Origin: Hymenobacter jeollabukensis
Lineage (GTDB): Bacteria; Bacteroidota; Bacteroidia; Cytophagales; Hymenobacteraceae
Length of the DNA stretch: 64,000 nucleotides
Assembly: GCF_005771675.1 (NCBI RefSeq)
Contig: NZ_VAJM01000005.1
Span: forward strand, 62,001 to 126,000
Direction: 5' to 3'
Position numbers and translations under genes: made by a program. Below the pieces are notes generated by a model, which was not told where the DNA came from, searched no databases, and saw only the letters and a list, made by a program, of their open reading frames with translations. Positions 1 through 64,000 of the stretch are shown in pieces (position 1 is the stretch's first letter; the number at the start of each line of letters is the position of its first letter).

Positions 1-153
1 GCCGAGGCTGCCAAGCCGGCCACTACCACGCACCGCTCGTCGGCACGGCGCCACCGCTCCTCGGCCTCGCACCGCAGCAGCCGGAAGAAAACGGTGACCA
101 AGAAAAAGACCTCCAGCTCGAAAAAGAAGTCTTCGGCGCGCCGCCGCCGCTAA
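1..153 (+). CDS. C-terminal end of an unidentified protein with a basic tail (partial)
   Basis: Frame 1 is open from the first base to the TAA at 151-153, giving 50 residues of a gene that begins outside the window. The visible part is almost entirely Ala, Ser, Thr, His, Lys and Arg and ends in RRRR. It contains two lysine clusters (KKK) separated by serines, resembling a histone H1-like or nucleic-acid-binding tail. A terminator follows 22 bases downstream, which supports a real gene end. The family cannot be named because no folded domain is visible. Confidence 0.6.
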   Translation, partial: AEAAKPATTTHRSSARRHRSSASHRSSRKKTVTKKKTSSSKKKSSARRRR

Positions 154-175
154 GCTTCAGCGCCAGCTGCCATAT

Positions 176-212
176 AAAAAAGCGACGTCCCGGCCCGGGG
201 CGTCGCTTTTTT
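176..212 (+). terminator. Rho-independent terminator
   Basis: A six-base A run, the stem AGCGACG/CGTCGCT with a GC-rich loop, and a run of six T. It lies just after the stop at 153 and works on paper in both directions, although the minus-strand ferredoxin operon has its own hairpin at 262-292. Confidence 0.8.
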
Positions 213-261
213 ATAGTGGATACTGACAGGCGGCCCGCTCACTACTGCAGGGCCATGCCAT

Positions 262-292
262 AAAAAAAGCGCAGCCCCGGAAGGAGCTGCGC
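262..292 (-). terminator. Terminator of the ferredoxin operon
   Basis: On the minus strand the stem GCGCAGC/GCTGCGC is followed by seven T. It lies 43 bases past the ferredoxin stop. Confidence 0.75.
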
Positions 293-334
293 CGCAAAGC
301 AACAGGAGTAAAGCCCAGGCCGGCAGGAAGCGCG

Positions 335-661
335 CTACGCGTTCTGCGGCATCAGGCGCACCACCAGCCCGTCGAGGCGCTCGGTGATGCGGATCTGGCA
401 GGAGAGACGGCTGCCCTGCGACATGATGGGCAGGGATTCCAGCATGGCCATTTCGTCGTCGGAGGGCTCGGGCAGCTCGGGGCCGGCCAGCACCTCCACG
501 TGGCAGGTGCCGCACAGGGCCATGCCCCCGCAGGTGGCCTGGATGTCGTAGCCCGAGGCCTTCATCACTTCCATCAGGCTCAGGCCCATATCGGTGGGGG
601 CGACCAGCTCGGTGCGCTGGCCCGGCGCGTCCTCCACGTACACGCGTACTTCGTCGGTCAT
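335..661 (-). CDS. [2Fe-2S] ferredoxin, adrenodoxin type
   Basis: A 108-residue soluble electron carrier. Cluster ligands are C44, C50, C53 (C-x5-C-x2-C, as CGGMALCGTC) and C88, the spacing of adrenodoxin/ISC-type vertebrate-like ferredoxins. It lies directly downstream of a ferredoxin-NADP reductase on the same strand, so the two probably form an NADPH to FNR to ferredoxin relay. The end users are not in the window. The start is an ATG at 661. The 90-base gap to the reductase holds an inverted repeat (669-748) rather than a promoter match. It could serve Fe-S assembly or a P450/desaturase-type enzyme; the sequence does not decide. Confidence 0.85.
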   Translation of the reverse strand: MTDEVRVYVEDAPGQRTELVAPTDMGLSLMEVMKASGYDIQATCGGMALCGTCHVEVLAGPELPEPSDDEMAMLESLPIMSQGSRLSCQIRITERLDGLVVRLMPQNA

Positions 662-668
662 AGTTGTT

Positions 669-748
669 GAGTTGTCGGTTGTCCGTTGCGAGTTGTCAGG
701 CTAGGCATCAGCACAAACGGACAACTGACAACCCGCAACGGACAACTC
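669..748. repeat. Intercistronic inverted repeat, AGTTGTC family
   Basis: The left arm 669-699 and right arm 725-748 are built from the unit GTTGTC and its complement. The shared core is CGTTGCG/CGCAACG; the right arm lacks one 7-base unit. It sits between two cistrons of one apparent operon. A second copy of the same family is at 13342-13422, also between cistrons. Confidence 0.8.
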
Positions 749-751
749 AAA

Positions 752-1768
752 TTACAGCGTCGGTACTCCGTTGACGGTGGTGTACTTCAGCACGTATTTT
801 TTGTCGGGGTAGATGTGCTTGTAGGCGCCCTGGGCCATCAGCGCAGCCTCGTGGAAGCCGCAGAGGATGAGCTTGAGCTTGCCCGGGTAGGTGTTGATGT
901 CGCCGATGGCGTACACGCCGGGCACCGAGGTCGAGTAGTCCAGCGTATTCACCTTCACCGCGTCGTCTTCCAACTCCAGGCCCCACTCGCCGATGGGCCC
1001 CAGCTTGGGCGTGAGGCCGAACAGCGGAATGAACGACTCCACGGCCAGGGTGCGGGCGGTGCTGTCGTTGGCGGTGATGGTCACGGCTTCCAGCGCGTCG
1101 GGGCCGTGCACGTGGGTCACGTTCGAGCTGAGCACCAGGTTTACCTTGCCCGCGTCGTGCAGGGTTTTCACCTTCTCGGCCGAGTCGGCGGCGCCGCGGA
1201 AAGTGGTGCCGCGGTGCACCAGCGTCACCTCCTTGGCCACGTTGGCTAGGAAGATGGTCCAGTCCAGGGCCGAGTCGCCGCCGCCGGCAATGACGATGCG
1301 CTGGTCGCGGAAGGTTTCCGGGTCTCGCACCATGTAGTACACGCCCTTGCCGCCCTCGTAGTTTTCCAGGCTTTCGATGGCGGGCTTGCGCGGCTCAAAC
1401 GAGCCCAGGCCGCCGGCAATGCAAATGGCCTTGCAGTGAATCACGGTGCCGTCCACGGTGGTCAGGTGGAAGGTGCCGTCCTCCAGCTTCTCGAACTTCT
1501 CCACCCGCTCGCCCAGCGTGAAGGTGGGGTGGAAGGGCTCGATCTGGCGCATCAGGTTCTGAATCAGGTCGCCGGCCAGCACCTCGGGGTAGCCCGGAAT
1601 GTCGTAGATGGGCTTCTTCGGGTAGATTTCGGAGAGCTGGCCGCCCACCTGGGGCAGCGCGTCGACGACGTGGCAGCGGAGCTTGAGCAGGCCGGCTTCG
1701 AACACGGCAAACAGCCCCACGGGGCCGGCGCCGATGATGCAGATGTCAGTGGAAATGGTAGGGTGCAT
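752..1768 (-). CDS. Ferredoxin/flavodoxin-NADP+ reductase, thioredoxin-reductase-like type
   Basis: A 338-residue flavoprotein with an N-terminal FAD-binding motif GAGPVG (residues 13-18) and a second dinucleotide motif AGGGDSA (161-167) for NADPH. The two-domain layout is that of thioredoxin reductase, but the redox CxxC expected in the NADPH domain is absent, which is the signature of the TrxR-like FNR family known from green sulfur bacteria and Bacillus YumC. The frame stays open 47 codons upstream, but that part is low-complexity and contains the -7 box at 1881-1888, so the ATG at 1768 is preferred. It heads an operon with the ferredoxin at 335-661 and probably reduces it from NADPH. Confidence 0.88.
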   Translation of the reverse strand: MHPTISTDICIIGAGPVGLFAVFEAGLLKLRCHVVDALPQVGGQLSEIYPKKPIYDIPGYPEVLAGDLIQNLMRQIEPFHPTFTLGERVEKFEKLEDGTFHLTTVDGTVIHCKAICIAGGLGSFEPRKPAIESLENYEGGKGVYYMVRDPETFRDQRIVIAGGGDSALDWTIFLANVAKEVTLVHRGTTFRGAADSAEKVKTLHDAGKVNLVLSSNVTHVHGPDALEAVTITANDSTARTLAVESFIPLFGLTPKLGPIGEWGLELEDDAVKVNTLDYSTSVPGVYAIGDINTYPGKLKLILCGFHEAALMAQGAYKHIYPDKKYVLKYTTVNGVPTL

Positions 1769-1880
1769 TACGGGGGTAAAACGGTCAGCGGAGCGCGGCT
1801 GCGGGAAAGCGGCGCCGTCAGAATCAGGCTGATAACCACCGCCGGGGGCAAGAGGTTGCCGACAGCCTGCAAACGGTGGG

Positions 1881-1888
1881 CAAAGGTA
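1881..1888 (-). promoter_or_regulatory. -7 promoter element for the FNR-ferredoxin operon
   Basis: The minus strand reads TACCTTTG, a full match to the Bacteroidota -7 consensus TAnnTTTG, 112 bases before the ATG. No clear -33 TTG was found at the usual distance. Confidence 0.5.
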
Positions 1889-2005
1889 CGCCAGCCGGCC
1901 CAAACGCACACGAAGCGGCCTGCTGAAAGGCTAACGCTGGTTTCTGCAAGCAATCAGACTTTCTATATTGCGCCTCAGAAGAATACGAAAAGCAGATGAA
2001 ATATT

Positions 2006-2043
2006 GTAAACACGTTTATCTTGTTCAATGTAAACTTGTTTAC
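2006..2043. promoter_or_regulatory. Two tandem GTAAAC-N2-GTTTAC operator-like palindromes
   Basis: GTAAACTTGTTTAC (2030-2043) is a perfect inverted repeat of GTAAAC with a 2-base spacer. GTAAACACGTTTAT (2006-2019) is the same element with one mismatch, starting 24 bases earlier. They lie in an AT-rich stretch of the 362-base gap 1769-2130, upstream of the FNR promoter and beyond the terminator of the next gene. The binding protein is unknown. Confidence 0.45.
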
Positions 2044-2075
2044 GAAAGAATTGAGACTGAAATTCAACAGACACC

Positions 2076-2111
2076 AAAAAGCCGGCGCGGGAAACTCCCG
2101 CGCCGGCTTTT
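2076..2111 (-). terminator. Terminator after the low-complexity gene
   Basis: A 12-bp perfect stem (GCCGGCGCGGGA and its complement), 4-base loop, A run on one side and T run on the other. It lies 20 bases past the stop of the gene at 2131-3117 and could act in both directions. Confidence 0.8.
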
Positions 2112-2130
2112 CAATTAACGAGCCTGGCTG

Positions 2131-3117
2131 CTAGTAGCGGCCGCGGCGGTCATTGTCGCGGCGGCTGCGGTCGTTGTGGTCGTCTTCGTCGTTCCAGCCG
2201 CGGCCGTATTGGCTGCTGCGGTCTGAGTTGGTGCGGTTGCCGTAGCCCCGGTCCATGTCGGTGTCGTAGTCGCTGTGGCGGCCGTAGGTCGCCGAATCGT
2301 AGGAGCCGTAGGACGAGCCGTACGAGGAATTATCGCGGCCCGACATACCCGAATTCATGCCCGACATGCCGCGGCTGCCGCGGTCCGTGTCCATGTCGTC
2401 GTTGCGGCCGCGGCGGCCCGAGCCGCGGCCCTGGTAGTCGTCGGTGTTGTCGTAGCTGTTGCGGCCGTAGGAGTTCGATGAGCCGTAGGACGAGCTGCCC
2501 CGGCCGTACGAGGCCGAACGGTCGTCGCGCTCGGAGGAGTCACTGCCGTAGCCGTTGCCCATGCCGCCGCGCCGCGACGAGGAGTAGTTCGTGCTGCCGT
2601 AGCCGTCGTAGTCCATGTCGGCGTTGCTGCGGCTCATGCCCGCGTTCATGCCGCGCGACGAATCCCGGTCGTACGACGAGGAGCCGCCGCGGTACTCGTC
2701 GCGGTCCATGCCCGACGACATCGAGCTGCCGCGGCCCGAGGAGCCGTAGCCGTAATCCGTCGAATAGCTGCCGCGCCGGTCGTTATCCATGCCGCTGCGG
2801 CCGTAGTCGGAGCGGCCCATGTTGTTTTGCATGCCCCGGCCGCTGCGGTAGTCCTCGCGGTCCAGGCCCGAGTTCATGCCCGACATGCCCATGCCGGACA
2901 TGCCCGAGCCCGTACGGCGGCCGGCCGAATAGTCGCGGTCCGCGTAGTCGTCATAAGATGCCGACATGCCCGAGCGGGAGCCTCGGTCCTGGGCGTCGTA
3001 AGGCGCCGAATTCCGACCGGCGCGGTCCTCGTCGCCCGAGCGGTTGCTCCAGTTCTGCTGATTGCGGCCGCGGTTGTCGTAGCGGTCCTCGTCGCGGTGC
3101 TGATTGTAATTTGCCAT
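2131..3117 (-). CDS. Low-complexity Gly/Ser/Tyr/Arg/Asp protein, predicted disordered
   Basis: A 328-residue protein made almost wholly of G, S, R, D, Y, N and M. By eye it has no Lys, Phe, Val, Ile or Cys, and only single or very few Leu, Pro and Trp, so no hydrophobic core can form. Tyrosines sit in SYG, GYG and YGSS contexts, arginines in RGG-like and DR/RD contexts, and methionines in GMSGM motifs (about residues 73-81 and again near 250-260). There is no signal peptide or membrane segment. The long uninterrupted frame, ATG start and clean terminator at 2076-2111 support a real gene. The composition recalls eukaryotic FUS-type low-complexity domains, but that is a resemblance only. Function unknown. 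Confidence 0.7.
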   Translation of the reverse strand: MANYNQHRDEDRYDNRGRNQQNWSNRSGDEDRAGRNSAPYDAQDRGSRSGMSASYDDYADRDYSAGRRTGSGMSGMGMSGMNSGLDREDYRSGRGMQNNMGRSDYGRSGMDNDRRGSYSTDYGYGSSGRGSSMSSGMDRDEYRGGSSSYDRDSSRGMNAGMSRSNADMDYDGYGSTNYSSSRRGGMGNGYGSDSSERDDRSASYGRGSSSYGSSNSYGRNSYDNTDDYQGRGSGRRGRNDDMDTDRGSRGMSGMNSGMSGRDNSSYGSSYGSYDSATYGRHSDYDTDMDRGYGNRTNSDRSSQYGRGWNDEDDHNDRSRRDNDRRGRY

Positions 3118-3260
3118 GGATGGGAATGGGTTTTGGTTTGGGCAATTATGTACTAGCCGGATTTTCGAAAAGTTATTGTCGAGCTGAAGAATCGGGCCGG
3201 GGCGGCTGGCGCGGGCGAAGTCCTATTGAGGCCGGGAAAGTCACCATAACATCCACGGAG

Positions 3261-3268
3261 TAATTTTG
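3261..3268 (+). promoter_or_regulatory. -7 promoter element of the VbhA-like gene
   Basis: TAATTTTG matches TAnnTTTG exactly, 37 bases before the ATG at 3306. Confidence 0.5.
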
Positions 3269-3305
3269 CGTATAAGAAGCTTGTCCGTCAACTGATTCAC
3301 AGTCA

Positions 3306-3578
3306 ATGTCCAGTAAATATTTTCACGACATTCCTGCGGACCTGCCCGAAGCGGAGCAGGCCGCCCGGCACAAACGGCAGAACCACGCCGAGTGGGGTAT
3401 TGCCGTGGCTGCCCTGGGCGGCACCCGACCAAGTGCCGCCATCCTCACCGAACTCCAGCGCTACATCGACGGCGAATTGACTATCGAAGAACTGGCCGGC
3501 CTGGGCCACCCGCCCCGGCCCGAAACCAAGGCCTTCGAAGCCGTGGTGCAGCGCGAACGACTAAGCCGAGCCGCCTGA
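3306..3578 (+). CDS. Small protein resembling the VbhA antitoxin domain, no toxin partner
   Basis: A 90-residue soluble protein. Residues from about 34 to 65 (ALGGTRPS, then YIDGELTIEEL) resemble the C-terminal part of VbhA-type Fic antitoxins, where a helix with an S/T-x-x-x-E-G/N motif is followed by a PS... and GEIT-x-EEL segment. Here the inhibitory position reads VAALGG, so the Ser/Thr and the key Glu are missing. No Fic toxin gene (HPFxxGNG) is adjacent: the next genes are an orphan response regulator and the low-complexity protein. It has its own -7 element and terminator. The family call is by eye; it may simply be a standalone Bacteroidota domain protein. Confidence 0.55.
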   Translation: MSSKYFHDIPADLPEAEQAARHKRQNHAEWGIAVAALGGTRPSAAILTELQRYIDGELTIEELAGLGHPPRPETKAFEAVVQRERLSRAA

Positions 3579-3602
3579 CCAGCCGGCTTCGCCCTCACAT
3601 AC

Positions 3603-3636
3603 AAAAAAGCCCGCCGAAGCTTCGGCGGGCTTTTTT
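3603..3636. terminator. Bidirectional terminator
   Basis: A perfect 34-bp palindrome: six A, the stem GCCCGCCGAA with its complement and no unpaired loop bases, six T. It separates the convergent genes ending at 3578 (+) and 3677 (-). Confidence 0.9.
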
Positions 3637-3676
3637 ATGGTTTGAAGCCTCGACAGGCACAGCCGGCGGCGCGGGG

Positions 3677-4360
3677 CTACAACCGGATGAGCTTGTGCTT
3701 GAGCGCGTACTGAATCAGGCCGATGATGGACTTGCTCTTGGTCTTGGTGAAGATGTTGCGGCGGTGCGTTTCCACGGTCCGCTCGCTGATGAACAGTTTT
3801 TCGGCAATGGCGGCGTTGGAATACTCGCCCGCAATGAGCTGCAGGATTTCCCGCTCGCGGGCGGTAAGCGAAGCCGGCTGCTCGGCCGCGTCGCGGGCGG
3901 CGGGCACGTCCAGGTTTTCGAGCAGGGTGGCGCCCACTTCGGCGTTGAAGTAGGTGCGCCCGGCGGCCACCCGGCGCACGGCGTCCGTCAGCTCGTGGGC
4001 GGTGGTGTTCTTGAGCAGGTAGCCCGCGCCGCCGGCGGCCAGCACTTCCTGCACCGAGGTGTGGTCGTGAAACATGCTGAGCACGATGATGCGCACGGCC
4101 GGGTGGGCCGCCCGGATGGCCTGCGTGAGCTGCACGCCCGACATCTGCGGCATGTTCAGGTCGACCACGGCCACGCGTACTTCGGGGTGGGCCGCCAGCT
4201 GCCGCAGGGCCTCCACGCCCGAGCTGGCCGTGGCCGCAATGCGCAGATCGGGCTCGTTCTGCAGCAGCACCCGCACGCCTTCAAGCACCAGCTGGTGGTC
4301 GTCGACGAGCAACACCGGGATGGTGTCGGGGGGAGGAGAGGTGGCGGGGGCGGAGGACAT
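3677..4360 (-). CDS. Orphan NarL/FixJ-type response regulator
   Basis: A 227-residue cytoplasmic regulator. The receiver domain (about 14-130) has the acidic pair D20-D21, phospho-acceptor D67 in VVDLNMP and K118 in YLLKN. A LuxR-type helix-turn-helix follows (about 165-210, with EREILQLIAGE and SERTVETHR). A proline-rich 12-residue N-terminus precedes the receiver. No histidine kinase is next to it, so its partner must be elsewhere. The start is an ATG at 4360. The region upstream (4361-4637) has no clear promoter match for this strand. Its target genes cannot be inferred from context. Confidence 0.9.
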   Translation of the reverse strand: MSSAPATSPPPDTIPVLLVDDHQLVLEGVRVLLQNEPDLRIAATASSGVEALRQLAAHPEVRVAVVDLNMPQMSGVQLTQAIRAAHPAVRIIVLSMFHDHTSVQEVLAAGGAGYLLKNTTAHELTDAVRRVAAGRTYFNAEVGATLLENLDVPAARDAAEQPASLTAREREILQLIAGEYSNAAIAEKLFISERTVETHRRNIFTKTKSKSIIGLIQYALKHKLIRL

Positions 4361-4613
4361 GGGGCGCGGCGGAGAAAGAGGTTGGCTATACTAATAAACG
4401 GCATCCGCATTCGTTCGGCAAAATAAAATCTGGATATACCACTATTTTAATCAATCGAGGGCGTCGATTTGCGGGCCGCCGGTATAATTCAGCACGGCTT
4501 GCTGAACGGCTTTAGATTGATTGATAGCGGCTTGCTGGACATCGGGGCCCGGCGCCTACCGTACCTGCCAGCCGCGGCATCGGAAGCTGCTAACGTGGCA
4601 AGGTGGCGGGCCT

Positions 4614-4621
4614 TATCTTTG
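4614..4621 (+). promoter_or_regulatory. -7 promoter element of dinB
   Basis: TATCTTTG matches TAnnTTTG exactly and ends 16 bases before the ATG, implying a leader of roughly 10 bases. Confidence 0.55.
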
Positions 4622-4637
4622 CCAAGCGAATTAGCAA

Positions 4638-5732
4638 ATGGAGCCGGAAGTGGAGCCACAGGTACCTCAGCGCAAGATCATTCACCTGGATATGGACGCG
4701 TTCTACGCCTCGGTGGAGCAGCGCGACCAGCCGGAGCTGCGCGGCCGGCCCGTGGCGGTGGGCGGGGCGCGGCAGCGCGGGGTGGTGGCGGCAGCCAGCT
4801 ACGAGGCCCGACAGTTCGGGGTGCGCTCGGCCATGCCTTCGGTCACGGCCCAGCGCCTGTGCCCGGAGCTGGTGTTCGTGAAGCCGCGCTTCGAAGTATA
4901 CAAGGCCGTGTCGCGGCAGATCCGGGCCATTTTCGCCGAGTACACCCCGCTCATCGAGCCGCTGTCGTTGGACGAGGCCTACCTCGACGTGACCGAGAAC
5001 CTGCCGGGCATCCAGTCGGCCACGCAGATAGCGCGGGAAATCCGGGCCAAAATCTGGGAGCAGACGCAGCTGACGGCCTCGGCGGGCATCAGCTACAATA
5101 AGTTTCTGGCCAAGCTCGCCTCCGACTTCCGCAAGCCCAACGGGCAGTTCGTCATCCGGCCCGAGCAGGGCCCGGATTTCGTGGCCGGGCTGGAAGTGGG
5201 GCAGTTTCACGGCATCGGGCCGGCCACCGCACGGCGGCTCAACGACCTGGGCATCTTCACCGGGCTGGATTTGCGCAACCAAGAGGAGGCATTTCTGCGG
5301 CAGCACTTCGGCAAGGCCGGCGGCTACTACTACGCCATTGCGCGGGCCAAAGACCACCGCCCCGTGGTGCCCGACCGGGTGCGCAAGTCGGTGGGCTCCG
5401 AAACCACGTTCGCGCAGGACATGACCACCATCGAAGAGCTTATCGACGGCCTGCAGCCCTGCCTGGACGAGGTGTGGGAGTACTGCCAGCGGGCCGAAAT
5501 CCTGGGCCGCACGGTGACGGTGAAGGTGAAGTACGCGGACTTTCAGCTCATCACGCGCAGCCGCACGGTGCTCACGCCGATTGCCTCGGCCGCCATGCTC
5601 ACGCAGCTCGGCCACGAGCTGCTGCGCGGGCTGCTGCCGCTGCCCAAGGGCGTGCGCCTGCTCGGCGCCTCGCTCTCGACGCTGGAGCCGGCGGGCGAGG
5701 TAGTAGGGCGGCAGCTCTCGTTCGGGTTCTGA
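4638..5732 (+). CDS. dinB: DNA polymerase IV (Y family, translesion)
   Basis: A 364-residue error-prone polymerase that copies past damaged bases. The catalytic carboxylates are D18 in HLDMDAFYASVE and the D112-E113 pair in SLDEAYLDV. The steric-gate region is A21-F22-Y23. The helix-hairpin-helix region (GIGPATARRL) and the little-finger domain follow to the C-terminus, giving the usual family length. No UmuD-like gene is adjacent, and no LexA-type box was recognised in front. The start is the first ATG after the -7 box at 4614-4621; the nine residues before RKIIHLDMD are an acidic/proline extension. Confidence 0.96.
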   Translation: MEPEVEPQVPQRKIIHLDMDAFYASVEQRDQPELRGRPVAVGGARQRGVVAAASYEARQFGVRSAMPSVTAQRLCPELVFVKPRFEVYKAVSRQIRAIFAEYTPLIEPLSLDEAYLDVTENLPGIQSATQIAREIRAKIWEQTQLTASAGISYNKFLAKLASDFRKPNGQFVIRPEQGPDFVAGLEVGQFHGIGPATARRLNDLGIFTGLDLRNQEEAFLRQHFGKAGGYYYAIARAKDHRPVVPDRVRKSVGSETTFAQDMTTIEELIDGLQPCLDEVWEYCQRAEILGRTVTVKVKYADFQLITRSRTVLTPIASAAMLTQLGHELLRGLLPLPKGVRLLGASLSTLEPAGEVVGRQLSFGF

Positions 5733-5774
5733 GAACCGCTGCTGGCAGTGCGGTTAACCGGCCGCAACTCCCGC

Positions 5775-6431
5775 TCAGGCCGCCCGCTTTTTCGGCGCGG
5801 GCACGTGCACCGGCTTGCCTTTGGCCCCGCCGGTGGGCTTGCGGCCCCGGGCCTTGAGGCGCTTTTTGGTGGACCGCTCGGCCTTGCGCACTTCGCGGTT
5901 TTCGAGGCGCTGGGGCATGCGCGCTATCAGCCGCTCGCGCACGAATTGGCAGAGGTGGGAGAGCAGGATGACCTGGGTGCCGTTAAGCAACTTGATAACG
6001 TCGCGGCGGCGCAGCAGGCTCACGTGGTGCAGGCCGTGGTCCATCAGGTACTGCTTCACCTCCGAGAGGCGCAGCAGGCCAGCCACCGCGCCGCGCTCCA
6101 CGGTGGCGTTGTAGCGGGCGGCTCGGTGCTCGCGCAGTCCCTCGGCCGAGGCCACCAGCACCCCCACCCACTCCGGCACCGCGTCGAGCAGCTTGGTCAG
6201 GTGCTTTTCGGTGACGACGAAGGTTACGAAGTCGTAGGCGCGGGCGTAGCAGGGTAGCTGGGCTTTCACCCGTAGCAGCGTGTCACCGTCGCTTTTCAGC
6301 TCGTAGCCGTGCATGAACTGCGCGGTGATGTGCACCACGTCGGCGCGGGTGGTGCCGGTGGGCAGCTCATCGACGTACACGCCGCCCTGGAGCAGCGGGT
6401 AGAGCAGGGCGCGGATTTCCGGGTCGTTCAT
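5775..6431 (-). CDS. sce7726-like protein with PD-(D/E)xK nuclease-type core
   Basis: A 218-residue soluble protein. The N-terminal half fits the sce7726 family and a PD-(D/E)xK layout: an acidic pair VDEL (D21, E22), D31 in RADVV, then E44-L-K46 in GYELKSDGDTL, followed by a conserved-looking YARAYDFVTFVV strand. The C-terminal 40 residues are very basic (KKRLKARGRK, PKKRAA) and may bind nucleic acid. The core suggests endonuclease-like chemistry, but the biological role of the family is not established. It converges with dinB, 42 bases away, with no obvious terminator between them. No methylase, helicase or other defence gene is adjacent. Confidence 0.65.
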   Translation of the reverse strand: MNDPEIRALLYPLLQGGVYVDELPTGTTRADVVHITAQFMHGYELKSDGDTLLRVKAQLPCYARAYDFVTFVVTEKHLTKLLDAVPEWVGVLVASAEGLREHRAARYNATVERGAVAGLLRLSEVKQYLMDHGLHHVSLLRRRDVIKLLNGTQVILLSHLCQFVRERLIARMPQRLENREVRKAERSTKKRLKARGRKPTGGAKGKPVHVPAPKKRAA

Positions 6432-6535
6432 GGAATCCCGAAGATAACCACGGCCAGTGGCTGATGCACCATCCCCGGAGCTGAATTTGCGCGGCGCGAC
6501 GGCTTGGCATGAGCGGTAACGGCTGCCGGAAGGCG

Positions 6536-7078
6536 CTATTCGGCGTCGAAAACCGACTTTTCCAGCACCAGCAACGTCAGCGGCTGCTGGGCCTGGCCGT
6601 GGCGGCCTTCGGCGGGCAGCTGCTCGGTGCGGCCGGTGGGCCGGTAGCCGCGGCGGGCGTACCAGGCCAGCAGCTCGGGGCGGGCTTCGAGCACCGTCAT
6701 GCGCACCACCGGGCGGCGGTGCTGGCGGGCGTAGGCTTCGGCGGCCGAGAGCAGCAGCTGGCCGAGGCCCGTGCCCTGCCGGTCGGGCGCGACGGTGAGC
6801 AGGCCCAGGTACAGGGCCTCGGGCTGGGGGTGGAGGAACACGCAGCCGATGAGCTGGCCCGTGGCGGCGTGGGCGAGGAGCAGGGCGGCGTGGTCGGTGG
6901 CGTGCTGGCTGAGCAGCTCGCGCAGGGCAGCCTCGTCGGTGCGGGGGCCGCCGAGCAGGTGGCCCTCGGCCGTCCAGCCCACCGGGCCGCCTTCGCCGCG
7001 GTAGGCCCAGTTGGCCAGGGCGGCCACCGCGGGTAGATCGGCCGGGGTAGCGGGGCGCAGGTGCAAATCAGGAATCAT
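6536..7078 (-). CDS. GNAT-family N-acetyltransferase
   Basis: A 180-residue acetyl-CoA-dependent transferase. The N-terminus (MIPDLHLRPATPADLPAV) is the standard GNAT start and the acetyl-CoA loop is at LTVAPDRQGTGLGQLLL, with a late motif LAWYARRGYRPTGR. The substrate cannot be told. The frame is open 54 codons further upstream, but the -7 element at 7083-7090 lies inside that stretch, so the ATG at 7078 is the start. That places the start codon only four bases after the promoter box, so the mRNA may be leaderless. Confidence 0.88.
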   Translation of the reverse strand: MIPDLHLRPATPADLPAVAALANWAYRGEGGPVGWTAEGHLLGGPRTDEAALRELLSQHATDHAALLLAHAATGQLIGCVFLHPQPEALYLGLLTVAPDRQGTGLGQLLLSAAEAYARQHRRPVVRMTVLEARPELLAWYARRGYRPTGRTEQLPAEGRHGQAQQPLTLLVLEKSVFDAE

Positions 7079-7082
7079 GCGG

Positions 7083-7090
7083 CAAAAGTA
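7083..7090 (-). promoter_or_regulatory. -7 promoter element of the GNAT gene
   Basis: The minus strand reads TACTTTTG (TAnnTTTG), ending four bases before the ATG at 7078. This predicts a leaderless or nearly leaderless transcript. Confidence 0.5.
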
Positions 7091-7306
7091 CCGGGCCTGG
7101 GGCGTAAAAAGTGGTCTGGCGGCGCGAAAAGCGGCTTGCGGGCCTAGGCGGGCGGGGCAAAGTTGAGTAGCTTGCAGCAAGGGGCGGAGCCACCCGCCGC
7201 GCACGGCGGCCCGCCTCTGAATACCTGCCGATTCGGCCACCCGGGGCCCGCTGCGGCCCCGCCCTCTATCCGCATTCCGCCGCCGAGCTTACCTCGCACT
7301 TCTGGC

Positions 7307-8335
7307 ATGGCCAAAGCCAACAAACGCCTTTCCATTGCCGACCTGGCCGCCGAGCTGGGACTGTCGATTTCGACCATTTCGCGGGCCTTCAACAACGCCC
7401 CGGACGTGAGCGAGGCGACCAAGGCGCAGGTGTGGGCCCTGGCCGACAAGCTCGGCTACCGCCCCAACAGCCTCGCCGCCGCCCTGCGCCGTGGCCGCAG
7501 CAACATGCTGGGCGTTATCGTGCCGCACATCAACGGGGCGTTTTTTCCGGCCGTGGTGCACGGCATCGAGGAAGTGGCCAGTCAGGCCGGCTTCAACGTG
7601 CTCATCTGCCAGTCGAACGAGGACGAGGCCCAGGAGCGCAAGCACGTGGAGGCCCTGCTCAAGGCCCAGGTCGACGGGGTGCTGGTGTCGATGTCGAACA
7701 CGACCAGCCACTTCGAGCACTTCGAGAAGGTGCGGAATCAGGCCACGCCGCTGGTGTTTTTCGACCGGATGCCCACCGGGCTGCCCAACGCCTGCGGCGT
7801 GGTGGTCGACGACTACCGCGGGGCCTACCAAGTGGTGGAGCACCTGATCCGACAGGGCTGCCAGCGCATTGCGCACTTCGCCGGGCCGAGCACCGTGAAT
7901 ACCACCGCCGACCGCCACCGCGCCTACCGCGACGCCCTGCAGGCCCACGGCCTGCGCTACGACGAGCGGCTGGTGGTGCGCCTGCGCAACTCCACCACCG
8001 AAGCCGGCGCCGAAGCCATGCAGCAGCTGCTCGACGGCCCGGTGCGCCCCGACGCGGTGTTTTCGGCCTACGACTTTCCGGCCGGCGGGGCCTTGCAGCT
8101 GCTGGAGGCGCGGGGCCTGCGCGTGCCCCAGGACGTGGCCCTGGCCGGCTTCAGCAACGAGCCCTTCACCACGATGGTGAAGCCCCAACTGACCTCCGTA
8201 GACCAGCGCGGCGAGCTGATGGGCAAGGCCGCCGTGCAGCTGTTCCTGCAGATTCTCAAGCGCACGGAGTTTTTCACCGGCCAGCGCATCGTGCTCAAGC
8301 CCCAGCTCATCGTGCGGGATTCGTCGCTGCGGTAG
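7307..8335 (+). CDS. LacI/GalR-family transcription regulator, probable xylose-operon regulator
   Basis: A 342-residue DNA-binding regulator. The LacI helix-turn-helix and hinge cover about residues 8-60 (SIADLAAELGLSISTISRAF, then GYRPN). A periplasmic-binding-like sensor follows (MLGVIVPHINGAFFP, VFFDRMP, CGVVVDDYRGAY, VALAGFSNEP). It converges on the xylose operon (8493-15103). Two CGG-W-W-CG-type operators lie at 15180-15193 and 15290-15303 in front of that operon, and a third LacI-type palindrome precedes susC at 45892. I infer that it controls xylose genes; the inducer is not shown. The ATG at 7307 (MAKANKR) is preferred because the 48 upstream codons are Pro/Ala-rich and unlike the family. 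Confidence 0.88.
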   Translation: MAKANKRLSIADLAAELGLSISTISRAFNNAPDVSEATKAQVWALADKLGYRPNSLAAALRRGRSNMLGVIVPHINGAFFPAVVHGIEEVASQAGFNVLICQSNEDEAQERKHVEALLKAQVDGVLVSMSNTTSHFEHFEKVRNQATPLVFFDRMPTGLPNACGVVVDDYRGAYQVVEHLIRQGCQRIAHFAGPSTVNTTADRHRAYRDALQAHGLRYDERLVVRLRNSTTEAGAEAMQQLLDGPVRPDAVFSAYDFPAGGALQLLEARGLRVPQDVALAGFSNEPFTTMVKPQLTSVDQRGELMGKAAVQLFLQILKRTEFFTGQRIVLKPQLIVRDSSLR

Positions 8336-8340
8336 GGCTC

Positions 8341-8383
8341 CTCACCCCCCCGACCCCCTCTCCGAAGAGGAGAGGGGGAGCCG
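8341..8383. repeat. Interspersed repeat, CTCACCCCC/CCCCTCTCC family
   Basis: CCCCCTCTCC and its complement GGAGAGGGGG fold back around a short loop, preceded by CTCACCCCCC. Related copies in the opposite orientation lie at 22459-22500 and 27142-27187. It follows the stop of the LacI gene. Confidence 0.7.
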
Positions 8384-8415
8384 GACGATTTTCGCCGGAA
8401 CGGCCTTTTTAGGCA

Positions 8416-8463
8416 CAAAAAACGGCGCCGGCCCGCTCCGTTTAGGAGACGAACCGGCGCCGT
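8416..8463 (-). terminator. Terminator of the xylose operon
   Basis: The stem ACGGCGCCGG/CCGGCGCCGT (8422-8431 and 8454-8463) is followed on the minus strand by six T. It lies 30 bases past the symporter stop. Confidence 0.8.
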
Positions 8464-8492
8464 AAGCTTTGGCGCCGAAATGGCCTGATGGC

Positions 8493-10190
8493 CTACCAGT
8501 ACACCGTGTAGAGCACCGTCAGCAGGGCAATGACTACGGCCGAGCCGATGGCGAAGCTGCGGTGGGGGCGGAACATCGAGGAGTCGACTTCCAGGCCCTT
8601 GGGCTGCACGCCGCGGCTGGTTTCGATGAGGCTGATGATGACCATGGCCAGCACGCAGAACACGAACACGATGCCCATGCGGTCGAGGAAGGGAATCACG
8701 TACATGCCGTTTTCCTTGGGGTCGGTGCTGGGGGCCGCGAAGCCGATGGGCGCCAGGAAGGAGAGGTCCAGGAAGCGGGGCAGGAACTTCAGGAACACCG
8801 AGCCGGCGAAGCCGCCGATGGTGGCGAACAGGGCCGCCGAGGAGGTCGTTTTCTTCCAGAAGAAGCCCAGGATGAACATGGCGAAGATGCCCGGCGACAC
8901 GAAGCCGGTGTACTCCTGAATGAACTGGAAGCCGCCCTTCTTGTCGATGCCCAGGAACGGGGCGATGAGCACGCCCAGCACCATGGCCACCACCACCGCA
9001 ATTTTGCCCACCGACACGAGCTTCTTCTCCGAGGCTTCGGTGTTGATGACCTTCTTGTAGATGTCAAGGGTGAAGATGGTGGCAATGGAGTTGGCCTTGC
9101 CGGCCAGCGAGGCTACCACGGCGGCCGTGAGGGCGGCAAAGCTCAGACCTTTCAGACCCACCGGCAGAATGTTGAGCAGTACCGGGTAGGCGCGGTCGGG
9201 GTTCAGCTCGCCGTCCTGCATGAACTCGGCCGGGCCGAACACGCCTTCCTTGTAGAGCACGTAGGCGGCAATGCCGGGCAGCACCACGATGACGGGCATC
9301 AACAGCTTCAGGAAGGCGGCGAACAGGATGCCGTTGCGGGCCGTGGGCAGGTCGGCGCCCAGGGCGCGCTGGGTGATGTACTGGTTGCAGCCCCAGTAGT
9401 TCAGGTTCACAATCCACATGCCGCCGAGCAGCACCGTCAGGCCGGGCAGGTCGAGGTAGTGCGCGTCGTCGCGCTTCAGGATCATGTGGAAGTGGTCGTT
9501 GGCCAGCTTGGTCATTTGCGAAAAGCCCGCCAGCACGCCCGACTGCCCGTAGTGCTCGGCCACCATGTTCATGGCCAGGTAGGTAGTGGCCAGGCCGCCC
9601 AGAATCAGGAAGAACACCTGAATCACGTCGGTGAAGCCGATAACCTTCATGCCGCCCAGGGTGATGATGACCGCGAAAACGGCCAGGGCAATCATGCACA
9701 GCTGCAGGTTCAGGCCCGAGATGCTGCTCACGGCAATGGCGCCGAGGTAGAGAATCGAGGTCAGGTTCACCACCACGTACAGCGCCAGCCAGAAAATGGC
9801 CATGATCATGGCCACGGTGCCGTTGTAGCGCTGGCTCAAAAACTGCGGCATCGTGAAGATGTGGTTCTTCAAATACACCGGGATGAAGAACGTGGCCACG
9901 ATGACCAGCGTGAGGGCCGCCATCCACTCGTAGGTGGAAATGGCCAGGCCGATGCCGAAGCCCGAGCCCGACATGCCCACAAACTGCTCGGCCGAGATGT
10001 TGGAGGCAATCAGCGAGGAGCCGATGGCCCACCACGTGAGCGAGCCTTCCGCCAGAAAGTAGTCCTTGGAGTCGCCTTCGGCGGTGCCGTCGTGGCCGGT
10101 CTTGCGGCGGTACACCCAGATGCCGTACCCGGCGACAATCAGGAAGTAGATGAAGAAAACGACGTAGTCGAGGGTGGAAAGTTGGTGCAC
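8493..10190 (-). CDS. Sodium/solute symporter (SSS family), probable xylose/sugar uptake
   Basis: A 565-residue inner-membrane transporter with about 14 hydrophobic segments, of the SGLT/SSS family. Recognisable parts are SSLIASNISAEQFVGMSGSG near the N-terminus, the RYNGTVAMIMAIFW segment, WIVNLNYWGCNQYITQRAL and the late YTGFVSPGIFAMFILGFFWK. It is the last gene of the xylose operon, so xylose or xylosides are the likely substrates with Na+ as coupling ion (inference from context). I chose the GTG at 10190 because the protein then begins HQLSTLDYVVFF, the usual SSS N-terminus. An ATG at 10286 would add 32 residues rich in Pro that are not typical. Confidence 0.88.
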   Translation of the reverse strand: MHQLSTLDYVVFFIYFLIVAGYGIWVYRRKTGHDGTAEGDSKDYFLAEGSLTWWAIGSSLIASNISAEQFVGMSGSGFGIGLAISTYEWMAALTLVIVATFFIPVYLKNHIFTMPQFLSQRYNGTVAMIMAIFWLALYVVVNLTSILYLGAIAVSSISGLNLQLCMIALAVFAVIITLGGMKVIGFTDVIQVFFLILGGLATTYLAMNMVAEHYGQSGVLAGFSQMTKLANDHFHMILKRDDAHYLDLPGLTVLLGGMWIVNLNYWGCNQYITQRALGADLPTARNGILFAAFLKLLMPVIVVLPGIAAYVLYKEGVFGPAEFMQDGELNPDRAYPVLLNILPVGLKGLSFAALTAAVVASLAGKANSIATIFTLDIYKKVINTEASEKKLVSVGKIAVVVAMVLGVLIAPFLGIDKKGGFQFIQEYTGFVSPGIFAMFILGFFWKKTTSSAALFATIGGFAGSVFLKFLPRFLDLSFLAPIGFAAPSTDPKENGMYVIPFLDRMGIVFVFCVLAMVIISLIETSRGVQPKGLEVDSSMFRPHRSFAIGSAVVIALLTVLYTVYW

Positions 10191-10303
10191 TGGCAGAAGA
10201 TTGGAAGTAGGCAATGGCGGTAAAAATGAGCAATGAAGCCGAGAGTACCATCCTGTAAGCGGGGGTATTCTCGGCTCCGGCGCCAATTATTTCCGGGCGT
10301 TTC

Positions 10304-11632
10304 CTAGATGTAGCGGTTGATCAGGTTCTCCAGGTATTCCTGCCGGCCGCTGATGATTTGCGGCTCGCCGTGTTCGGCGGCGTAGTCGCGCAGCTGCTCC
10401 AGGGTCAGCTGCCCGTCGCGGAAGGCCTTGCCGGCGCCCGCGTCGAAGGAGGCGTAGCGCTGCTGGCGGATTTGCCGGTAGTCCGATTTCTGCAGGATGT
10501 TGTCGGCCGTGATGAGGGCGCGGGCGAAGATGTCCATGCCGCCGATGTGGGCGTGGAACAAATCCTGCACGTCAGTCGAGTTGCGGCGAATTTTGGCGTC
10601 GAAGTTGATGCCGCCGCCCTGCAGCCCGCCGGCTTCCAGAATGACCAGCATGGCTTCGGTCAGCTCGTAGATGTCGTTGGGGAACTGGTCGGTGTCCCAG
10701 CCGTTCTGGTAGTCGCCGCGGTTGGCGTCGATGCTGCCGAGCAGGCCCGCGTCGGCGGCCACCTGCAGCTCGTGCTGGAAGGTGTGCCCGGCCAGGGTGG
10801 CGTGGTTGACTTCCAGGTTCAGCTTGAAGTCGTCGAGCAAGTCGTACTGGCGCAGGAAGCCGATGACGGTGGCCGCGTCGTAGTCGTACTGGTGCTTGGT
10901 GGGCTCCATCGGCTTGGGCTCGATGAAGAACGAGCCCGTGAAGCCGTTGCGGCGGGCGTAGTCCTTGCAGGTATGCAGGAAGCGGGCGAAGTTTTCCTGC
11001 TCGCGCTGCATGTTGGTGTTCAGCAGGGTCATGTAGCCTTCGCGGCCGCCCCAGAACACGTAGTTCTCACCGCCCAGCGCGATGGTCGCGTCGATGGCCG
11101 CTTTCACCTGGGCCGCGCCGTGGGCCAGCACGTGGAAGTCGGGGTTGGTGGCGGCGCCGTTCATGTAGCGGCGGTGCGAGAACAGGTTCGCGGTGCCCCA
11201 GAGCAGCTTCAAGCCGGTTTCCTGCTGCTTCTGCCGGGCGTATTCCACCATGGTCTGCAGGCGCCGCTCGTTGTCGGCCACGTCGTTGGTGTAGTCCACC
11301 ACGTCCACGTCGTGGAAGCAGTAGTAGGGCAGGCCCAGCTTGGTCAGAAACTCAAAGGCGGCGTCCATCTTAGCCTTGGCCCGGCCGATGGCGTCGCCCT
11401 CCTGGTCCCAGGGAAACAGGTGGGTCGGTTCGCCGAAGGGGTCGGCGCCGGAGCCGTTGAAAGAGTGCCAGTAGGCGCCGGCGAAGCGCAGCCACTCTTT
11501 CATGGGCTTGCCCGCCACCACGCGGCTTTCGTCGTACCAGCGGAAGGCCAGCGGGTTGTCGGATTCCAGGCCTTCGTACTGAATGGTCGGGATGGTGCTG
11601 AATAGCGTCTTTTGGTCGAGGACCGTGCTCAT
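10304..11632 (-). CDS. xylA: Xylose isomerase
   Basis: A 442-residue cytoplasmic enzyme converting D-xylose to D-xylulose with two divalent metal ions. Family signatures are [13 protein letters not shown] near the N-terminus, YCFHDVDV (catalytic His region), [15 protein letters not shown] and the metal-ligand segment [15 protein letters not shown], followed by the [16 protein letters not shown] block. Length fits the class II (long) isomerases. It lies between xylB and the symporter on the same strand. The 190-base gap to xylB is filled by an inverted repeat (11693-11800), with no promoter match seen. Confidence 0.97.
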
Positions 11633-11692
11633 ATGCGTAGGAAGTGAGTTGAAGTTTTGTGGTCGTGGGGAAGGCTTTGGTGCCGTCAGGTT

Positions 11693-11800
11693 GTCATGTC
11701 GAGCGAAGTCGAGACATCTCGCCGGATAGTAATTCCCCTTTATCAGGTTAATTACTAGTAGCCATCAGCACGCGAGATGTCTCGACAAGCTCGACATGAC
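11693..11800. repeat. Intercistronic inverted repeat, GTCATGTCGAG family (xylB-xylA)
   Basis: Left arm 11693-11722 begins GTCATGTCGAGCGAAGTCGA; right arm 11772-11800 is its complement with one 3-base difference (an AAG where the left arm implies TTCG). The loop contains GGATAGTAA and TTACTA. It lies between xylB and xylA. Confidence 0.85.
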
Positions 11801-11822
11801 GTTCCGGAGCTTCGTCCGGCCC

Positions 11823-13331
11823 TTAGCTTTTCGTCAGGGCCGCTTCGGGTTGGGGCAGGCGGGCCAGCAGCTCGGCTTTCCAGCGCTGGTAGGTCTGCTC
11901 GTACACCGCCGCCTCGTCGTTGGGCTCGATAAGCTGCAGGCGCTGGACTTGGCTGAACGCCTCGTCGGGCGTGGCGAAGGTGCCCGCGCCGATGCCCGCG
12001 CCCAGGGCCGCGCCCACGGCGCCGTCGGTGGGGTACAGCTCCACCGCGAGGCCGGTGGCGTTGACGAAGGCCTGGGCGAAGACCTCGCTGAGGAACATAT
12101 TGGTCTTGCCGGCCTTGACGACGGTGGGGTGCAAGCCGTTTTCGCGCATCAGGTCGAGGCCGTAGCGGAAGGCAAAGGCCACGCCTTCCTGGGCAGCGCG
12201 CAGCAGGTGGCTGCTGGTGTGCACGTTCAGGTCGAGGTGCAGGAAGTGGGCGCCCACCGGCTCGTTGGCCAGCATCCGCTCCACGCCGTTGCCGAAGGGC
12301 AGACACAGCAGCCCTTCCGAGCCGGCCGGCACCTGGGCGGCGCGCTGGTTGACTTCGGGGTAGCTCAGCTCCCGGCCCACCGCCTGCTTCACCCAGCGGT
12401 TCATGCTGCCCGCCCCGTTGATGCACAGCAGCACGCCCAGGCGCATCTCGTCGGCCGAGTGGTTGACATGAGCGAAGGGATTGACGCGGGAGAGGTGGTC
12501 GACGAACAGCTGGTCCGTGACGGCGTAAATCACGCCCGAAGTACCGGCCGTGGCCGCCACTTCACCGGGCCGCAGCACGTTCAGCGAAAGGGCGTTGTTG
12601 GGCTGGTCGCCGGCTTTGTAAGTGACGGGGATGCCCGCCGGCAAGTCCAGCTCCTCGGCCACCGATTCGCGCAGGCGGCCGTGCTCGGCAAACACCGGCT
12701 GCACCGGCGGAATCAGCGCCTCGTCGAAGCCGAAGAAGCGGAACACGTCCTCGGAAAGCTGGTGCGCGGCGAAGTCCCAGAAAATGCCCTCCGACAGGGC
12801 CGAAATGCTGGTGGTGGCTTCGCCGGTGAGCTGCAGGGCCAGAAAGTCACCGGGCAGCATCACCTTGGCTATGCGCTGGTACACCTCGGGCTCGTGCTCC
12901 TTCACCCAGGCGAGCTTGGCGGCGGTGAAGTTGCCGGGCGAGTTCAGCAGGTGAGTGCGGCAGCGCTCCGGCCCGATGGCCTCGAAGGCCGCCTCGCCGT
13001 AGGGCACGGCCCGCGAGTCGCACCAGATGATGGCGTCGCGCAGCACGTGGTGGTGCTCGTCCACCAGCACCAGGCCGTGCATCTGGTAGGCAATGCCGAT
13101 GGCGCCGATGTCCTGCGGATTGTAGCGCTGCGTGGCGTGGGCCAGCAGAATGGCCTGCTTGGCGTCCTGCCACCACTGCAGGGGCTGCTGCTCGGCCCAG
13201 CCCGGCTGCCGGGTCAGGATTTCGCGCTCCGTGTCGGGGTAGCTCACCGCGGCCAGGCACTGCTGGGTGTCGGCGTCCACCACCGCCACTTTCACCGACG
13301 AGGTGCCAATGTCAATTCCTAGGAGAAGCAT
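11823..13331 (-). CDS. xylB: Xylulokinase
   Basis: A 502-residue FGGY-family kinase phosphorylating D-xylulose to xylulose 5-phosphate, feeding the pentose phosphate pathway. The ATP-phosphate motif GIDIGTSSVKVAVVD opens the protein; YQMHGLVLVDE and IIWCDSR form the sugar-binding region; AGTSGVIYAV and the C-terminal TGLAVELYPTDGAVGAALGA complete the ATPase fold. Length is standard. It follows the GH43 gene with a 92-base gap that is entirely an inverted repeat, and precedes xylA. The start is an ATG at 13331. Confidence 0.96.
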   Translation of the reverse strand: MLLLGIDIGTSSVKVAVVDADTQQCLAAVSYPDTEREILTRQPGWAEQQPLQWWQDAKQAILLAHATQRYNPQDIGAIGIAYQMHGLVLVDEHHHVLRDAIIWCDSRAVPYGEAAFEAIGPERCRTHLLNSPGNFTAAKLAWVKEHEPEVYQRIAKVMLPGDFLALQLTGEATTSISALSEGIFWDFAAHQLSEDVFRFFGFDEALIPPVQPVFAEHGRLRESVAEELDLPAGIPVTYKAGDQPNNALSLNVLRPGEVAATAGTSGVIYAVTDQLFVDHLSRVNPFAHVNHSADEMRLGVLLCINGAGSMNRWVKQAVGRELSYPEVNQRAAQVPAGSEGLLCLPFGNGVERMLANEPVGAHFLHLDLNVHTSSHLLRAAQEGVAFAFRYGLDLMRENGLHPTVVKAGKTNMFLSEVFAQAFVNATGLAVELYPTDGAVGAALGAGIGAGTFATPDEAFSQVQRLQLIEPNDEAAVYEQTYQRWKAELLARLPQPEAALTKS

Positions 13332-13341
13332 GGGAATGAGA

Positions 13342-13422
13342 GAGTTGTCAGTTGCGGGTTGTTAGTTGTCAGTGCGTGCTGACAGCTGCCCCTGACAACT
13401 GACAACCCGCAACTGACAACTC
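13342..13422. repeat. Intercistronic inverted repeat, AGTTGTC family (GH43-xylB)
   Basis: 31-bp arms 13342-13372 and 13392-13422 with one mismatch, made of GAGTTGTCAG, TTGCGGG and AGTTGTCAG units. Same family as 669-748. It occupies nearly the whole gap between the GH43 stop and the xylB start. Confidence 0.9.
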
Positions 13423-13423
13423 A

Positions 13424-15103
13424 TTACTCGATTCTAAACCAGTCGATGTCGGCGTTGCCGCTGTCGTTGAACTTGCCGGGGCGGGTGCAGAACAGGCCGA
13501 CTTTGGCCCCGATCCACTTGCCTTCCCGGGCCTGAAACTCCGACCCGAGCGGCTGGAACGCCTGCCCGTCGAAGCTGTAGCTGAACTGGCATTTTGCGCC
13601 CGCCTTCACCGTCACGCGCAAGTACACCGGCTGCTGGGCCTGGGCCACGGGCACGGCGGGAGTGGTAGTCTCGGCCGGGCCCTTGTCGGCGTCTTTGCAC
13701 GTGCTCTGGCTGAGCTGCAGCTTGCCGCCTTGGTTGGTCAGGCTGATATAGCCGTAATCCAGCCCCATCATTACCAAACCCACCTTTTCGCCCTCCAGGC
13801 GGGAGTCGAAGCGCAGCTTGGTGGTGACGGTGAAGACGTCGGCGGGCAGCTTCTGCAGGAGCAGGTTGGGCTGCTGCCAGAGGTTCTTGTAGCCCTCGGC
13901 CAGGGGCATGGCGTAGAGGCGCAGGTAGCCCTGCGGCCCGTTCAGGTAGACCCAGTAATCCTGCGGGTTGGCGTGCCACTGCCACTGCCGGCCTAGTTGG
14001 TTTGCGCTGAAATCGTCGGAGGTCGGCGGGGTAGCCAGCGGCTGCGGCTTGCCCTTGATGTTGGGCTTGTGGTAGGTCAGCACGGGCTGGCCTTTGCCGT
14101 CCCCGTCGGGGTCTTCGCCGATGACGGGCCAGTCGTTTTTCCACTGCATGGGCTGCAAATGCACGACCCGGCCGTACGGGCCCTGGTCCTGGAAGTGCAG
14201 AAACCAGTCCTCGCCCGCGTCGGTATCCACCCAGGCACCCTGGTGCGGACCGTTAATTGGCGTCTTGCCCTGGTCCATCACGATGCGCTCCTCGTAGGGG
14301 CCGTACACATTCTTCGAGCGCAGCACCAGCTGCCAGCCCGTGGGCACGCCGCCGGCCGGGGCGAAGATGTAGTAGTAGTCGTTGCGCTTGTAGAACTTGG
14401 GTCCTTCCAGCGTGGGGTGGCCCTGGTGCCCGTCGAACACCAGCGCGTCGGGGCCGGTCAGGCTCAGCCCGTCCGGGGCCATCGGCGACACGGCCAGGAT
14501 GGTTTTGATGCCCGCCCGCGAGCCGGCAAACCCGTGCACGAGGTAGGCCCGGCCGTCCGCGTCCCAGAGCGGGCAGGGGTCAATCCAGCCCTTCGCTTCC
14601 TTGATGCACACCGGCGCCGACCACGGTCCGGCCGGGTTTTTCGCCTTGGTCACGAAAATCCCCAGGTCGGGGTCGGGGTAGTAGATGTAGAATTCCTTGT
14701 TGTGGTAGCGCAGGGCCGGGGCCCACACGCCGTTGCCGTGCTGCGGCACCGCGTAGCGCGCCAGCGGCGGCTGCTCGTTGAATACTGCCCCAATCAACGA
14801 CCAGTTGACCAGGTCCTTGGAATGCAGAATTTGCAGGCCCGGCACGCAGTTGAAGCTCGACGAAGTCAGGTAAAAGTCGCTGCCCACGCGAATGGCGTCG
14901 GGGTCGGAGTAGTCGGCGTAGAGCACCGGGTTCTTGTAGCGCCCGTCGCCCAAATCGGGCACCCACACCTTCGACACCGGGCTTTGCGCCTGCGCGGCGC
15001 AGGGCAGCGCGCCGATGATGGTCGTCAGCAGCGCCAGCCAGCAGAAACTGGCTAGCAAGGCTGGCACCGGGCAGAAAGCACGAAGCCGGGAAGCAAAGCA
15101 CAT
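13424..15103 (-). CDS. Secreted glycoside hydrolase family 43 (beta-xylosidase/arabinofuranosidase type)
   Basis: A 559-residue exported enzyme. A signal peptide occupies about the first 38 residues and ends near PCAAQAQS. The five-bladed propeller GH43 domain starts at KNPVLYADYSDPDAIRVG, which carries the catalytic base Asp, and continues through WAPALRYHNKEFYIYY and the LEGPKFYKRNDYYY segment with the presumed acid Glu. A C-terminal beta-sandwich (from about residue 345) is typical of xylosidase-type GH43. It heads the xylose operon, so it probably releases xylose from xylo-oligosaccharides in the periplasm. The ATG at 15103 gives the signal peptide; an upstream ATG would add 36 residues and overlap the leader. 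Confidence 0.9.
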   Translation of the reverse strand: MCFASRLRAFCPVPALLASFCWLALLTTIIGALPCAAQAQSPVSKVWVPDLGDGRYKNPVLYADYSDPDAIRVGSDFYLTSSSFNCVPGLQILHSKDLVNWSLIGAVFNEQPPLARYAVPQHGNGVWAPALRYHNKEFYIYYPDPDLGIFVTKAKNPAGPWSAPVCIKEAKGWIDPCPLWDADGRAYLVHGFAGSRAGIKTILAVSPMAPDGLSLTGPDALVFDGHQGHPTLEGPKFYKRNDYYYIFAPAGGVPTGWQLVLRSKNVYGPYEERIVMDQGKTPINGPHQGAWVDTDAGEDWFLHFQDQGPYGRVVHLQPMQWKNDWPVIGEDPDGDGKGQPVLTYHKPNIKGKPQPLATPPTSDDFSANQLGRQWQWHANPQDYWVYLNGPQGYLRLYAMPLAEGYKNLWQQPNLLLQKLPADVFTVTTKLRFDSRLEGEKVGLVMMGLDYGYISLTNQGGKLQLSQSTCKDADKGPAETTTPAVPVAQAQQPVYLRVTVKAGAKCQFSYSFDGQAFQPLGSEFQAREGKWIGAKVGLFCTRPGKFNDSGNADIDWFRIE

Positions 15104-15179
15104 GGGGTGGGAACGGGTAGGCGGTAACTGAGCAGCGAAGCTCCGGAAAGGTAAGAGGAAATTCTGAATTAGTGCTATT

Positions 15180-15193
15180 CGGAAACGATACCG
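15180..15193. promoter_or_regulatory. LacI-type operator upstream of the xylose operon (proximal)
   Basis: CGGAAACGATACCG is an imperfect palindrome around a central CG, the layout of LacI-family operators. It is the exact reverse complement of the element at 15290-15303. A weak -7-like TACCTTTC (minus strand, 15146-15153) lies between it and the GH43 start. The whole gap 15104-15499 holds only these two operators and AT-rich sequence. Confidence 0.6.
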
Positions 15194-15289
15194 AAAACGA
15201 GGATGTAGCATGAGCTTGATGGTTTCTTTTTGCTGTTTTTGGGCTTTTTACTGGTTTTTAGCCTCTGTTAATAGTGTGGGAAATAGTAC

Positions 15290-15303
15290 CGGTATCGTTT
15301 CCG
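15290..15303. promoter_or_regulatory. LacI-type operator upstream of the xylose operon (distal)
   Basis: CGGTATCGTTTCCG, central CG with CGG/CCG outer arms. Its centre is 110 bp from the centre of the proximal copy, close to a whole number of helical turns, so a looping arrangement is possible. Confidence 0.6.
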
Positions 15304-15499
15304 TAAATCGGAAAATAAAAAGAGAAATCAGGCGTGATAGTTCTATGGATGGGCTATAATTCATGGGTGAGTATGGTTGAATGCACGGCTGAAAGGTAGG
15401 TGTCGGACGCCGACTGGGGCCACAAAACAGAGCCGCCGGGCCCGTTCCAGCGCAGTGGCTGGTTCGGACCCGGCGGCTTAGGCCGGCAGGCGGTATTCC

Positions 15500-15898
15500 T
15501 CAGAGAATCGACAGCGAAGATTTGGGCCGCATGCGGTACTCAAACATGGTGGTAATGTTCAGCGCCTTCACCCTGGCTTCTTCGGCCTTGGGCCCGGCAA
15601 AATTTTCCTGCACGGTCTGGTAAAAGAGCTCCAGCCAGCGCTGAAAATGCGGTTTCTCAATCGGCAGCACCAGGTGTTTGGGGAAGGGGCGGCCCTTGTA
15701 GCGGGCGGTGCCCAGCAGGATGCTGCTCCAGAAATCGTACATGGTGGGCAGGTGGGCGGGCCAGTGCACGGCGGCTACCTCGTTGAACACGGGGCCGAGC
15801 AGCGCGTCCTGGTTGACCTTGTCGTAGAACCGGTCGACCAGGGCCTGAATGTCGGTTTCGGTGCTGATATCGGGCAAGGTGGGGGAGGGAGTAGGCAT
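15500..15898 (-). CDS. Group III truncated haemoglobin
   Basis: A 132-residue haem protein of the 2-on-2 globin fold, group III type. Visible landmarks are DIQALVDRFYDKVNQDALLGPVF (helices A-B), HWPAHLPTMYDFWSSILLG, the proximal-side KPHFQRWLELFYQTV and a C-terminal helix. Such globins are linked to microaerobic growth and nitrosative stress. It lies downstream of a membrane protein gene (34-base gap, same strand), divergent from the cbb3 oxidase genes, which fits an oxygen-limited role. The ATG at 15898 is used; an in-frame TTG at 15916 would add six residues. Confidence 0.9.
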   Translation of the reverse strand: MPTPSPTLPDISTETDIQALVDRFYDKVNQDALLGPVFNEVAAVHWPAHLPTMYDFWSSILLGTARYKGRPFPKHLVLPIEKPHFQRWLELFYQTVQENFAGPKAEEARVKALNITTMFEYRMRPKSSLSIL

Positions 15899-15932
15899 GG
15901 GAAGCGGGGAAATCAAGTGGGCAAACAGCGGC

Positions 15933-16424
15933 TCAGGCGCTTTGGTGCCGCTGCCCGTAGCGGTGCGACTCGCGGCGCCGGGCCATGCGCAGGGACCAGC
16001 GGAACGTCAGCACCCCGGCGGTGAGCAGCGTGGCAAATTTCGTGATTTCCAGCACGATGTAGGTCACGTGCTGGGAGTTGGGCGGCTGGGGCTGACCAGC
16101 CAGCAAGGCTTCGGCGCGCACGTCGAGGGCGGGCAGCAGCCAGAGCGTCTGGGCCAGCAGCACCAGCACCGCCACCAGCAGCACCTGCCAGATGCGCGCC
16201 GGCACGCCCAGCAGCCCGGCGCAGAGCAGGGCTGCCACGCTCAGGGCCAGCTCCACCTTGTTGAGGGCGTGAAACACGATGCGCCCGATGCCCACGCCCA
16301 GCGGCACGGTGATGTGCGGGGCGGTGAACTTCAGCGGGGCTTCGAGAAAGGAAATGCCGGCCATCAGTCCCGCCCAAAGGAACAGGACCAGCACCAGCAG
16401 CAGGGAAAGGGAAGAGGAACGCAT
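15933..16424 (-). CDS. Small four-helix membrane protein of unknown function
   Basis: A 163-residue integral membrane protein with four hydrophobic helices (about residues 5-26, 54-72, 76-97 and 125-145) and a basic C-terminus (RMARRRESHRYG). The layout loosely resembles DUF4149/TMEM205-like proteins, but I do not claim membership. It is the first gene of a two-gene unit with the truncated haemoglobin and is divergent from ccoI. An Fnr-like site (16543-16554) lies in the shared intergenic region, so co-control with the oxidase is possible. The ATG at 16424 starts directly at the first helix; the frame upstream is open but low-complexity. Confidence 0.75.
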   Translation of the reverse strand: MRSSSLSLLLVLVLFLWAGLMAGISFLEAPLKFTAPHITVPLGVGIGRIVFHALNKVELALSVAALLCAGLLGVPARIWQVLLVAVLVLLAQTLWLLPALDVRAEALLAGQPQPPNSQHVTYIVLEITKFATLLTAGVLTFRWSLRMARRRESHRYGQRHQSA

Positions 16425-16542
16425 AACGGCAGCGAAACTAACGGGCCCGACCGGGAGCAGCGCCGGCCGGGCCCCGGAACAACGGCCCAAAGGTGGGGCC
16501 GGGTTCAGGGCACCGCCGCTGACGAGGATCAGCCCGGGCGGC

Positions 16543-16554
16543 TGACGTTCGTCA
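16543..16554. promoter_or_regulatory. Crp/Fnr-type operator in front of ccoI
   Basis: TGAC-GTTC-GTCA within cTGACGTTCGTCAg, an inverted repeat with a 4-base spacer as in Fnr/Dnr-type sites. An identical 12-mer lies before ccoNO at 20137-20148. The centre is 36.5 bases from the end of the -7-like box at 16578-16585, exactly as at ccoNO. Confidence 0.7.
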
Positions 16555-16577
16555 GCTTTTGCCGGGGCCGGGGCGGG

Positions 16578-16585
16578 GAACTTTG
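16578..16585 (+). promoter_or_regulatory. -7-like element of ccoI
   Basis: GAACTTTG differs from TAnnTTTG only at the first base. With a start site about five bases downstream, the Fnr-like site would be centred near -41.5, the class II activator position. Confidence 0.5.
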
Positions 16586-16625
16586 CCGGACTACCAGCGT
16601 CGACCCTGGCAGTCAACTCCTTCGC

Positions 16626-19148
16626 GTGAACACCACCGCCGCACCCACCCGTACCGCCACCGCCTGCGCCCACTGCGGCGACGACTGCCCCGACGAGCCC
16701 ATCCGGCTATCGGCCAAGCCCGGGCTGAGCTTCTGCTGCCAGGGCTGCAAGGCCGTGTACGAGCTGCTCGACGCCAACAACCTCTGCCAGTACTACGCCT
16801 TCGGAGAGGAGCGCCCCGGCCAGAAAATCAAGCCCGTGGAGCTGCCTGGCCGCTTCGATTACCTCGACGCCGACTCGGTGCAGGCCCAGCTGCTGAGCTT
16901 CCGCTCCCCGGAGCTGGCCCGCCTCACCCTGCACCTGCCGCAGATGCACTGCGCCTCGTGCATCTACCTGCTGGAGCACCTCTACCAGCTCGACGCGGGC
17001 GTGACGGAGGCGCGGGTGAACTTCCTGCGCAAGGAAATCAGCCTGGGCTACCGGCCCGCCGAAACCTCGCTCAAGGCCGTGGTGACGCTGCTGGCCAGCC
17101 TCGGCTACGAGCCGCAGATTACGCTGGCCGAGCTGGGTGCCCAGCCCCACCGCGGCAGCCGCCGCCTCTACTACCAGCTGGGGCTGGCGGGCTTCTGCTT
17201 CGGCAACGTGATGCTGCTGGCCTTTCCCGACTACCTGAGCTTCACCGACGAGCTGGCCCACGAGTTCGGGCGTTTTTTCGGCTATCTGAGCCTGCTACTG
17301 GCCCTGCCGGTGCTGCTCTACGCCGCCCAGGGTTTCTACCGCTCGGCCTGGGCCGGGCTGCGCCAGCGCTACATCAACCTCGATTTTCCCATCAGCCTGG
17401 GCCTGACCTCGCTGTTCGCCGTGAGCAGCTACGAGGTGCTCACGCAGCACGGCCCCGGCTACTTCGACTCGTTTACCGGGCTGGTGTTTTTCATGCTCAT
17501 CGGCCAGTGGGTGCAGCAGCGCACCTACGACGCTCTGCGCTTCGACCGGGACTTCACCTCCTACTTCCCGGTGGCCGTGACCTTGCTGACCGCGGACGGC
17601 GAGAAGTCGGTGTCGGTGAAGGAGCTGCGGGTGGGCCAGCGCATCCGGGTGCGCAACCAGGAAGTCATTCCGGCCGACGCCATGCTCATGCGCGGCAGCG
17701 GGCAGATCGACTATTCCTTCGTGACCGGCGAATCGGTGCCGGTGGCCAAGGTGGCGGGCGAGGTGGTGTACGCCGGCGGCCGGCAGGTGGGGGAGGCGGT
17801 GGAGCTGGAGGTGGTGCGTGAGGTGTCGCAGGGCTACCTCACCCAGCTCTGGAACAACCCCGCCTTCCACAAAGCCGAGAAGCAGACCCTGGAAACCTAC
17901 GCCAACAAAGTAGGCCGCTATTTCGTGGCCGCCACCCTGCTGATTGCGGCCGGCGCCATCCTGTACTGGTACCCGCGCGATGAGCAGATGATGTGGCGGG
18001 CCTTCACCTCGGTGCTCGTCATTGCCTGCCCCTGCGCCCTCTCGCTGGCCACGCCCTTCGCCCTGGGCAGCGCCCTCACGGTGTTTGGCCGGCACCGCTT
18101 CTTCCTGAAAAACGCCGCCGTAGCCGAAACCCTGGGCCGCGCCACCACCATCGTGTTCGATAAAACCGGCACCCTCACCGACGTGCGGCGCTCGGCCGTG
18201 GAATACTGCGGCCCGGTGCTCACTGAACGGGAGCAGCAGGCCGTGGCCGCCGTGGTGGCCCAAAGCACGCACCCGCTCAGCCTACGACTACTGCAGGAGC
18301 TGCCCGCCAGCACGCTATCCGTCACCGATTTCGTGGAAGTGCCCGGTCAGGGCCTGCGCGGCGTGGTCGGCGGCGTACTGGTGAAGGTCGGCTCGGCGGC
18401 TTTCGTGGGGGCAGATGCAGATTTAGTTACTGCTGAAACGTCAGCCGCACCAGCTCAGGGGCTAAACCTCGGGCAATCGATAGAGCAATCAGCAGGCGAA
18501 CCGGAAACCAATGCCACTGCCGCCGACACCACCGACAATCTGCAGTCGCGCGTGTACCTGAGTCTGGCGGGCGACCTGCACGGCTGCTACTTCTTCCGCA
18601 ACGTGTACCGCCAGGAGCTGGGCCCGGTGCTGGCCGACCTTGGCCGCCGCTACCGCCTGGCCGTGCTCAGCGGCGACAACGACTCCGAACAGGACCGCCT
18701 GCGCGAGCTGTTCGGCCCCGAGGCCGAGCTGCGCTTCCGCCAGACGCCCCAGCAGAAGCTCGACTACGTGGCCGCCCTCAAAGCCCGGGGCGAAACCGTG
18801 GTGATGGTCGGCGACGGGCTCAACGACGCGGGTGCCCTGCAGCAGGCCGACGCCGGCATTGCCCTCACCGACACGCTCACCAACTTCTCGCCCGCCTGCG
18901 ACGCCATTCTCGACGCCGGCAGCTTCGGGCGGCTTGGCAGCTTCCTGCGCTTCACCCAGGACTGCCTGCAGGTGGTACTGGCCACCTTCGTGCTGTCCTT
19001 CGTCTACAACGGCCTCGGCCTGGGCCTGGCGGTGCAGGGCCGGTTTACGCCCATCGTGTCAGCCATTCTGATGCCCATCAGCTCCCTGAGCGTGATGGTA
19101 TTTGCCACCCTGCTGGTGCGCTACGCGGCTTACCGGCGCCAACTCTAA
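16626..19148 (+). CDS. ccoI: Copper-type P-type ATPase for cbb3 oxidase assembly (CcoI/FixI)
   Basis: An 840-residue membrane ATPase that moves copper for CuB of the cbb3 oxidase. The N-terminus has a cysteine-rich metal-binding domain (CAHCGDDC, CCQGCKAVYELL) and then an HMA-like domain with MHCASC (C109, C112). The ion channel motif is CPC (468-470), the phosphorylation site D512 in DKTGT, and GDGLNDAGAL lies near the end. A Ser/Thr/Ala-rich stretch of about 40 residues (bases 18417-18540) interrupts the nucleotide-binding part. The GTG at 16626 is preferred: the frame is open 259 codons further upstream, but that part overlaps the divergent genes and the regulatory site. ccoS follows six bases later. 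Confidence 0.93.
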   Translation: MNTTAAPTRTATACAHCGDDCPDEPIRLSAKPGLSFCCQGCKAVYELLDANNLCQYYAFGEERPGQKIKPVELPGRFDYLDADSVQAQLLSFRSPELARLTLHLPQMHCASCIYLLEHLYQLDAGVTEARVNFLRKEISLGYRPAETSLKAVVTLLASLGYEPQITLAELGAQPHRGSRRLYYQLGLAGFCFGNVMLLAFPDYLSFTDELAHEFGRFFGYLSLLLALPVLLYAAQGFYRSAWAGLRQRYINLDFPISLGLTSLFAVSSYEVLTQHGPGYFDSFTGLVFFMLIGQWVQQRTYDALRFDRDFTSYFPVAVTLLTADGEKSVSVKELRVGQRIRVRNQEVIPADAMLMRGSGQIDYSFVTGESVPVAKVAGEVVYAGGRQVGEAVELEVVREVSQGYLTQLWNNPAFHKAEKQTLETYANKVGRYFVAATLLIAAGAILYWYPRDEQMMWRAFTSVLVIACPCALSLATPFALGSALTVFGRHRFFLKNAAVAETLGRATTIVFDKTGTLTDVRRSAVEYCGPVLTEREQQAVAAVVAQSTHPLSLRLLQELPASTLSVTDFVEVPGQGLRGVVGGVLVKVGSAAFVGADADLVTAETSAAPAQGLNLGQSIEQSAGEPETNATAADTTDNLQSRVYLSLAGDLHGCYFFRNVYRQELGPVLADLGRRYRLAVLSGDNDSEQDRLRELFGPEAELRFRQTPQQKLDYVAALKARGETVVMVGDGLNDAGALQQADAGIALTDTLTNFSPACDAILDAGSFGRLGSFLRFTQDCLQVVLATFVLSFVYNGLGLGLAVQGRFTPIVSAILMPISSLSVMVFATLLVRYAAYRRQL

Positions 19149-19154
19149 CTCCGC

Positions 19155-19316
19155 ATGGAAATCATCTTCGCCCTCATTACCATCTCGCTCTGCGTGGCGG
19201 TGCTTTTCCTGTTGGCCTTCGTGTGGGCCGTGCGCAGCAACCAGTACGACGACACCTACACGCCCGCCGTACGCATGCTCTTCGACGACCCGCAGGAGGA
19301 AAAACCCGCGCCGTAG
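19155..19316 (+). CDS. ccoS: cbb3 oxidase maturation protein CcoS
   Basis: A 53-residue single-span membrane protein starting MEIIFALITISLCVAVLF, with one helix to about residue 25, then a charged C-terminal tail containing RSNQYDD and a late FDDP. This is the usual CcoS layout: an N-terminal helix, then a QFDDxxxP-like segment. It starts six bases after ccoI, so the two are cotranscribed. CcoS is needed to fit haem and copper cofactors into CcoN. The short length is normal for the family. Confidence 0.9.
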   Translation: MEIIFALITISLCVAVLFLLAFVWAVRSNQYDDTYTPAVRMLFDDPQEEKPAP

Positions 19317-19344
19317 CGGGCGTGTAGGCGTTGCCGTTATCTAT

Positions 19345-19366
19345 AGCCCAGGGTTTAAACCCTGGA
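19345..19366. repeat. Palindromic interspersed element CCAGGGTTTAAACCCTGG
   Basis: An 18-bp perfect palindrome (19348-19365) preceded by TAGC. The same element, extended by two base pairs on each side, occurs at 23685-23706. It lies between ccoS and the DoxX-like gene. Confidence 0.75.
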
Positions 19367-19447
19367 CCAGATAGGATCCGGCGTCACCCTTTTGCCGGGC
19401 TGGTCGTACGCAAAGGGCAGCGGGGCCAATGCCCGCGCCCGACCCTT

Positions 19448-19882
19448 ATGCAACACCAGACCAAAACCACCATGCTGCAGAACCTGGCCCGCCTTACGCT
19501 GGGCACCTTTATGATAACGGCCGGCACGGGCCACCTCACCTTCGCCCGGCGCGAGTTTCAGGCCCAGGTACCCGACTTCGTGCCGCTCGACAAGGATACC
19601 ACCGTGCTGCTCTCGGGCGTGGCCGAAATCGGGCTGGGCCTGGCGCTGCTGCTCTGGAAGCGGGAGCGGGCCCTGCTGGGCCTGGGGCTGGGCGCGTTCT
19701 ACGTGGCCGTCTTTCCCGGCAATGTGCACCAGTACACTCACCGCATCGACGCTTTCGGCCTCGATTCGGATGAAAAGCGCCTGGCGCGGCTGTTTTTCCA
19801 GCCGGTGCTGGTGGCCTGGGCCTTGTGGAGCACCGGGGCGCTGAAGGCGCTGTGGCAGAGCCGGAAGCAGAAGGTGAATTAG
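19448..19882 (+). CDS. DoxX-like membrane protein
   Basis: A 144-residue membrane protein with about four helices, beginning LARLTLGTFMITAGTGHLTF and containing a VPDFVPLDKD turn, GVAEIGLGLALLL and a NVHQYTHRIDAFG loop. This is the pattern of small DoxX/DUF417-like proteins; its function here is not known. It lies between ccoS and ccoNO on the same strand. The ATG at 19448 is chosen (a second ATG at 19472 is also possible). The frame is open to 19331, but that stretch contains the palindrome at 19348-19365 and is unlikely to be coding. Confidence 0.75.
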   Translation: MQHQTKTTMLQNLARLTLGTFMITAGTGHLTFARREFQAQVPDFVPLDKDTTVLLSGVAEIGLGLALLLWKRERALLGLGLGAFYVAVFPGNVHQYTHRIDAFGLDSDEKRLARLFFQPVLVAWALWSTGALKALWQSRKQKVN

Positions 19883-20073
19883 AACGTCATCCTGAGCGCA
19901 GCGAAGGACCTTCCTCGCACCCTGCACCAACTAATAAGCGCAGCCATCAACGCCCAATTGTCCGGGCTGAGGTGGCTGCGCTTTTATCGTTCTAGTTAAA
20001 TGGCGTTGGCACTTCGTAGGTGCCGACGGTGCGGGGCTCGAGGAAGGTCCTTCGCTGCGCTCAGGATGACGTT
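19883..20073. repeat. Large inverted repeat, GTCATCCTGAG family, with inner terminator-like hairpin
   Basis: Perfect 35-bp arms at 19883-19917 and 20039-20073 (AACGTCATCCTGAGCGCAGC and onward). Inside is a second hairpin AAGCGCAGCCA/TGGCTGCGCTTTT, with a T run that could end the DoxX transcript. It fills most of the 326-base gap before ccoNO; the rest holds the Fnr-like site and promoter. Confidence 0.9.
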
Positions 20074-20136
20074 GTTTTTCGACGCTAGCTAACCGTTTCA
20101 CCAGCCCCGCGCCTGACATCAATCAGTCCGGCGGCC

Positions 20137-20148
20137 TGACGTTCGTCA
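20137..20148. promoter_or_regulatory. Crp/Fnr-type operator in front of ccoNO
   Basis: TGAC-GTTC-GTCA, identical to 16543-16554. The surrounding bases are also alike (ATCAG nearby upstream and CTTTTGCCGG immediately downstream in both). Centre to end of -7 box is 36.5 bases, as at ccoI. Confidence 0.72.
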
Positions 20149-20171
20149 TCTTTTGCCGGCGGCCCGATTCG

Positions 20172-20179
20172 GAGTTTTG
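20172..20179 (+). promoter_or_regulatory. -7-like element of ccoNO
   Basis: GAGTTTTG differs from TAnnTTTG only at the first base and ends 29 bases before the ATG. Confidence 0.5.
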
Positions 20180-20208
20180 TCCTACTTCAAAACAACCCGT
20201 TTCGCGCT

Positions 20209-22401
20209 ATGGCTGTGCTGGCTCCAGCGAAATTGCCCGGGGAGGAAAAACCTCTGTCCAGGGCCGTTCTCGCATCGTTTTACGACAACAAAATCGTCCG
20301 GGACTTCGGCGTTGCCACCGTGTTCTGGGGCATTGCTGGCATGCTCATCGGCGTTATTGCCGCGTTTCAGCTGGCCCGGCCCGAGCTGAACATGGGCACG
20401 CCCTACACCACCTTCGGCCGCATCCGCCCGCTGCACACCAACGCCGTCATCTTCGCCTTCGTCGGCAACGGCATCTTCACCGGGGTGTACTACTCCCTGC
20501 AGCGCCTGTGCAAGACGCGCATGTTTTCGGACGTGCTCAGTAAAATCCACTTCTGGGGCTGGCAGCTCATCATCGTGTCGGCCGTGGCCACCCTGCCGCT
20601 GGGCTTCACTACCTCTAAGGAGTACGCCGAGCTGGAATGGCCCATCGACATTGCCATTACGCTGATCTGGGTGGTGTTCGGCTGGAACATGTTCGGCACC
20701 ATTGCCCGCCGCAAGGAAAAGCACCTGTACGTGGGCATCTGGTTCTACATTGCCACCTTTCTGACGGTGGCGGTGCTGCACATCGTCAACTCGATGGAAA
20801 TTCCGGTGTCGTTCCTCAAGAGCTACTCCGTGTACGCCGGGGTGCAGGACGCGCTGGTGCAGTGGTGGTACGGCCACAACGCGGTGGCCTTCTTCCTCAC
20901 CACGCCCTACCTGGGTTTGATGTACTACTTCCTGCCCAAGGCGGCGGAACGGCCGGTATACTCCTACCGGCTGAGTATCATCCACTTCTGGTCCCTGATT
21001 TTCATCTACATCTGGGCCGGGCCGCACCACTTGCTCTACACCGCCCTGCCCGACTGGGCGCAGAGCCTCGGTGTAGTCTTCTCCGTGATGCTGATTGCCC
21101 CGAGCTGGGGCGGCATGATCAACGGCCTACTGACCCTGCGCGGCGCCTGGGACAAGGTGCGCCAGGAGCCCATCCTGAAGTTTATGGTGGTGGCAATTAC
21201 GGCCTACGGCATGGCCACCTTCGAGGGGCCTATGCTGAGTTTGAAGAACGTCAACGCCATTGCCCACTTCACCGACTGGATTGTGGCCCACGTGCACGTC
21301 GGCGCCCTGGGCTGGAACGGCTTCCTGACCTTCGCCGTGCTCTACTGGCTGTGGCCGCGCCTCTACCAGACCCCGATTCACTCGCGCAAGCTGATGAACG
21401 TGCACTTCTGGCTAGGCACCCTGGGCATCCTGTTCTACGCCCTGCCCATGTACTGGGCCGGCTTCACGCAGGGCCTGATGTGGAAGCAGTTCAACGAGGA
21501 GGGCATGCTGCAGTACGCCAACTTCCTCGAGACGGTGATGCAGATTGTGCCGATGTACTACCTGCGCGGCATCGGCGGGGTGCTCTACCTCAGCGGGGTG
21601 TTCCTGATGGTGTACAACCTCTACCAGACCGCCAAAGCCGGCACGCTGCTGGCCAACGAGAAATTCCACGCCCCGGTGGTCATCGACCACGAGCACAGCC
21701 ACGAGGGCGGGCACTGGCACCGCTGGATTGAGCGCCGCCCCGTGCAGCTGAGCATCGGCGCCACCATTGCCATCCTCATCGGCGGCGCGGTCGAGATGAT
21801 TCCGACCTTTATGATCAAGTCGAACGTGCCCACCATTGCCTCGGTGAAGCCCTACACCTCGCTGGAGCTGGAAGGCCGCGACCTGTACATCCGCGAGGGC
21901 TGCGTGAACTGCCACACCCAGATGGTGCGCCCCTTCCGCTCTGAGACGGAACGCTACGGCGAGTACTCCAAAGCCGGCGAGTTCGTGTACGACCGGCCCT
22001 TCCTCTGGGGCTCCAAGCGCACCGGCCCGGACCTGCACCGCGTGGGCCAGAAATACCCGCACTCCTGGCACTACAACCACATGATGGACCCCACGAGCAT
22101 GTCGCCCGGCTCCATCATGCCGCCTTACCCCTGGCTGTTCGAAAACGACCTCGACTACGCCGATACGCCCGCCAAAATCAGCGCCCTGCGCAAGCTCGGC
22201 ACGCCTTACCCGGCCGGCTTTGAGCAAGTAGCCGTGCAGGAAGCCCGCAAGCAGGCCGCCGGCATCGCGGCCGACCTCGCGAAAGAGGACATCCAGGTGA
22301 AGTCGGACAAGGAAATCGTGGCCCTGATTGCCTACCTGCAGCGCCTCGGCACCGACATCAAAGTGAAGGACGAGCAGGCCGCCGCCGTAGCCGCCGAGTA
22401 A
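20209..22401 (+). CDS. ccoNO: cbb3-type cytochrome c oxidase, fused subunits I and II (CcoN-CcoO)
   Basis: A 730-residue fusion. Residues from about 20 to 475 are CcoN with 12 predicted helices and the haem/CuB histidines in LHTNAVIFAF, WYGHNAVAFFL, AGPHHLLYT and AHVHVGALGWNG. From about residue 500 the chain continues as CcoO, with a membrane anchor (about 507-527) and a c-type haem site C565-VN-C568-H569 followed by MVRPFRSETERYG and SIMPPYPWLF. The enzyme reduces O2 to water with high oxygen affinity and pumps protons. Fusion of CcoN and CcoO is known in Bacteroidota. Fnr-like control is suggested by the site at 20137-20148. Confidence 0.96.
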   Translation: MAVLAPAKLPGEEKPLSRAVLASFYDNKIVRDFGVATVFWGIAGMLIGVIAAFQLARPELNMGTPYTTFGRIRPLHTNAVIFAFVGNGIFTGVYYSLQRLCKTRMFSDVLSKIHFWGWQLIIVSAVATLPLGFTTSKEYAELEWPIDIAITLIWVVFGWNMFGTIARRKEKHLYVGIWFYIATFLTVAVLHIVNSMEIPVSFLKSYSVYAGVQDALVQWWYGHNAVAFFLTTPYLGLMYYFLPKAAERPVYSYRLSIIHFWSLIFIYIWAGPHHLLYTALPDWAQSLGVVFSVMLIAPSWGGMINGLLTLRGAWDKVRQEPILKFMVVAITAYGMATFEGPMLSLKNVNAIAHFTDWIVAHVHVGALGWNGFLTFAVLYWLWPRLYQTPIHSRKLMNVHFWLGTLGILFYALPMYWAGFTQGLMWKQFNEEGMLQYANFLETVMQIVPMYYLRGIGGVLYLSGVFLMVYNLYQTAKAGTLLANEKFHAPVVIDHEHSHEGGHWHRWIERRPVQLSIGATIAILIGGAVEMIPTFMIKSNVPTIASVKPYTSLELEGRDLYIREGCVNCHTQMVRPFRSETERYGEYSKAGEFVYDRPFLWGSKRTGPDLHRVGQKYPHSWHYNHMMDPTSMSPGSIMPPYPWLFENDLDYADTPAKISALRKLGTPYPAGFEQVAVQEARKQAAGIAADLAKEDIQVKSDKEIVALIAYLQRLGTDIKVKDEQAAAVAAE

Positions 22402-22458
22402 CGCGCCGCTCGCCAAAGCCGCCGACTTACCCATCAGCAACCCTTAACAAATCCTTCG

Positions 22459-22500
22459 TCAGGCTCCCCTCGCTTTCGGAGCGGGGGCCGGGGGGTGAGG
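22459..22500. repeat. Interspersed repeat, GGGGGTGAGG family, before ccoQ
   Basis: CGTCAGGCTCCCCTCGC, a short loop, then GCGGGGGCCGGGGGGTGAGG, ending three bases before the ccoQ ATG. Related to 27142-27187 (same orientation) and 8341-8383 (reversed). Confidence 0.7.
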
Positions 22501-22503
22501 CGT

Positions 22504-22707
22504 ATGTACAAGAACGTTCTGGAGAGCATTGCGGGCATCGAAATCTACCCGCTCATCTCCTTCGTCATTTTCTTTCTCTTCTTCCTGGCCCTGCTGGTGT
22601 ACGTGTGCATCGTCAGCCGCCAGCACATCCAGGCCATGAAGCAACTGCCGCTGCAGGGCGACGAGCACGCCGCCCCGGCCCAAACGGAAGGAGGTGCGCT
22701 GTGCTAA
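22504..22707 (+). CDS. ccoQ: CcoQ-like small subunit of cbb3 oxidase
   Basis: A 67-residue single-helix membrane protein. The helix is about residues 17-38 (PLISFVIFFLFFLALLVYV), followed by a polar tail. Its position between ccoNO and ccoP is the usual place of CcoQ/FixQ, which stabilises the oxidase. An in-frame GTG at 22495 lies inside the repeat; the ATG at 22504 is preferred. Its last codons overlap the GTG start of ccoP by seven bases, indicating translational coupling. Sequence similarity to CcoQ is weak by nature, so the name rests largely on position and topology. Confidence 0.82.
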   Translation: MYKNVLESIAGIEIYPLISFVIFFLFFLALLVYVCIVSRQHIQAMKQLPLQGDEHAAPAQTEGGALC

Positions 22708-23615
22708 CGCGTAAGCTACCCTACGCCGCGCTGCTAGCCCTGAGCGCCCTGCTGAGCGGCACCGCCGCCCGGGCCCAGGACGCGGACCCCGCCGCCGCCC
22801 CGGCCGCTGATGCCGCCCAAAAAGCCGCCGAAGCCGGCGCCGACCTCACGGCCATGCTCTGGCTGATGGGTGGGCTCACCGGGCTCATCATCTTCGTGCT
22901 GCTGATGCTCTTCGCCCTGCTCTGGCAGATGCGGCCGCTGCTGCGCGAGGTCTACGCCCTGCCCACCATCCGCGAATCGTGGTACGGCCGGGCCCTGGGC
23001 CTGTTCCTGGGCGACCCGGTGGGCCTGACCGGCAAGTACAAGGAGGACGTCATGGCCGGCCACGACTACGACGGCATCACCGAGTACGACAACGACCTGC
23101 CGCCGTGGTGGAAGTACGGCTTCTACCTCACCATCGTGTTCGGCGTGGCCTATTTCATTCACTTCCACGTGACCCGGGACGGGGAGCTGAGCGCGGCCGA
23201 GTACCAGCACGAAATGGCCGAAGCGGCCCTGCTCTCGGCTCAGCTCGGCGCCAACGACGACCCCAACAAGCCCACCGACTACCAGTCCCTGACCGCCGCC
23301 GCGGATATCGACGCGGGCAAAACCATCTTCGCCCAGAACTGCGCCGCCTGCCACGGCCAGAGCGCCGAGGGCAAAGTGGGCCCGAACCTGACCGACGAAT
23401 ACTGGCTGCACGGCGGCGAAGTCAACAAAGTGTACCACACGGTGAAATACGGCGTGCAGGGCAAGGGCATGGTGGCCTGGAAGGGCAAGCTGTCCTCGAA
23501 GCAGATGCTGCAGGTGGCTTCCTACATCCTCACCCTGCAGGGCTCGAAGCCGGCCAACGCCAAGGCGCCGCAGGGCGAGAAGGAAGCCGTCGGCAAGCCC
23601 GTAGCACGGCTGTAA
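22701..23615 (+). CDS. ccoP: cbb3 oxidase subunit CcoP, mono-haem form
   Basis: A 304-residue membrane-anchored cytochrome c. The N-terminus looks like a signal peptide (cut near AARAQ), followed by an Ala/Asp/Pro linker, a helix at about 50-75 and another at about 138-158. There is a single c-type haem site C214-AA-C217-H218, with a later Met-containing GMVAWKG segment as likely sixth-ligand region. Classical proteobacterial CcoP has two haem sites; only one is visible here. The GTG at 22701 overlaps the end of ccoQ by seven bases. ccoG lies downstream after a 392-base gap. Confidence 0.93.
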   Translation: MLTRKLPYAALLALSALLSGTAARAQDADPAAAPAADAAQKAAEAGADLTAMLWLMGGLTGLIIFVLLMLFALLWQMRPLLREVYALPTIRESWYGRALGLFLGDPVGLTGKYKEDVMAGHDYDGITEYDNDLPPWWKYGFYLTIVFGVAYFIHFHVTRDGELSAAEYQHEMAEAALLSAQLGANDDPNKPTDYQSLTAAADIDAGKTIFAQNCAACHGQSAEGKVGPNLTDEYWLHGGEVNKVYHTVKYGVQGKGMVAWKGKLSSKQMLQVASYILTLQGSKPANAKAPQGEKEAVGKPVARL

Positions 23616-23632
23616 ACCACTAATGCCAGCAC

Positions 23633-23775
23633 GTCATGTCGAGCTTGTCGAGACATCTCGCGTGCTTCGTTGAACTGCTCACTAGCCCAGGGTTTAAACC
23701 CTGGGCAATCGAGCGGGCGGCCTAAGGGCTGCTTCCAACGAGCGGTAGAGATGCTTCGGCGGGGCTCAGCATGAC
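23633..23775. repeat. Mosaic inverted repeat between ccoP and ccoG
   Basis: Starts GTCATGTCGAGCTTGTCGA (as at 38754), then the 22-bp palindrome 23685-23706 with core CCAGGGTTTAAACCCTGG, and ends GGTAGAGATGCTTCGGC...GCTCAGCATGAC, the right arm of another subfamily (compare 31747-31778). The rest of the gap (23776-24007) is GC-rich with no promoter seen. It looks like a composite of two element types. Confidence 0.75.
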
Positions 23776-24007
23776 AAACCAAGACATAGCCCGCGGCGGG
23801 GCTTCCTCCTTTCCCGCCGTGCGCCCGAACGCTGCTATCAGCACAGCCCACGTTCGGGCGAGCCGCCGGCCCACCTGCCGGCGGCGGGCTCTTTGGGCTT
23901 TTTGGGGTGGCAGCCGCGCCGCCCGCCAGAAGCCTAGTGCAGTAGACACCCCCTAACGTCCCCATCATCCGGCGCCCTTTCCGAGAAAGGCGGCCTGGGG
24001 AGCCCTC

Positions 24008-25423
24008 ATGAACAGCGTCGCCAACCAACCCGCCCCCGCCGAGTCCTTCCGCGACTCTATCGCCACGATAGACAGCAAGGGCAAGCGCGTGTGGCTGTAC
24101 CCGAAGAAGCCCAAGGGTCCGCTGTACAGGGCCCGCAAGTGGGTGAGCTACGCGCTGCTCACGCTGCTGTTTGCCGGTCCCTGGCTGCGCATCCACGAGC
24201 TGCCGGTGCTGATGCTCAACGTGGTGGAGCGGAAATTCATCATCTTCGGGCAGATCTTCTGGCCCCAGGACTTCTTCATCCTGCTGCTGGGCACGCTGGC
24301 CTTCGTGCTCTTCATCATTCTCTTTACGGTGGTCTACGGGCGGATTTTCTGCGGCTGGGTGTGCCCGCAGACCATCTTCCTGGAAATGGTGTTCCGCCGC
24401 GTGGAGTACCTGTTCGAAGGCGACGCCCCGCAGCAGAAAGCTCTCGACAAAGCCGCCTGGACCTGGAACAAAATCGGCCGCAAGACGGGCAAGCACGCGG
24501 TGTTTGTCGTCATCTCGTTTCTGATTGCCAACACCTTCCTGGCCTACATCATCGGCTCCGATGCGCTGACGCGCATCGTGACGGACCCGCTCCGGCAGCA
24601 CCTGGGCGGCCTGACGGCCATGGTGCTGTTCACCGGCGTGTTCTACGCCGTGTTTGCCCGCTTCCGCGAGCAGGTGTGCATCATTGCCTGCCCTTACGGC
24701 CGCCTGCAGGGCGTGATGCTCGACAAGAACACCATCACCGTAGCCTACGACTACGGCCGCGGGGAGCCGCGTCAGAAGCTGCGCAAAAACCAGGAGCGCA
24801 CCGCTGGCGACTGTATCGACTGCCGCCAGTGCGTGCAGGTATGCCCCACCGGCATCGACATCCGCAACGGCGCCCAGCAGATGGAATGCATCAACTGCAC
24901 CGCCTGCATCGACGTGTGCAACTCCATCATGGACCTGATCAACAAGCCCCAGGGCCTGATCCGCTACGACTCGGAGGCGCACATCGAAGCCGGCACCCGC
25001 TTCCGCGTCACCGGGCGCGTGAAGGCTTATTCGGCGGTGCTGCTGGTGCTGCTCGGCGTCATGGTGAGCCTGCTGGTGACGCGGGCCAACGTGGAAGCCA
25101 CGGTGCTGCGCACACCCGGGCAGCTCTACCAGAAAACCGCCTGCGGCACAGTCACCAACCTCTACAACGTGTCCGTCATCAACAAAACCAACCGGGCCAT
25201 GCCCCTGGAGCTGCGGGTGCTGGAGCCGGCCGGCGGCACGGTGCAGCTGGTGGGCCAGGCGGGCCTACGGCTGCCTGCCCAGGGCATCGTGGAGGGCGTG
25301 TTCTTCGCCGAGCTGCCCCGCGCTGCCCTGCCGAAAACGAGCAACAAGATTCGGGTAGGCGTGTACAGCGGCGGCCGGCTGATAACGGAAGCCAACACCA
25401 AGTTCCTGGCCCCGCCGCAGTAG
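24008..25423 (+). CDS. ccoG: Cytochrome c oxidase accessory protein CcoG (FixG-like ferredoxin)
   Basis: A 471-residue membrane protein with two [4Fe-4S] clusters. Hydrophobic helices occur at about 40-60, 85-110, 160-185, 200-220 and 340-360. Cysteine motifs include CGWVCPQT, CIIACPYG, CIDCRQCVQVCP (first Cys residue 269) and CINCTACIDVCN. The C-terminal third is a periplasmic immunoglobulin-like domain. CcoG takes part in copper reduction for oxidase assembly. ccoH follows after a 292-base gap filled by a large inverted repeat. The start is the ATG at 24008. Confidence 0.95.
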   Translation: MNSVANQPAPAESFRDSIATIDSKGKRVWLYPKKPKGPLYRARKWVSYALLTLLFAGPWLRIHELPVLMLNVVERKFIIFGQIFWPQDFFILLLGTLAFVLFIILFTVVYGRIFCGWVCPQTIFLEMVFRRVEYLFEGDAPQQKALDKAAWTWNKIGRKTGKHAVFVVISFLIANTFLAYIIGSDALTRIVTDPLRQHLGGLTAMVLFTGVFYAVFARFREQVCIIACPYGRLQGVMLDKNTITVAYDYGRGEPRQKLRKNQERTAGDCIDCRQCVQVCPTGIDIRNGAQQMECINCTACIDVCNSIMDLINKPQGLIRYDSEAHIEAGTRFRVTGRVKAYSAVLLVLLGVMVSLLVTRANVEATVLRTPGQLYQKTACGTVTNLYNVSVINKTNRAMPLELRVLEPAGGTVQLVGQAGLRLPAQGIVEGVFFAELPRAALPKTSNKIRVGVYSGGRLITEANTKFLAPPQ

Positions 25424-25464
25424 GAGAGGAGCAGCCCGGCCAGCGCCGAACAGCAAACCAGACC

Positions 25465-25682
25465 GTCATCTTGAGCCTTAGCGAACCGCAGGTCGACGGA
25501 GTCAAGGACCTTCCTCGAACCCTGTACCGCCGCCACCTACAAAGTGCAGACGCTTTTCCTGCATAAGCGCAGCCACCGGCGCCTTTGCCAAAACGTCAGC
25601 CACCAGGACTTAACCGCTGGTGCAGGGCTAGAGGAATGTCCTTGACTCCGTCGACCTGCGGTTCGCTAAGGCTCAAGATGAC
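25465..25682. repeat. 45-bp-arm inverted repeat between ccoG and ccoH
   Basis: Perfect 45-bp arms at 25465-25509 and 25638-25682 (starting GTCATCTTGAGCCTTAGCGA). The 128-base interior carries the TAAGCGCAGCCA module also found inside 19883-20073. It is the longest perfect foldback in the window. Confidence 0.92.
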
Positions 25683-25715
25683 CGTTCTGATAGCGCGCAC
25701 AGACAACAATTCCCC

Positions 25716-26204
25716 ATGACCACCCTCGCCGTGAATACCCCCGCCCAACCCCGCCGCAGCCTCTGGCCCTACGCCATCATGGCGGCCTTCGTGCTCTTCG
25801 CCGGCTTTATCGGCTACATGGTGCGGCAGGCCATGCGCAGCAGCGTCGACCTGGTGAGCAAGGACTACTACGAGCAGGAACTGCGCCACCAACAGCGCAT
25901 GAACGCCGTGGCCCGCACCGCCGCCCTGGCCGAGCAGGTGACGGTGCGCTACCAGCCCGCCGCCCGCACCCTGGCGCTGCAGCTGCCCGCCGCCCTGACC
26001 AGCCAGGGTGCCACCGGCCAGGTGCAGTTCTTCCGACCCGCCGATCAGACTCTGGACTTCACCGTGCCCCTGCAGCCCGATGCCGCCGGCCGCCAGCAGC
26101 TGAGCACGGCCCGGCTGCGGCCCGGCTACTGGCGCGTGCGCCTCGATTTCGAGGCCGGCGGGCAGCCGTATTTCGTGGAGCAGAGCATCGTGGTCAGCAA
26201 CTGA
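25716..26204 (+). CDS. ccoH: FixH/CcoH family protein
   Basis: A 162-residue single-span membrane protein. The helix is about residues 17-38 (SLWPYAIMAAFVLFAGFIGY), then the SVDLVSKDYYEQEL segment typical of FixH, and a periplasmic beta-sandwich domain rich in short strands ending YFVEQSIVVSN. FixH/CcoH is needed for cbb3 oxidase assembly or stability. It is preceded by the inverted repeat at 25465-25682 and followed by the SafE-like gene. Confidence 0.92.
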   Translation: MTTLAVNTPAQPRRSLWPYAIMAAFVLFAGFIGYMVRQAMRSSVDLVSKDYYEQELRHQQRMNAVARTAALAEQVTVRYQPAARTLALQLPAALTSQGATGQVQFFRPADQTLDFTVPLQPDAAGRQQLSTARLRPGYWRVRLDFEAGGQPYFVEQSIVVSN

Positions 26205-26343
26205 TTTTCGTCATAGCATCCGGCGGCGGCGCCGACGAAATTGCCCTTCGTCGGCGCCGCCGCCGCGTTTCAACCGGTGTCAGCGGCCCTAGCCAAACAT
26301 TGGCACATCAGCACATTCCACCACATTAACACATTCAAGACCA

Positions 26344-27072
26344 ATGCTCTGGGCCGGGTTTCTCTTCGGACTGCTGGGCAGCTTCCACTGCGTGGGCATG
26401 TGCGGCGCCATTGCGCTGGCCCTGCCGGGCGCGGGGGCACGCCGCTGGCAGTTCGTGGCGGGCCGCACGCTCTACAACCTGGGCCGGGTGACGACCTACA
26501 CCGCCCTGGGCGCCGGGGCCGGGCTGTTGGGCCAGTCATTGCGGCTGGCCGGGCTGCAGCAGGGTCTGTCGGTGGCCTCGGGCGTGCTGATTCTGCTGCT
26601 GGTGGCGGTGCCGGAGCGCCACACCGGCCGCGCCGCCGCCGGGCTGGGCCTCGACCGGGTGCTGGCCCGGCTGAAGCAGGCGCTGGCGTATTGGTTTCAA
26701 CAGTCCTCGCTAAAGGCGCTGTACCTGAGCGGGGTGCTGAACGGTCTGCTGCCCTGTGGGCTGGTGTACCTGGCATTGGCGGGGGCGTTGAGTGCGCCGG
26801 GCGGCCTGGGTGGCGCCGCGGCGTACATGGCCCTGTTTGGGTTGGGTACCCTTCCGCTGATGCTGGCCCTGTCGCTCACGGGGCAGCTCGTGCCGCTGCA
26901 CTGGCGCGCCCGGCTGCGGCAGGCCGTGCCGGTGGCAGCCACGGCGCTGGCCGTGCTCTTCATCGTGCGCGGCCTGGGCCTGGGCATTCCCTACCTGAGT
27001 CCGCAGCTCAGCAAGGCTGCCCCGGCCGCCAGCAGCCGCCACCGCCCCGCCGCCATTACCATGTGCCACTGA
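26344..27072 (+). CDS. TauE/SafE (UreH-like) membrane protein of the cbb3 cluster
   Basis: A 242-residue membrane protein with six or so helices. The N-terminus MLWAGFLFGLLGSFHCVGMCG and the later NGLLPCGLVY are the paired Cys/His motifs of the UreH/DsbD-like branch annotated as sulfite exporter TauE/SafE. In cco clusters this family is regularly found and is thought to handle copper; that is inference here. It ends in MCH, a possible extra metal ligand. It lies 139 bases after ccoH and before the universal stress protein. Confidence 0.85.
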   Translation: MLWAGFLFGLLGSFHCVGMCGAIALALPGAGARRWQFVAGRTLYNLGRVTTYTALGAGAGLLGQSLRLAGLQQGLSVASGVLILLLVAVPERHTGRAAAGLGLDRVLARLKQALAYWFQQSSLKALYLSGVLNGLLPCGLVYLALAGALSAPGGLGGAAAYMALFGLGTLPLMLALSLTGQLVPLHWRARLRQAVPVAATALAVLFIVRGLGLGIPYLSPQLSKAAPAASSRHRPAAITMCH

Positions 27073-27141
27073 CGTTTCCGCGCCGGCCGCGTGGCGGGTG
27101 CTGCAGTTGCTTTCATCTCTCACTCCTAACCCACATACCCT

Positions 27142-27187
27142 CGTCAGGCTCGCCCGCTCCCCTTGGAGAGGGGGCCGGGGGGTGAGG
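27142..27187. repeat. Interspersed repeat, GGGGGTGAGG family, before the stress protein gene
   Basis: CGTCAGGCTCGCCCGCTCC, a short loop, then GGAGAGGGGGCCGGGGGGTG, ending six bases before the ATG at 27194. Same orientation as 22459-22500. Confidence 0.7.
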
Positions 27188-27193
27188 CTCCTC

Positions 27194-28072
27194 ATGAAGA
27201 CCATCCTCGTTCCCCTCGACCTGACGGCCGCCGCCGAGCCCACCGTGGTCTACGCCAACAAACTGGCCGTGCGCCTCGGGGCCGAAGTCGTGCTGCTGTA
27301 CTGCCACCACGGCGCCCTCAGCCACGAAGACACGGCCGCCTACCAGCAGCGCCTGCTGGTGCTGGCCGAGCGTCTGCGCTACGTGCAGCTCGTGCGCCAG
27401 GACGGCCGCCGCATCCGCTACCGCGTGGCCGTGCGCGCCGGCTGTCTGCACGACCACGTGCAGAACGTTATCGACGAGTACGGGGCCGGGCTGCTGGTCA
27501 TGGGCCTGGAGCACGTCGACTGCGGGGAGGCGGCCATCGGCGGCAACCACGCGGCCCGCATTGCGGGGTTGGCCCGCTGCCCGGTGCTGGTGGTGCCGCC
27601 CGGCGCCCGCACCCTGCCGCAGCGCGCCGCCTTCCTGGCTGATTTCGGTCACCTCGACGCCGCCACCCTGGCCCCGCTCGCCCCGCTGCTGCGGGAGCTG
27701 AAGCCCCAGCTGCAGCTGGTCCACTTCTACCAGCAGCTCGATCTGTCCGAGCTCATCCGCGTCAAGCGCGGCATGCAGCTGATTCAGCGCGCGCTGACGG
27801 ACATTCCGCTGCGCACCCGCCTCGTGCTCGACGACGACCCGCTGGAGGGCATCGGCGAGTTCTGCGAGGCCATGCACGCGCAGCTGCTCATCTTCGCGCC
27901 CACCGACGCGGTGCTGCTCGACCGGTTTTTCGACGTGTGCTACACCAAGACCCAGGCCTACCACACCCGCATTCCGCTGCTGGTGCTGCCCCAGCCCGCC
28001 CCCGCCGGGGGCGTGTGCTGTGAGCACTGCGCGCAGCAGCTGACGGCTACGCCCGCCCAAGCGGTAGTGTAA
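27194..28072 (+). CDS. Universal stress protein, two UspA domains
   Basis: A 292-residue cytoplasmic protein. The first domain (about 1-145) has MKTILVPLDLTAAAEPTV and ends with GLEHVDCGEAAIGGNHAARI and PVLVVPPGA, the ATP-binding-type Usp signature region. The second (about 150-285) starts AAFLADFGHLDAATL. A C-terminal CCEHCAQQ segment is unusual. In this position it probably belongs to the oxygen-limitation regulon, as Usp genes often do in Fnr/RegA-type clusters. The ATG at 27194 follows directly after the repeat 27142-27187; the upstream open frame reads through that repeat. Confidence 0.9.
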   Translation: MKTILVPLDLTAAAEPTVVYANKLAVRLGAEVVLLYCHHGALSHEDTAAYQQRLLVLAERLRYVQLVRQDGRRIRYRVAVRAGCLHDHVQNVIDEYGAGLLVMGLEHVDCGEAAIGGNHAARIAGLARCPVLVVPPGARTLPQRAAFLADFGHLDAATLAPLAPLLRELKPQLQLVHFYQQLDLSELIRVKRGMQLIQRALTDIPLRTRLVLDDDPLEGIGEFCEAMHAQLLIFAPTDAVLLDRFFDVCYTKTQAYHTRIPLLVLPQPAPAGGVCCEHCAQQLTATPAQAVV

Positions 28073-28127
28073 GAAGCTGTTTTAAGGGGCAGAACGTCTG
28101 TGCCTGATCAACCGGCCAACAGCCCGC

Positions 28128-28362
28128 GCGAGTACTCACGACGGTCTTCCGCATCTGCCAAAAGCCGTCGTGAGTACTCATGAGGCATTGCGCCAGATAC
28201 GTGCGCCCATCCCGCCTACTCACGGAGCATATCGGCAAGCGTTGAAGCCCTTCGTGAGTAAACGCGAGGCATTCCGGCAACTGACAAAGCCCCTCATGAG
28301 TACTCGTGAGGCGTTACTGCATAGTAACAAAGGCCTTCGCGAGTACTCGCGAAGGCCTTTGT
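28128..28362. repeat. 42-bp tandem array built on GAGTACTC palindromes
   Basis: Six units whose GAGTACTC (or degenerate) cores start at 28130, 28172, about 28214, 28256, 28298 and 28341: four exact 42-base steps and one of 43. Typical units continue GTGAGTACTCATGAGGCATT. The plus strand reads as 14-residue repeats of the type STHEALRQ-x-x-KP; the minus strand also reads as repeats with STH(E/D)G. The 429-base gap 28073-28501 otherwise holds the hairpin 28327-28362 and the small repeat 28437-28474. Confidence 0.85.
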
Positions 28363-28376
28363 CGTCTGGCGGTTAG
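28170..28376 (+). other. Possible 14-residue-repeat mini-protein inside the tandem array
   Basis: A GTG-started frame of 68 codons to the TAG. Successive 14-residue blocks are STHEALRQIRAPI, PTHGAYRQALKPF, SKREAFRQLTKPL and STREALLHSNKGL, with first residue M, V or P. The frame is also open upstream to 28086 without ATG. The last unit is shifted by one base, which breaks the repeat register. Coding is uncertain; the repeats may act at the DNA or RNA level. Confidence 0.25.
28327..28362. terminator. 36-bp perfect palindrome closing the array
   Basis: ACAAAGGCCTTCGCGAGT followed by its exact complement, centred at 28344/28345. It has no long T run, so transcription termination is only one possibility. 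Confidence 0.5.
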
Positions 28377-28436
28377 CGACCTGAGCCGGAGGGGGTGGCG
28401 GTCCGGCATAGGCAGGCCTCCTTGCAGAAAAAGGCC

Positions 28437-28474
28437 GTCATGCTTCATCTGGCGTCCGCCTGTCGAAGCATGAC
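28437..28474. repeat. Short inverted repeat GTCATGCTTC/GAAGCATGAC
   Basis: 10-bp arms (28437-28446 and 28465-28474), a mini copy of the GTCAT...ATGAC element family, 27 bases beyond the stop of the minus-strand regulator. Confidence 0.5.
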
Positions 28475-28501
28475 GTTCTAAACCTCCCAGCCAGGGGCCG
28501 C

Positions 28502-29528
<1,027 letters not shown>

Positions 29529-29551
<23 letters not shown>

Positions 29552-31145
29552 AGGGAATGGTGACGGTGACGGTGGTGCCGCGGTTCAGTTCGCTGTGCAG
29601 GCTGATGCGCCCGCCCATCAGCTCCAGGTAGCGCCCCACGATGTAGAGCCCCAGCCCGGTGCCGGGAATGTTGGTGACGTTGCGGGCGCGGAAAAACCGC
29701 TCGAACAGGTGCTCCTGGTCCTCGGCCGAAATGCCCACGCCCTGGTCCAGCACCGCCAGCGTGAGCAGCCCCTGGGCGCAGCTGGCGCGCAGCGTCACTT
29801 CGGAGTGTTCGGCCGAGTACTTGATGGCGTTGCTGAGCAGGTTGACGAGGATTTTGCGCAGCAGCGAAGGGTCGAGCACTACCGGCGCGGGGCAGTCCAC
29901 GTGCTGGCTGATGCGCTGCCCGGCTTTGAGCAGGCCCTGCACGTCGGTTACCACCTCGCTGAGCAGGGCGGGCAGGGCCAGCTCCACCGGCCGCGCCTCC
30001 ACCTTGCCCTCCTCGATGCGGCCCACGGACAGGAATTCCTCCAGGATGTCGTTCAGGTGCTTCACCGAGCTGCGGATGCGCTGCAGGTGCTTCACGCGCT
30101 TGTCCTGCTGCTCGCTCTCGGGGTACTTTTCGATGAGCGTGGCCGAGTTCATCACCGCCGTGAGCGGGGTACGAAACTCGTGCGAGGCCATGCTCACGAA
30201 GCGCGACTTCAGCTCGCCCAACTCCTGCTCGGCCGCCAGGGCCTTGGCCAGCTCCTCGGTGCGCTGCTCCAGCTGCTCCAGGGTGCTGAGCAGGGCGTGG
30301 GTGCGGTCGGCCACCTTCTGCTCCAGCTCGGCGTTGAGCTTTTCCACGCGCTGGCGCTGGGCAATCAGCTCCCGCTCGGCTTCCTTCTTGTAAGTGATGT
30401 CGAGGATGTAGGAAACCACGTACAGCTCCTCGTCGAGGTGGAAGTAGCTCAGGCTGACCTCCACCGGAAACACCGAGCCGTCCTTGCGCTGGCCCTGCAG
30501 GTCGCCGCGGTGGGCGCCCATGGCCCGCACCGAGGGCGCGGCGTTGAATGACTCGCGCAGCTGCTCGTGGTGGCGGCCCACCGCCCGGGGCACCAGCACC
30601 TCGATGCGCTGGCCTAGCAGCTCGGCCGGCCGGTAGCCGAACAGCTGCTCGGAAAGGTGGTTGGCCGACACAATCTGCCCGTGCCGGTCGCACATGATGA
30701 TGCCGATGGTGGCATTGGCCACCACCGCCTCGAAGCGGCTCACGCTCTGGGCCAGCTCCCGCTCGGCCAGCAGCAGGCGGTCGGGGCCGCTCAGGCGCAC
30801 CAGGTACAGGGTGCGGCCCTCGTGGCCGAAGGGCGTCAGCTCGATGCTGACGCGGGTGGCGTCGCCGCTGGCGCGGGTCGCGTCGGCGGCCACCAGGGCG
30901 TGGCCGCTCTGCCGGGCCGAGTGCAGGGCGGCGGCCCAGCTGTGGCCGGGCGCGGGCTGCACCGGCAGGGCGTCGTCGGCCACCTGGGCCTGCAGGAAGG
31001 CGGCCTCGGAAGGGTAGCCCAGCAGCTGCGCGCCCATGGGATTGACGCGGATGAAGCGGTGGGCATCCTCGTCGTACACGCCGATGAATTCCTGGGCCTG
31101 CGTGAACAGCAGCGAAGCGAGGGCGTGGGCGTAAGTGGAAGGCAT
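29529..31145 (-). CDS. PAS-domain sensor histidine kinase
   Basis: A 538-residue kinase without membrane helices. PAS domains lie at about 10-125 and 130-250 (the second with GYRPAELLGQRIEVLVP), then a coiled coil (about 252-315), HisKA with H322 in SMASHEFRTPL, and a HATPase (NLLSNAIKYS, DQGVGIS, GTGLGLYIVGRY). It overlaps the start of the Crp-type response regulator by 23 bases, so they are a cognate pair. A soluble PAS kinase next to cbb3 genes suggests sensing of oxygen or redox state, but no haem or flavin ligand can be seen. The ATG at 31145 is used because the upstream open frame is atypical. Confidence 0.92.
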
Positions 31146-31303
31146 GAGCGGAGCGGCGCCAGGGCGGGATGAAGCGGGCCCGGCGGCCAAATTTGGGCAT
31201 AATCGGGCGAGGATGATAGATGTTAAGCCCCGAAGCTGACGAATATCATGGAATACGGCGGCGCCAGCGCCCAATTTTACCCGGCAATTCAACCGAACTC
31301 CGT

Positions 31304-31639
31304 ATGAGCGCCTTGTCCTCCACTTCCTTGCCGCCCGCCGCCGATGCCGCCGTGCTGCTGGTGCTGCTGCCGGTGAGCCGCCCCGACGGAGCCGTGCCGC
31401 CTTTTTCCACCGCGGCCCTGGAGCGGCTGCAGCGCCGCCTGGGCCCGGCCATCCGGGTGCTGCGCATCGACGAGGCCAGCCACCCCACGGTGGTGCGCAG
31501 CTTTCACGCCCAGCAGCTGCCGGCCTGCGTGCTGGTGCGCCAGGGCGTGGAGCTGTGGCGCCAGCCCGGCCTGCCCGACGACGAAGCCGGCGCCACCGAG
31601 CTGCTGGGCCGGCTGACGGCCCCGGCCGGCGTGAGTTAG
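31304..31639 (+). CDS. Thioredoxin-fold protein lacking the CxxC motif
   Basis: A 111-residue soluble protein. After a polar N-terminus it has strand AVLLVLLPVS, helix ALERLQRRLGPAI, strand RVLRIDEA and then SFHAQQLPACVLVRQGVELWR, the cis-Pro and strand pattern of thioredoxin folds. The redox CxxC is missing, leaving one Cys next to the cis-Pro. It is divergent from the sensor kinase gene (158 bases between starts). Similar redox-dead thioredoxin-like proteins occur near respiratory genes, but the role here is unknown. Confidence 0.65.
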   Translation: MSALSSTSLPPAADAAVLLVLLPVSRPDGAVPPFSTAALERLQRRLGPAIRVLRIDEASHPTVVRSFHAQQLPACVLVRQGVELWRQPGLPDDEAGATELLGRLTAPAGVS

Positions 31640-31696
31640 GTAAGGTAGCGCGACTAAGAAACTCGGCAGTTTAAAAAGCTATTTTGACGATACATT

Positions 31697-31778
31697 GAAC
31701 GTCCTGCTGAGCCCCGCGAAGCATCTCTCCCGCTTCGTTGTTCGGTAGAGATGCTTCGCGGGGCTCAGCAGGACGTTC
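31697..31778. repeat. 32-bp-arm inverted repeat between convergent genes
   Basis: Perfect 32-bp arms (31697-31728 and 31747-31778), starting GAACGTCCTGCTGAGCCCCG, with an 18-base loop. Same family as the GTCAT...ATGAC elements but with its own arm sequence. It could serve as a terminator for both flanking genes, though it lacks a T run. Confidence 0.9.
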
Positions 31779-31815
31779 TTGTTGCTCCACAGAATCCGGT
31801 TGAAACCATCAGGCC

Positions 31816-32673
31816 TCACTCGGCCAGGGCGGCCTGCTGCTGGCGGTATGCGGAGGGGCTCAGGCCGGTGAGCTTGCGGAAGGTTTTGTTGAAGTGCGAG
31901 AGGTTGTTGAAGCCGCTGGCGAAGCTAACCTCGGTGATGGGCCGGTCTTCCAGCAGCAGCAAGCAGGCGTGGTTGACGCGGTATTCCTGCACGAAGTCGG
32001 TGAGGGTAAGCCCCGTCATGCGCTTGAAGTAGCGGCAGAAGGCGGGCACCGTCAGGTGGGTCAGCTCGGCCAGGGCCGCTACCTCTACCGGCTGCCGGAA
32101 ATGCTCCTGCAGGTAGCCGTACACCCGGCTCAGCCGCTCCGATTCCTGCCGCGGGGCCTGGCCGCGGCCCGCGTCGGCGTGCAGGCTGGTGGCGTCGGGA
32201 GTGGCGGCCAGCGTGTGCAGCACCTGCAGCAGCGTAAGTAGCCGCTCGAAGGGCGGCTGGGTGAGCATCTGCGCCAGCTGCGGGCCCACCTGCCGCCGCA
32301 CCGCCGCCCCGAAGGTGAGGCCCTGCCGGGCGCGGGCGAAGAGTTGCTGCACCGCCCGCAGCTCGGGGCGCTGCAGGAAGTCGGCGCCCAGAAAATCGGG
32401 CCGTAGCTGCACCACAATCTGCTCGAAGTCGGTCTGGCGGCCGTAGCTGAAGCTCAGGTGCGGCAGATCGGGGCCGATGAACACCAGCTCGCCGCCCGCG
32501 TAGCGCGAGAGGTGCCGCCCGATGTGGCGCCGGCCCCGGCCGCGCGGCAGGTACACCAGCTCGTACTCGGGGTGGTAGTGCCAGCGCACGTCGATGGCGG
32601 CCGGATCGGTGTGGTGCAGCAGGGTGAAGGAGCTGTCGGACGACGGCTGGATGGGCTCGAACTGCAGTTTCAT
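31816..32673 (-). CDS. AraC-family transcription regulator with cupin sensor
   Basis: A 285-residue regulator. The N-terminal cupin-like domain (about 10-140) includes RWHYHPEYELVYLPRGRGRRHIG and a SFSYGRQ-type turn. The C-terminal AraC domain (about 185-280) has two helix-turn-helix units, with VAALAELTHLTVPAFCRYFK and ITEVSFASGFNNLSHFNKTF and the closing GLSPSAYR. It is divergent from the SemiSWEET gene, so sugar-linked control is plausible. The start is an ATG at 32673. Confidence 0.92.
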   Translation of the reverse strand: MKLQFEPIQPSSDSSFTLLHHTDPAAIDVRWHYHPEYELVYLPRGRGRRHIGRHLSRYAGGELVFIGPDLPHLSFSYGRQTDFEQIVVQLRPDFLGADFLQRPELRAVQQLFARARQGLTFGAAVRRQVGPQLAQMLTQPPFERLLTLLQVLHTLAATPDATSLHADAGRGQAPRQESERLSRVYGYLQEHFRQPVEVAALAELTHLTVPAFCRYFKRMTGLTLTDFVQEYRVNHACLLLLEDRPITEVSFASGFNNLSHFNKTFRKLTGLSPSAYRQQQAALAE

Positions 32674-32783
32674 GGGCGGTGCTAACGCTGGGTTGGCTGC
32701 TTATACGCGCTAAAGGGGCTGCTAGGGTTAATGCAGCACCAGTATTGGCCAACGCGGTGGTAGTGAGCCGCCGGGGGCGCCGG

Positions 32784-32791
32784 TACCTTTG
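32784..32791 (+). promoter_or_regulatory. -7 promoter element upstream of SemiSWEET
   Basis: TACCTTTG matches TAnnTTTG exactly, 99 bases before the ATG. Confidence 0.45.
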
Positions 32792-32890
32792 CGCTGACCA
32801 ATCGTTGCCGCGCAAGGCCCCGCGCCGTGGTGGCAACCCGGGCCCGGGCTTCGGTGCCCGCCCGGCCATCCGTTCACGAAACCCCACTGC

Positions 32891-33265
32891 ATGATTACGT
32901 CCATCGAAGCCCTGGGCCTGGTGGCCGCCACGCTGTCGGCCATCATGTTCCTGCCGCAAGTCCTCAAAACCTGGCGCAGCCGCTCGGCCACCGGCCTGGC
33001 CGCGGGCACGCTCATCACCTCCACCACCTGCGTCACGCTGTGGCTGGTGTACGGCGCCTGCGTGCAGGACGTGCCGCTTATTATCGGCAACGCCGTCAAC
33101 CTGGCCTGCACGCTCACGCTGGTCGTCTTCAAGATTCGGTTTGCCGAGCCCCGGCCCAAGTCTGAGCCCGTGGCCGCTCCGCCCCGCGGGCGGATAATGT
33201 CGCGCCGGACGCTGGTAGCCGTGCGCACGGCCCCGCTGGGGGCGCCGTTCTGGTACGAAGCCTGA
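32891..33265 (+). CDS. SemiSWEET-type sugar transporter with extended tail
   Basis: A 124-residue protein with three hydrophobic helices (about 5-25, 38-57 and 63-82). Residues FLPQVLKTWRSRSATGLA carry the PQ-loop of the MtN3/SWEET family, followed by TLWLVYG and the GNAVNLACTL helix. SemiSWEETs form homodimers that let sugars move along their gradient. The C-terminal 40 residues are polar, Pro/Arg-rich and longer than the usual 85-95-residue family length. It is divergent from an AraC regulator and 55 bases before a HAD phosphatase/mutase gene, probably in one unit. Confidence 0.9.
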   Translation: MITSIEALGLVAATLSAIMFLPQVLKTWRSRSATGLAAGTLITSTTCVTLWLVYGACVQDVPLIIGNAVNLACTLTLVVFKIRFAEPRPKSEPVAAPPRGRIMSRRTLVAVRTAPLGAPFWYEA

Positions 33266-33320
33266 GCCGGCGGCCACTTCGCGTCCTTCTTTATTCATTC
33301 GACATCAACCTGACACCACT

Positions 33321-34031
33321 ATGCTACACGACCTGCCCAACCCGCTGGAAAACCTGCCGCTCAAGGCGCTGATTTTCGACATGGATGGCACCCTGATTCA
33401 CAACATGCACTTCCACCGCCGCGCCTGGGTCGACTTTCTGGGCCAGCACGGCATCCGGCTGACGGAGGAAGAATTTGAGCACTACAACCACGGTACGGGC
33501 CTGGAAATCATCCGACGCCTGTTCGGGGCCGAGCTGCCCGCCGCCGACGTGCAGCGCCTGGTGCAGGAAAAAGAGGCGCTGTACCGCCAGCAGTACGGCC
33601 CGCACCTGCGCGCCCTGCCCGGCCTGCGCGAGTTCCTGACGGTGGCCCGCGCCCAGGGCCTGCGCCTGGCCCTGGCCACCGCCGGCGACGCGCCCAACAT
33701 CGATTTCGTGCTCGACGGCCTGCAGCTGCGCCCCTACTTCGACGCCATCATCGGGGCCGAGCAGGTGCAGCGCGGCAAGCCCGACCCGGAAGTATTTCTG
33801 CTGGCCGCCGCCGCGCTGGGCGTGGCCCCGGCGGAGTGCCTGGTGTTCGAGGATTCGATGACCGGCATCGAAGCCGCCCGGCGCGCCGGCATGGCCGCCG
33901 TGGGCCTGGCCACCACCCACCCGGCCGCGGAGCTGCAGGGCCTGGGCCTGGCGCAGATTGCCGCCGACTACACCCACCTGCACCTGCCCGAACGCCGCGC
34001 CGAGGTGCTGCGCTGGCTGCAGCCGCAGTAG
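33321..34031 (+). CDS. HAD-family phosphatase / beta-phosphoglucomutase-like protein
   Basis: A 236-residue soluble HAD hydrolase, subfamily I with an alpha-helical cap. Motif I is DMDGTLIHNMHFH (nucleophile Asp and acid/base Asp), motif II LATAGDAPN, motif III with Lys in RGKPDPEVF, and motif IV EDSMTGIEAARRAG. This pattern is shared by beta-phosphoglucomutases and sugar-phosphate phosphatases, so either activity is possible. It follows SemiSWEET by 55 bases, which favours a sugar-phosphate substrate. Confidence 0.88.
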   Translation: MLHDLPNPLENLPLKALIFDMDGTLIHNMHFHRRAWVDFLGQHGIRLTEEEFEHYNHGTGLEIIRRLFGAELPAADVQRLVQEKEALYRQQYGPHLRALPGLREFLTVARAQGLRLALATAGDAPNIDFVLDGLQLRPYFDAIIGAEQVQRGKPDPEVFLLAAAALGVAPAECLVFEDSMTGIEAARRAGMAAVGLATTHPAAELQGLGLAQIAADYTHLHLPERRAEVLRWLQPQ

Positions 34032-34054
34032 CTACGAAAGCCACGAAGTAGCCC

Positions 34055-34229
34055 GTCATGTCGAATGAAGTCGAGACATCTCGCGTGCTGACGCCTGAAC
34101 GATAACCCCAGACCGTCATTCTGAGCAACGCGAAGAATCTCGCGTGCTGATGTCCGGGTAGTAACTCTCAATAAAGAATTACTACCCGGACATCAGCACG
34201 CGAGATGTCTCGACTGCGCTCGACATGAC
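34055..34229. repeat. Compound inverted repeat between convergent genes
   Basis: A GTCATGTCGA outer arm starts at 34055 and its complement ends at 34229. A further partial unit (GTCATTCTGAGCAACGCGAA) is inserted. The core is a perfect 28-bp hairpin 34137-34164/34179-34206 (start ATCTCGCGTGCTGATGTCCG) with a 14-base loop. Together it fills most of the 233-base gap. Confidence 0.9.
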
Positions 34230-34264
34230 GTTCTTTTTACTTACCCTTTAGCCGCTGGGCCGCG

Positions 34265-35905
34265 TCAGGGCTGGGTCACGGTGATATTCTTGAACGTGGC
34301 CGTGCTGTTGTCGACGAAGATGCCCCAGCTGGTGCCGGGGGCGCGGTAGATGCGCGAGGTGAGGGCTGCCACGTTGTTGAGGTACACCACGACCACCGAG
34401 TTTTCAAACACGATGGTCACGTCGTACTCCACGCCGGGGCTGAGGGCGAAGGGCACGTCGTTGGTAGCCACGGTGGTGCTGGTGAGCAGGCTGCGCCGGG
34501 TGCGGTCGAAGCTGAAGCGCTGCTGGCCGGGCACGAAGCGCAGGCTATACACGTCGTCGTACCCGTCGCAGGCGCCGATGAGGAAGCCGAAGTCCTTGGC
34601 CGCGCTGCTGTACGACACGGTGCAGTGCAGCTTGTAGCGCGCGGGGCTGATAGGCTGGTAGAGCACGTTGGCTACGTCCTTGTCGGCCGGGCTGCTGAGG
34701 GTGTACGACTCGGTGCCGGGCGTGATGTTGGCGACGTTGCCCCACTGGCTGTCCTTGCGCAGCGGCACCGGGCTGGTTTCGGCCTGGGCCTTGAGCGTGT
34801 GCGGGATGGTCACGGCCAGATCCTGGTTGGGCAGCTGGTAGAGCTTGTGCGTCACCAGGTTGCCGCCCCATTGCCAGGCGCCGGCGTCGGTGCTGCCGGC
34901 CAGGCGGTTGGTCCAGCCGAAAATGTACCGGTCGCCGTACTGGTCTACGATGGTTTTGGCCGCGTACATGCCCTGGCCCTCGAAGCGGGCGGCGCCGCTG
35001 GGTGCGCTCCACGGGCCGGTCAACGCGGCGCTTTTGCGGTAGTAGAGGTTTTTGGAGTTGATGTCGGAGAAGAGCAGGTAGTAGGTCGAGCCCTGCTTGA
35101 ACAGCTCCGGCGTTTCGAGCATGAAAAAGTTGTCGGGCCCGCCGTCGTAGAGTACGCCCTGGTAGGTCCAGGTCAGCAGGTTCGACGACGTATACCGGGC
35201 AATGACGCCGCGCCAGGTGCCGCTCACGTTTTTGCGGGCCGCCACAATCATATGGTATGTATTGGCGGCCGAGTCGAAGTACACGAACGGGTCGCGGAAG
35301 TTGTCGTTGTCGTCGAAGCCCTGCCCGGCGGGGGCGTAGATGGTGGCGAAGCCGGTGTTCTTGGTGAAGCTCTGGTTCAGCCCCGAGGCCGTGGCCAGCA
35401 TGATGCCTTCCTTGCGCGTCACGCAGCCGGAGGGGTAATTGGGGTTGTGGCCGGTGTAGAAGGCGTAGTAAGTACTGCCCTTCTGCACGATGTGGCCGGT
35501 GCCTAGGGCGAAGTCCTGCTTGCAGCCGTCGGTGTTGCAGGCCAGTATCTGCCCGCCCGAGAGGCCGGTGTAAGTGGCGAAGTCGTCGGTCTGCAGGCCG
35601 TACCAGGGGTGGCGCTGGTTGGTGGCGTCGTTCCACACGTCCTTGAGGTAGAAGATTTTGTACTTGCCGGTGGTGGCCGTGGCGTCGTAGTAGGGCATCA
35701 CGTCGCCTACCGGGGCCAGGCCGTTGCCGAGCGGATAGAAGCGGTAGTCGGTGCTTTCGGGGCGGGGCGTGCAGGTCAGCGCGTTGCTGCCGCTGGTGGT
35801 GCCGGGGGCCGTGGTGGTTGGCACGGCTTCTTTCTGGCAGCTGCCCAGGCACAGGGCTGCCGCTACGCTGCCGATGAGCGGCAGCGCGGAGTACAAACGG
35901 TTCAT
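34265..35905 (-). CDS. GH32-like lipoprotein, candidate surface fructan hydrolase
   Basis: A 546-residue lipoprotein. The signal sequence ends in the lipobox LGSC (Cys23). A five-bladed glycosidase domain of the GH32/GH43/GH68 type follows: GDVMPYYD (D68 at the place of the nucleophile motif, not the usual NDPN), NFRDPFVYFD (RDP motif) and MLETPELFKQG (acid/base Glu motif). A C-terminal beta-sandwich starts at about residue 370. It is the last gene of the fructan locus on the minus strand. By analogy with the Bacteroides levan locus it may be the surface enzyme that cuts long fructan before SusCD import. The exact substrate is not shown. Confidence 0.82.
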   Translation of the reverse strand: MNRLYSALPLIGSVAAALCLGSCQKEAVPTTTAPGTTSGSNALTCTPRPESTDYRFYPLGNGLAPVGDVMPYYDATATTGKYKIFYLKDVWNDATNQRHPWYGLQTDDFATYTGLSGGQILACNTDGCKQDFALGTGHIVQKGSTYYAFYTGHNPNYPSGCVTRKEGIMLATASGLNQSFTKNTGFATIYAPAGQGFDDNDNFRDPFVYFDSAANTYHMIVAARKNVSGTWRGVIARYTSSNLLTWTYQGVLYDGGPDNFFMLETPELFKQGSTYYLLFSDINSKNLYYRKSAALTGPWSAPSGAARFEGQGMYAAKTIVDQYGDRYIFGWTNRLAGSTDAGAWQWGGNLVTHKLYQLPNQDLAVTIPHTLKAQAETSPVPLRKDSQWGNVANITPGTESYTLSSPADKDVANVLYQPISPARYKLHCTVSYSSAAKDFGFLIGACDGYDDVYSLRFVPGQQRFSFDRTRRSLLTSTTVATNDVPFALSPGVEYDVTIVFENSVVVVYLNNVAALTSRIYRAPGTSWGIFVDNSTATFKNITVTQP

Positions 35906-35927
35906 AAGGAGTTGGTTGGGAATGGCA

Positions 35928-35983
35928 AAGCCCCACCGCCGCGCTTCCGGCTCAGGAAGCGGAAATCAGCAGCCGTGGGGCTT
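35928..35983. other. Nested hairpins upstream of the GH32-like lipoprotein gene
   Basis: Outer stem AAGCCCCAC/GTGGGGCTT (35928-35936 and 35975-35983) encloses CGCTTCC/GGAAGCG. It lies in the leader of the lipoprotein gene, 23 bases before its start. It could be a terminator for the upstream GH32 gene or an mRNA structure; the T run is short. Confidence 0.4.
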
Positions 35984-36127
35984 CGGGGGTAAGCAGGGGA
36001 AGGGCCAGCCGGCGAGACGCCTAATTGCGTCTTGCCATCCGCGCCGTGCAGGCGTCAATCGTTAGCTGCGCTGACCTACGGTTCAACGACAAGCCGCAAG
36101 GGTGAGGCTCTACATCGTCGGCCGCAG

Positions 36128-37660
36128 CTAGTTCGCGTCGGGGGCCAGCTTGGCGTAGTCGAACTCGCTGATAACGAGGCCGGCGGTGGAGCGGAGCTTG
36201 AGCGTGGTGTAGGGCGCCGAGGGAAAGAACAACTCGGTCATGGTGGTCAGGCCGCCGTCGGCAAACAGCTCCACGGAAGTAGCATCGAACAGGAGCGTGA
36301 GGTCGGCAGCGGCGGCGGTGGCGCGGCGCGGCGCGGGGTGGCGGCCGGCGAAGTCCTTGCTGAAGCCGCTGGGGCCGGCTTTCGAGCGGTCCACGAAGTA
36401 CTGGTTGGCTTTCTTATCGTAGCCGATGACCAGCTCTTCGCCCTGCTGGTTGCCGAGCACCAGGGTGAAATCGGTGAGCTGGGTGGTGCTCAGCTCCAGG
36501 CGCATTTTGTCGCTGAGCGGCTGGGGCAGGCGCGTGGTCAGGTCCAGCTCGGTCTTGACGGGCAGGCCGGTGAGGTGCACGGCGCCGGGCTGCATCAGCT
36601 GGCCCACTTCCAGCGCCGGCTGAGAGGTGAGGTAGATGTCGTTGCCGACGCGTTTCAGCGCCAGCTCACGGGGCACCGTCATGGCGTTGCGCCAGGGCGA
36701 GGTGGGCACCTGGTTGGCGTACTGCCAGTTGCTCATCCAGCCCAGGAAGAGGCGCCGGCCGTTGGGGGCGTTGTTCCAGGTCACGCCGGCGTAGTTGTCC
36801 TTGCCGTAGTCCACCCACTTGGTGGGCGGGGTGGCCTGGTCGGGCGTGAATTTCTTGCCGTCGAACTGCCCAAGGAAGTACTGCGTAGCCGAGCCGCCGT
36901 TGGGCCCGCCGGGGTTGATGCTCACCAGCAGCACCCACTTGGTTTTGCCGTCTACGGTCAGCGGAAATAAATCGGGGCACTCCCACACGCCGCCGTGGGC
37001 GCCCAGCTTGGCCCCGAACTCGCTTTCCTTGGTCCACTTCTTCAGGTTGGGCGAGGAAAAGAACGTGATGCGGTCCTTGGTGGCCAGGGTCATGATCCAC
37101 TTCTTGGCCGCGGCATTCCAGCTCACTTTCGGGTCGCGGAAGTCCTGAATGCCGGGGTTGGGCAGCACCGGGTTGCCGGCGTACTTGGTCCAGGTCTGGC
37201 CGCCGTCGAGGCTGTAGGCCAGGCTCTGGTACTGGTGCTTGTTGGTTTTTTTCTTTTCCTCCGGGTCGTTGTGGTGGGTGAAGATGGCCACCAGGGCATT
37301 CTTGCCGAAGCCCGCGGTGTTGTCCTTGTCCACCACGGCCGAGCCGGAGAAAATCCAGCCCAGCTTATCCGGATACAGGGCAATGGGCTGATCCTGCCAA
37401 TGCACGAGGTCGGTGCTGGTGGCGTGGCCCCAGTGCATCGGCCCCCACACCATGGCGTCGGGGTAGTGCTGGAAAAACAGGTGGTAGGTGCCATTCACGT
37501 ACACCATGCCGTTGGGGTCGTTCATCCACATCTTGGCCGGCGAGAAGTGGTAGCTCGGCCGGTACTGCGGCGTGGCGGGCGGAATGGGGGCAGCCGGGGT
37601 CTGGGCCTGGCTGGTAGCGGCGGCCGTCAGCAGGGAAAGGGCCAGCAGAAGTCGTTTCAT
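36128..37660 (-). CDS. Glycoside hydrolase family 32 (exo-fructanase, levanase/inulinase type)
   Basis: A 510-residue exported enzyme releasing fructose from fructans or sucrose. The signal peptide spans about residues 1-20. The GH32 motifs are complete: WMNDPNG with nucleophile D48, FRDPK with D176 (transition-state stabiliser), and WECPDLF with acid/base E227. The C-terminal beta-sandwich begins near residue 350 and ends VISEFDYAKLAP. It lies between a fructokinase gene and the GH32-like lipoprotein gene on one strand. It is probably periplasmic, acting on SusCD-imported oligosaccharides. Confidence 0.95.
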   Translation of the reverse strand: MKRLLLALSLLTAAATSQAQTPAAPIPPATPQYRPSYHFSPAKMWMNDPNGMVYVNGTYHLFFQHYPDAMVWGPMHWGHATSTDLVHWQDQPIALYPDKLGWIFSGSAVVDKDNTAGFGKNALVAIFTHHNDPEEKKKTNKHQYQSLAYSLDGGQTWTKYAGNPVLPNPGIQDFRDPKVSWNAAAKKWIMTLATKDRITFFSSPNLKKWTKESEFGAKLGAHGGVWECPDLFPLTVDGKTKWVLLVSINPGGPNGGSATQYFLGQFDGKKFTPDQATPPTKWVDYGKDNYAGVTWNNAPNGRRLFLGWMSNWQYANQVPTSPWRNAMTVPRELALKRVGNDIYLTSQPALEVGQLMQPGAVHLTGLPVKTELDLTTRLPQPLSDKMRLELSTTQLTDFTLVLGNQQGEELVIGYDKKANQYFVDRSKAGPSGFSKDFAGRHPAPRRATAAAADLTLLFDATSVELFADGGLTTMTELFFPSAPYTTLKLRSTAGLVISEFDYAKLAPDAN

Positions 37661-37701
37661 GGGGTGGGAAAGAATCGAAGGAAACAGGAGCGGAAGAGGC
37701 C

Positions 37702-37811
37702 GTCATGTCGAGCGAAGTCGAGACATCTCGCGTGCTGATGCCGGATAGTAACCTTTGTTCAACGAGGAAATTACTACACGAGCGAGATGTCTCGACTTCG
37801 CTCGACATGAC
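37702..37811. repeat. Intercistronic inverted repeat, GTCATGTCGAG family (fructokinase-GH32)
   Basis: Perfect 30-bp arms 37702-37731 and 37782-37811 (start GTCATGTCGAGCGAAGTCGA). The loop holds GGATAGTAAC and TTACTA. It lies between the fructokinase stop and the GH32 start. Confidence 0.9.
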
Positions 37812-37823
37812 GTACCAGAAGGA

Positions 37824-38735
37824 TTAAAGAATAGCCTGTTCGGCCAGCAGCTCGCGCACCTCGGCCTCCGTGAAAGCCGGCGTGGCGCCGTAGTGGGTGG
37901 CCACCAGCGCGCCGGTGGCGCAGGCAAAGCGCAGACACTCGCCCGGCTCCTGCCCGGCCAGCCAGCCTTTCAGCAGCGCGGCCAGAAAGGAGTCGCCGCT
38001 GCCGATGGTGTCCTTCACCTCCACGCGCACGCCGGGGGCGCGGTAGAGGCGGCCCCGGGTCCAGAGCAGGGCCCCGTCGGCGCCGCAGGTGACGCACACG
38101 GCCTGCAGGTCGAAGCGCGTGGCCAGCCACTGCATGGCGGCGGGGCGGTCGGCCGCGGCGCCGGATTCCTGCCCGAACCAGCCCATGATTTCGGCCAGCT
38201 CGTGGTGGTTCATCTTCACCAGGTCGGCCTTCTGCAGCAGGTACTTCACCACTTCCTTGGTGTAGTGCGGCGGGCGCATATTGACGTCGAACACGTTGAA
38301 GCGCGCGTGCTCGATGAGCCGGTACAGCGTTTCGCGGGTGGCGGCGCTGCGGGCCGAGAGGCTGCCGAACACGAACATATCGGCCTGCTCCACCAGCGCG
38401 TCGAGCCGGGCTTCGTGCTGAATGTAGTCCCAGGCCACCGGCTGCACGATTTTGTAGGTCACTTCCTGCGCGTCGTCCACGTTGGCCTTCACCACGCCGG
38501 TGAGGTGGGTGCGGCCGAGCTGCACGTAATCGGTGCTCAGCCCTTTCGAGGCCACAAAATCGAGCAGCTCGGTGCCCAGGTCGTCGTCGCCGACGCGGCT
38601 GATAAGCTGGGTGGGCACGCCGAGCTGGTGCAGGTGCACGGCCACGTTGAAGGGCGCGCCGCCGGGCTGCTTGCCCGAGGGCAGCACGTCCCAGAGAATT
38701 TCGCCGAAGCAGACAACTTGGGTGGGATTAATCAT
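37824..38735 (-). CDS. PfkB-family sugar kinase, probable fructokinase
   Basis: A 303-residue cytoplasmic kinase. N-terminal VCFGEILWDVLPSGKQPGGAP with the sugar-binding GG, central VFDVNMRPPHY, and the C-terminal anion-hole/catalytic motif DTIGSGDSFLAALL with the base Asp. This matches bacterial fructokinases of the PfkB family, and the position beside fructan hydrolases supports fructose as substrate. The start is the ATG at 38735. An in-frame ATG at 38777 would add 14 residues encoded by the repeat 38754-38863 and is rejected. Confidence 0.92.
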   Translation of the reverse strand: MINPTQVVCFGEILWDVLPSGKQPGGAPFNVAVHLHQLGVPTQLISRVGDDDLGTELLDFVASKGLSTDYVQLGRTHLTGVVKANVDDAQEVTYKIVQPVAWDYIQHEARLDALVEQADMFVFGSLSARSAATRETLYRLIEHARFNVFDVNMRPPHYTKEVVKYLLQKADLVKMNHHELAEIMGWFGQESGAAADRPAAMQWLATRFDLQAVCVTCGADGALLWTRGRLYRAPGVRVEVKDTIGSGDSFLAALLKGWLAGQEPGECLRFACATGALVATHYGATPAFTEAEVRELLAEQAIL

Positions 38736-38753
38736 GGGATGTTGATTTAGAAC

Positions 38754-38863
38754 GTCATGTCGAGCTTGTCGAGACATCTCGCGTGCTGATGCCGGATAGT
38801 AACATCATCGTTCAACGAGAAAATTACTATCGAGCGAGATGTCTCGGCTTCGCTCGACATGAC
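38754..38863. repeat. Intercistronic inverted repeat, GTCATGTCGAG family (transporter-fructokinase)
   Basis: The left arm starts GTCATGTCGAGCTTGTCGA at 38754 and the right arm ends GCTCGACATGAC at 38863, with a few mismatches. The loop again has GGATAGTAAC and TTACTAT. Closely related to the copy at 37702-37811. Confidence 0.88.
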
Positions 38864-38882
38864 GTTCTTTTTACGTTCTGGA

Positions 38883-40217
38883 CTAGTGCAACACCAGCGT
38901 CTTTTCCAGCTGTTCCAGCGAGGTGCCCTTGGTTTCGGGCATCAGGCGCCACACGAAGAGCAGCTGCAGCACCATCATGGCGCAGAAAAAGGCGAAGGTA
39001 TTACCGCCGCCGAGCCGCTCGGCCAGGGGCGGGAAAGCAAAGGCAATGACGGCCGCCATGACCCAGTGGGTGCTCGAGCCCAGGGCCTGGCCTTTGGCGC
39101 GCACCCCGTTGGGGAAGATTTCGGAGATGAACACCCAGATGACGGCGCCCTGCGAGAAGGCGAAGAAAGCAATGTAGACGAACAACAGCCCCGGCACCAG
39201 CATGCCGCCGAAAGCCGTGAAGTTTTCTGAGTAGAACGCCCAGGCCACCAGCGCCAGCGTGGCAATCAGCCCGAACGAGCCGATGAGCATGAGCTTGCGG
39301 CGGCCAAACTGGTCGATAACCTGGCGGGCCAGCAGGGTGAAGACGAAGTTGACCAGCCCCAGCCCGGCCGAGGAGAGCAGGGCCGAGCTTTTGCCCAGGC
39401 CAGTCATTTCGAAGATGCGCGGGGCGTAGTAGATGATGGCGTTGATGCCCGAAACCTGGTTGAACAGGGCGAAAAGCACCGCCAGCATCACCGGCGTGCG
39501 GTACTGCGCGGCCAGCAAGGAGGCGCCGCCGGCCGCAGCGTCCGCGGCGTTGGTGGTCAGAATATCGGTGGTGAGCTGGTCGGCGGTGCTGGCATCCACG
39601 CGGCGTAGCACGGCGCGGCCTTCCTCCACCCGGCCCTGCCCGATCAGCCAGCGCGGGCTTTCGGGCACGCGGAACAGCAAGAGGAAAAACGCCAGCGCCG
39701 GCGCGGCCTGCACGCCCAGCATCCAGCGCCAGTCGTTTTCGCCCAGGCCGGTGAGTAGGTAATTGCTCAGGTACGCGGCCAGGATGCCGAACACAATGTT
39801 GAACTGGAACATGGCGACCATCTGCCCGCGCTTGGCGGCCGGGGCCACCTCCGAAATGTAGAGCGGGGCCGTCACCGACGAGGCGCCCACGCCCAGCCCG
39901 CCCAGGAAGCGGAACAGCATGAAAGCGTACCAGTTCGAGGTCAGCGCCGCGCCCAGGGCCGACACGAGGTAGAGCACCGCAATCCAGACCAGCGTCTGCC
40001 GCCGCCCCAGCCGGTCCGACGGGATGCCGCCGAAGATGGCCCCGAACACCGTGCCGATCAGCGCCACGGCAATGGTGAAGCCGTGCTCGACGGAGCTAAG
40101 CCCCCAGAGCTGCTGAATGGCCTTTTCGGCCCCGGAAATGACGGCCGTATCGAAGCCGAACAGGAAGCCCCCAAGCGCCACGACCAGGGACCAGAAAAAA
40201 ACGTTGCTGTTGTTCAC
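38883..40217 (-). CDS. MFS sugar porter (sugar:H+ symporter type)
   Basis: A 444-residue inner-membrane transporter with 12 predicted helices. Sugar-porter signatures are GGFLFGFDTAVISGA near the N-terminus, SDRLGRRQTL, RFLGGLGVGASSV, PESPRWL and QVSGINAIIYYAPRIF, and a closing PETKG near the end. In the fructan locus it probably brings fructose released in the periplasm into the cell. The start is a GTG at 40217. It lies between susD and the fructokinase gene on the same strand. Confidence 0.95.
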   Translation of the reverse strand: MNNSNVFFWSLVVALGGFLFGFDTAVISGAEKAIQQLWGLSSVEHGFTIAVALIGTVFGAIFGGIPSDRLGRRQTLVWIAVLYLVSALGAALTSNWYAFMLFRFLGGLGVGASSVTAPLYISEVAPAAKRGQMVAMFQFNIVFGILAAYLSNYLLTGLGENDWRWMLGVQAAPALAFFLLLFRVPESPRWLIGQGRVEEGRAVLRRVDASTADQLTTDILTTNAADAAAGGASLLAAQYRTPVMLAVLFALFNQVSGINAIIYYAPRIFEMTGLGKSSALLSSAGLGLVNFVFTLLARQVIDQFGRRKLMLIGSFGLIATLALVAWAFYSENFTAFGGMLVPGLLFVYIAFFAFSQGAVIWVFISEIFPNGVRAKGQALGSSTHWVMAAVIAFAFPPLAERLGGGNTFAFFCAMMVLQLLFVWRLMPETKGTSLEQLEKTLVLH

Positions 40218-40458
40218 GGCGGAAAGGGTTGTAGAAGCGCCCGCGGGGAAAAGCAGCGGCTTCCGGATGGGTGGTTATGGATTGTATTCGAGGGCGTTAT
40301 CGAAAAGAAAATGGCCGTGCCAGGCGCGCCGGGGCATCCATGTGCCGCCGCCGTCAAGCCCGTTCACTCATCAGGCTCCCTATCCCCAGGAGCGGCGGCG
40401 GATGCTGGCTCGCGCCATTCCCACAACCCGGCGCCCCCGGCACGGCTTTTTCTCAGGT

Positions 40459-40571
40459 GGTGAGATGGTGAGGTGGTGAGATTGTGAGTTTTGAGGTTCT
40501 AGCCGCGCAGGTCTGCGCATTTCGCACCGCACGCACATCAACTCACCATCTCACTATTTCACCATCTCGCC
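40459..40571. repeat. Intercistronic inverted repeat, GGTGAGATGGTG family (susD-transporter)
   Basis: 32-base arms 40459-40490 and 40540-40571 built from GGTGAG/ATGGTGAG units, about five mismatches. It ends three bases before the susD stop. The 356-base gap 40218-40573 holds this repeat and otherwise no gene or clear promoter. Confidence 0.8.
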
Positions 40572-40573
40572 GC

Positions 40574-42301
40574 TTACCAACCCGGGTTCTGCTGGTAGAG
40601 GCCTTTGCTGAAGTTGATTTGGTTGAGCGGGATGGGCAGGTACTCGTCGCGGCCGCGGGTGAAATTGGCGTTCTGCAGGTACGAGCGGCGGGTTTTCTCC
40701 ACCCGGAAGTACTCGTTCAGGTAGTCGGCGGCAATGCCCCAGCGCACCAAATCGAAGAAGCGCGAGCCTTCCATGGCAAACTCCAGGCGCCGCTCCCAGC
40801 GCAGGGCTTCGCGGGCGTACTGCTGCGTCCAGACGCCGGCCGGGTACTGGCCGATGCGGTAGTTCGAGGTGGCCTGGCCGTTGCTCTGCTTGAGCAGGCT
40901 GGTGCTGCTTTGGGCCCGCTGCCGGATCTGGTTGATGATGGGCAGGGCCTCGGCCGGGCGGCCCAGCTCGATGAGGGCCTCAGCCTTCCACAGCAGCACG
41001 TCGGCGTAGCGGATGACGGCCCAGTTCTTAGTGCTGCTCATGAAGGGCGGCAGCTTCTGGAAGGCAGGGTCGTTGGGCCCCACCAGCTCTTTCTGCGACA
41101 TAAACTGCCCGTACACGTCGGGCACGCGCACCCAGGCCCGTTGGAACACGAACGAGGGGTCGTACTTCCAGGGGTGGGTCGGAATGGCCACGGTGTGGTC
41201 GAGGCGCGGGTCCACGGTGTTGGTCTGGAAGTCGGCCGGGGCCGTCAGGCTGCTGGTGTTGAAGGTGGTGAACAGCGGCAGACCCTGCGCGTCGGTCTTG
41301 AAGGCGTTGACCAGGTTTTGGCTGGGCTGGTGGAAGCTGCAGCAGCCGAATTCCGAGTTCATCGGGTAGTTCAGCTTGTTGCCCTGGTTGATGCGCCCGC
41401 GCGGCGTGCCGTCGTCCTTGCTGAACTGGATGGCAAACACCGACTCCGAGCCGTTGTCGAAGGCCGACATGAAGTTGTTGCCGAAATCGGTGTACAAGGA
41501 GTGCTTGCCCGCGCCGATGATTTCGTTGGTGAGGCGCAGCACCTCCTGCAGCTTAGCCTGGTCGACGCTGGTTACCTGGTGGTTGGTTTCGTTCTGCACG
41601 TAGGCCTGAAACAGCCGCACCTTGGCCAGGTAGGCCTTGGCCGCCACCTGGCTGGCCCGGCCCACCTCGCCCTGCGTCGCCGGCAGGTTCGCGGCCCCGA
41701 ACTGGAAGTCGTCGGCAATCTTGTCCCACAGCGCCTGGCTGGTCAGCGCCACGTTCGACACCTGGTCGTACTGGTCCACCGGCACGTTCTCGTCGAGGTA
41801 GGGCACGCGGTCGAACAGCTCCTTGAGGATGAAGTAGAAGTGCCCGCGCAGGAAGCGCGCCTCGGCAATGCGCACGTTGCGGTTGGGCATCTGCGCGTCG
41901 GTCACGGCCCCCAGGCGGCGCAGCGCGTCGTTGGCCCGGCCGATGCCCACGTAGAGGCGGAACCACACCTCGTCGGTGTTGCCCACGTCGGTGCGGTTGT
42001 AGGTGAAGGTTTCGTAGAAGTGGAAGCCTTCGATGTCGCCGATGCCGCCGCCGCCCTTGTAGGCGTCGCCGGAGCGCAGGTTGCCGTAGGGCCACAGCGA
42101 GGTGTAGGGAACGGTGAAGCCGTCGTTGGCCAGGGCCGAGTACGCAGCAATAACCTGCTTGTCGGCGTTTTCGGGGGTGTTCAGCTGCTCGTCGCTGAGC
42201 GCGCCGCGCGGCGGCACGTCCAGAAAGTCCTTGTCATTGCAGCCGGTGGTGCCGAAAGCCAGCAGGGCCGCGGCGAAGGTGAGTACGTGTATGGATTTCA
42301 T
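40574..42301 (-). CDS. SusD/RagB-family glycan-binding lipoprotein
   Basis: A 575-residue outer-membrane lipoprotein that captures oligosaccharides and closes over its SusC partner. Signal sequence with lipobox GTTGC (Cys21). N-terminal SusD-like region DKDFLDVPPRGALSDEQL, tetratricopeptide-like helices through ARFLRGHFYFILKELFDRVPY, and the C-terminal RagB domain with LRWERRLEFAMEGSRFFDLVRWG and YLPIPLNQINFSKGL. The ATG at 42301 is preferred over one 14 codons upstream because it begins the signal peptide directly. The susC gene is 256 bases upstream; an inverted repeat lies in between. Confidence 0.95.
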   Translation of the reverse strand: MKSIHVLTFAAALLAFGTTGCNDKDFLDVPPRGALSDEQLNTPENADKQVIAAYSALANDGFTVPYTSLWPYGNLRSGDAYKGGGGIGDIEGFHFYETFTYNRTDVGNTDEVWFRLYVGIGRANDALRRLGAVTDAQMPNRNVRIAEARFLRGHFYFILKELFDRVPYLDENVPVDQYDQVSNVALTSQALWDKIADDFQFGAANLPATQGEVGRASQVAAKAYLAKVRLFQAYVQNETNHQVTSVDQAKLQEVLRLTNEIIGAGKHSLYTDFGNNFMSAFDNGSESVFAIQFSKDDGTPRGRINQGNKLNYPMNSEFGCCSFHQPSQNLVNAFKTDAQGLPLFTTFNTSSLTAPADFQTNTVDPRLDHTVAIPTHPWKYDPSFVFQRAWVRVPDVYGQFMSQKELVGPNDPAFQKLPPFMSSTKNWAVIRYADVLLWKAEALIELGRPAEALPIINQIRQRAQSSTSLLKQSNGQATSNYRIGQYPAGVWTQQYAREALRWERRLEFAMEGSRFFDLVRWGIAADYLNEYFRVEKTRRSYLQNANFTRGRDEYLPIPLNQINFSKGLYQQNPGW

Positions 42302-42353
42302 CGTGGGAAGCAGGGTTGGGGAGAGTGAGGGTTGGGCGTCCAATCGTCAGGCC

Positions 42354-42512
42354 GTCATGCTGAGCGCAGTCGAAGCATCTCTACCGCTTCGTTGGCTCGG
42401 TTCAGGCCGTCATGTCGAGCGTAGTCGAGACATCTCGCTGGATAGTATCTTTCTCGTTGAGGTTACTATCAGCCATCAGCACGCGAGATTCCTCGACTTC
42501 GCTCGGAATGAC
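42354..42512. repeat. Compound inverted repeat between susC and susD
   Basis: Two left-type units in a row, GTCATGCTGAGCGCAGTCGA at 42354 and GTCATGTCGAGCGTAGTCGA near 42410, then GGATAGTA...TACTATC, and one right-type arm ending GCTCGGAATGAC at 42512. Same family as the elements at 37702 and 38754. Confidence 0.85.
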
Positions 42513-42557
42513 GTTCTGGTGTGTTCGTCCTTTTCCGGTCGTTCTTTTTTTGCCGTT

Positions 42558-45500
42558 CTAGAACGTCACGTTCAAACCAGTCGAAAACGCCGGCGCGATG
42601 GGGAAGCCCAGCAACTGCACTTCCGGGTCGGGGCTGGTGTAGGCGTTGGCACCCTTGCGGTCCTTGAAGGTGACTATGTTGGTGCCCTGCACGTAGAGGC
42701 GCAGCTGCTGCAGGCGCAGGGTGCTGGTCAAGGCTTTCGGGAAGGTGTAGCCCAGCTGCACGTTGCGCAGCTTCAGGTAGGAGCCGTTTTCCACGAAGTA
42801 GGTGGAGGGCCGCCACTCGTTGTTCTGGTTCAAAAGCGACACCGCCGGAATGGTCGAGCCGGTGTTCGTGGGCGTCCAGGCGTCGAGCACGCGGGTGCCC
42901 CAGTTTTCCTGGTTGGCGAAGGTGAAGTCGGTGCGGAACTTGGTGTCGTTGAACACCTTCAGACCCTGCACGCCCTGCCAGAACAGCTGCAAATCCAGCC
43001 CCTTCCACGAGCCGCCCATGGTCAGGCCGTAGATGAAATCGGGCGTGTTGTTGGTAATCCAGGTCTGGTCGATATTGTCGATTTTACCGTCCCCGTTCAG
43101 GTCCTGGTAGCGGATGCGGCCCGGCGCGGCGCCCACCTGCGTGGCGTGGGCGTCCACCTCGCTCTGGCTCTGAAACAGCCCGTCGGCCACGTAGCCGTAG
43201 CGCGAGCCGAAGGCCTGCCCGATGATGGTCACGTCCTGCCCGTTGCCGCCGTAGGCGTTAATCACCTCGCGCGGCAGCTTGGTCACCTCGTTGCGGTAGC
43301 GGCTCAGGTTGGCCGTCACGTTGTAGGCAAAGCCGGTGCTCGGCAGCTCGTCCTGGTAGCTCAGCAGCACTTCCCAGCCCTTGTTTTCGATGGAGGCGCC
43401 GTTCACCCAGCGCGAGCCGCCTTCGCCCACCGCCGCGATGTAGGGCGGCAGCACCAGGATGTCGCGGGTGTTCTTCACGAAGTAGTCCACCGAGCCGGTC
43501 AGCTTGTTTTGCAGCAGCCCGAAGTCCACGCCGAAGTTGCTCTGGGTGGTGGTTTCCCACTTCAGCTGGTCGTTGCCCTGCTGAAAGCGGCGGTAGCCCG
43601 AGGGCAGCGCCCCGGTCTTGATGCCGGCAATGTCGTAGGCCGTGCCCGGGTCCGGGTCCCAGGTCGGGTCGGAGCCGTAGAGCGGGCGGTAGAGCGAGTA
43701 GGCCGCGTCGTTGGCAATGTCCTGGTTGCCGGTCTGGCCCCAGCCGGCGCGCAGCTTCAGGTCCGAAATCAGCGCCGCGTTGTTTTTGATGAAGCCTTCC
43801 TCGCTCAGGCGCCAGCCCACCGAGGCGGCCGGGAACCAGCCAAACTGGTTTTCCTTGCCGAAGCGCGACGACCCGTCGCGGCGCACCGTCACCGAGGCTA
43901 GGTACCGCTCGTCGAACGAGTAGTTGACCTTCCCGAAGTACGAAGCCAGCCGGTAGGCCGACGAGAAGCCGGTGTTGAGCTGCGCGCCCGAGCCCGCGTC
44001 GAGCACCGCGTAGTTGATGTCCTCGCTGGCGAAGCCCGAGCGGTTGGCCGTCACCTCGTTGAAGTTGTAGCTGATGCGCTCGGCCCCGAGCAGGAAGTCC
44101 ACCTGGTTTTTGCCCGCGCCGAGGTGGTAGTTCAGGGTGTTCTGCCACACCCAGTTGCCGAAGTTGCGGTTCACCACCAGCAGCCGGTTCACGTTGTCCG
44201 ACAGGTAGCCCGACTTGTACTTCTTCTGCAGGCTTTTCTGGTCGAACAGGCTGTAGTCGATGCCGAAGGAGCTGCGCAGGTGCAGGCCCTTAATGACTTC
44301 CAGATCGGCAAACACGTTGCCGAAGGCCCGCGAGGTGACGCCGAAGTTCTGCTTGTTGTCTTCCAGCAGGCGCACCGGGTTCTGCCGGTCCGAAATGCCG
44401 TTCACCGGCCCGCCCCAGCCCACGCCGTCCACCGTGTGCACCGGCACGATGGTCGGCAGCACCGTGGCGTAGTTGATGGCGTCGCGGTCGGCGCCGAAGC
44501 GGGTGCGGTTGCGCGAGAGCAGCAGGTTTTCCCCGATTTTCAGCTTGCCGTCGAAAAAGGAGTAGTCCGAGTTCATGCGCGCCGTCATGCGCTTGTAGTT
44601 CGAGTACCGGACGACCCCGTCGTTGTCGTAGTAGTTCAGCGAGAACAGCGCGTTGCCCCGCTCCCCGCCGTTGGCCAAACTCAGGTTGTAGCTCTGAATC
44701 AGCGAGGTCTGCTGAATCTCGTCGAACCAGTCCGTATTGGCCGCCCGCTGGGTTTTGTCCGCGTCGATAAACTCCGGCACGATGACCTCGTCGAGCACCG
44801 GCTGGCCGTTTTCGGTGTGCTGGCGGTAGGTATACAGCGGCGAGGTGGGCGTGAGGTTGCCCGAGTTGACGGCCGCCTGCCAGTACACCCGCCCGTACTC
44901 CTGGGTGTTCAGCATGGAGGTGATGCGCCGCGGCTTTTGCACCGTGGCGAAGGTGCTGAACTCCACCCGGTTGTACCCCTTCTTGGCTTTTTTGGTGGTG
45001 ATGATAATCACCCCGTTGCCGGCCCGCGAGCCGTAGATGCTGGCCGCCGAAGCGTCCTTGAGCACCTGAATCGACTCGATGTCGTTCTGGTTGAGCTGGT
45101 TGATGCCGTCCTTCGTGGGGATGCCGTCAATGACGTAGAGCGGGTCGTTGTTGCCCAGCGTGCCCAGCCCGCGGATGCGCACCGACACCGAGCCGTCGGG
45201 CGCCCCGTCGGTGTTGATGCTCACGCCCGGCACGCGGCCCTGCAGGTTGCGCATCACGTTGCCCGAGGGCAGGTCCTTCACCTCGTCCACCTTCACCACG
45301 GCCACGGCCCCCGTCAGGTCGGCCTTGCGCTGCACCTGGTAGCCGGTCACCACCACCTCGTCCAGGGCCTTGGTGTCGGGCGCGAGCTGCACGTTCAGCT
45401 CGGTGCGGCCGCTCACCGGCAGCTCCTGCGTAGCGTAGCCCACGAAGGAGAGCAGCAGCGTGGCGTTGTCGGCGGCGGTGAGCGTGAAGCGGCCGTCGGC

Positions 45501-45728
45501 GTCGGTCTGGGTGCCGTTGGTGGTGCCTTTCACCACCACGGTCACGCCCGGCAGGCCGTTGCCTTTGTCGTCGGTCACGCGGCCCTTCACGGTGATGTCG
45601 GCCAGCAGGTCGGCGGCGGGGCCAGCCGCCGTAGGAGTGCCCGCCAGCGCCGGCGCGGCGGCCAGCGGCAGGGCGGTAAGCAGCGTCGCGGCCACGGCCC
45701 GGCGCAGGTGGGGTACGGTGTGTTTCAT
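42558..45728 (-). CDS. SusC/RagA-family TonB-dependent transporter
   Basis: A 1056-residue outer-membrane importer. Signal peptide about 1-30, carboxypeptidase-like N-terminal domain (about 45-125, ITVKGRVTDDKGNGLPGVTV), plug domain starting ALDEVVVTGYQVQRKADLTG with GSVSVRIRGLGT, DPLYVIDGIP and SIQVLKDASAASIYGSRAGNG, then the 22-strand barrel to an aromatic C-terminus (AFSTGLNVTF). With SusD it imports fructan oligosaccharides, judging from the GH32 genes beside it. No SusE/SusF-like gene is present. A LacI-type palindrome lies 164 bases upstream and direct repeats about 300 bases upstream. Confidence 0.97.
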   Translation of the reverse strand: MKHTVPHLRRAVAATLLTALPLAAAPALAGTPTAAGPAADLLADITVKGRVTDDKGNGLPGVTVVVKGTTNGTQTDADGRFTLTAADNATLLLSFVGYATQELPVSGRTELNVQLAPDTKALDEVVVTGYQVQRKADLTGAVAVVKVDEVKDLPSGNVMRNLQGRVPGVSINTDGAPDGSVSVRIRGLGTLGNNDPLYVIDGIPTKDGINQLNQNDIESIQVLKDASAASIYGSRAGNGVIIITTKKAKKGYNRVEFSTFATVQKPRRITSMLNTQEYGRVYWQAAVNSGNLTPTSPLYTYRQHTENGQPVLDEVIVPEFIDADKTQRAANTDWFDEIQQTSLIQSYNLSLANGGERGNALFSLNYYDNDGVVRYSNYKRMTARMNSDYSFFDGKLKIGENLLLSRNRTRFGADRDAINYATVLPTIVPVHTVDGVGWGGPVNGISDRQNPVRLLEDNKQNFGVTSRAFGNVFADLEVIKGLHLRSSFGIDYSLFDQKSLQKKYKSGYLSDNVNRLLVVNRNFGNWVWQNTLNYHLGAGKNQVDFLLGAERISYNFNEVTANRSGFASEDINYAVLDAGSGAQLNTGFSSAYRLASYFGKVNYSFDERYLASVTVRRDGSSRFGKENQFGWFPAASVGWRLSEEGFIKNNAALISDLKLRAGWGQTGNQDIANDAAYSLYRPLYGSDPTWDPDPGTAYDIAGIKTGALPSGYRRFQQGNDQLKWETTTQSNFGVDFGLLQNKLTGSVDYFVKNTRDILVLPPYIAAVGEGGSRWVNGASIENKGWEVLLSYQDELPSTGFAYNVTANLSRYRNEVTKLPREVINAYGGNGQDVTIIGQAFGSRYGYVADGLFQSQSEVDAHATQVGAAPGRIRYQDLNGDGKIDNIDQTWITNNTPDFIYGLTMGGSWKGLDLQLFWQGVQGLKVFNDTKFRTDFTFANQENWGTRVLDAWTPTNTGSTIPAVSLLNQNNEWRPSTYFVENGSYLKLRNVQLGYTFPKALTSTLRLQQLRLYVQGTNIVTFKDRKGANAYTSPDPEVQLLGFPIAPAFSTGLNVTF

Positions 45729-45891
45729 GGGAATGGCTGAGGTGAGAGAACAGAGGAATTTGAATCGACCGAAAAGGCAGTTACCGGCTGCCGGCTCCGG
45801 CGGAAGCCCGCCCGCCTTGCCCTTACCGGAGCGCGGCGGGCCCGGCCGGCACAGTGGGTTTCGCCGCCGGGCTTCGATTCAAAATTGGGCT

Positions 45892-45903
45892 GCAAACGTT
45901 TGC
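45892..45903. promoter_or_regulatory. LacI-type operator palindrome upstream of susC
   Basis: GCAAACGTTTGC, a perfect 12-bp palindrome with central CG, as in PurR/CcpA/GalR-type operators. It differs in sequence from the xylose operators at 15180 and 15290. Confidence 0.5.
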
Positions 45904-46030
45904 GGACTGTTCCTCTATTCGTTCAAAGTCTTGCAGTTTTGATTCAGTAATGAAAAATATGTTAAGTATTTGATTTGCAGGTATTTTGTGTAAATGATTA
46001 ATGCTGTTTTTAAAGCCGCACTTTCGATTT

Positions 46031-46059
46031 TGATACCCGGTCTTTAGAAATGATACCCG
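46031..46059. promoter_or_regulatory. Direct repeats TGATACCCG upstream of susC
   Basis: TGATACCCG at 46031-46039 and again at 46051-46059, a spacing of 20 bases or two helical turns. This is the geometry expected for a dimeric AraC-type output domain, as carried by the hybrid sensor next door. It lies in the AT-rich part of the 726-base gap 45729-46454. Confidence 0.4.
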
Positions 46060-46260
46060 CTGTAATGGCGACTTATAGATAATGGACTGCTTGCAGCAAG
46101 GCTATGCCAAGCGACTGGGTCAGCTACCGGGAATTCAGTTGACTTACCGGTGGACCGGCAGCGCAGCCAGAGTCATCGACTCCAGGGTTGGAACGGAGTC
46201 AAGGCTGGCCCCGCAGCCGTGGAGCGGAGTCATATCGGTAGCCATGTTCACGGGCGCAAA

Positions 46261-46345
46261 CAACCGAGCTGCCGCGCAGCGGTACGGCATAGAATGGAGC
46301 GTGTGAACGTCAGCCATGCCATGCCGCTGCGCAGCAGCTCGGTTG
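46261..46345. repeat. Inverted repeat in the susC-sensor gap
   Basis: Arms about 46261-46290 (start CAACCGAGCTGC) and 46316-46345 (end GCAGCTCGGTTG) with a few mismatches and a 25-base loop. It is unlike the other repeat families. Short open frames cross it (46082-46306 among them), but none has protein-like composition. Confidence 0.55.
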
Positions 46346-46454
46346 TGCTCTTCGGCGGTGGTTTGCTATCCACATGGCGCCGCGCTGCGGCTGCATGACC
46401 CCAAGCACGACCCGAACCGTGCGACGCGCCACAGCTCCGGCATCAGCGGCCGCC

Positions 46455-49268
46455 TCAGCCCGCCGTGGTGTGCAGGGCCCGGAACTCCGAGGGCGACACC
46501 TGGTAGCGGGCCTTGAAGGAGGTGGAAAAGTAGGAGGGCGAGGAAAAGCCCAGCTGGTAGGCCACCTCGGCAATGGTCAGCTCCTCGTCGAGCAGCAGCT
46601 GCCGGGCCTTGGTCAGGCGGATGCCCTGGATGAAGTCCGTCACGCCGGTGCCGAGCACGGCCTTCACCTTGCGGTACAGCTGCACCCGCGAGATGCCCAG
46701 GCTGCGCGCCACGTCCTCCACCGACAGCTCGGCGCGCGACAGGTTGGCCTCCACGATGGCCGTCAGGTCGGCCAGAAACTTCTGATCCACCCGCTGCGGG
46801 GCCACCGTAGCCGTGTCCACCGACAGCTCGCGGCGGAAATGCTCGCGCTGCCGGTCGCGGTTGGCCAGCAGGGTGCGCAGGCTTTCGAGCAGGAAGGTGG
46901 GGTTGAAGGGCTTGGTGAGGTAGAGGTCGGCGCCCTGCTGTACGCCCTCCACCTGCTGCTCGGGCGCGTTGCGGGCCGTGAGCATCACCACCGGAATGTG
47001 GGAGGTGCGCCAGTCCTGCTTGAGCTGGCGCACCACCTCCAGCCCGCTGATGCCGGGCAGCATCACGTCGCACACGATGAGGTCGGGAATGGCTTCGGCG
47101 GCCAGGCGCAGGCCGTTTTCGCCGTCCAGGGCGGCGCTGACCTGGAAGTGGGGCCGCAGCTTCTGCTGCAGAAAGGCGCTGACGTCCGGGTTGTCCTCAA
47201 TCACCAGCACCAGCGACTCGCTGCTGGTCATGGCCGGCGCGGGCGCAGCTTCCTCCACCAGCAGCGCCGGCCGCGGCGCGCCCAGGTCCTCGTCCAGCGC
47301 GAAGGCCGGGGGCGTCGGGGCGGCGGGGGCGGTGGTGGTAAGGGCGGCGGGCAGCTCTTCGGGCAAGGTCACCACGAAGGTGCTGCCCTGGCCCGGCTGA
47401 CTGCTGAACGTGAGCTGGCCCTGGTGCAGGCGCGTCAGGCCCTGGGCCAGCGCCAGGCCCATGCCCGAGCCCTTGGCCGACTGGTGCCCCTGGTAAAACC
47501 ACTCGAAAATGTGCGCCTGGTCCTGCTCGGCAATGCCCGGGCCGGTATCTTCCACGCTCACGCGCACGGTTTTATCGGCCGGCACGCGCTGAATGCTCAC
47601 GGTAATCTGCCCGCGGTCGGGCGTGAACTTGAAGGCGTTGCTGAGCAGGTTGAAGAACACCTTGTCGACGATGTTCACGTCGAACCACACGCTGATGACG
47701 GGCTCGGCCGGCAAGAAGCGCAGCGAGATGCCGCGCTGCCGGGCCGGGCGCTCAAACACGTCCATGATGTCGCGCACGAAGGCCACCAGGTTGCCCTGCG
47801 CGGCCCGCACTGGCATCTTGCCCACGTCGATTTTGCGAAAATCCATGAGCTGATTCACCAGCTGCAGCAGGCGGTGGGTGTTGCGGCGCACCAGGGTCAG
47901 GTCGTGGCGCTGGGCCGCGCTCAGGTCCTGGCCGTTGGTGAGCAGCTCCTCCACCGGGCCCAGGATGAGGGTGAGCGGGGTGCGCAGCTCGTGCGAGAAG
48001 TTGGTGAAGAAGCGCAGCTTGGCTTCGGTGGCTACCCGGGCCTGCTCGGCCAGGTCCATAATCTGGTTGCGCTGGGCCAGGATTTCCTGGTTTTGCCCCT
48101 CCAGCTGCCGGTTGATGCGCCGGTTCACCCGAAACGCCCGCCAGGCCAGCGCCCCGAGCACCGCTGCCCCAAGCAGGGCCGCGGCCAGCACGTAGAGCAC
48201 GTTTTGCTGGCTGGAGAAGGTGGCCCGCTGCGCCCGCAGCAGCTCCTGCTGGCGCTGAATGTCCTGCTGCTGGGCGCCGAGCTGCTCGGTCTGCAGCTTC
48301 ATCGTCAGCGCGTTGGTCGAGTCGATGACCATGGTGCTCAGGATGTTTTCCTTGGCGTAGGGCTGGCGGCGCAAAATCTTCATGGCCGTGCGCACCGCCT
48401 CCTCGCCGCCCGGCGAGTAGAGCAGCGTAGCCGTGATGACGCCGTCCTGCACTAGCTGAATGCCCCCGCGCACGCCCGGCAGCCCGTCGACGCCGATAAT
48501 CTTGACGCGCCGCTCCCGGCCCAGCTGTTTGCACACCTGATAAGCGCCGAGGGCCAGCCGGTCGTTGTGGGCGAAAATCAGGTCGACGTCGGGGTGCTGG
48601 CGCAGCACCTGCGGCAGGCGCTCCAGCACCGAGGGCCGCTCCCAGTTGCTGTTGACCTCGGCCACCAGCCGCAGGCCCGGGTAGGCCGCCAGCGCCTGGG
48701 CAAAGCCCCGGTGCCGGTCGACGGCGGGGGAGGAGCCGGGGGCGCCGCGCACTTCCAGCACCCGCCCGCGCTGCCGCAGCAGGCCGGCGGCGTAGTGCCC
48801 GGCCTGCTGGCCCACCTCCACGTTGTTGCCGCCCACGTAGGCCGTGTAGAGCTTGGAAGTGGTGCGCCGGTCGAGGATGACCACCGGAATGCCGCGGTTG
48901 TAGACTTCCTCCACGATGGGCGTCACCGGTTCGGCTTCGTTGGCCGACACAATCAGCAAGTCGATGCCCTCGCGCAGAAACTCCTTGATCTGCTGCTCCT
49001 GCCGGGCGCTGCTGTACTGCGCGTCCTTGATGCGGAAGCTGACCTCGGGGTAGAAGCTCAGCTCCTTGTTCATGCCCGCCAGCATGGCCTGCCGCCAGGC
49101 GTCGCCGTTGGTGCACTGCGAAAACCCGATGCGGTAGCGCGGCGGCGGGGCCGAGGGGGTGCAGCCCGCCAGCCCGGCCAGCAGCGTCAGTACCCATGAC
49201 ACGGCCAGCCAACGGCCTAGCAAGAGCCGCCGCGACGGATAAAATCGGGCAAAAAACGGGGCTGACAT
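46455..49268 (-). CDS. Hybrid two-component system with sugar-binding sensor and AraC output
   Basis: A 937-residue one-protein signalling system. N-terminal signal/anchor (with GLAGC, Cys36), a LacI/RbsB-type periplasmic binding domain (about 45-310, GIDLLIVSANEAEPVTPIV, FAHNDRLALGAYQV), a membrane helix (about 357-378), HisKA with H426 in FSHELRTPL, HATPase (NLLSNAFKF, GSGMGLALA), receiver (VIEDNPDVSAF, CDVMLPGISG) and a C-terminal AraC domain. Of known hybrid systems, BT1754 of the Bacteroides levan locus has this type of sensor and binds fructose. Its place upstream of susC fits the same role. It has its own promoter element. Confidence 0.95.
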   Translation of the reverse strand: MSAPFFARFYPSRRLLLGRWLAVSWVLTLLAGLAGCTPSAPPPRYRIGFSQCTNGDAWRQAMLAGMNKELSFYPEVSFRIKDAQYSSARQEQQIKEFLREGIDLLIVSANEAEPVTPIVEEVYNRGIPVVILDRRTTSKLYTAYVGGNNVEVGQQAGHYAAGLLRQRGRVLEVRGAPGSSPAVDRHRGFAQALAAYPGLRLVAEVNSNWERPSVLERLPQVLRQHPDVDLIFAHNDRLALGAYQVCKQLGRERRVKIIGVDGLPGVRGGIQLVQDGVITATLLYSPGGEEAVRTAMKILRRQPYAKENILSTMVIDSTNALTMKLQTEQLGAQQQDIQRQQELLRAQRATFSSQQNVLYVLAAALLGAAVLGALAWRAFRVNRRINRQLEGQNQEILAQRNQIMDLAEQARVATEAKLRFFTNFSHELRTPLTLILGPVEELLTNGQDLSAAQRHDLTLVRRNTHRLLQLVNQLMDFRKIDVGKMPVRAAQGNLVAFVRDIMDVFERPARQRGISLRFLPAEPVISVWFDVNIVDKVFFNLLSNAFKFTPDRGQITVSIQRVPADKTVRVSVEDTGPGIAEQDQAHIFEWFYQGHQSAKGSGMGLALAQGLTRLHQGQLTFSSQPGQGSTFVVTLPEELPAALTTTAPAAPTPPAFALDEDLGAPRPALLVEEAAPAPAMTSSESLVLVIEDNPDVSAFLQQKLRPHFQVSAALDGENGLRLAAEAIPDLIVCDVMLPGISGLEVVRQLKQDWRTSHIPVVMLTARNAPEQQVEGVQQGADLYLTKPFNPTFLLESLRTLLANRDRQREHFRRELSVDTATVAPQRVDQKFLADLTAIVEANLSRAELSVEDVARSLGISRVQLYRKVKAVLGTGVTDFIQGIRLTKARQLLLDEELTIAEVAYQLGFSSPSYFSTSFKARYQVSPSEFRALHTTAG

Positions 49269-49292
49269 GAACGGGCGGCAGGGGGAATTCTC

Positions 49293-49300
49293 CAAAGCTA
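49293..49300 (-). promoter_or_regulatory. -7 promoter element of the hybrid sensor
   Basis: The minus strand reads TAGCTTTG (TAnnTTTG), ending 24 bases before the ATG at 49268. The remaining 266 bases to the next gene show nothing recognisable. Confidence 0.5.
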
Positions 49301-49566
49301 AAAAAGCCCGGCCAGCTTTGTTGCCTGCGCGGTGCCCCGCCTCTCTGATTTTGTTGCTCTGCCTGCTCGCGGCCATCCTCTTGCCGCCGGAGCAGACGAT
49401 AAAGGGGCTCGGGGCCGCATCGGTTTTTGCCGCGTTTCAGAATAAAGACGCAGCCCTGAGGCCCTTGTCTACGTAAGACCCTCCGCCACTGGGCCAGCCG
49501 TGCAGCCTTTGCGGCGCAAGTTGTAGCCCGGGTTTTCCACATTTTTTCCACTGACTCTCGCTAGGT

Positions 49567-49863
49567 ATGATGGCATCTCCCCGCGTTCGAGCCCTGGTCG
49601 AAACCAGCAAATCCGTAGCGGAAATCCGCTTGCTGGTGCAGCTCGCGCCCGACGTCGTCGTGCCCTGGCGCTGGGATTTGCCCTACCTGCTCTGGGCCGC
49701 CTGGGGCACCGAGCGCACCGCCCGCTGGCTGGCCGATCAGTTTCACCAGCACGACGGCGAACTGTCGCGCCTGGCGGGGGGCGAGGCCGTGTGCCAGGCG
49801 CTGCGCCGCGCCCTGGAGGTGCATCACCGCTTCTTCCGCGTGGCGTGGCTGGCCAGCCTGTAG
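49567..49863 (+). CDS. Hypothetical protein, 98 residues
   Basis: Not recognised. It is mostly helical by composition, with Trp-rich segments (VVPWRWDLPYLLWAAWG, TARWLADQFHQHD, FFRVAWLASL) and no signal peptide or clear membrane span. It converges with a cupin gene 20 bases away. The start could be either of two adjacent ATG codons (49567 or 49570). No promoter match is seen. Codon pattern and GC are like the neighbours, so it may be a real small gene, but support is limited to the open frame. Confidence 0.5.
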   Translation: MMASPRVRALVETSKSVAEIRLLVQLAPDVVVPWRWDLPYLLWAAWGTERTARWLADQFHQHDGELSRLAGGEAVCQALRRALEVHHRFFRVAWLASL

Positions 49864-49883
49864 CCGCGCATCGTTAAGGCCTG

Positions 49884-50279
49884 CTACTCGTTGCTGAGTG
49901 CGCTGTTGGCGGCCACCAGCACCCGGTCGCCGTGGGCCTTGGGCTGGGAGGTGACGGTGAAATGCAGCTCGTCGCTCGTCAGGTTGAGGATGCGGTGCGG
50001 GGTGCCGGGCGGTACGTGCAGGCCCGCGCCGGCCACCACATTCAGTCGCCGGCCGTCCACGTCGAACGTGGCCTCGCCGCGGAGCACATAGAAAAACTGC
50101 TGGGCCCGCTCGTGGTAGTGGTACTGCTCGGCCGTGCCCGGCGGCATCCGCTCCTGAATCACGCTCAGCGCGAGTGTATCGACGAGGTGCCACCCGTCGC
50201 ACTGCGCGACCCAGTGGTAGTGCTCGGCCGAGGCCACCGACCGCAGCTGCGCCGGAAAATCAGCGGGAAGAGTATTCAT
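49884..50279 (-). CDS. Cupin-domain protein
   Basis: A 131-residue soluble single-cupin protein. The two cupin motifs are visible: MPPGTAEQYHYHERAQQFFYVLRGE (metal-binding His pair and Glu/Gln region) and PPGTPHRILNLTSDELHFTV with the second His. Many such proteins bind metals and act as isomerases or oxygenases, but the substrate cannot be inferred. It precedes a GNAT gene on the same strand by 46 bases downstream of that gene's stop, so the two may be cotranscribed (GNAT first). Confidence 0.85.
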   Translation of the reverse strand: MNTLPADFPAQLRSVASAEHYHWVAQCDGWHLVDTLALSVIQERMPPGTAEQYHYHERAQQFFYVLRGEATFDVDGRRLNVVAGAGLHVPPGTPHRILNLTSDELHFTVTSQPKAHGDRVLVAANSALSNE

Positions 50280-50325
50280 CGAAAGCCGTGTTTTTCAATC
50301 CAGACCCAAAAGCGGCCAGCGCAAA

Positions 50326-50724
50326 TTACCGCTTGCGGTGCAGAATAAACCCGTTGTCGACCGCCGCCATGCCGACGTGCGGGTAGTACCGCAGGGCGGT
50401 GTCCACGGAAAGCAACAGCACCATGCACTCGTCGCCTACGCGTTGTTTAGTGGCTTCGATCAGCTGGCGGCCGATGCCCTGGCGCTGGTACCCGGCGTAC
50501 ACGGCCAGGTCCGAGAGGTAGCAGCACCAGCGGAAATCGGTGAGGCTACGGGCCACGCCCACCAGCTGCTCGTCGTCCCAGGCCGTGGCCCAGAGGTTGG
50601 CGTGCTGCACCAGGGCCGCCATGCGGTCCGGGTCGTCCACCGGGCGGCGCAGGCCCGCGCTGCGGTACAGGGCTGTGAGGGCTTTCGGCGTCGGTGTGCG
50701 GTCGAGGTGGTAGGTAATGGGCAT
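50326..50724 (-). CDS. GNAT-family N-acetyltransferase
   Basis: A 132-residue acetyltransferase. The acetyl-CoA-binding motif is VYAGYQRQGIGRQLIEATKQ; upstream are WDDEQLVGVARSLTDF and YLSDLAVY, downstream LLLSVDTALRYYPHVGMAAV. This is the short GNAT type acting on small molecules. The frame is open for 307 further codons upstream (to 51645), but that extension is low-complexity and runs antisense to the MocR gene, so the ATG at 50724 is the start. The cupin gene follows on the same strand. Confidence 0.88.
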   Translation of the reverse strand: MPITYHLDRTPTPKALTALYRSAGLRRPVDDPDRMAALVQHANLWATAWDDEQLVGVARSLTDFRWCCYLSDLAVYAGYQRQGIGRQLIEATKQRVGDECMVLLLSVDTALRYYPHVGMAAVDNGFILHRKR

Positions 50725-50767
50725 GGATGAAGGTGTTGAAGCAAATAATCGGGTGGGTGACTGGTGC

Positions 50768-50956
50768 CTAGCGGCCGGACGATTCGCCCAAGCCCCAGGG
50801 CTTGTGGCTGGCCGACGGCAACGAGGTGGGGGCCGTGCCGCCAGCGTAGCCATTGCCACGATGCACGAGCAGCAGCGCGTCGGCGCGCACCGAGCGAAAG
50901 GCGGCCGGAAAATCCAGGCTGACGGCGGTTTTGTGGGAAAATCCAGATGATTCCAT
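50768..50956 (-). CDS. Possible small protein, 62 residues
   Basis: Not recognised. An ATG-started frame between the GNAT gene and the divergent MocR gene, reading toward GNAT. It contains LDFPAAFRSVRADALLLVHRG and a Gly/Pro-rich end, without a signal peptide. It may be a real small gene or chance. The rest of the 484-base interval 50725-51208 is the MocR leader, with a weak -7-like TACCTTGC at 51123. Confidence 0.25.
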   Translation of the reverse strand: MESSGFSHKTAVSLDFPAAFRSVRADALLLVHRGNGYAGGTAPTSLPSASHKPWGLGESSGR

Positions 50957-51208
50957 AGCGGGGTAGGAGTGGGGCTGAACCCGGCCGGGCGACGTTGCCG
51001 GGCCGACGGGGCAAAAGTGAGCCGGGCGCGGCGGCCTGCTTCAGGCCGGTTGGCAGATTTCGACCAGTCCGGCTGCTGGCCCAGCCCGCTGGGCAACGGC
51101 TTGCGGCAGCCGCGCCCAACCCGGTACCTTGCGCCCGCCAATCGGCCGGCTCCGGGCACCATGCCGCCGCCCGATCCGTCCCTATCCCCGCCGTTTGCTT
51201 TTCCACCT

Positions 51209-52684
51209 ATGCTTCCGTACCAGACCTTAATTGCGCTGGATCGGCACGCCACCATTCCGCTGACCCAGCAGATTACGGCGGCGTTTATTGCCCTGATCAA
51301 CCAAGGTGTGCTGCCGGCCCGGGCCAAACTGCCCGGCTCGCGCCACCTGGCCGCCCAGCTGGCCGTGAGCCGGCAAACGGTGGTGGTGGCCTTCGAGGAC
51401 CTAGTGGCCCAGGGCTGGATTGAGCAACTGCCCAGCAAGGCGGCCACCGTGGGCGCGCAGCCGCCCATTCCCGTGCCCGAGCCGCTGCTGGAGGGCCCGG
51501 CCAGCCAACTGGCCCCGCGGGCCGGGTTTACGTTTGCGCCGCGGCCCGCCGTGGGCCCCGGGGTGCGTCCCACGGCGCCCAGTCTGCTGCTCGGCGGCGG
51601 CTCGCCCGATGCCCGGCTGGTGCCTTTGGAGGCCCTGGCGCGCAATTACCGCGCCGCCAGCCGCCGGGCCCTGCGCCAGCCCCAACTGCTCGGCTATTCG
51701 GCCCCCGAGGGCGTGCTGCGCCTGCGTCAGCAGCTGGCCCGCTACCTGCACGACACCCGCGGCGTGCCCGCCGGCCCCGACGACATCTTCGTCACGCGCG
51801 GCAGCACCATGGCCATTCACCTGCTCACCCAGCTGCTGGTGCAGCCCGGCGAGGTGGTGGCCGTGGCCGCCCGCAGCTACGGCGAGGCCGACGCCATCTT
51901 CCGGCACCACGGCGCCCAGCTCCTGCGCGTGCCCCTCGATGCCCACGGCCTTGACACCGACGCCCTGGCCCAGCTGTGCCAGCAGCAGCGCGTGCGCCTG
52001 GTCTACGTCACGCCTCACCACCATTACCCCACCACGGTGGCGCTGTCGGCCGCGCGGCGGGTACACCTGCTGCAGCTGGCGGCCCAGCACGACTTCGTGG
52101 TGCTGGAAGACGACTATGACTTCGACTACCACTACGACGGCGCGCCCATTCTGCCCCTGGCCAGCGCCGACCGCAGCGGGCGGGTGCTCTACGTAGGCTC
52201 GTTGAGCAAGGTGCTGGCCCCGGCCTACCGCATCGGCTACATCGTGGCGCCGTCCGACGTGCTGGCGGCCCTGGCGCCCATCCGCGTGCTGCTCGACCAG
52301 CTGGGCGACCCGCTGCTGGAACTTGCCGTGGCCGAACTCTTCGCTGACGGCGGCATGCAGCACCACTTGCAGCGCTCCTGCAAAACCTACCACGAGCGGC
52401 GTGACGTCTTCTGCGAAGCCCTGCACCAGCACCTGGCGCCGTGGTTTTCGTTCACGCCACCCGCCGGCGGCTTGGCCCTGTGGGGTGTCTTCGCCGCCGG
52501 CATCGATCTGCCAATGCTGGCAGCCGCCTGTGCCCGGCAGGGCCTGTCTATCGGCGAAGGGCAGCCCTACCGCTTACCTACCGACCAGCAGGCACACCTT
52601 CGCCTGGGATTCGCCGCGCACACCGCCGACGAGCTGCGGCGCAGCGTGCATATCCTGGAAATGTGCCTGCGGCAGCTATGGTGA
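51209..52684 (+). CDS. MocR-family regulator (GntR helix-turn-helix plus aminotransferase domain)
   Basis: A 491-residue regulator. The GntR-type winged helix occupies about residues 12-80 (IPLTQQITAAFIALINQGVL, LPGSRHLAAQLAVSRQTVVV). The rest is a fold-type I aminotransferase-like domain with the PLP-binding lysine K334 in GSLSKVLAPAYRIGY. MocR proteins such as PdxR control vitamin B6 or amino-acid genes; no pdx gene is adjacent, so the target is unknown. The ATG at 51209 (MLPYQTLIALDR) is preferred; an earlier ATG at 51161 and further upstream open frame are Pro-rich. The gene ends before a long palindromic terminator. Confidence 0.88.
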   Translation: MLPYQTLIALDRHATIPLTQQITAAFIALINQGVLPARAKLPGSRHLAAQLAVSRQTVVVAFEDLVAQGWIEQLPSKAATVGAQPPIPVPEPLLEGPASQLAPRAGFTFAPRPAVGPGVRPTAPSLLLGGGSPDARLVPLEALARNYRAASRRALRQPQLLGYSAPEGVLRLRQQLARYLHDTRGVPAGPDDIFVTRGSTMAIHLLTQLLVQPGEVVAVAARSYGEADAIFRHHGAQLLRVPLDAHGLDTDALAQLCQQQRVRLVYVTPHHHYPTTVALSAARRVHLLQLAAQHDFVVLEDDYDFDYHYDGAPILPLASADRSGRVLYVGSLSKVLAPAYRIGYIVAPSDVLAALAPIRVLLDQLGDPLLELAVAELFADGGMQHHLQRSCKTYHERRDVFCEALHQHLAPWFSFTPPAGGLALWGVFAAGIDLPMLAAACARQGLSIGEGQPYRLPTDQQAHLRLGFAAHTADELRRSVHILEMCLRQLW

Positions 52685-52781
52685 AGCCGCTGGTTGGCTT
52701 AGCGGGATTTCAGGCAATATATTGACCGTTGATGCAGCAGTAGCGCTTGGTCATGGCCGGTAGGAAGAATACACGGCGTCA

Positions 52782-52842
52782 CACACCAAAAACACAAAAC
52801 CTCGATTCTGAGTCAGAATCGGGGTTTTGTGTTTTTGGTGTG
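52782..52842. terminator. 61-bp near-perfect palindrome between MocR and tRNA-Arg
   Basis: Outer 20-bp arms (CACACCAAAAACACAAAACC and complement) and inner CGATTCTGA/TCAGAATCG, separated by single unpaired bases. T-rich runs follow the stem on both strands. Its last base overlaps the 3' end of the tRNA gene. It can end both the MocR transcript and the tRNA transcript. Confidence 0.75.
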
Positions 52843-52914
52843 GTCACGTAGGGAGTCGAACCCCAAACCTCCTGGTTCGTAGCCAGGTGCTCTATCCAGT
52901 TGAGCTACGTGACC
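52841..52914 (-). tRNA. tRNA-Arg (anticodon ACG)
   Basis: A 74-base cloverleaf reading on the minus strand. Acceptor stem GGTCACG/CGTGACC, D stem GCTC/GAGC, anticodon stem CCTGG/CCAGG with loop CTACGAA (anticodon ACG, normally deaminated to ICG), T loop TTCGACT in a stem with one G-T pair. The discriminator base is A; CCA is not encoded. Confidence 0.95.
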
Positions 52915-53038
52915 GTTTTTCCGTTTTGGTGGTGCAAAGATAGGCGGCCCTTTTCGTGGTTTGCAAACCACAGCTTAGAATTTCTGTAGAAAAGCCTGTT
53001 GGTTTGCCTCAACCAACTGAAATCCAGCTGATTTTTTT

Positions 53039-53737
53039 TCATCCTTTTTTTAGGGCACGCTGCAGGGCGCGGTTGAAGAGCCAGTACAATCCCAGGGCCG
53101 AGCCGGCCAGCAGGCCAATCACCAGCAGCTTGCCGGCCGTGCCGGTGTCGGGGTTGCTCAGCAGGGCGAATACGTCGTTGGCTTTGGTGCCCAGCCAATA
53201 GAAAAACAGGGTGCGCGGCAGCATACCCAGCACCGAAGCGGCCAGAAATTGCTGGCGCGGCACGTTCACCACTGCCAGAATAAAGGTAATCATGGCGAAG
53301 GGCAGCACTGGGGAAATGCGCGTGAGCAGCACCAGCTGCCAGCTTTGCTTGCGCAGCTCCTCCATCACGGCCTCGGCCTTGGGAAAGCGCTGCAGGAAGC
53401 TGAGCATTTTGCCGTGGTCGAGGGAGGTGGCGATGAGGTAGCCGACCATAGCGGCCAGGATGTAGCTGAGCACGAGGCCACCGAAGCCGGGCCAGCCGAA
53501 GTAGAAGCCGGTGATGAGCGTGACGACGGTGGTGTGCGTCAGCGAAAATGCCATGGCCACCGCTACCACGGCGAAATAAATCAGCATGTGGACCGCGCCG
53601 GGCTGGTGCAGCCAGTGGCTGTGGGTGTGCAGCACCCAAGTCAGCACGCTGTCGCCGACGAGCGGGAGGCCGGCCAGCAGCAGGAGCGAGAAGAAAGTGG
53701 ACGCGTTGTGCTGAAATAATTCGCGGAGGAAGCGCAT
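53039..53737 (-). CDS. TVP38/TMEM64-family (VTT domain) membrane protein
   Basis: A 232-residue membrane protein with about six helices. The VTT/DedA core is visible: FSLTHTTVVTLITGFYFGWPG, LSYILAAMVGYLIATSL and LLTRISPVLPFAMITFILAVVNV with the re-entrant loop Pro/Arg, then GMLPRTLFFYWLG. Related proteins are thought to scramble lipids or transport small solutes; the substrate is unknown. The ATG at 53737 is used (an in-frame TTG lies four codons upstream). The tRNA-Arg gene lies beyond its stop. Confidence 0.9.
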   Translation of the reverse strand: MRFLRELFQHNASTFFSLLLLAGLPLVGDSVLTWVLHTHSHWLHQPGAVHMLIYFAVVAVAMAFSLTHTTVVTLITGFYFGWPGFGGLVLSYILAAMVGYLIATSLDHGKMLSFLQRFPKAEAVMEELRKQSWQLVLLTRISPVLPFAMITFILAVVNVPRQQFLAASVLGMLPRTLFFYWLGTKANDVFALLSNPDTGTAGKLLVIGLLAGSALGLYWLFNRALQRALKKG

Positions 53738-53790
53738 GGCGGGCGGCAAAGGGGAGGGCGTACCCCGGAGACGGGGAGGCTTGTCCGTTT

Positions 53791-53798
53791 CAAACGTA
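53791..53798 (-). promoter_or_regulatory. -7 promoter element of the VTT-domain gene
   Basis: The minus strand reads TACGTTTG (TAnnTTTG), 53 bases before the ATG. Confidence 0.5.
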
Positions 53799-53898
53799 GA
53801 ATCGGGCGCCGAAGCTACGCCGAACGCCTAGGATTGGGCCGGCCGGGGGCGCGGGCCGGCGCAGACCACTGCCCCGGGGCGGAAGAAAATCAGGCTGC

Positions 53899-53906
53899 TA
53901 CCTTTG
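53899..53906 (+). promoter_or_regulatory. -7 promoter element of the cystathionine enzyme gene
   Basis: TACCTTTG matches TAnnTTTG exactly, 66 bases before the ATG at 53973. Confidence 0.5.
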
Positions 53907-53972
53907 GGGCCGTACCCGCCGCGGGTGCGGCATTCCCCGATTTTCCAGACCCTCGTTCCCCAGCCTTCTGCC

Positions 53973-55112
53973 ATGAAATTCGGCACCAAAGCCATCCATG
54001 CCGGCGTGCACCCGGACCCCGCCACCGGGGCCATCATGACGCCCATCTACCAGACCTCGACCTACGTGCAACGCTCCCCGGGCGACCATAAAGGCTACGA
54101 GTACTCGCGCACCCACAACCCGACCCGTACCCAGCTGCAGGACGCACTGGCCGCCCTCGAAAACGGCAAGCACGGCCTGTGCTTCGCCTCGGGCATGGCC
54201 GCCATCGACTGCGTGGTGAAGCTGCTGGAGCCCGGCGACGAAGTGGTGGCCACCAACGACCTGTACGGCGGCTCTTACCGCATCTTCACCAAGGTCTTCG
54301 CCAAGTACGGCATCAAGTTCAACTTCGTGCCCATGCACGACGTGGAGGCCGTGCGCGCGGCCATGACCGAGCGCACCAAGCTGGTGTGGGCCGAAACGCC
54401 CACCAACCCGCTGCTGCACATCATCGACATCAAGGCCGTGGCCGAGGTGGCCCACGCCGGCGGCGCCCTGCTGGTGGTCGACAATACCTTCGCCACGCCC
54501 TACCTGCAAAGCCCGCTCGACCTCGGGGCCGACGTGGTGATGCACTCCCTCACGAAGTACATGGCCGGCCACTCCGATACGGTGATGGGCGCCCTCATCG
54601 TGCAGGACGACGAGCTGCAGCAGCGCCTGGCCTTTATCCAGAACGCCTGCGGCGGCACGCCCGGGCCCCAGGACTGCTTCCTGGTGCTGCGCGGCATCAA
54701 GACGCTGCACATCCGCATGCAGCGCCACTGCGAAAACGGCCGCGCCGTGGCCGAGTACCTGCGCCAGCACCCGCGCGTGGACAAGGTGTACTGGCCCGGC
54801 CTGGAAACCCACCCCAACCACCAGGTGGCCCGCCAGCAGATGCGCGACTTCGGCGGCATGCTCTCCTTCGTGCTGAAGGGCGACAAGGTGGAGGACGCGG
54901 TGGCCGTGCTGGAGAAATTCCAGCTGTTCACCCTGGCTGAAAGCCTCGGCGGCGTGGAAAGCCTCTCGGGCCACCCCGCCACCATGACGCACGCCAGCAT
55001 CCCGGCCGAGGAGCGCCGCAAAGCCGGCCTGTCAGACTCGCTGATCCGCCTGTCGGTGGGCATCGAGGACGCCGAAGACCTCATCGAGGACCTGGCGCAG
55101 GCCCTGGGCTAA
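53973..55112 (+). CDS. Cystathionine gamma-synthase/gamma-lyase family PLP enzyme
   Basis: A 379-residue PLP enzyme of transsulfuration. The PLP lysine is K195 in VMHSLTKYMAGHSD. Other family blocks are TKAIHAGVHPDPATGA, TSTYVQRSPG, YEYSRTHNPTR, FASGMAAI, DLYGGSYRIF, VVDNTFATPYLQSPL and the late SLGGVESLSGHPATMTH and RLSVGIEDAEDLI. Synthase (metB) and lyase (mccB) members cannot be separated by eye. The frame is open 23 codons upstream, but that overlaps the -7 element, so the ATG at 53973 is used. A clear terminator follows. Confidence 0.94.
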   Translation: MKFGTKAIHAGVHPDPATGAIMTPIYQTSTYVQRSPGDHKGYEYSRTHNPTRTQLQDALAALENGKHGLCFASGMAAIDCVVKLLEPGDEVVATNDLYGGSYRIFTKVFAKYGIKFNFVPMHDVEAVRAAMTERTKLVWAETPTNPLLHIIDIKAVAEVAHAGGALLVVDNTFATPYLQSPLDLGADVVMHSLTKYMAGHSDTVMGALIVQDDELQQRLAFIQNACGGTPGPQDCFLVLRGIKTLHIRMQRHCENGRAVAEYLRQHPRVDKVYWPGLETHPNHQVARQQMRDFGGMLSFVLKGDKVEDAVAVLEKFQLFTLAESLGGVESLSGHPATMTHASIPAEERRKAGLSDSLIRLSVGIEDAEDLIEDLAQALG

Positions 55113-55126
55113 GCCCACGGGTGCAC

Positions 55127-55171
55127 GAAAAAGCCGTCATTCTGCGTTTCGCCGCGGAATGACGGCTTTTC
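55127..55171 (+). terminator. Terminator after the cystathionine enzyme gene
   Basis: GAAAAAGCCGTCATTC and its near-complement GGAATGACGGCTTTTC around a 13-base loop. The arm resembles the GTCATTCTGAG family. Confidence 0.85.
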
Positions 55172-55190
55172 TGTATCAATTTACCGCCTG

Positions 55191-55925
55191 ATGACCACGC
55201 GTATGTTCTTCCGCTTCCGCCTGCTGCTATTGGCCGCGCCGCTGAGCGCCGCTTGCCTCAATGTTTCAGCCCAAACGGCTCCGGGCGCCCCGCCCCGGCC
55301 GCACACCGTGGCGGTGCGCGGCACGGCGTTTCAGGAAGTGGAGCCCGAGTGGGTGGAGCTGCTGGTGACCTACCGCGTGTCGGACAACGTGAAGGACTCC
55401 GACAAGGCCAAGGAGCAGGAAAAGGCGCTGCGGAACGTGTTGCCGAGCTTCAACATCGCCCCCGAGAAGCTGATGCTCGACAACCTGACGGCCTACGGCT
55501 ACGGCGGCTTTTCCAAGATGGGCAACTCCACCGTGGCGCTGACGCGGGTGTACCGCCTGCGGCTCGACAAGCCGGCCGTACTCAACGAGCTGATTCCGCG
55601 GCTGGTGCAAACTGGCGCCGACAACGTGCAGGTGGCCCGGCTGGAAAACGCCCAGCTCGAAGCCCGCCGGCAGGAGGTACTTGGCAAAGCCCTCGACAAC
55701 GCCCGCCAGAAAGCCGCCCTGCTGGCCCGGCAGCTCGGGCAGCAGCTCGGCGCCCCGCTGGCCGTGACGGAGGTAACGCCCTTTGCCGGCTACCGTCTGG
55801 AGGAAACCGGCTACAAGCGCAAGGAGGGCTACCAGCGCGAAATCGACGCGGCCGACGCGCCCGTTCCGAACCTGCGCACCATCCGCGTGACGAGCACCGT
55901 CGACGCCGAATTCGAGCTGAAATAG
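55191..55925 (+). CDS. Exported SIMPL-domain (DUF541) protein
   Basis: A 244-residue protein with a signal peptide (about 1-28, ending NVSAQ). The SIMPL domain follows, with VAVRGTAFQEVEPEWVELLV, an alternating strand/helix pattern and the late ARRQEVLGKALDNARQKAALLA and TIRVTSTVDAEFEL. DUF541 proteins are periplasmic or outer-membrane proteins of unclear function. An ATG at 55203 is an alternative start. It is followed six bases later by the first GT-C gene, so they may be cotranscribed. Confidence 0.85.
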   Translation: MTTRMFFRFRLLLLAAPLSAACLNVSAQTAPGAPPRPHTVAVRGTAFQEVEPEWVELLVTYRVSDNVKDSDKAKEQEKALRNVLPSFNIAPEKLMLDNLTAYGYGGFSKMGNSTVALTRVYRLRLDKPAVLNELIPRLVQTGADNVQVARLENAQLEARRQEVLGKALDNARQKAALLARQLGQQLGAPLAVTEVTPFAGYRLEETGYKRKEGYQREIDAADAPVPNLRTIRVTSTVDAEFELK

Positions 55926-55931
55926 CCCCGC

Positions 55932-57221
55932 GTGAGCAAGCCGCCCAACCGTCGCCCGTGGTGGCAGCGCTGGCCGCTGGGGCCATACGCGGGCCCCTAC
56001 CTGCTGCTGCTGAGTTTGCTGGCGGCGCTGCTGCCCGCCGCGGGCTTCAAGGACGACTTCTGGCTGTGGGTGCGCTGGGCCGAGTACAGCCGGGCGCACG
56101 GCCTGGGCAACGCCTACGCGGTGCCCGGCAATAACTACAATCCGCTCTACCACTACATATTGTGGCTGTTCGGTCGGCTGGCCGGCAGCGCCGAAGCCAT
56201 TGAGGCGCAGCGCTACTCCCTGAAGCTGCTCACCCTGCCCTTCGACGTGGGCGGGGCGCTGCTGGCCGCCTCGTTGGCGGGACCGGCGCGGCGGCGCTTC
56301 GTCGGCTCGCTGTGGCTGCTGCTCAACTTCGGCTACCTCTACAACACGCTCATCTGGGGGCAGGTCGACGCCATTTACACGGGTCTGAGCTTCGGGGCGG
56401 TGGTGCTGGCGCTGCGCGACCGGGGCACCTGGAGCGCGGTGTGCTTCGCCTTGGCGCTGGCCGCCAAGCTGCAGGCGCTGATTTTTCTGCCACCCCTGCT
56501 GCTGCTTTGGGCGCCGCGGTGGTGGCAGCGGCCCCGGCTTTTGCCGGCGGCCCTGCTGGCCGGGCTGGTCACGCTAGGGCTGGTGCTGCTACCCTTCGTA
56601 GTGGGCGGGGAGCGAGGCTACCTGACCGACATCTGGCGCATCAACCGGCAGGCCGTGGGCTACTACTCGGTGCTGTCGATGAACGCCTACAACTGGTGGC
56701 ACCTGACGGCCGGCGGCCTCCTGCTCACCCGTCCCGATACCGACCTCTGGCACGGCCTGAGCTACCGGCACTGGGGCATGCTGCTGTTTGCGGTGGCCGC
56801 CACGGCGGTGCTGCTGCCCCTGCTGCTGCACGCGCTGGCCCGGCTGCGCCGGCCCCGCCCCGCCGACCGGCCGCTGGTGCTGCTCACGTTTGCGCTGGTG
56901 CCGTTGGTGTTCTGCTTTTTCAATACCCAGATGCACGAGCGGTACTGGCACGCGGCGTTACTGTTTGCCGGGGCCTACGCCTTTGTGAGACGGCGCTACG
57001 CCCTGCTGATGCTGGTGAGTGGGGCGTATTTGCTCAATCTGGAAGCGGTGTTCGGCTATCTGCAGCTGCGCGCCCTGCTGCCCGGGCTGTTGCACCCGCA
57101 GTTGGTGGCGCTGCTGTTTGCCGGAGCTATAGCCCTGGGCTTGCTGGAGCTGTACCGCCATGCGCCGCTGGGCCCGGCTATTCGGGCGTTACTGAAGCAA
57201 GGCGCCCCGTCCCATGCGTAG
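55932..57221 (+). CDS. GT-C-type membrane glycosyltransferase, paralogue 1
   Basis: A 429-residue polytopic protein with about 10-11 helices. The first extracellular loop carries FKDDFWLWVRWAEY with the acidic pair typical of GT-C enzymes, then HGLGNAYA and YNPLYHYILWLFGRLAG. FNTQMHERYWH lies near the end. Such enzymes move a sugar from a polyprenyl-phosphate donor on the outer side of the membrane; the acceptor is unknown. The start is a GTG at 55932. The next gene, of identical length, shares these motifs. Confidence 0.8.
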   Translation: MSKPPNRRPWWQRWPLGPYAGPYLLLLSLLAALLPAAGFKDDFWLWVRWAEYSRAHGLGNAYAVPGNNYNPLYHYILWLFGRLAGSAEAIEAQRYSLKLLTLPFDVGGALLAASLAGPARRRFVGSLWLLLNFGYLYNTLIWGQVDAIYTGLSFGAVVLALRDRGTWSAVCFALALAAKLQALIFLPPLLLLWAPRWWQRPRLLPAALLAGLVTLGLVLLPFVVGGERGYLTDIWRINRQAVGYYSVLSMNAYNWWHLTAGGLLLTRPDTDLWHGLSYRHWGMLLFAVAATAVLLPLLLHALARLRRPRPADRPLVLLTFALVPLVFCFFNTQMHERYWHAALLFAGAYAFVRRRYALLMLVSGAYLLNLEAVFGYLQLRALLPGLLHPQLVALLFAGAIALGLLELYRHAPLGPAIRALLKQGAPSHA

Positions 57222-57226
57222 CTTTG
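57219..57226 (+). promoter_or_regulatory. -7-like element directly before the second GT-C gene
   Basis: TAGCTTTG matches TAnnTTTG exactly, overlaps the stop of the first GT-C gene and ends four bases before the ATG at 57231. The spacing equals that at 7083-7090 and would give a leaderless transcript. Confidence 0.4.
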
Positions 57227-57230
57227 ACGG

Positions 57231-58520
57231 ATGAAAAGCGTCGGGCCAAGGCAGCTTGCGGGTAAATGGCGGCAAAGCCCGTGGCGCTACGCCGGGCTAT
57301 ATGCGCTGCTGTTCGGGCTGCTGCTGGCGCTGGGCGGCTCCACCGCCCACGAGGGCGACCGGGCCGCCTGGCTGGCCTGGGCCACCCACATCTTCCGCCA
57401 CGGCCTGGGCAATGCCTACGCCCTGCCCTCGCTCGACTACAACCCGCTCTACCACTACATCCTCTGGCTGTTCGGCCGGCTGGCGGGTAGCGCCGAGGCC
57501 ATTGGGGCCTACTCGCACGGGCTGAAGGCTTTTACGCTGCTGTTCGATTTTGCCGGTGCGCTGCTGGCGGCCTCGTGGCTGCGGGGCGGCTGGCAGCGCT
57601 TCTTGGGCTCGTTGTGGCTGCTGCTGAACGTGGGCTACCTCTACAACACGCTCGTCTGGCAGCAGGTCGACGCCATCTTTACCACGCTCAGCTTCGCCGC
57701 CGTGGTGCTGGCCCTGCGGCAGCGCCCAGGGCTCAGCCTGGTGCTCTACGTGCTGGCGCTGAATGCCAAGCTGCAGGCCATCGTATTTCTGCCCCTGCTC
57801 GGGCTGCTGTGGCTGCCGCTAGGGCGCCTCGCGCCGCGGCAGCTGCTACTGGGCCTCGGCACGGCGGCGGCGGTGCAGCTGGCGCTGCTGGCGCCGTTCA
57901 TCTGGGGCGGGGCGCAAAACTACCTGCCGCGCATTCTGGCCATCAACTTCACCGCCGTCAGCCTCTATCCCTACACCACCGTCAACGCCTTCAACGTGTG
58001 GACCCTGCTCATGCCCGATGCGCTGTTCTGGGTGCCCGATACCCTGCGCAAGTTCGGCCTGAGCTACCGGCAGTGGGGGCTGCTGGCCTTTGGCGCCGGC
58101 TCGGCCCTGGCCCTGGTACCGGTGGCGCTGCTGGCCTGGCAGCGGCTGCGGCGGCGCAGCGCGCTCGGCCCGGCCGAGGCCCCGCTGGTGCTGCTGGTAG
58201 GCGGGCTGCTACCGCTGGTGTTCTGTTTTTTCAACACTGAAATGCACGAGCGGTACTGGCACCCTGCCGTGCTGTTTCTGGGCGCGTATGCCCTGCTGAG
58301 CCGCCGCTGGTGGCCCTACGCGCTGGTATCGGTGGGCCACTGGCTGAACCTGCGCACCATGTTCCGCCACTACCACCACCAGCCCACCTGGCTGGTGCAG
58401 CACCCGCAGCTGGTGGCCGGCCTGTTTGCCTTGGGCCTGCTGACTGGGTTTTACTGCCTGTACCAGGAATTCCGCCGACGGGCTTCGCTGCCGATGACCA
58501 GGGGTGAGGTAGCTCAATGA
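57231..58520 (+). CDS. GT-C-type membrane glycosyltransferase, paralogue 2
   Basis: A 429-residue membrane protein, the tandem paralogue of 55932-57221. Shared blocks are HGLGNAYALP, YNPLYHYILWLFGRLAGSAE, FLGSLWLLLNVGYLYNTLVW, VDAIFTTLSF and FCFFNTEMHERYWHPA. The acidic first-loop pair of paralogue 1 (DD) is HEGD here, so the catalytic residues may differ. The gap between the two genes is nine bases. The downstream T9SS gene is convergent. Donor and acceptor are unknown. Confidence 0.8.
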   Translation: MKSVGPRQLAGKWRQSPWRYAGLYALLFGLLLALGGSTAHEGDRAAWLAWATHIFRHGLGNAYALPSLDYNPLYHYILWLFGRLAGSAEAIGAYSHGLKAFTLLFDFAGALLAASWLRGGWQRFLGSLWLLLNVGYLYNTLVWQQVDAIFTTLSFAAVVLALRQRPGLSLVLYVLALNAKLQAIVFLPLLGLLWLPLGRLAPRQLLLGLGTAAAVQLALLAPFIWGGAQNYLPRILAINFTAVSLYPYTTVNAFNVWTLLMPDALFWVPDTLRKFGLSYRQWGLLAFGAGSALALVPVALLAWQRLRRRSALGPAEAPLVLLVGGLLPLVFCFFNTEMHERYWHPAVLFLGAYALLSRRWWPYALVSVGHWLNLRTMFRHYHHQPTWLVQHPQLVAGLFALGLLTGFYCLYQEFRRRASLPMTRGEVAQ

Positions 58521-58543
58521 CCCTTGCTGACCACTGGCGCGGC

Positions 58544-60085
58544 TTATTCGGCTTTGACCAGCCGTACCACCTGCTGCCCGTCGAGGGTGCGGGCCACGTA
58601 CATACCGGCCGGTAAGCCCAGCGGCTGCCACTCCACCTGCCCGTCGGCCCGACTGCGCAACGCGGCTACCATCCGGCCCAGCGCATCGGTTACCACCACT
58701 GCTTGGGCTTGCGGTTCAGCCAGCCGAAACGCGACAATGTGGGTAAATGGCGTGGGAAAGGCCATCAGGTCACTGCGGCGGGCTGCCACGGCGGTGGCCA
58801 GCGCGCTGGTAGCTACGCGCAGGGTAAAACCGCGCACCTCCGTGCCATTGATCGGACAGGCGTTGTCGGCCGCTTCTACGGTGAAGGAGTAGTAGCCCGG
58901 GGCGGTAGCGGCCGGCACCAGCCAGTCGAGCTGGGCGGGCGTGGTGGCCGTGCCGGGCTGAAAGGTGGCGCCGGGTAGGTAGCTGGCCGCGTCGCTGCGG
59001 ATGCGCAGTGGCTGGCCGGCGTCGGCATCGGTGGCGGCGAAGCGCAGGGTCAGGTGCTGGCCGGGCTGCACGTCCACGGGCGCGTCGGGCGGCAGGGGCG
59101 CGCCGTTGCGCAGCAGCGTCAGCGTCGGGTTGGTGTTGAGCGTGGGCGCCACCGTGTACAGCACCTCGCGCATCACGCTGCCGATGCGCGTCGGCTGCCC
59201 GCCGACGCGCCGGTATTCATCAACCTGCAAGGCCACCGAGTACGTTCCCTGCCGGGCTGGGGCCAGGTAGTAGTTGCCGTTGGCCGTTGTCAGCTCCGCC
59301 CACTTGCTTACCGTCCCGTTCAGCACCCGAAACGAGGGCAGCGGCATCCCGACCGTGTAAGCGCCGTCGGCAAACGTGGCCGCTTGGCCGGTAAACGGCT
59401 CGGTGAACTGCCCGCCGAGGTAGCTGCGGTAGCTGATCAGGCTGGGGCAGGGGTAGATGGGCAGCGTGATGCCGCTCAGCATGCGGTTGTTCAGCGGCGC
59501 CACGGCCCGGTACACCAGGGAGTCGCCGTCGGCATCGAAGGCGGCGAAGCTGTAGCGGTGCGGCTGGCCCAGGGCGCAGTAGGGCAGGGGCAGGGCCGTA
59601 AACTGCGGGGCCTGATCGGTGCCGGCTCGGTTATCTAAGTACGCCTGTAGCTCCAGGTGCGTCGTTTCGGCACTGAGAATGTTGGCGGCCAGCGCGCTGC
59701 GGGCTTCTACGTTAACGGCCAGCGTCCACTGGCCCGGCGGCAGCGTTACCGTAGTGGCGTAGTCGATGGCCTGGTAGGGTGCCGGGGCGCTTTGGCATAG
59801 CGGCAGATCCAGTGCCCGGGTCGCCGTCCGGGGAAGCTGGGCTACAAAGCTGCCCGCGCCCGTCAGCGTGCAGCCGTTGGCCTTGGCCGCCAGGGTCAGC
59901 GTCTGAGCGTTGCCGGTGCCGCCCAGCGCATCCGCATAGGTAGTTACCAGCACGCGGTACTGATTGCCGCTGAGGTGGGCAAAGCCGATTTCGCCGCCCA
60001 CCAGATGCGTGGCCTGGGCGACGCCTGCCAACAGCCACCAAAATAGCAGGCCCAGGCCGGTCTGAAAGCGCGTAGAGAAAATCAT
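58544..60085 (-). CDS. Secreted protein with T9SS C-terminal sorting domain
   Basis: A 513-residue protein. Signal peptide about 1-25 (ending AGVAQA). The body is beta-rich, starting THLVGGEIGFAHLSGNQYRV, a start often seen in large gliding-type adhesins of this phylum, with a possible repeat-like strand pattern. The last 80 residues form a type A sorting domain: FPTPFTHIVAFRL, VVTDALGRMVA, WQPLGLPAGMYVARTL and VVRLVKAE. It should be exported by type IX secretion and attached to, or released from, the cell surface. Its start codon lies at the edge of the 60084-60140 hairpin. Confidence 0.88.
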   Translation of the reverse strand: MIFSTRFQTGLGLLFWWLLAGVAQATHLVGGEIGFAHLSGNQYRVLVTTYADALGGTGNAQTLTLAAKANGCTLTGAGSFVAQLPRTATRALDLPLCQSAPAPYQAIDYATTVTLPPGQWTLAVNVEARSALAANILSAETTHLELQAYLDNRAGTDQAPQFTALPLPYCALGQPHRYSFAAFDADGDSLVYRAVAPLNNRMLSGITLPIYPCPSLISYRSYLGGQFTEPFTGQAATFADGAYTVGMPLPSFRVLNGTVSKWAELTTANGNYYLAPARQGTYSVALQVDEYRRVGGQPTRIGSVMREVLYTVAPTLNTNPTLTLLRNGAPLPPDAPVDVQPGQHLTLRFAATDADAGQPLRIRSDAASYLPGATFQPGTATTPAQLDWLVPAATAPGYYSFTVEAADNACPINGTEVRGFTLRVATSALATAVAARRSDLMAFPTPFTHIVAFRLAEPQAQAVVVTDALGRMVAALRSRADGQVEWQPLGLPAGMYVARTLDGQQVVRLVKAE

Positions 60086-60140
60086 AGCCGGGAAGCATTA
60101 TATTCATTATTGATATATGAATATAATGCTTCCCGGCTAT
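60084..60140. repeat. 24-bp perfect inverted repeat overlapping a start codon
   Basis: Arms 60084-60107 (start ATAGCCGGGAAGCATTATAT) and 60117-60140 with a 9-base loop. On the minus strand it follows the OmpA-like gene stop by three bases, and its distal end includes two bases of the ATG of the T9SS gene. It could be both a terminator-like structure and a cover for the start codon. Confidence 0.85.
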
Positions 60141-60143
60141 TCG

Positions 60144-61154
60144 CTATTTACCGGTTTCCGAATTTGTACCCAGGATCTGAAACAGCTCGTCGAGCTTGGG
60201 CGTCAGAATGATTTCGGTGCGGCGGTTCAGGGACTTGTTCTGGGGCGAGTCGTTTTGCGCGACGGGTACGTACTGCGAGCGGCCCGAGGCCGTCACGCGC
60301 TCGGGCTGCACCCCGCCGGTGGTAAGCAGGCGGGCAATTTCGGTGGCGCGCAGGGCCGACAGGTCCCAGTTGTCCTGCATGCCAGCCGTGCCCTTCAGAA
60401 TGGGCACGTTGTCGGTGTGGCCTTCCACCACCACGTTCACGTCGGGCTGCTCCTTGAGCACGGTAGCCAGCTTGCCCAGTGCCTCCTGGCCCTTAGGGTC
60501 CACCTTGGTCGAGCCCGACTTAAAGAGCAGCTGCTCCGACAGAGACACGTACACCTTGCCGTCCTTCACCTTCACCTGCAGCTCGTTGGACTTGAAGGCC
60601 AGCAGGGCGTTGCTGACTTTCGAGCGCAGCGCGTTTACGGCCGCGTCCTTCTCGGCCAGGGCCTTTTCCAGCTCGGCCAGGCGCTGTTCGCGCGTCTTCA
60701 CGTCGGCCGAGAGCTTGTCGATTTCGGTGCGGCTCTTGTTCAGGTTGGCCGACAGCTCGCCCAGCTCGGCTTCGCGGCGGGCCAGGTCCTGGGCCACTTT
60801 CTGGTAGTCGGCCGATTTGTTGGCCAGCACCTTCTCGTTGTTCTTGATGAGCTTTTCGTAGGTGTCGCTCAGCTCGCGGTACAGCGTCTGGGTGCGGCGC
60901 AGCACGTTGCCGGTCTGCGTCGAGTCATTCACGAGGCGCTTGTTTTCCAGGCGCAGCTCACCCAGCTGGCTGGTGGCCTTCTGCAGCTCGGCCACGGCTT
61001 CGCGGGCCTGCCGCTCGGCGGTGGTTTTGGCCTGCTCGGTGGCGGCCTGGCGGGCCCGCAGGTCGTCGTATTTCTTGGCGGTGACGCAGCCCGGCAGGCT
61101 GAAGCTGCCGGCGGCCAAGGCGGCCAGCAGGAGAGAGGAGGTGTACTTCTTCAC
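60144..61154 (-). CDS. OmpA/MotB-family peptidoglycan-binding lipoprotein with coiled coil
   Basis: A 336-residue lipoprotein. Signal sequence with lipobox LPGC (Cys23). A long coiled coil from about 25 to 190 is rich in Glu, Lys, Ala and Leu heptads. The OmpA-like domain (about 205-320) has LLFKSGSTKVDPKGQEAL, VVVEGHTDNVP and NKSLNRRTEIILTP. It probably links the outer membrane to peptidoglycan. The GTG at 61154 (KKYTSSLLLAALAAG follows) is chosen because it begins the signal peptide; an ATG at 61238 would add 28 non-signal residues. Confidence 0.9.
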   Translation of the reverse strand: MKKYTSSLLLAALAAGSFSLPGCVTAKKYDDLRARQAATEQAKTTAERQAREAVAELQKATSQLGELRLENKRLVNDSTQTGNVLRRTQTLYRELSDTYEKLIKNNEKVLANKSADYQKVAQDLARREAELGELSANLNKSRTEIDKLSADVKTREQRLAELEKALAEKDAAVNALRSKVSNALLAFKSNELQVKVKDGKVYVSLSEQLLFKSGSTKVDPKGQEALGKLATVLKEQPDVNVVVEGHTDNVPILKGTAGMQDNWDLSALRATEIARLLTTGGVQPERVTASGRSQYVPVAQNDSPQNKSLNRRTEIILTPKLDELFQILGTNSETGK

Positions 61155-61373
61155 AGGCAAACAAAAAGGTCGGGCGCCCGGCCCGGCGCGCGGGCGTACG
61201 ACCCTGGCAAGGTAGCCCCGCCGGGCCACACTTTCCAACCAGCGCTGCGCCGAAGCGGGCCCAACGGCGTATAGCCCAAGGCTCCGGTTAGCTCGTAAAG
61301 ATTGTGTCGGGCGGGCGGCGGGTTATATTCGCTCAGCTCTTTTCCTGGCTCTCACCCTCTTATTCCAGCCCCC

Positions 61374-62423
<1,050 letters not shown>

Positions 62424-62441
62424 GAACGATGCCGATAGGCC

Positions 62442-62569
62442 GTCATGTCGAGCATGTTGCGCATCAAGCAAGGATCGAGACATCTCGCGTGCTGACTTCC
62501 GAGAGTAATCTGCTTGTTCAACGAGAAGAATACTATGGAGTGAGATGTCTCGGCGGCGCTCGACATGAC
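62442..62569. repeat. Inverted repeat, GTCATGTCGAG family, between fbaB and accD
   Basis: The left arm starts GTCATGTCGAGCATGTTGCG with an internal insertion and the right arm ends GCTCGACATGAC at 62569. The loop contains GAGAGTAA and ATACTAT. It occupies most of the first half of the 321-base gap 62424-62744; the rest carries the accD promoter. Confidence 0.85.
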
Positions 62570-62642
62570 GTTCTGATTCAATCTTTCCCCAGCCGCCCCA
62601 GCTTTGCCGGCGCCGGATGCGGGAAGTAGCCGGCCGCTACTT

Positions 62643-62650
62643 TACTTTTG
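62643..62650 (+). promoter_or_regulatory. -7 promoter element of accD
   Basis: TACTTTTG matches TAnnTTTG exactly, 94 bases before the ATG. Confidence 0.5.
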
Positions 62651-62744
62651 TGTCGCCGAACGGCCCCTCCCGGCTGCGGCTACGTAACTTAGCTTCGGCG
62701 CCGCCGGGCGGTTCTCCCATCATCTGACTCAGTTCCCGAACATA

Positions 62745-63620
62745 ATGGCTTGGTTTAAACGGCAGGAAAAAGGCATCATCACCCCCACGGAGGAGAAAAA
62801 AGAAACCCCCGACGGGCTGTGGTACAAGTGTCCCGAGTGCGGCACCGTGGCCGACATGGGGGAGCACCGGCGTATGCTCTACACCTGCGCCAAGTGCAAC
62901 TACCACGACCGCATCGACTCGGCCGAGTACTTCGAAATCCTCTTCGATAACAACCAGTTTACCGAACTCGACGCCGACCTGAGCTCCGGCGACCCGCTGC
63001 ACTTCGTCGACACCAAGGCCTACCCGCAGCGCATTGCCGCTACGCAGCGCAGCACCGGCCTCAAGGACGCCGTGCGCACCGCCCACGGTCCCATGAACGG
63101 GCAGGAGCTGGTGGTAGCCTGCATGGATTTCCGCTTTATCGGCGGCTCTATGGGCTCGGTGGTGGGCGAGAAGATTGCCCGCGCCATCGACTACGCCCGC
63201 CAGCACCGCGTGCCCTTCCTGATGATCAGCAAATCGGGTGGCGCGCGCATGATGGAAGCCGGCTACTCGCTGATGCAGATGGCCAAAACCTCGGCCAAGC
63301 TGGCCCTGCTGGCCGAAGCGGGTATCCCGTACATCTCGCTGCTTACCGACCCCACCACCGGCGGCGTGACGGCCTCCTACGCCATGCTCGGCGACTTCAA
63401 CATCTCCGAGCCGGGTGCGCTCATCGGCTTCGCCGGCCCGCGCGTCATCAAGGAAACCATCGGCAAAGACCTGCCCAAGGGCTTCCAGAGCGCCGAGTTC
63501 GTGCTGGAGCACGGCTTTCTCGACTTCATCGTCGACCGGAAGCAGCTGAAGCAGCAGCTTTCGGACCTGCTGCACATGCTGCGCCCGGCCACCGTGCCGG
63601 TCGAGCCGGCGGGCCGCTAG
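62745..63620 (+). CDS. accD: Acetyl-CoA carboxylase carboxyltransferase subunit beta
   Basis: A 291-residue enzyme subunit that transfers carboxyl from biotin to acetyl-CoA, the first step of fatty-acid synthesis. The N-terminal zinc finger has C29, C32, C48 and C51 (CPEC...CAKC). The carboxyltransferase core includes [57 protein letters not shown] and [14 protein letters not shown]. Length is standard. The alpha subunit is not adjacent. A clear terminator follows. Confidence 0.97.
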
Positions 63621-63644
63621 GGCCGTTCGGCACACTTGTTGGAT

Positions 63645-63685
63645 AACCCCGCCCGGCTGCTCATCTGGCAGCCGGGCGGGGTTTG
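63645..63685 (+). terminator. Terminator after accD
   Basis: ACCCCGCCCGGCTGC and its perfect complement around a 7-base loop, then GTTTG. It lies 25 bases past the stop. Confidence 0.75.
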
Positions 63686-63740
63686 TCGTTTCCGGCCCGG
63701 GGCTGGGCGAAAAAAAGCCGACTGAGTATTAGCGGCTTTA

Positions 63741-63748
63741 TATGTTTG
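63741..63748 (+). promoter_or_regulatory. -7 promoter element of the last gene
   Basis: TATGTTTG matches TAnnTTTG exactly, 74 bases before the ATG at 63823. Confidence 0.5.
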
Positions 63749-63822
63749 CCCAACCTTTTCGACCCGAACCGGGTAAAGCCCAACTGAATTCTCTCTCCAA
63801 CCTCCCACTTTTCACTGACACC

Positions 63823-64000
63823 ATGAAATCATTCAATTCATTGCTTGCCTTGCTCCTGATGTTTACGCTGGCCTTCAGCTCCTGCAAATCGTCGCAGACG
63901 GCGGGCGGGGGCAGTCTGCCCGGCTCCAACGGCACGGGCGAGCGGAAAGACGGCATGAGCAAAACGGCCAAGGGCGGCATCCTGGGTGCCGGCGGCGGTG
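63823..64000 (+). CDS. N-terminus of a lipoprotein with glycine-zipper start (partial)
   Basis: The gene starts at the ATG at 63823 and runs past the end of the window. The first 59 residues show a signal peptide with a lipobox (FSSC, Cys20), a Gly/Ser/Thr-rich spacer, and then KTAKGGILGAGGG, which looks like the beginning of a glycine zipper as in YiaD/OmpA-type lipoproteins. The rest is not visible, so an OmpA-family call is only likely. It has its own -7 element. Confidence 0.7.
   Translation, partial: MKSFNSLLALLLMFTLAFSSCKSSQTAGGGSLPGSNGTGERKDGMSKTAKGGILGAGGG

Follow-up and report, generated by a model that had tools for sequence, protein, structure and literature searches.

Between two converging genes in the window (the whole stretch of 64,000 nucleotides of Hymenobacter jeollabukensis analyzed here) lies an array of six near-palindromic units (28112-28366). 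The left neighbor is a plus-strand universal stress protein (Usp) gene (open reading frame [ORF] 27194-28072; Pfam PF00582, E 2.6e-13, residues from 27197), whose start was placed at a conserved MKTILVPLDL; the right neighbor is a minus-strand ORF (28502-29551) for a response-regulator/cNMP-binding/Crp-HTH regulator (Pfam PF00072, PF00027, and PF13545). The first-pass annotation had given all six units the same core, which is exact in unit 1 (28113-28154; GAGTACTC at 28130), unit 2 (28155-28196; 28172), unit 5 (28281-28322; 28298), and unit 6 (28324-28365; 28341, 43 bp past unit 5). Unit 4 (28239-28280) has a degenerate core, GAGTAAAC, at 28256, and unit 3 (28197-28238) a hybrid core, GCCTACTC, at 28214, the left half of which resembles the CCGCC-TA cores of another array of this genome (on contig C2, below) and the right half GAG-TACTC. 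The steps of 42, 42, 42, 42, and 43 bp between cores and a perfect closing palindrome of 36 bp (28327-28362, within unit 6) were found as annotated; the array is thus real, with two of its cores overstated.

Self-similarity of the array at lag 42 reached z 9.0 (150-base window), above every maximum over lags 12 to 130 when the intergenic interval was shuffled 500 times by mononucleotide (maxima averaging 3.4, with 5.1 the largest). Across the window, 10-mers resembling GAGTACTC (two mismatches allowed) were not in excess (12 found, 10.4 expected); what is not due to chance is the regular spacing, not the count of such 10-mers. Two other repeats were seen in the window. An unrelated inverted repeat, GTCATGCTTC...GAAGCATGAC (28436-28475), lies between the array and the regulator gene and looks like a dispersed Hymenobacter palindrome, because similar long hairpins occur at the msrA locus of genomes G069, G093, and G111. 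A weak repeat with a 105-bp lag (60561-60815) was flagged as lying inside an ORF.

Folded as RNA from either strand, the terminal palindrome gives a stem of 16 to 17 pairs capped by a GUAC loop (plus strand, -32.6 kcal/mol and z -6.7 versus shuffles; minus strand, z -7.5), and the whole array is likewise more stable than shuffles on its two strands (z -8.5 and -7.7). Singly, units 2 and 5 folded modestly better than shuffles (z -1.9 and -2.8) and units 1, 3, and 4 no better (z 0.5, 0.3, and -0.1); the stable G+C-rich hairpin of an intrinsic terminator is therefore formed by the terminal palindrome and not by units 1, 3, and 4. A consensus scan for a T run past the palindrome stem returned 0 sites, the tail being just TTTGT. 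A hairpin model was evaluated on 30 aligned units, the same units from which its structure was derived: 69.0% of stem cells were paired (32 to 46% in slid versions), the covariation score was 0.311 (0.208 in shuffles; 0/500 as high), and 50 cells had changed on both sides (34.7 in shuffles; 1/500). Two of the five covariation measures were not clearly above shuffles (pairs changed on both sides, 10 versus 9.7; further pair types, 29 versus 26.2). The end hairpin is likely a shared 3'-end structure. No known Rfam family matched the window array at threshold; there were three subthreshold matches (best, sodF sRNA, 29.8 bits against a cutoff of 46), and those to sodF sRNA, which cover the terminal palindrome on both strands (28281-28382), probably reflect mere hairpin shape.

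Arrays of the same unit occur twice more in the genome, at C22:431708-431962 and at C2:219501-219755 (cores, CCGCCTAGGCGG; terminal palindrome, GAGTACTC), making three among the best 150 of 1511 candidates scored. Mixed cores, with halves joined at the central TA, are found as GCC-TACTC in the window array and GAGTA-GGC in the C22 array. Hymenobacter edaphi (G002) carries orthologues of the window and C22 arrays, plus a third array. Over the ten internal units of these two orthologous pairs, identity was 139/160 (0.87) within 8 bases of the core center and 182/260 (0.70) outside (95/140 in arms and 87/120 in spacers), a difference with p 5.5e-5 (each pair by itself, 0.02 and 0.002). Identity to the orthologue was 0.94 for the window terminal palindrome and 0.92 for the other, and the flanking coding stretches were 0.92 and 0.97 identical across the two pairs. 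The palindromic cores, above all the end palindrome, thus change more slowly than the remainder of the array, which could stem from quasi-palindrome correction or conversion rather than from selection.

In the H. edaphi orthologue of the window array, lag 43 was best in 5/8 overlapping blocks, versus 1/9 in the window array. Because that copy has mostly 43-bp steps, the period lock is loose, or modal, and tolerates about one base. Compared with that of the window array, the H. edaphi terminal palindrome is also extended on both sides. In G006 and G005 this converging gene pair lacks an array and, judged by eye, seems to have a single hairpin in its place. A separate inverted repeat, TGTAGAGGCGC...GCGTCTCTACA, lies between usp and the array in H. 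edaphi (L026, approximately 6620-6720) and is missing from the window genome.

Arrays at one locus were compared across species at three further positions. The first lies between two genes whose motifs suggest msrA and a 3-hydroxyacyl-CoA-dehydrogenase-like gene; 30 loci from 90 matching genomes were examined there, and the end of the upstream gene was located by motif in 23. Strong 42-bp arrays (top z 7.0 to 10.8) were found in four genomes, with top lag 42 in G117, G016, and G001 and 84 in G077, and with cores of CCTAGGCRAGGCGAC (G117), GCTTCGAGAAGC (G016), GGTCAAGGCGAC type (G077), and GTCGAGTAGTCGAC (G001). Lag 42 was also the top lag, weakly (z 3.2), in G105 and G085, and in 17 of the 23 genomes the top lag was other than 42 (z 3.6 or less). 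At the second position (contig C24 of the window genome, L160), the main cores are of the GCCGCCGTTCGCGGCAG kind in H. jeollabukensis and GTCGAAATTTTCGAC in H. edaphi, again at 42 bp (z 12.2), and distal CCGAATgATTCGG units are common to both. At the third (L161), the cores are CTTGTCGTGACAAG in H. jeollabukensis, G005 carries a different 42-bp array (z 13.4), the flanks are only approximately 73 bp apart in H. edaphi, which has no array, and none was seen in G006 or G001. Weaker matches of array DNA at other loci (G002 C36:32034, 73%; C2:997 of the window genome, 71%) indicate that some arrays share sequence across loci. At one locus, then, arrays are present or absent, or have different cores, among related species, and one locus can carry different cores with the same 42-bp step.

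Searched with a covariance model built from 30 units, 19/120 genomes of the family had matches at E <= 0.001 under stricter filters. Nineteen model loci were inspected: seven had measured arrays (those of L107 and L108 being weak), a further array may be present at L113, and the others had single hairpins, several of them terminator-like after a stop codon, or nothing clear. Among 16 measured arrays, 12 had their strongest period at 42, two at 84 followed by 42, and two at 85/43 (L034 and the H. edaphi orthologue of the window array); seven of these arrays (L076, L088, and L107 to L111) had been found without a spacing condition and most others by a 42- to 43-bp pattern. A scan reaching beyond the family, of one genome per species (84,980 species), found 43 stretches with two GAGTACTC cores 42 to 43 bp apart, and since these were selected by spacing they are no test of it. 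Clear 21- or 42-bp arrays among them came from Bacteroidales, Spartobacteria, Paractinoplanes, and others, with 41 to 42 bp in Tannerellaceae. Two loci (L040:3931-4581, uncultured Bacteroidetes; L054:1051-1612, a Spartobacteria metagenome-assembled genome) have 21-bp arrays in which GAGTACTC recurs around middles that vary, and that of L040 is bounded by an inverted repeat.

For an estimate of period free of the unit, a lag scan blind to sequence and period (periods 12 to 130; z >= 6.5, outside long GC3-biased ORFs by ORF heuristics) was run on 1.96 Mb of four related genomes, in 98 stretches of 20 kb: 760 kb of the window genome and 400 kb each of G016, G077, and G001. It returned 35 tandem arrays outside coding-biased ORFs, and 19/35 had a lag of 21, 42, or 84 (8/13 in the window genome, 3/12 in G016, 7/8 in G077, and 1/2 in G001), one of the 19 being foreseeable, as stretch L190 held an already known covariance-model site. 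The other 16 comprised five simple repeats (lags 14 to 18), four stretches of one CRISPR-like array (65/130), four hits in ORFs on a second look (51, 99, 102, and 102), and lags of 43, 93, and 54; the hits at 93 and 54 likewise lay in ORFs, of 238 and 217 amino acids, without codon bias. With simple, CRISPR-like, and protein repeats set aside, the share at multiples of 21 was 19/22-23. With L164 (lag 51) counted as non-coding, 19/23 has P 1.6e-21 under uniform choice and 1.7e-12 among multiples of three only, values that treat related arrays as independent, which they are not. The count also hinges on the ORF filter, by which six more hits at multiples of 21 were flagged as coding; three of these (L254, L176, and L179) look intergenic and were included in the neighbor and spectrum analyses. 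At a laxer threshold of 5.5, 24/55 arrays were at multiples of 21. Two other genera of the family (G009 and G010; 200 kb each) gave no non-coding hit at any threshold tried, a weak control given that G001 yielded just one in 400 kb. Other repeats met in these stretches were the CRISPR-like array with a 65-bp period (L179:5161-9155, on G016 C1) and heptamer satellites of GTTGCCA (L158:17661-17934) and GCTTGGT (L175:6831-7134) with inverted copies nearby.

Averaged over 25 arrays picked for having such lags (22 census arrays, L254, L176, and L179 among them, plus three already known), the spectrum peaked at 21, 42, 63, 84, 105, and 126, with shoulders of at most 1.0 one base off. Ten were of the 42 type, with inverted-match scores of 5.7 to 8.8 (uncalibrated), and 15 of the 21 type, some with and some without such scores; dyads 21 bp apart in the palindromic arrays follow arithmetically from the 42-bp period and are not independent evidence. 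Palindromic 42-bp arrays and other 21-bp arrays are linked by period alone. Flanking genes (by ORF heuristics) converged on 9 of 26 arrays, were co-directional around 11, and diverged from 6, so a 3'-end role cannot cover the class. The intergenic arrays of Hymenobacter-type genomes vary in sequence by locus, with periods mostly at multiples of 21 bp. The first-pass remark that 42 bp is four helical turns fits this regularity, and the window array falls within the proposed 21-bp-phased class, at 42 bp with one 43-bp step (mostly 43 in its H. edaphi orthologue). No description of 21- or 42-bp intergenic arrays in Hymenobacter was found in the literature covered, from which most subscription journals and bioRxiv were absent.

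The usual explanation for arrays of extragenic palindromes is a single sequence that is mobile or bound by a protein. In the present set, spacing is retained and sequence is not, even at one locus across species, so a single binding protein or a single mobile element cannot explain the set. We favor, with somewhat better than even confidence, the reading that the six units form a BIME-like, non-coding tandem array of extragenic palindromes, grown by slippage, with an end hairpin that is likely shared and a spacing near whole helical turns. Units would multiply and homogenize by slippage or unequal recombination between hairpin-forming repeats, as suggested by the dominance of multiunit lags (84/85) in L111, L088, and L034. 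Despite its weak T run, the end palindrome is a candidate RNA 3'-end hairpin shared by the converging genes, and the remaining units may be redundant hairpins or putative binding sites on one helix face. Spacings that leave whole helical turns would be favored if something reads the face of the helix and not its letters; candidates are nucleoid proteins, topoisomerases, and the machinery of duplication. Static curvature as the selected trait was rejected: it exceeded dinucleotide shuffles at z>3 in only 3/19 arrays (window, z -1.3), and against column-permuted arrays of equal period it reached at most z 1.7 (wedge-model prediction).

A broader proposal is offered tentatively, as one that may well fail: that Hymenobacter carries about ten non-coding tandem arrays per Mb, free in sequence and quantized in period at 21 bp, or exactly two turns of B-DNA, so that the process that makes or keeps them would read helix phase and not sequence. 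If true, this would be a sequence-independent chromosome element or the product of a duplication machine with a two-turn ruler. Should the 21-bp rule hold in complete genomes, it would point to a Hymenobacter protein or process that reads helix geometry and would allow a direct and simple test of whether helical phase constrains the origin or survival of bacterial satellite DNA. Taken alone, the array is a modest finding; the rule about periods, though surprising, is based on parts of four genomes and on ORF heuristics.

The strongest competitor, itself unlikely, is a non-adaptive satellite, in which a gene-end hairpin was duplicated by replication slippage, quasi-palindrome template switching made its palindromes perfect, and the common period was inherited or set by duplication, all without function. 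It would account for the multiunit lags in the same three arrays, for the array-free converging genes of G006 and G005, for the empty L161 locus of H. edaphi, and for the longer terminal palindrome of that species. The conservation of cores and terminal palindrome above the remainder in both orthologous pairs argues against it, as does the concentration of 19/23 census arrays at multiples of 21, where a neutral period should drift, yet the shift of H. edaphi to 43 weakens this second objection.

Binding by a protein, as at a plasmid centromere with sopC-type 43-bp repeats or as at operators arrayed for a dimeric regulator (the neighboring Crp-like protein, for example), is improbable. Dyad cores fall on one helical face every 42 bp, are conserved, and adjoin a regulator gene, as such binding would have it, but cores differ by locus and even by species at one locus, so that no single sequence-reading protein fits the whole set, and the other arrays with listed neighbors adjoin other genes.

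A 14-residue repeat protein encoded on one or both strands, which the first-pass annotation had raised, without settling on any single reading, in calling both frames open, is scarcely credible, and the changes between species indicate that the window array is probably non-coding. One plus frame is indeed open throughout 28113-28366 (84 codons), but the best minus frame has only 67 codons. The orthologous array of H. edaphi (L026:6810-7066) has a different frame fully open (85 codons), on the minus strand. Each array thus has one fully open frame, which speaks for coding, and the two lie on opposite strands, which speaks against it. ORFs of 60 to 80 amino acids are plentiful on both strands in this region, and with a unit-length period divisible by three a frame open in one unit stays open in every unit; open frames are cheap in a 14-codon repeat, and those of the window and H. 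edaphi are taken as chance. Alignment of the H. edaphi array with the window array required three insertions, two of 1 bp and a third of 3 bp; the window plus frame meets two stops there, is shifted twice, and is not kept across species. The 54 changes in 252 aligned bases were spread evenly over codon positions (20, 18, and 16 of 84), the signature of codon-biased substitution thus being absent; neither window-array product matched Pfam, and the array contains a 43-bp step. The expectation that related genomes would keep the repeat register therefore held for the 42/43-bp spacing and failed for the reading frames. Among units, a codon-phase mismatch test gave 0/25 below p 0.05, with seven coding controls equally without signal, and a chi-square on codon phase (9/25 at nominal p<0.05) was set aside, as it ignores recurring columns.

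Among known systems, CRISPR arrays are likewise regular, with partly palindromic repeats, but CRISPR was excluded for the window array, which has no unique spacers, the entire unit being repeat. Partition sites of the sopC type are plasmid-borne tandem repeats of approximately 43 bp with a short inverted repeat, one sequence and one binding protein, whereas the arrays here occur at many loci with unrelated sequences. Intrinsic (bidirectional) terminators of Hymenobacter are closer in one respect, as several arrays have, on their gene side, an ordinary terminator-like AAAGCCC..GGGCTTTT hairpin after a stop codon, but a terminator is usually a single hairpin, whereas here several imperfect ones stand at a fixed step and the window palindrome has no T run. 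BIMEs are presented in PMC2817692 as extragenic palindromes with regular spacing in arrays, a REP family being given there as one sequence in >100 copies per genome, and PMC3733652 places REPs mainly between unidirectional or convergent genes. The window array, also made of small extragenic palindromes in regular array, works like a BIME and lacks BIME copy number, tag, and RAYT features: its core is in few copies (three arrays among the candidates scored, as noted above), no constant GTAG or CGTC foot-tag columns were seen in 60 aligned units (some misplaced), and no RAYT link was seen. One RAYT-like Y1 transposase gene was found in the genome (C3:154920; approximately 4.7 to 5.7 kb in L073, G000 C3:150000-160000), flanked by a REP-like pair, GGTACTACGACT..AGTCGTAGTACC. 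A RAYT-mobilized REP/BIME element, to which that gene and the short, regularly arrayed palindromes might point, is very improbable and was rejected because the palindrome pair flanking the gene differs (by eye) from the window unit, the low copy number and missing tag telling the same way. A REP family is one sequence in many copies; here the sequence varies by locus, and it is the period that is mostly kept.
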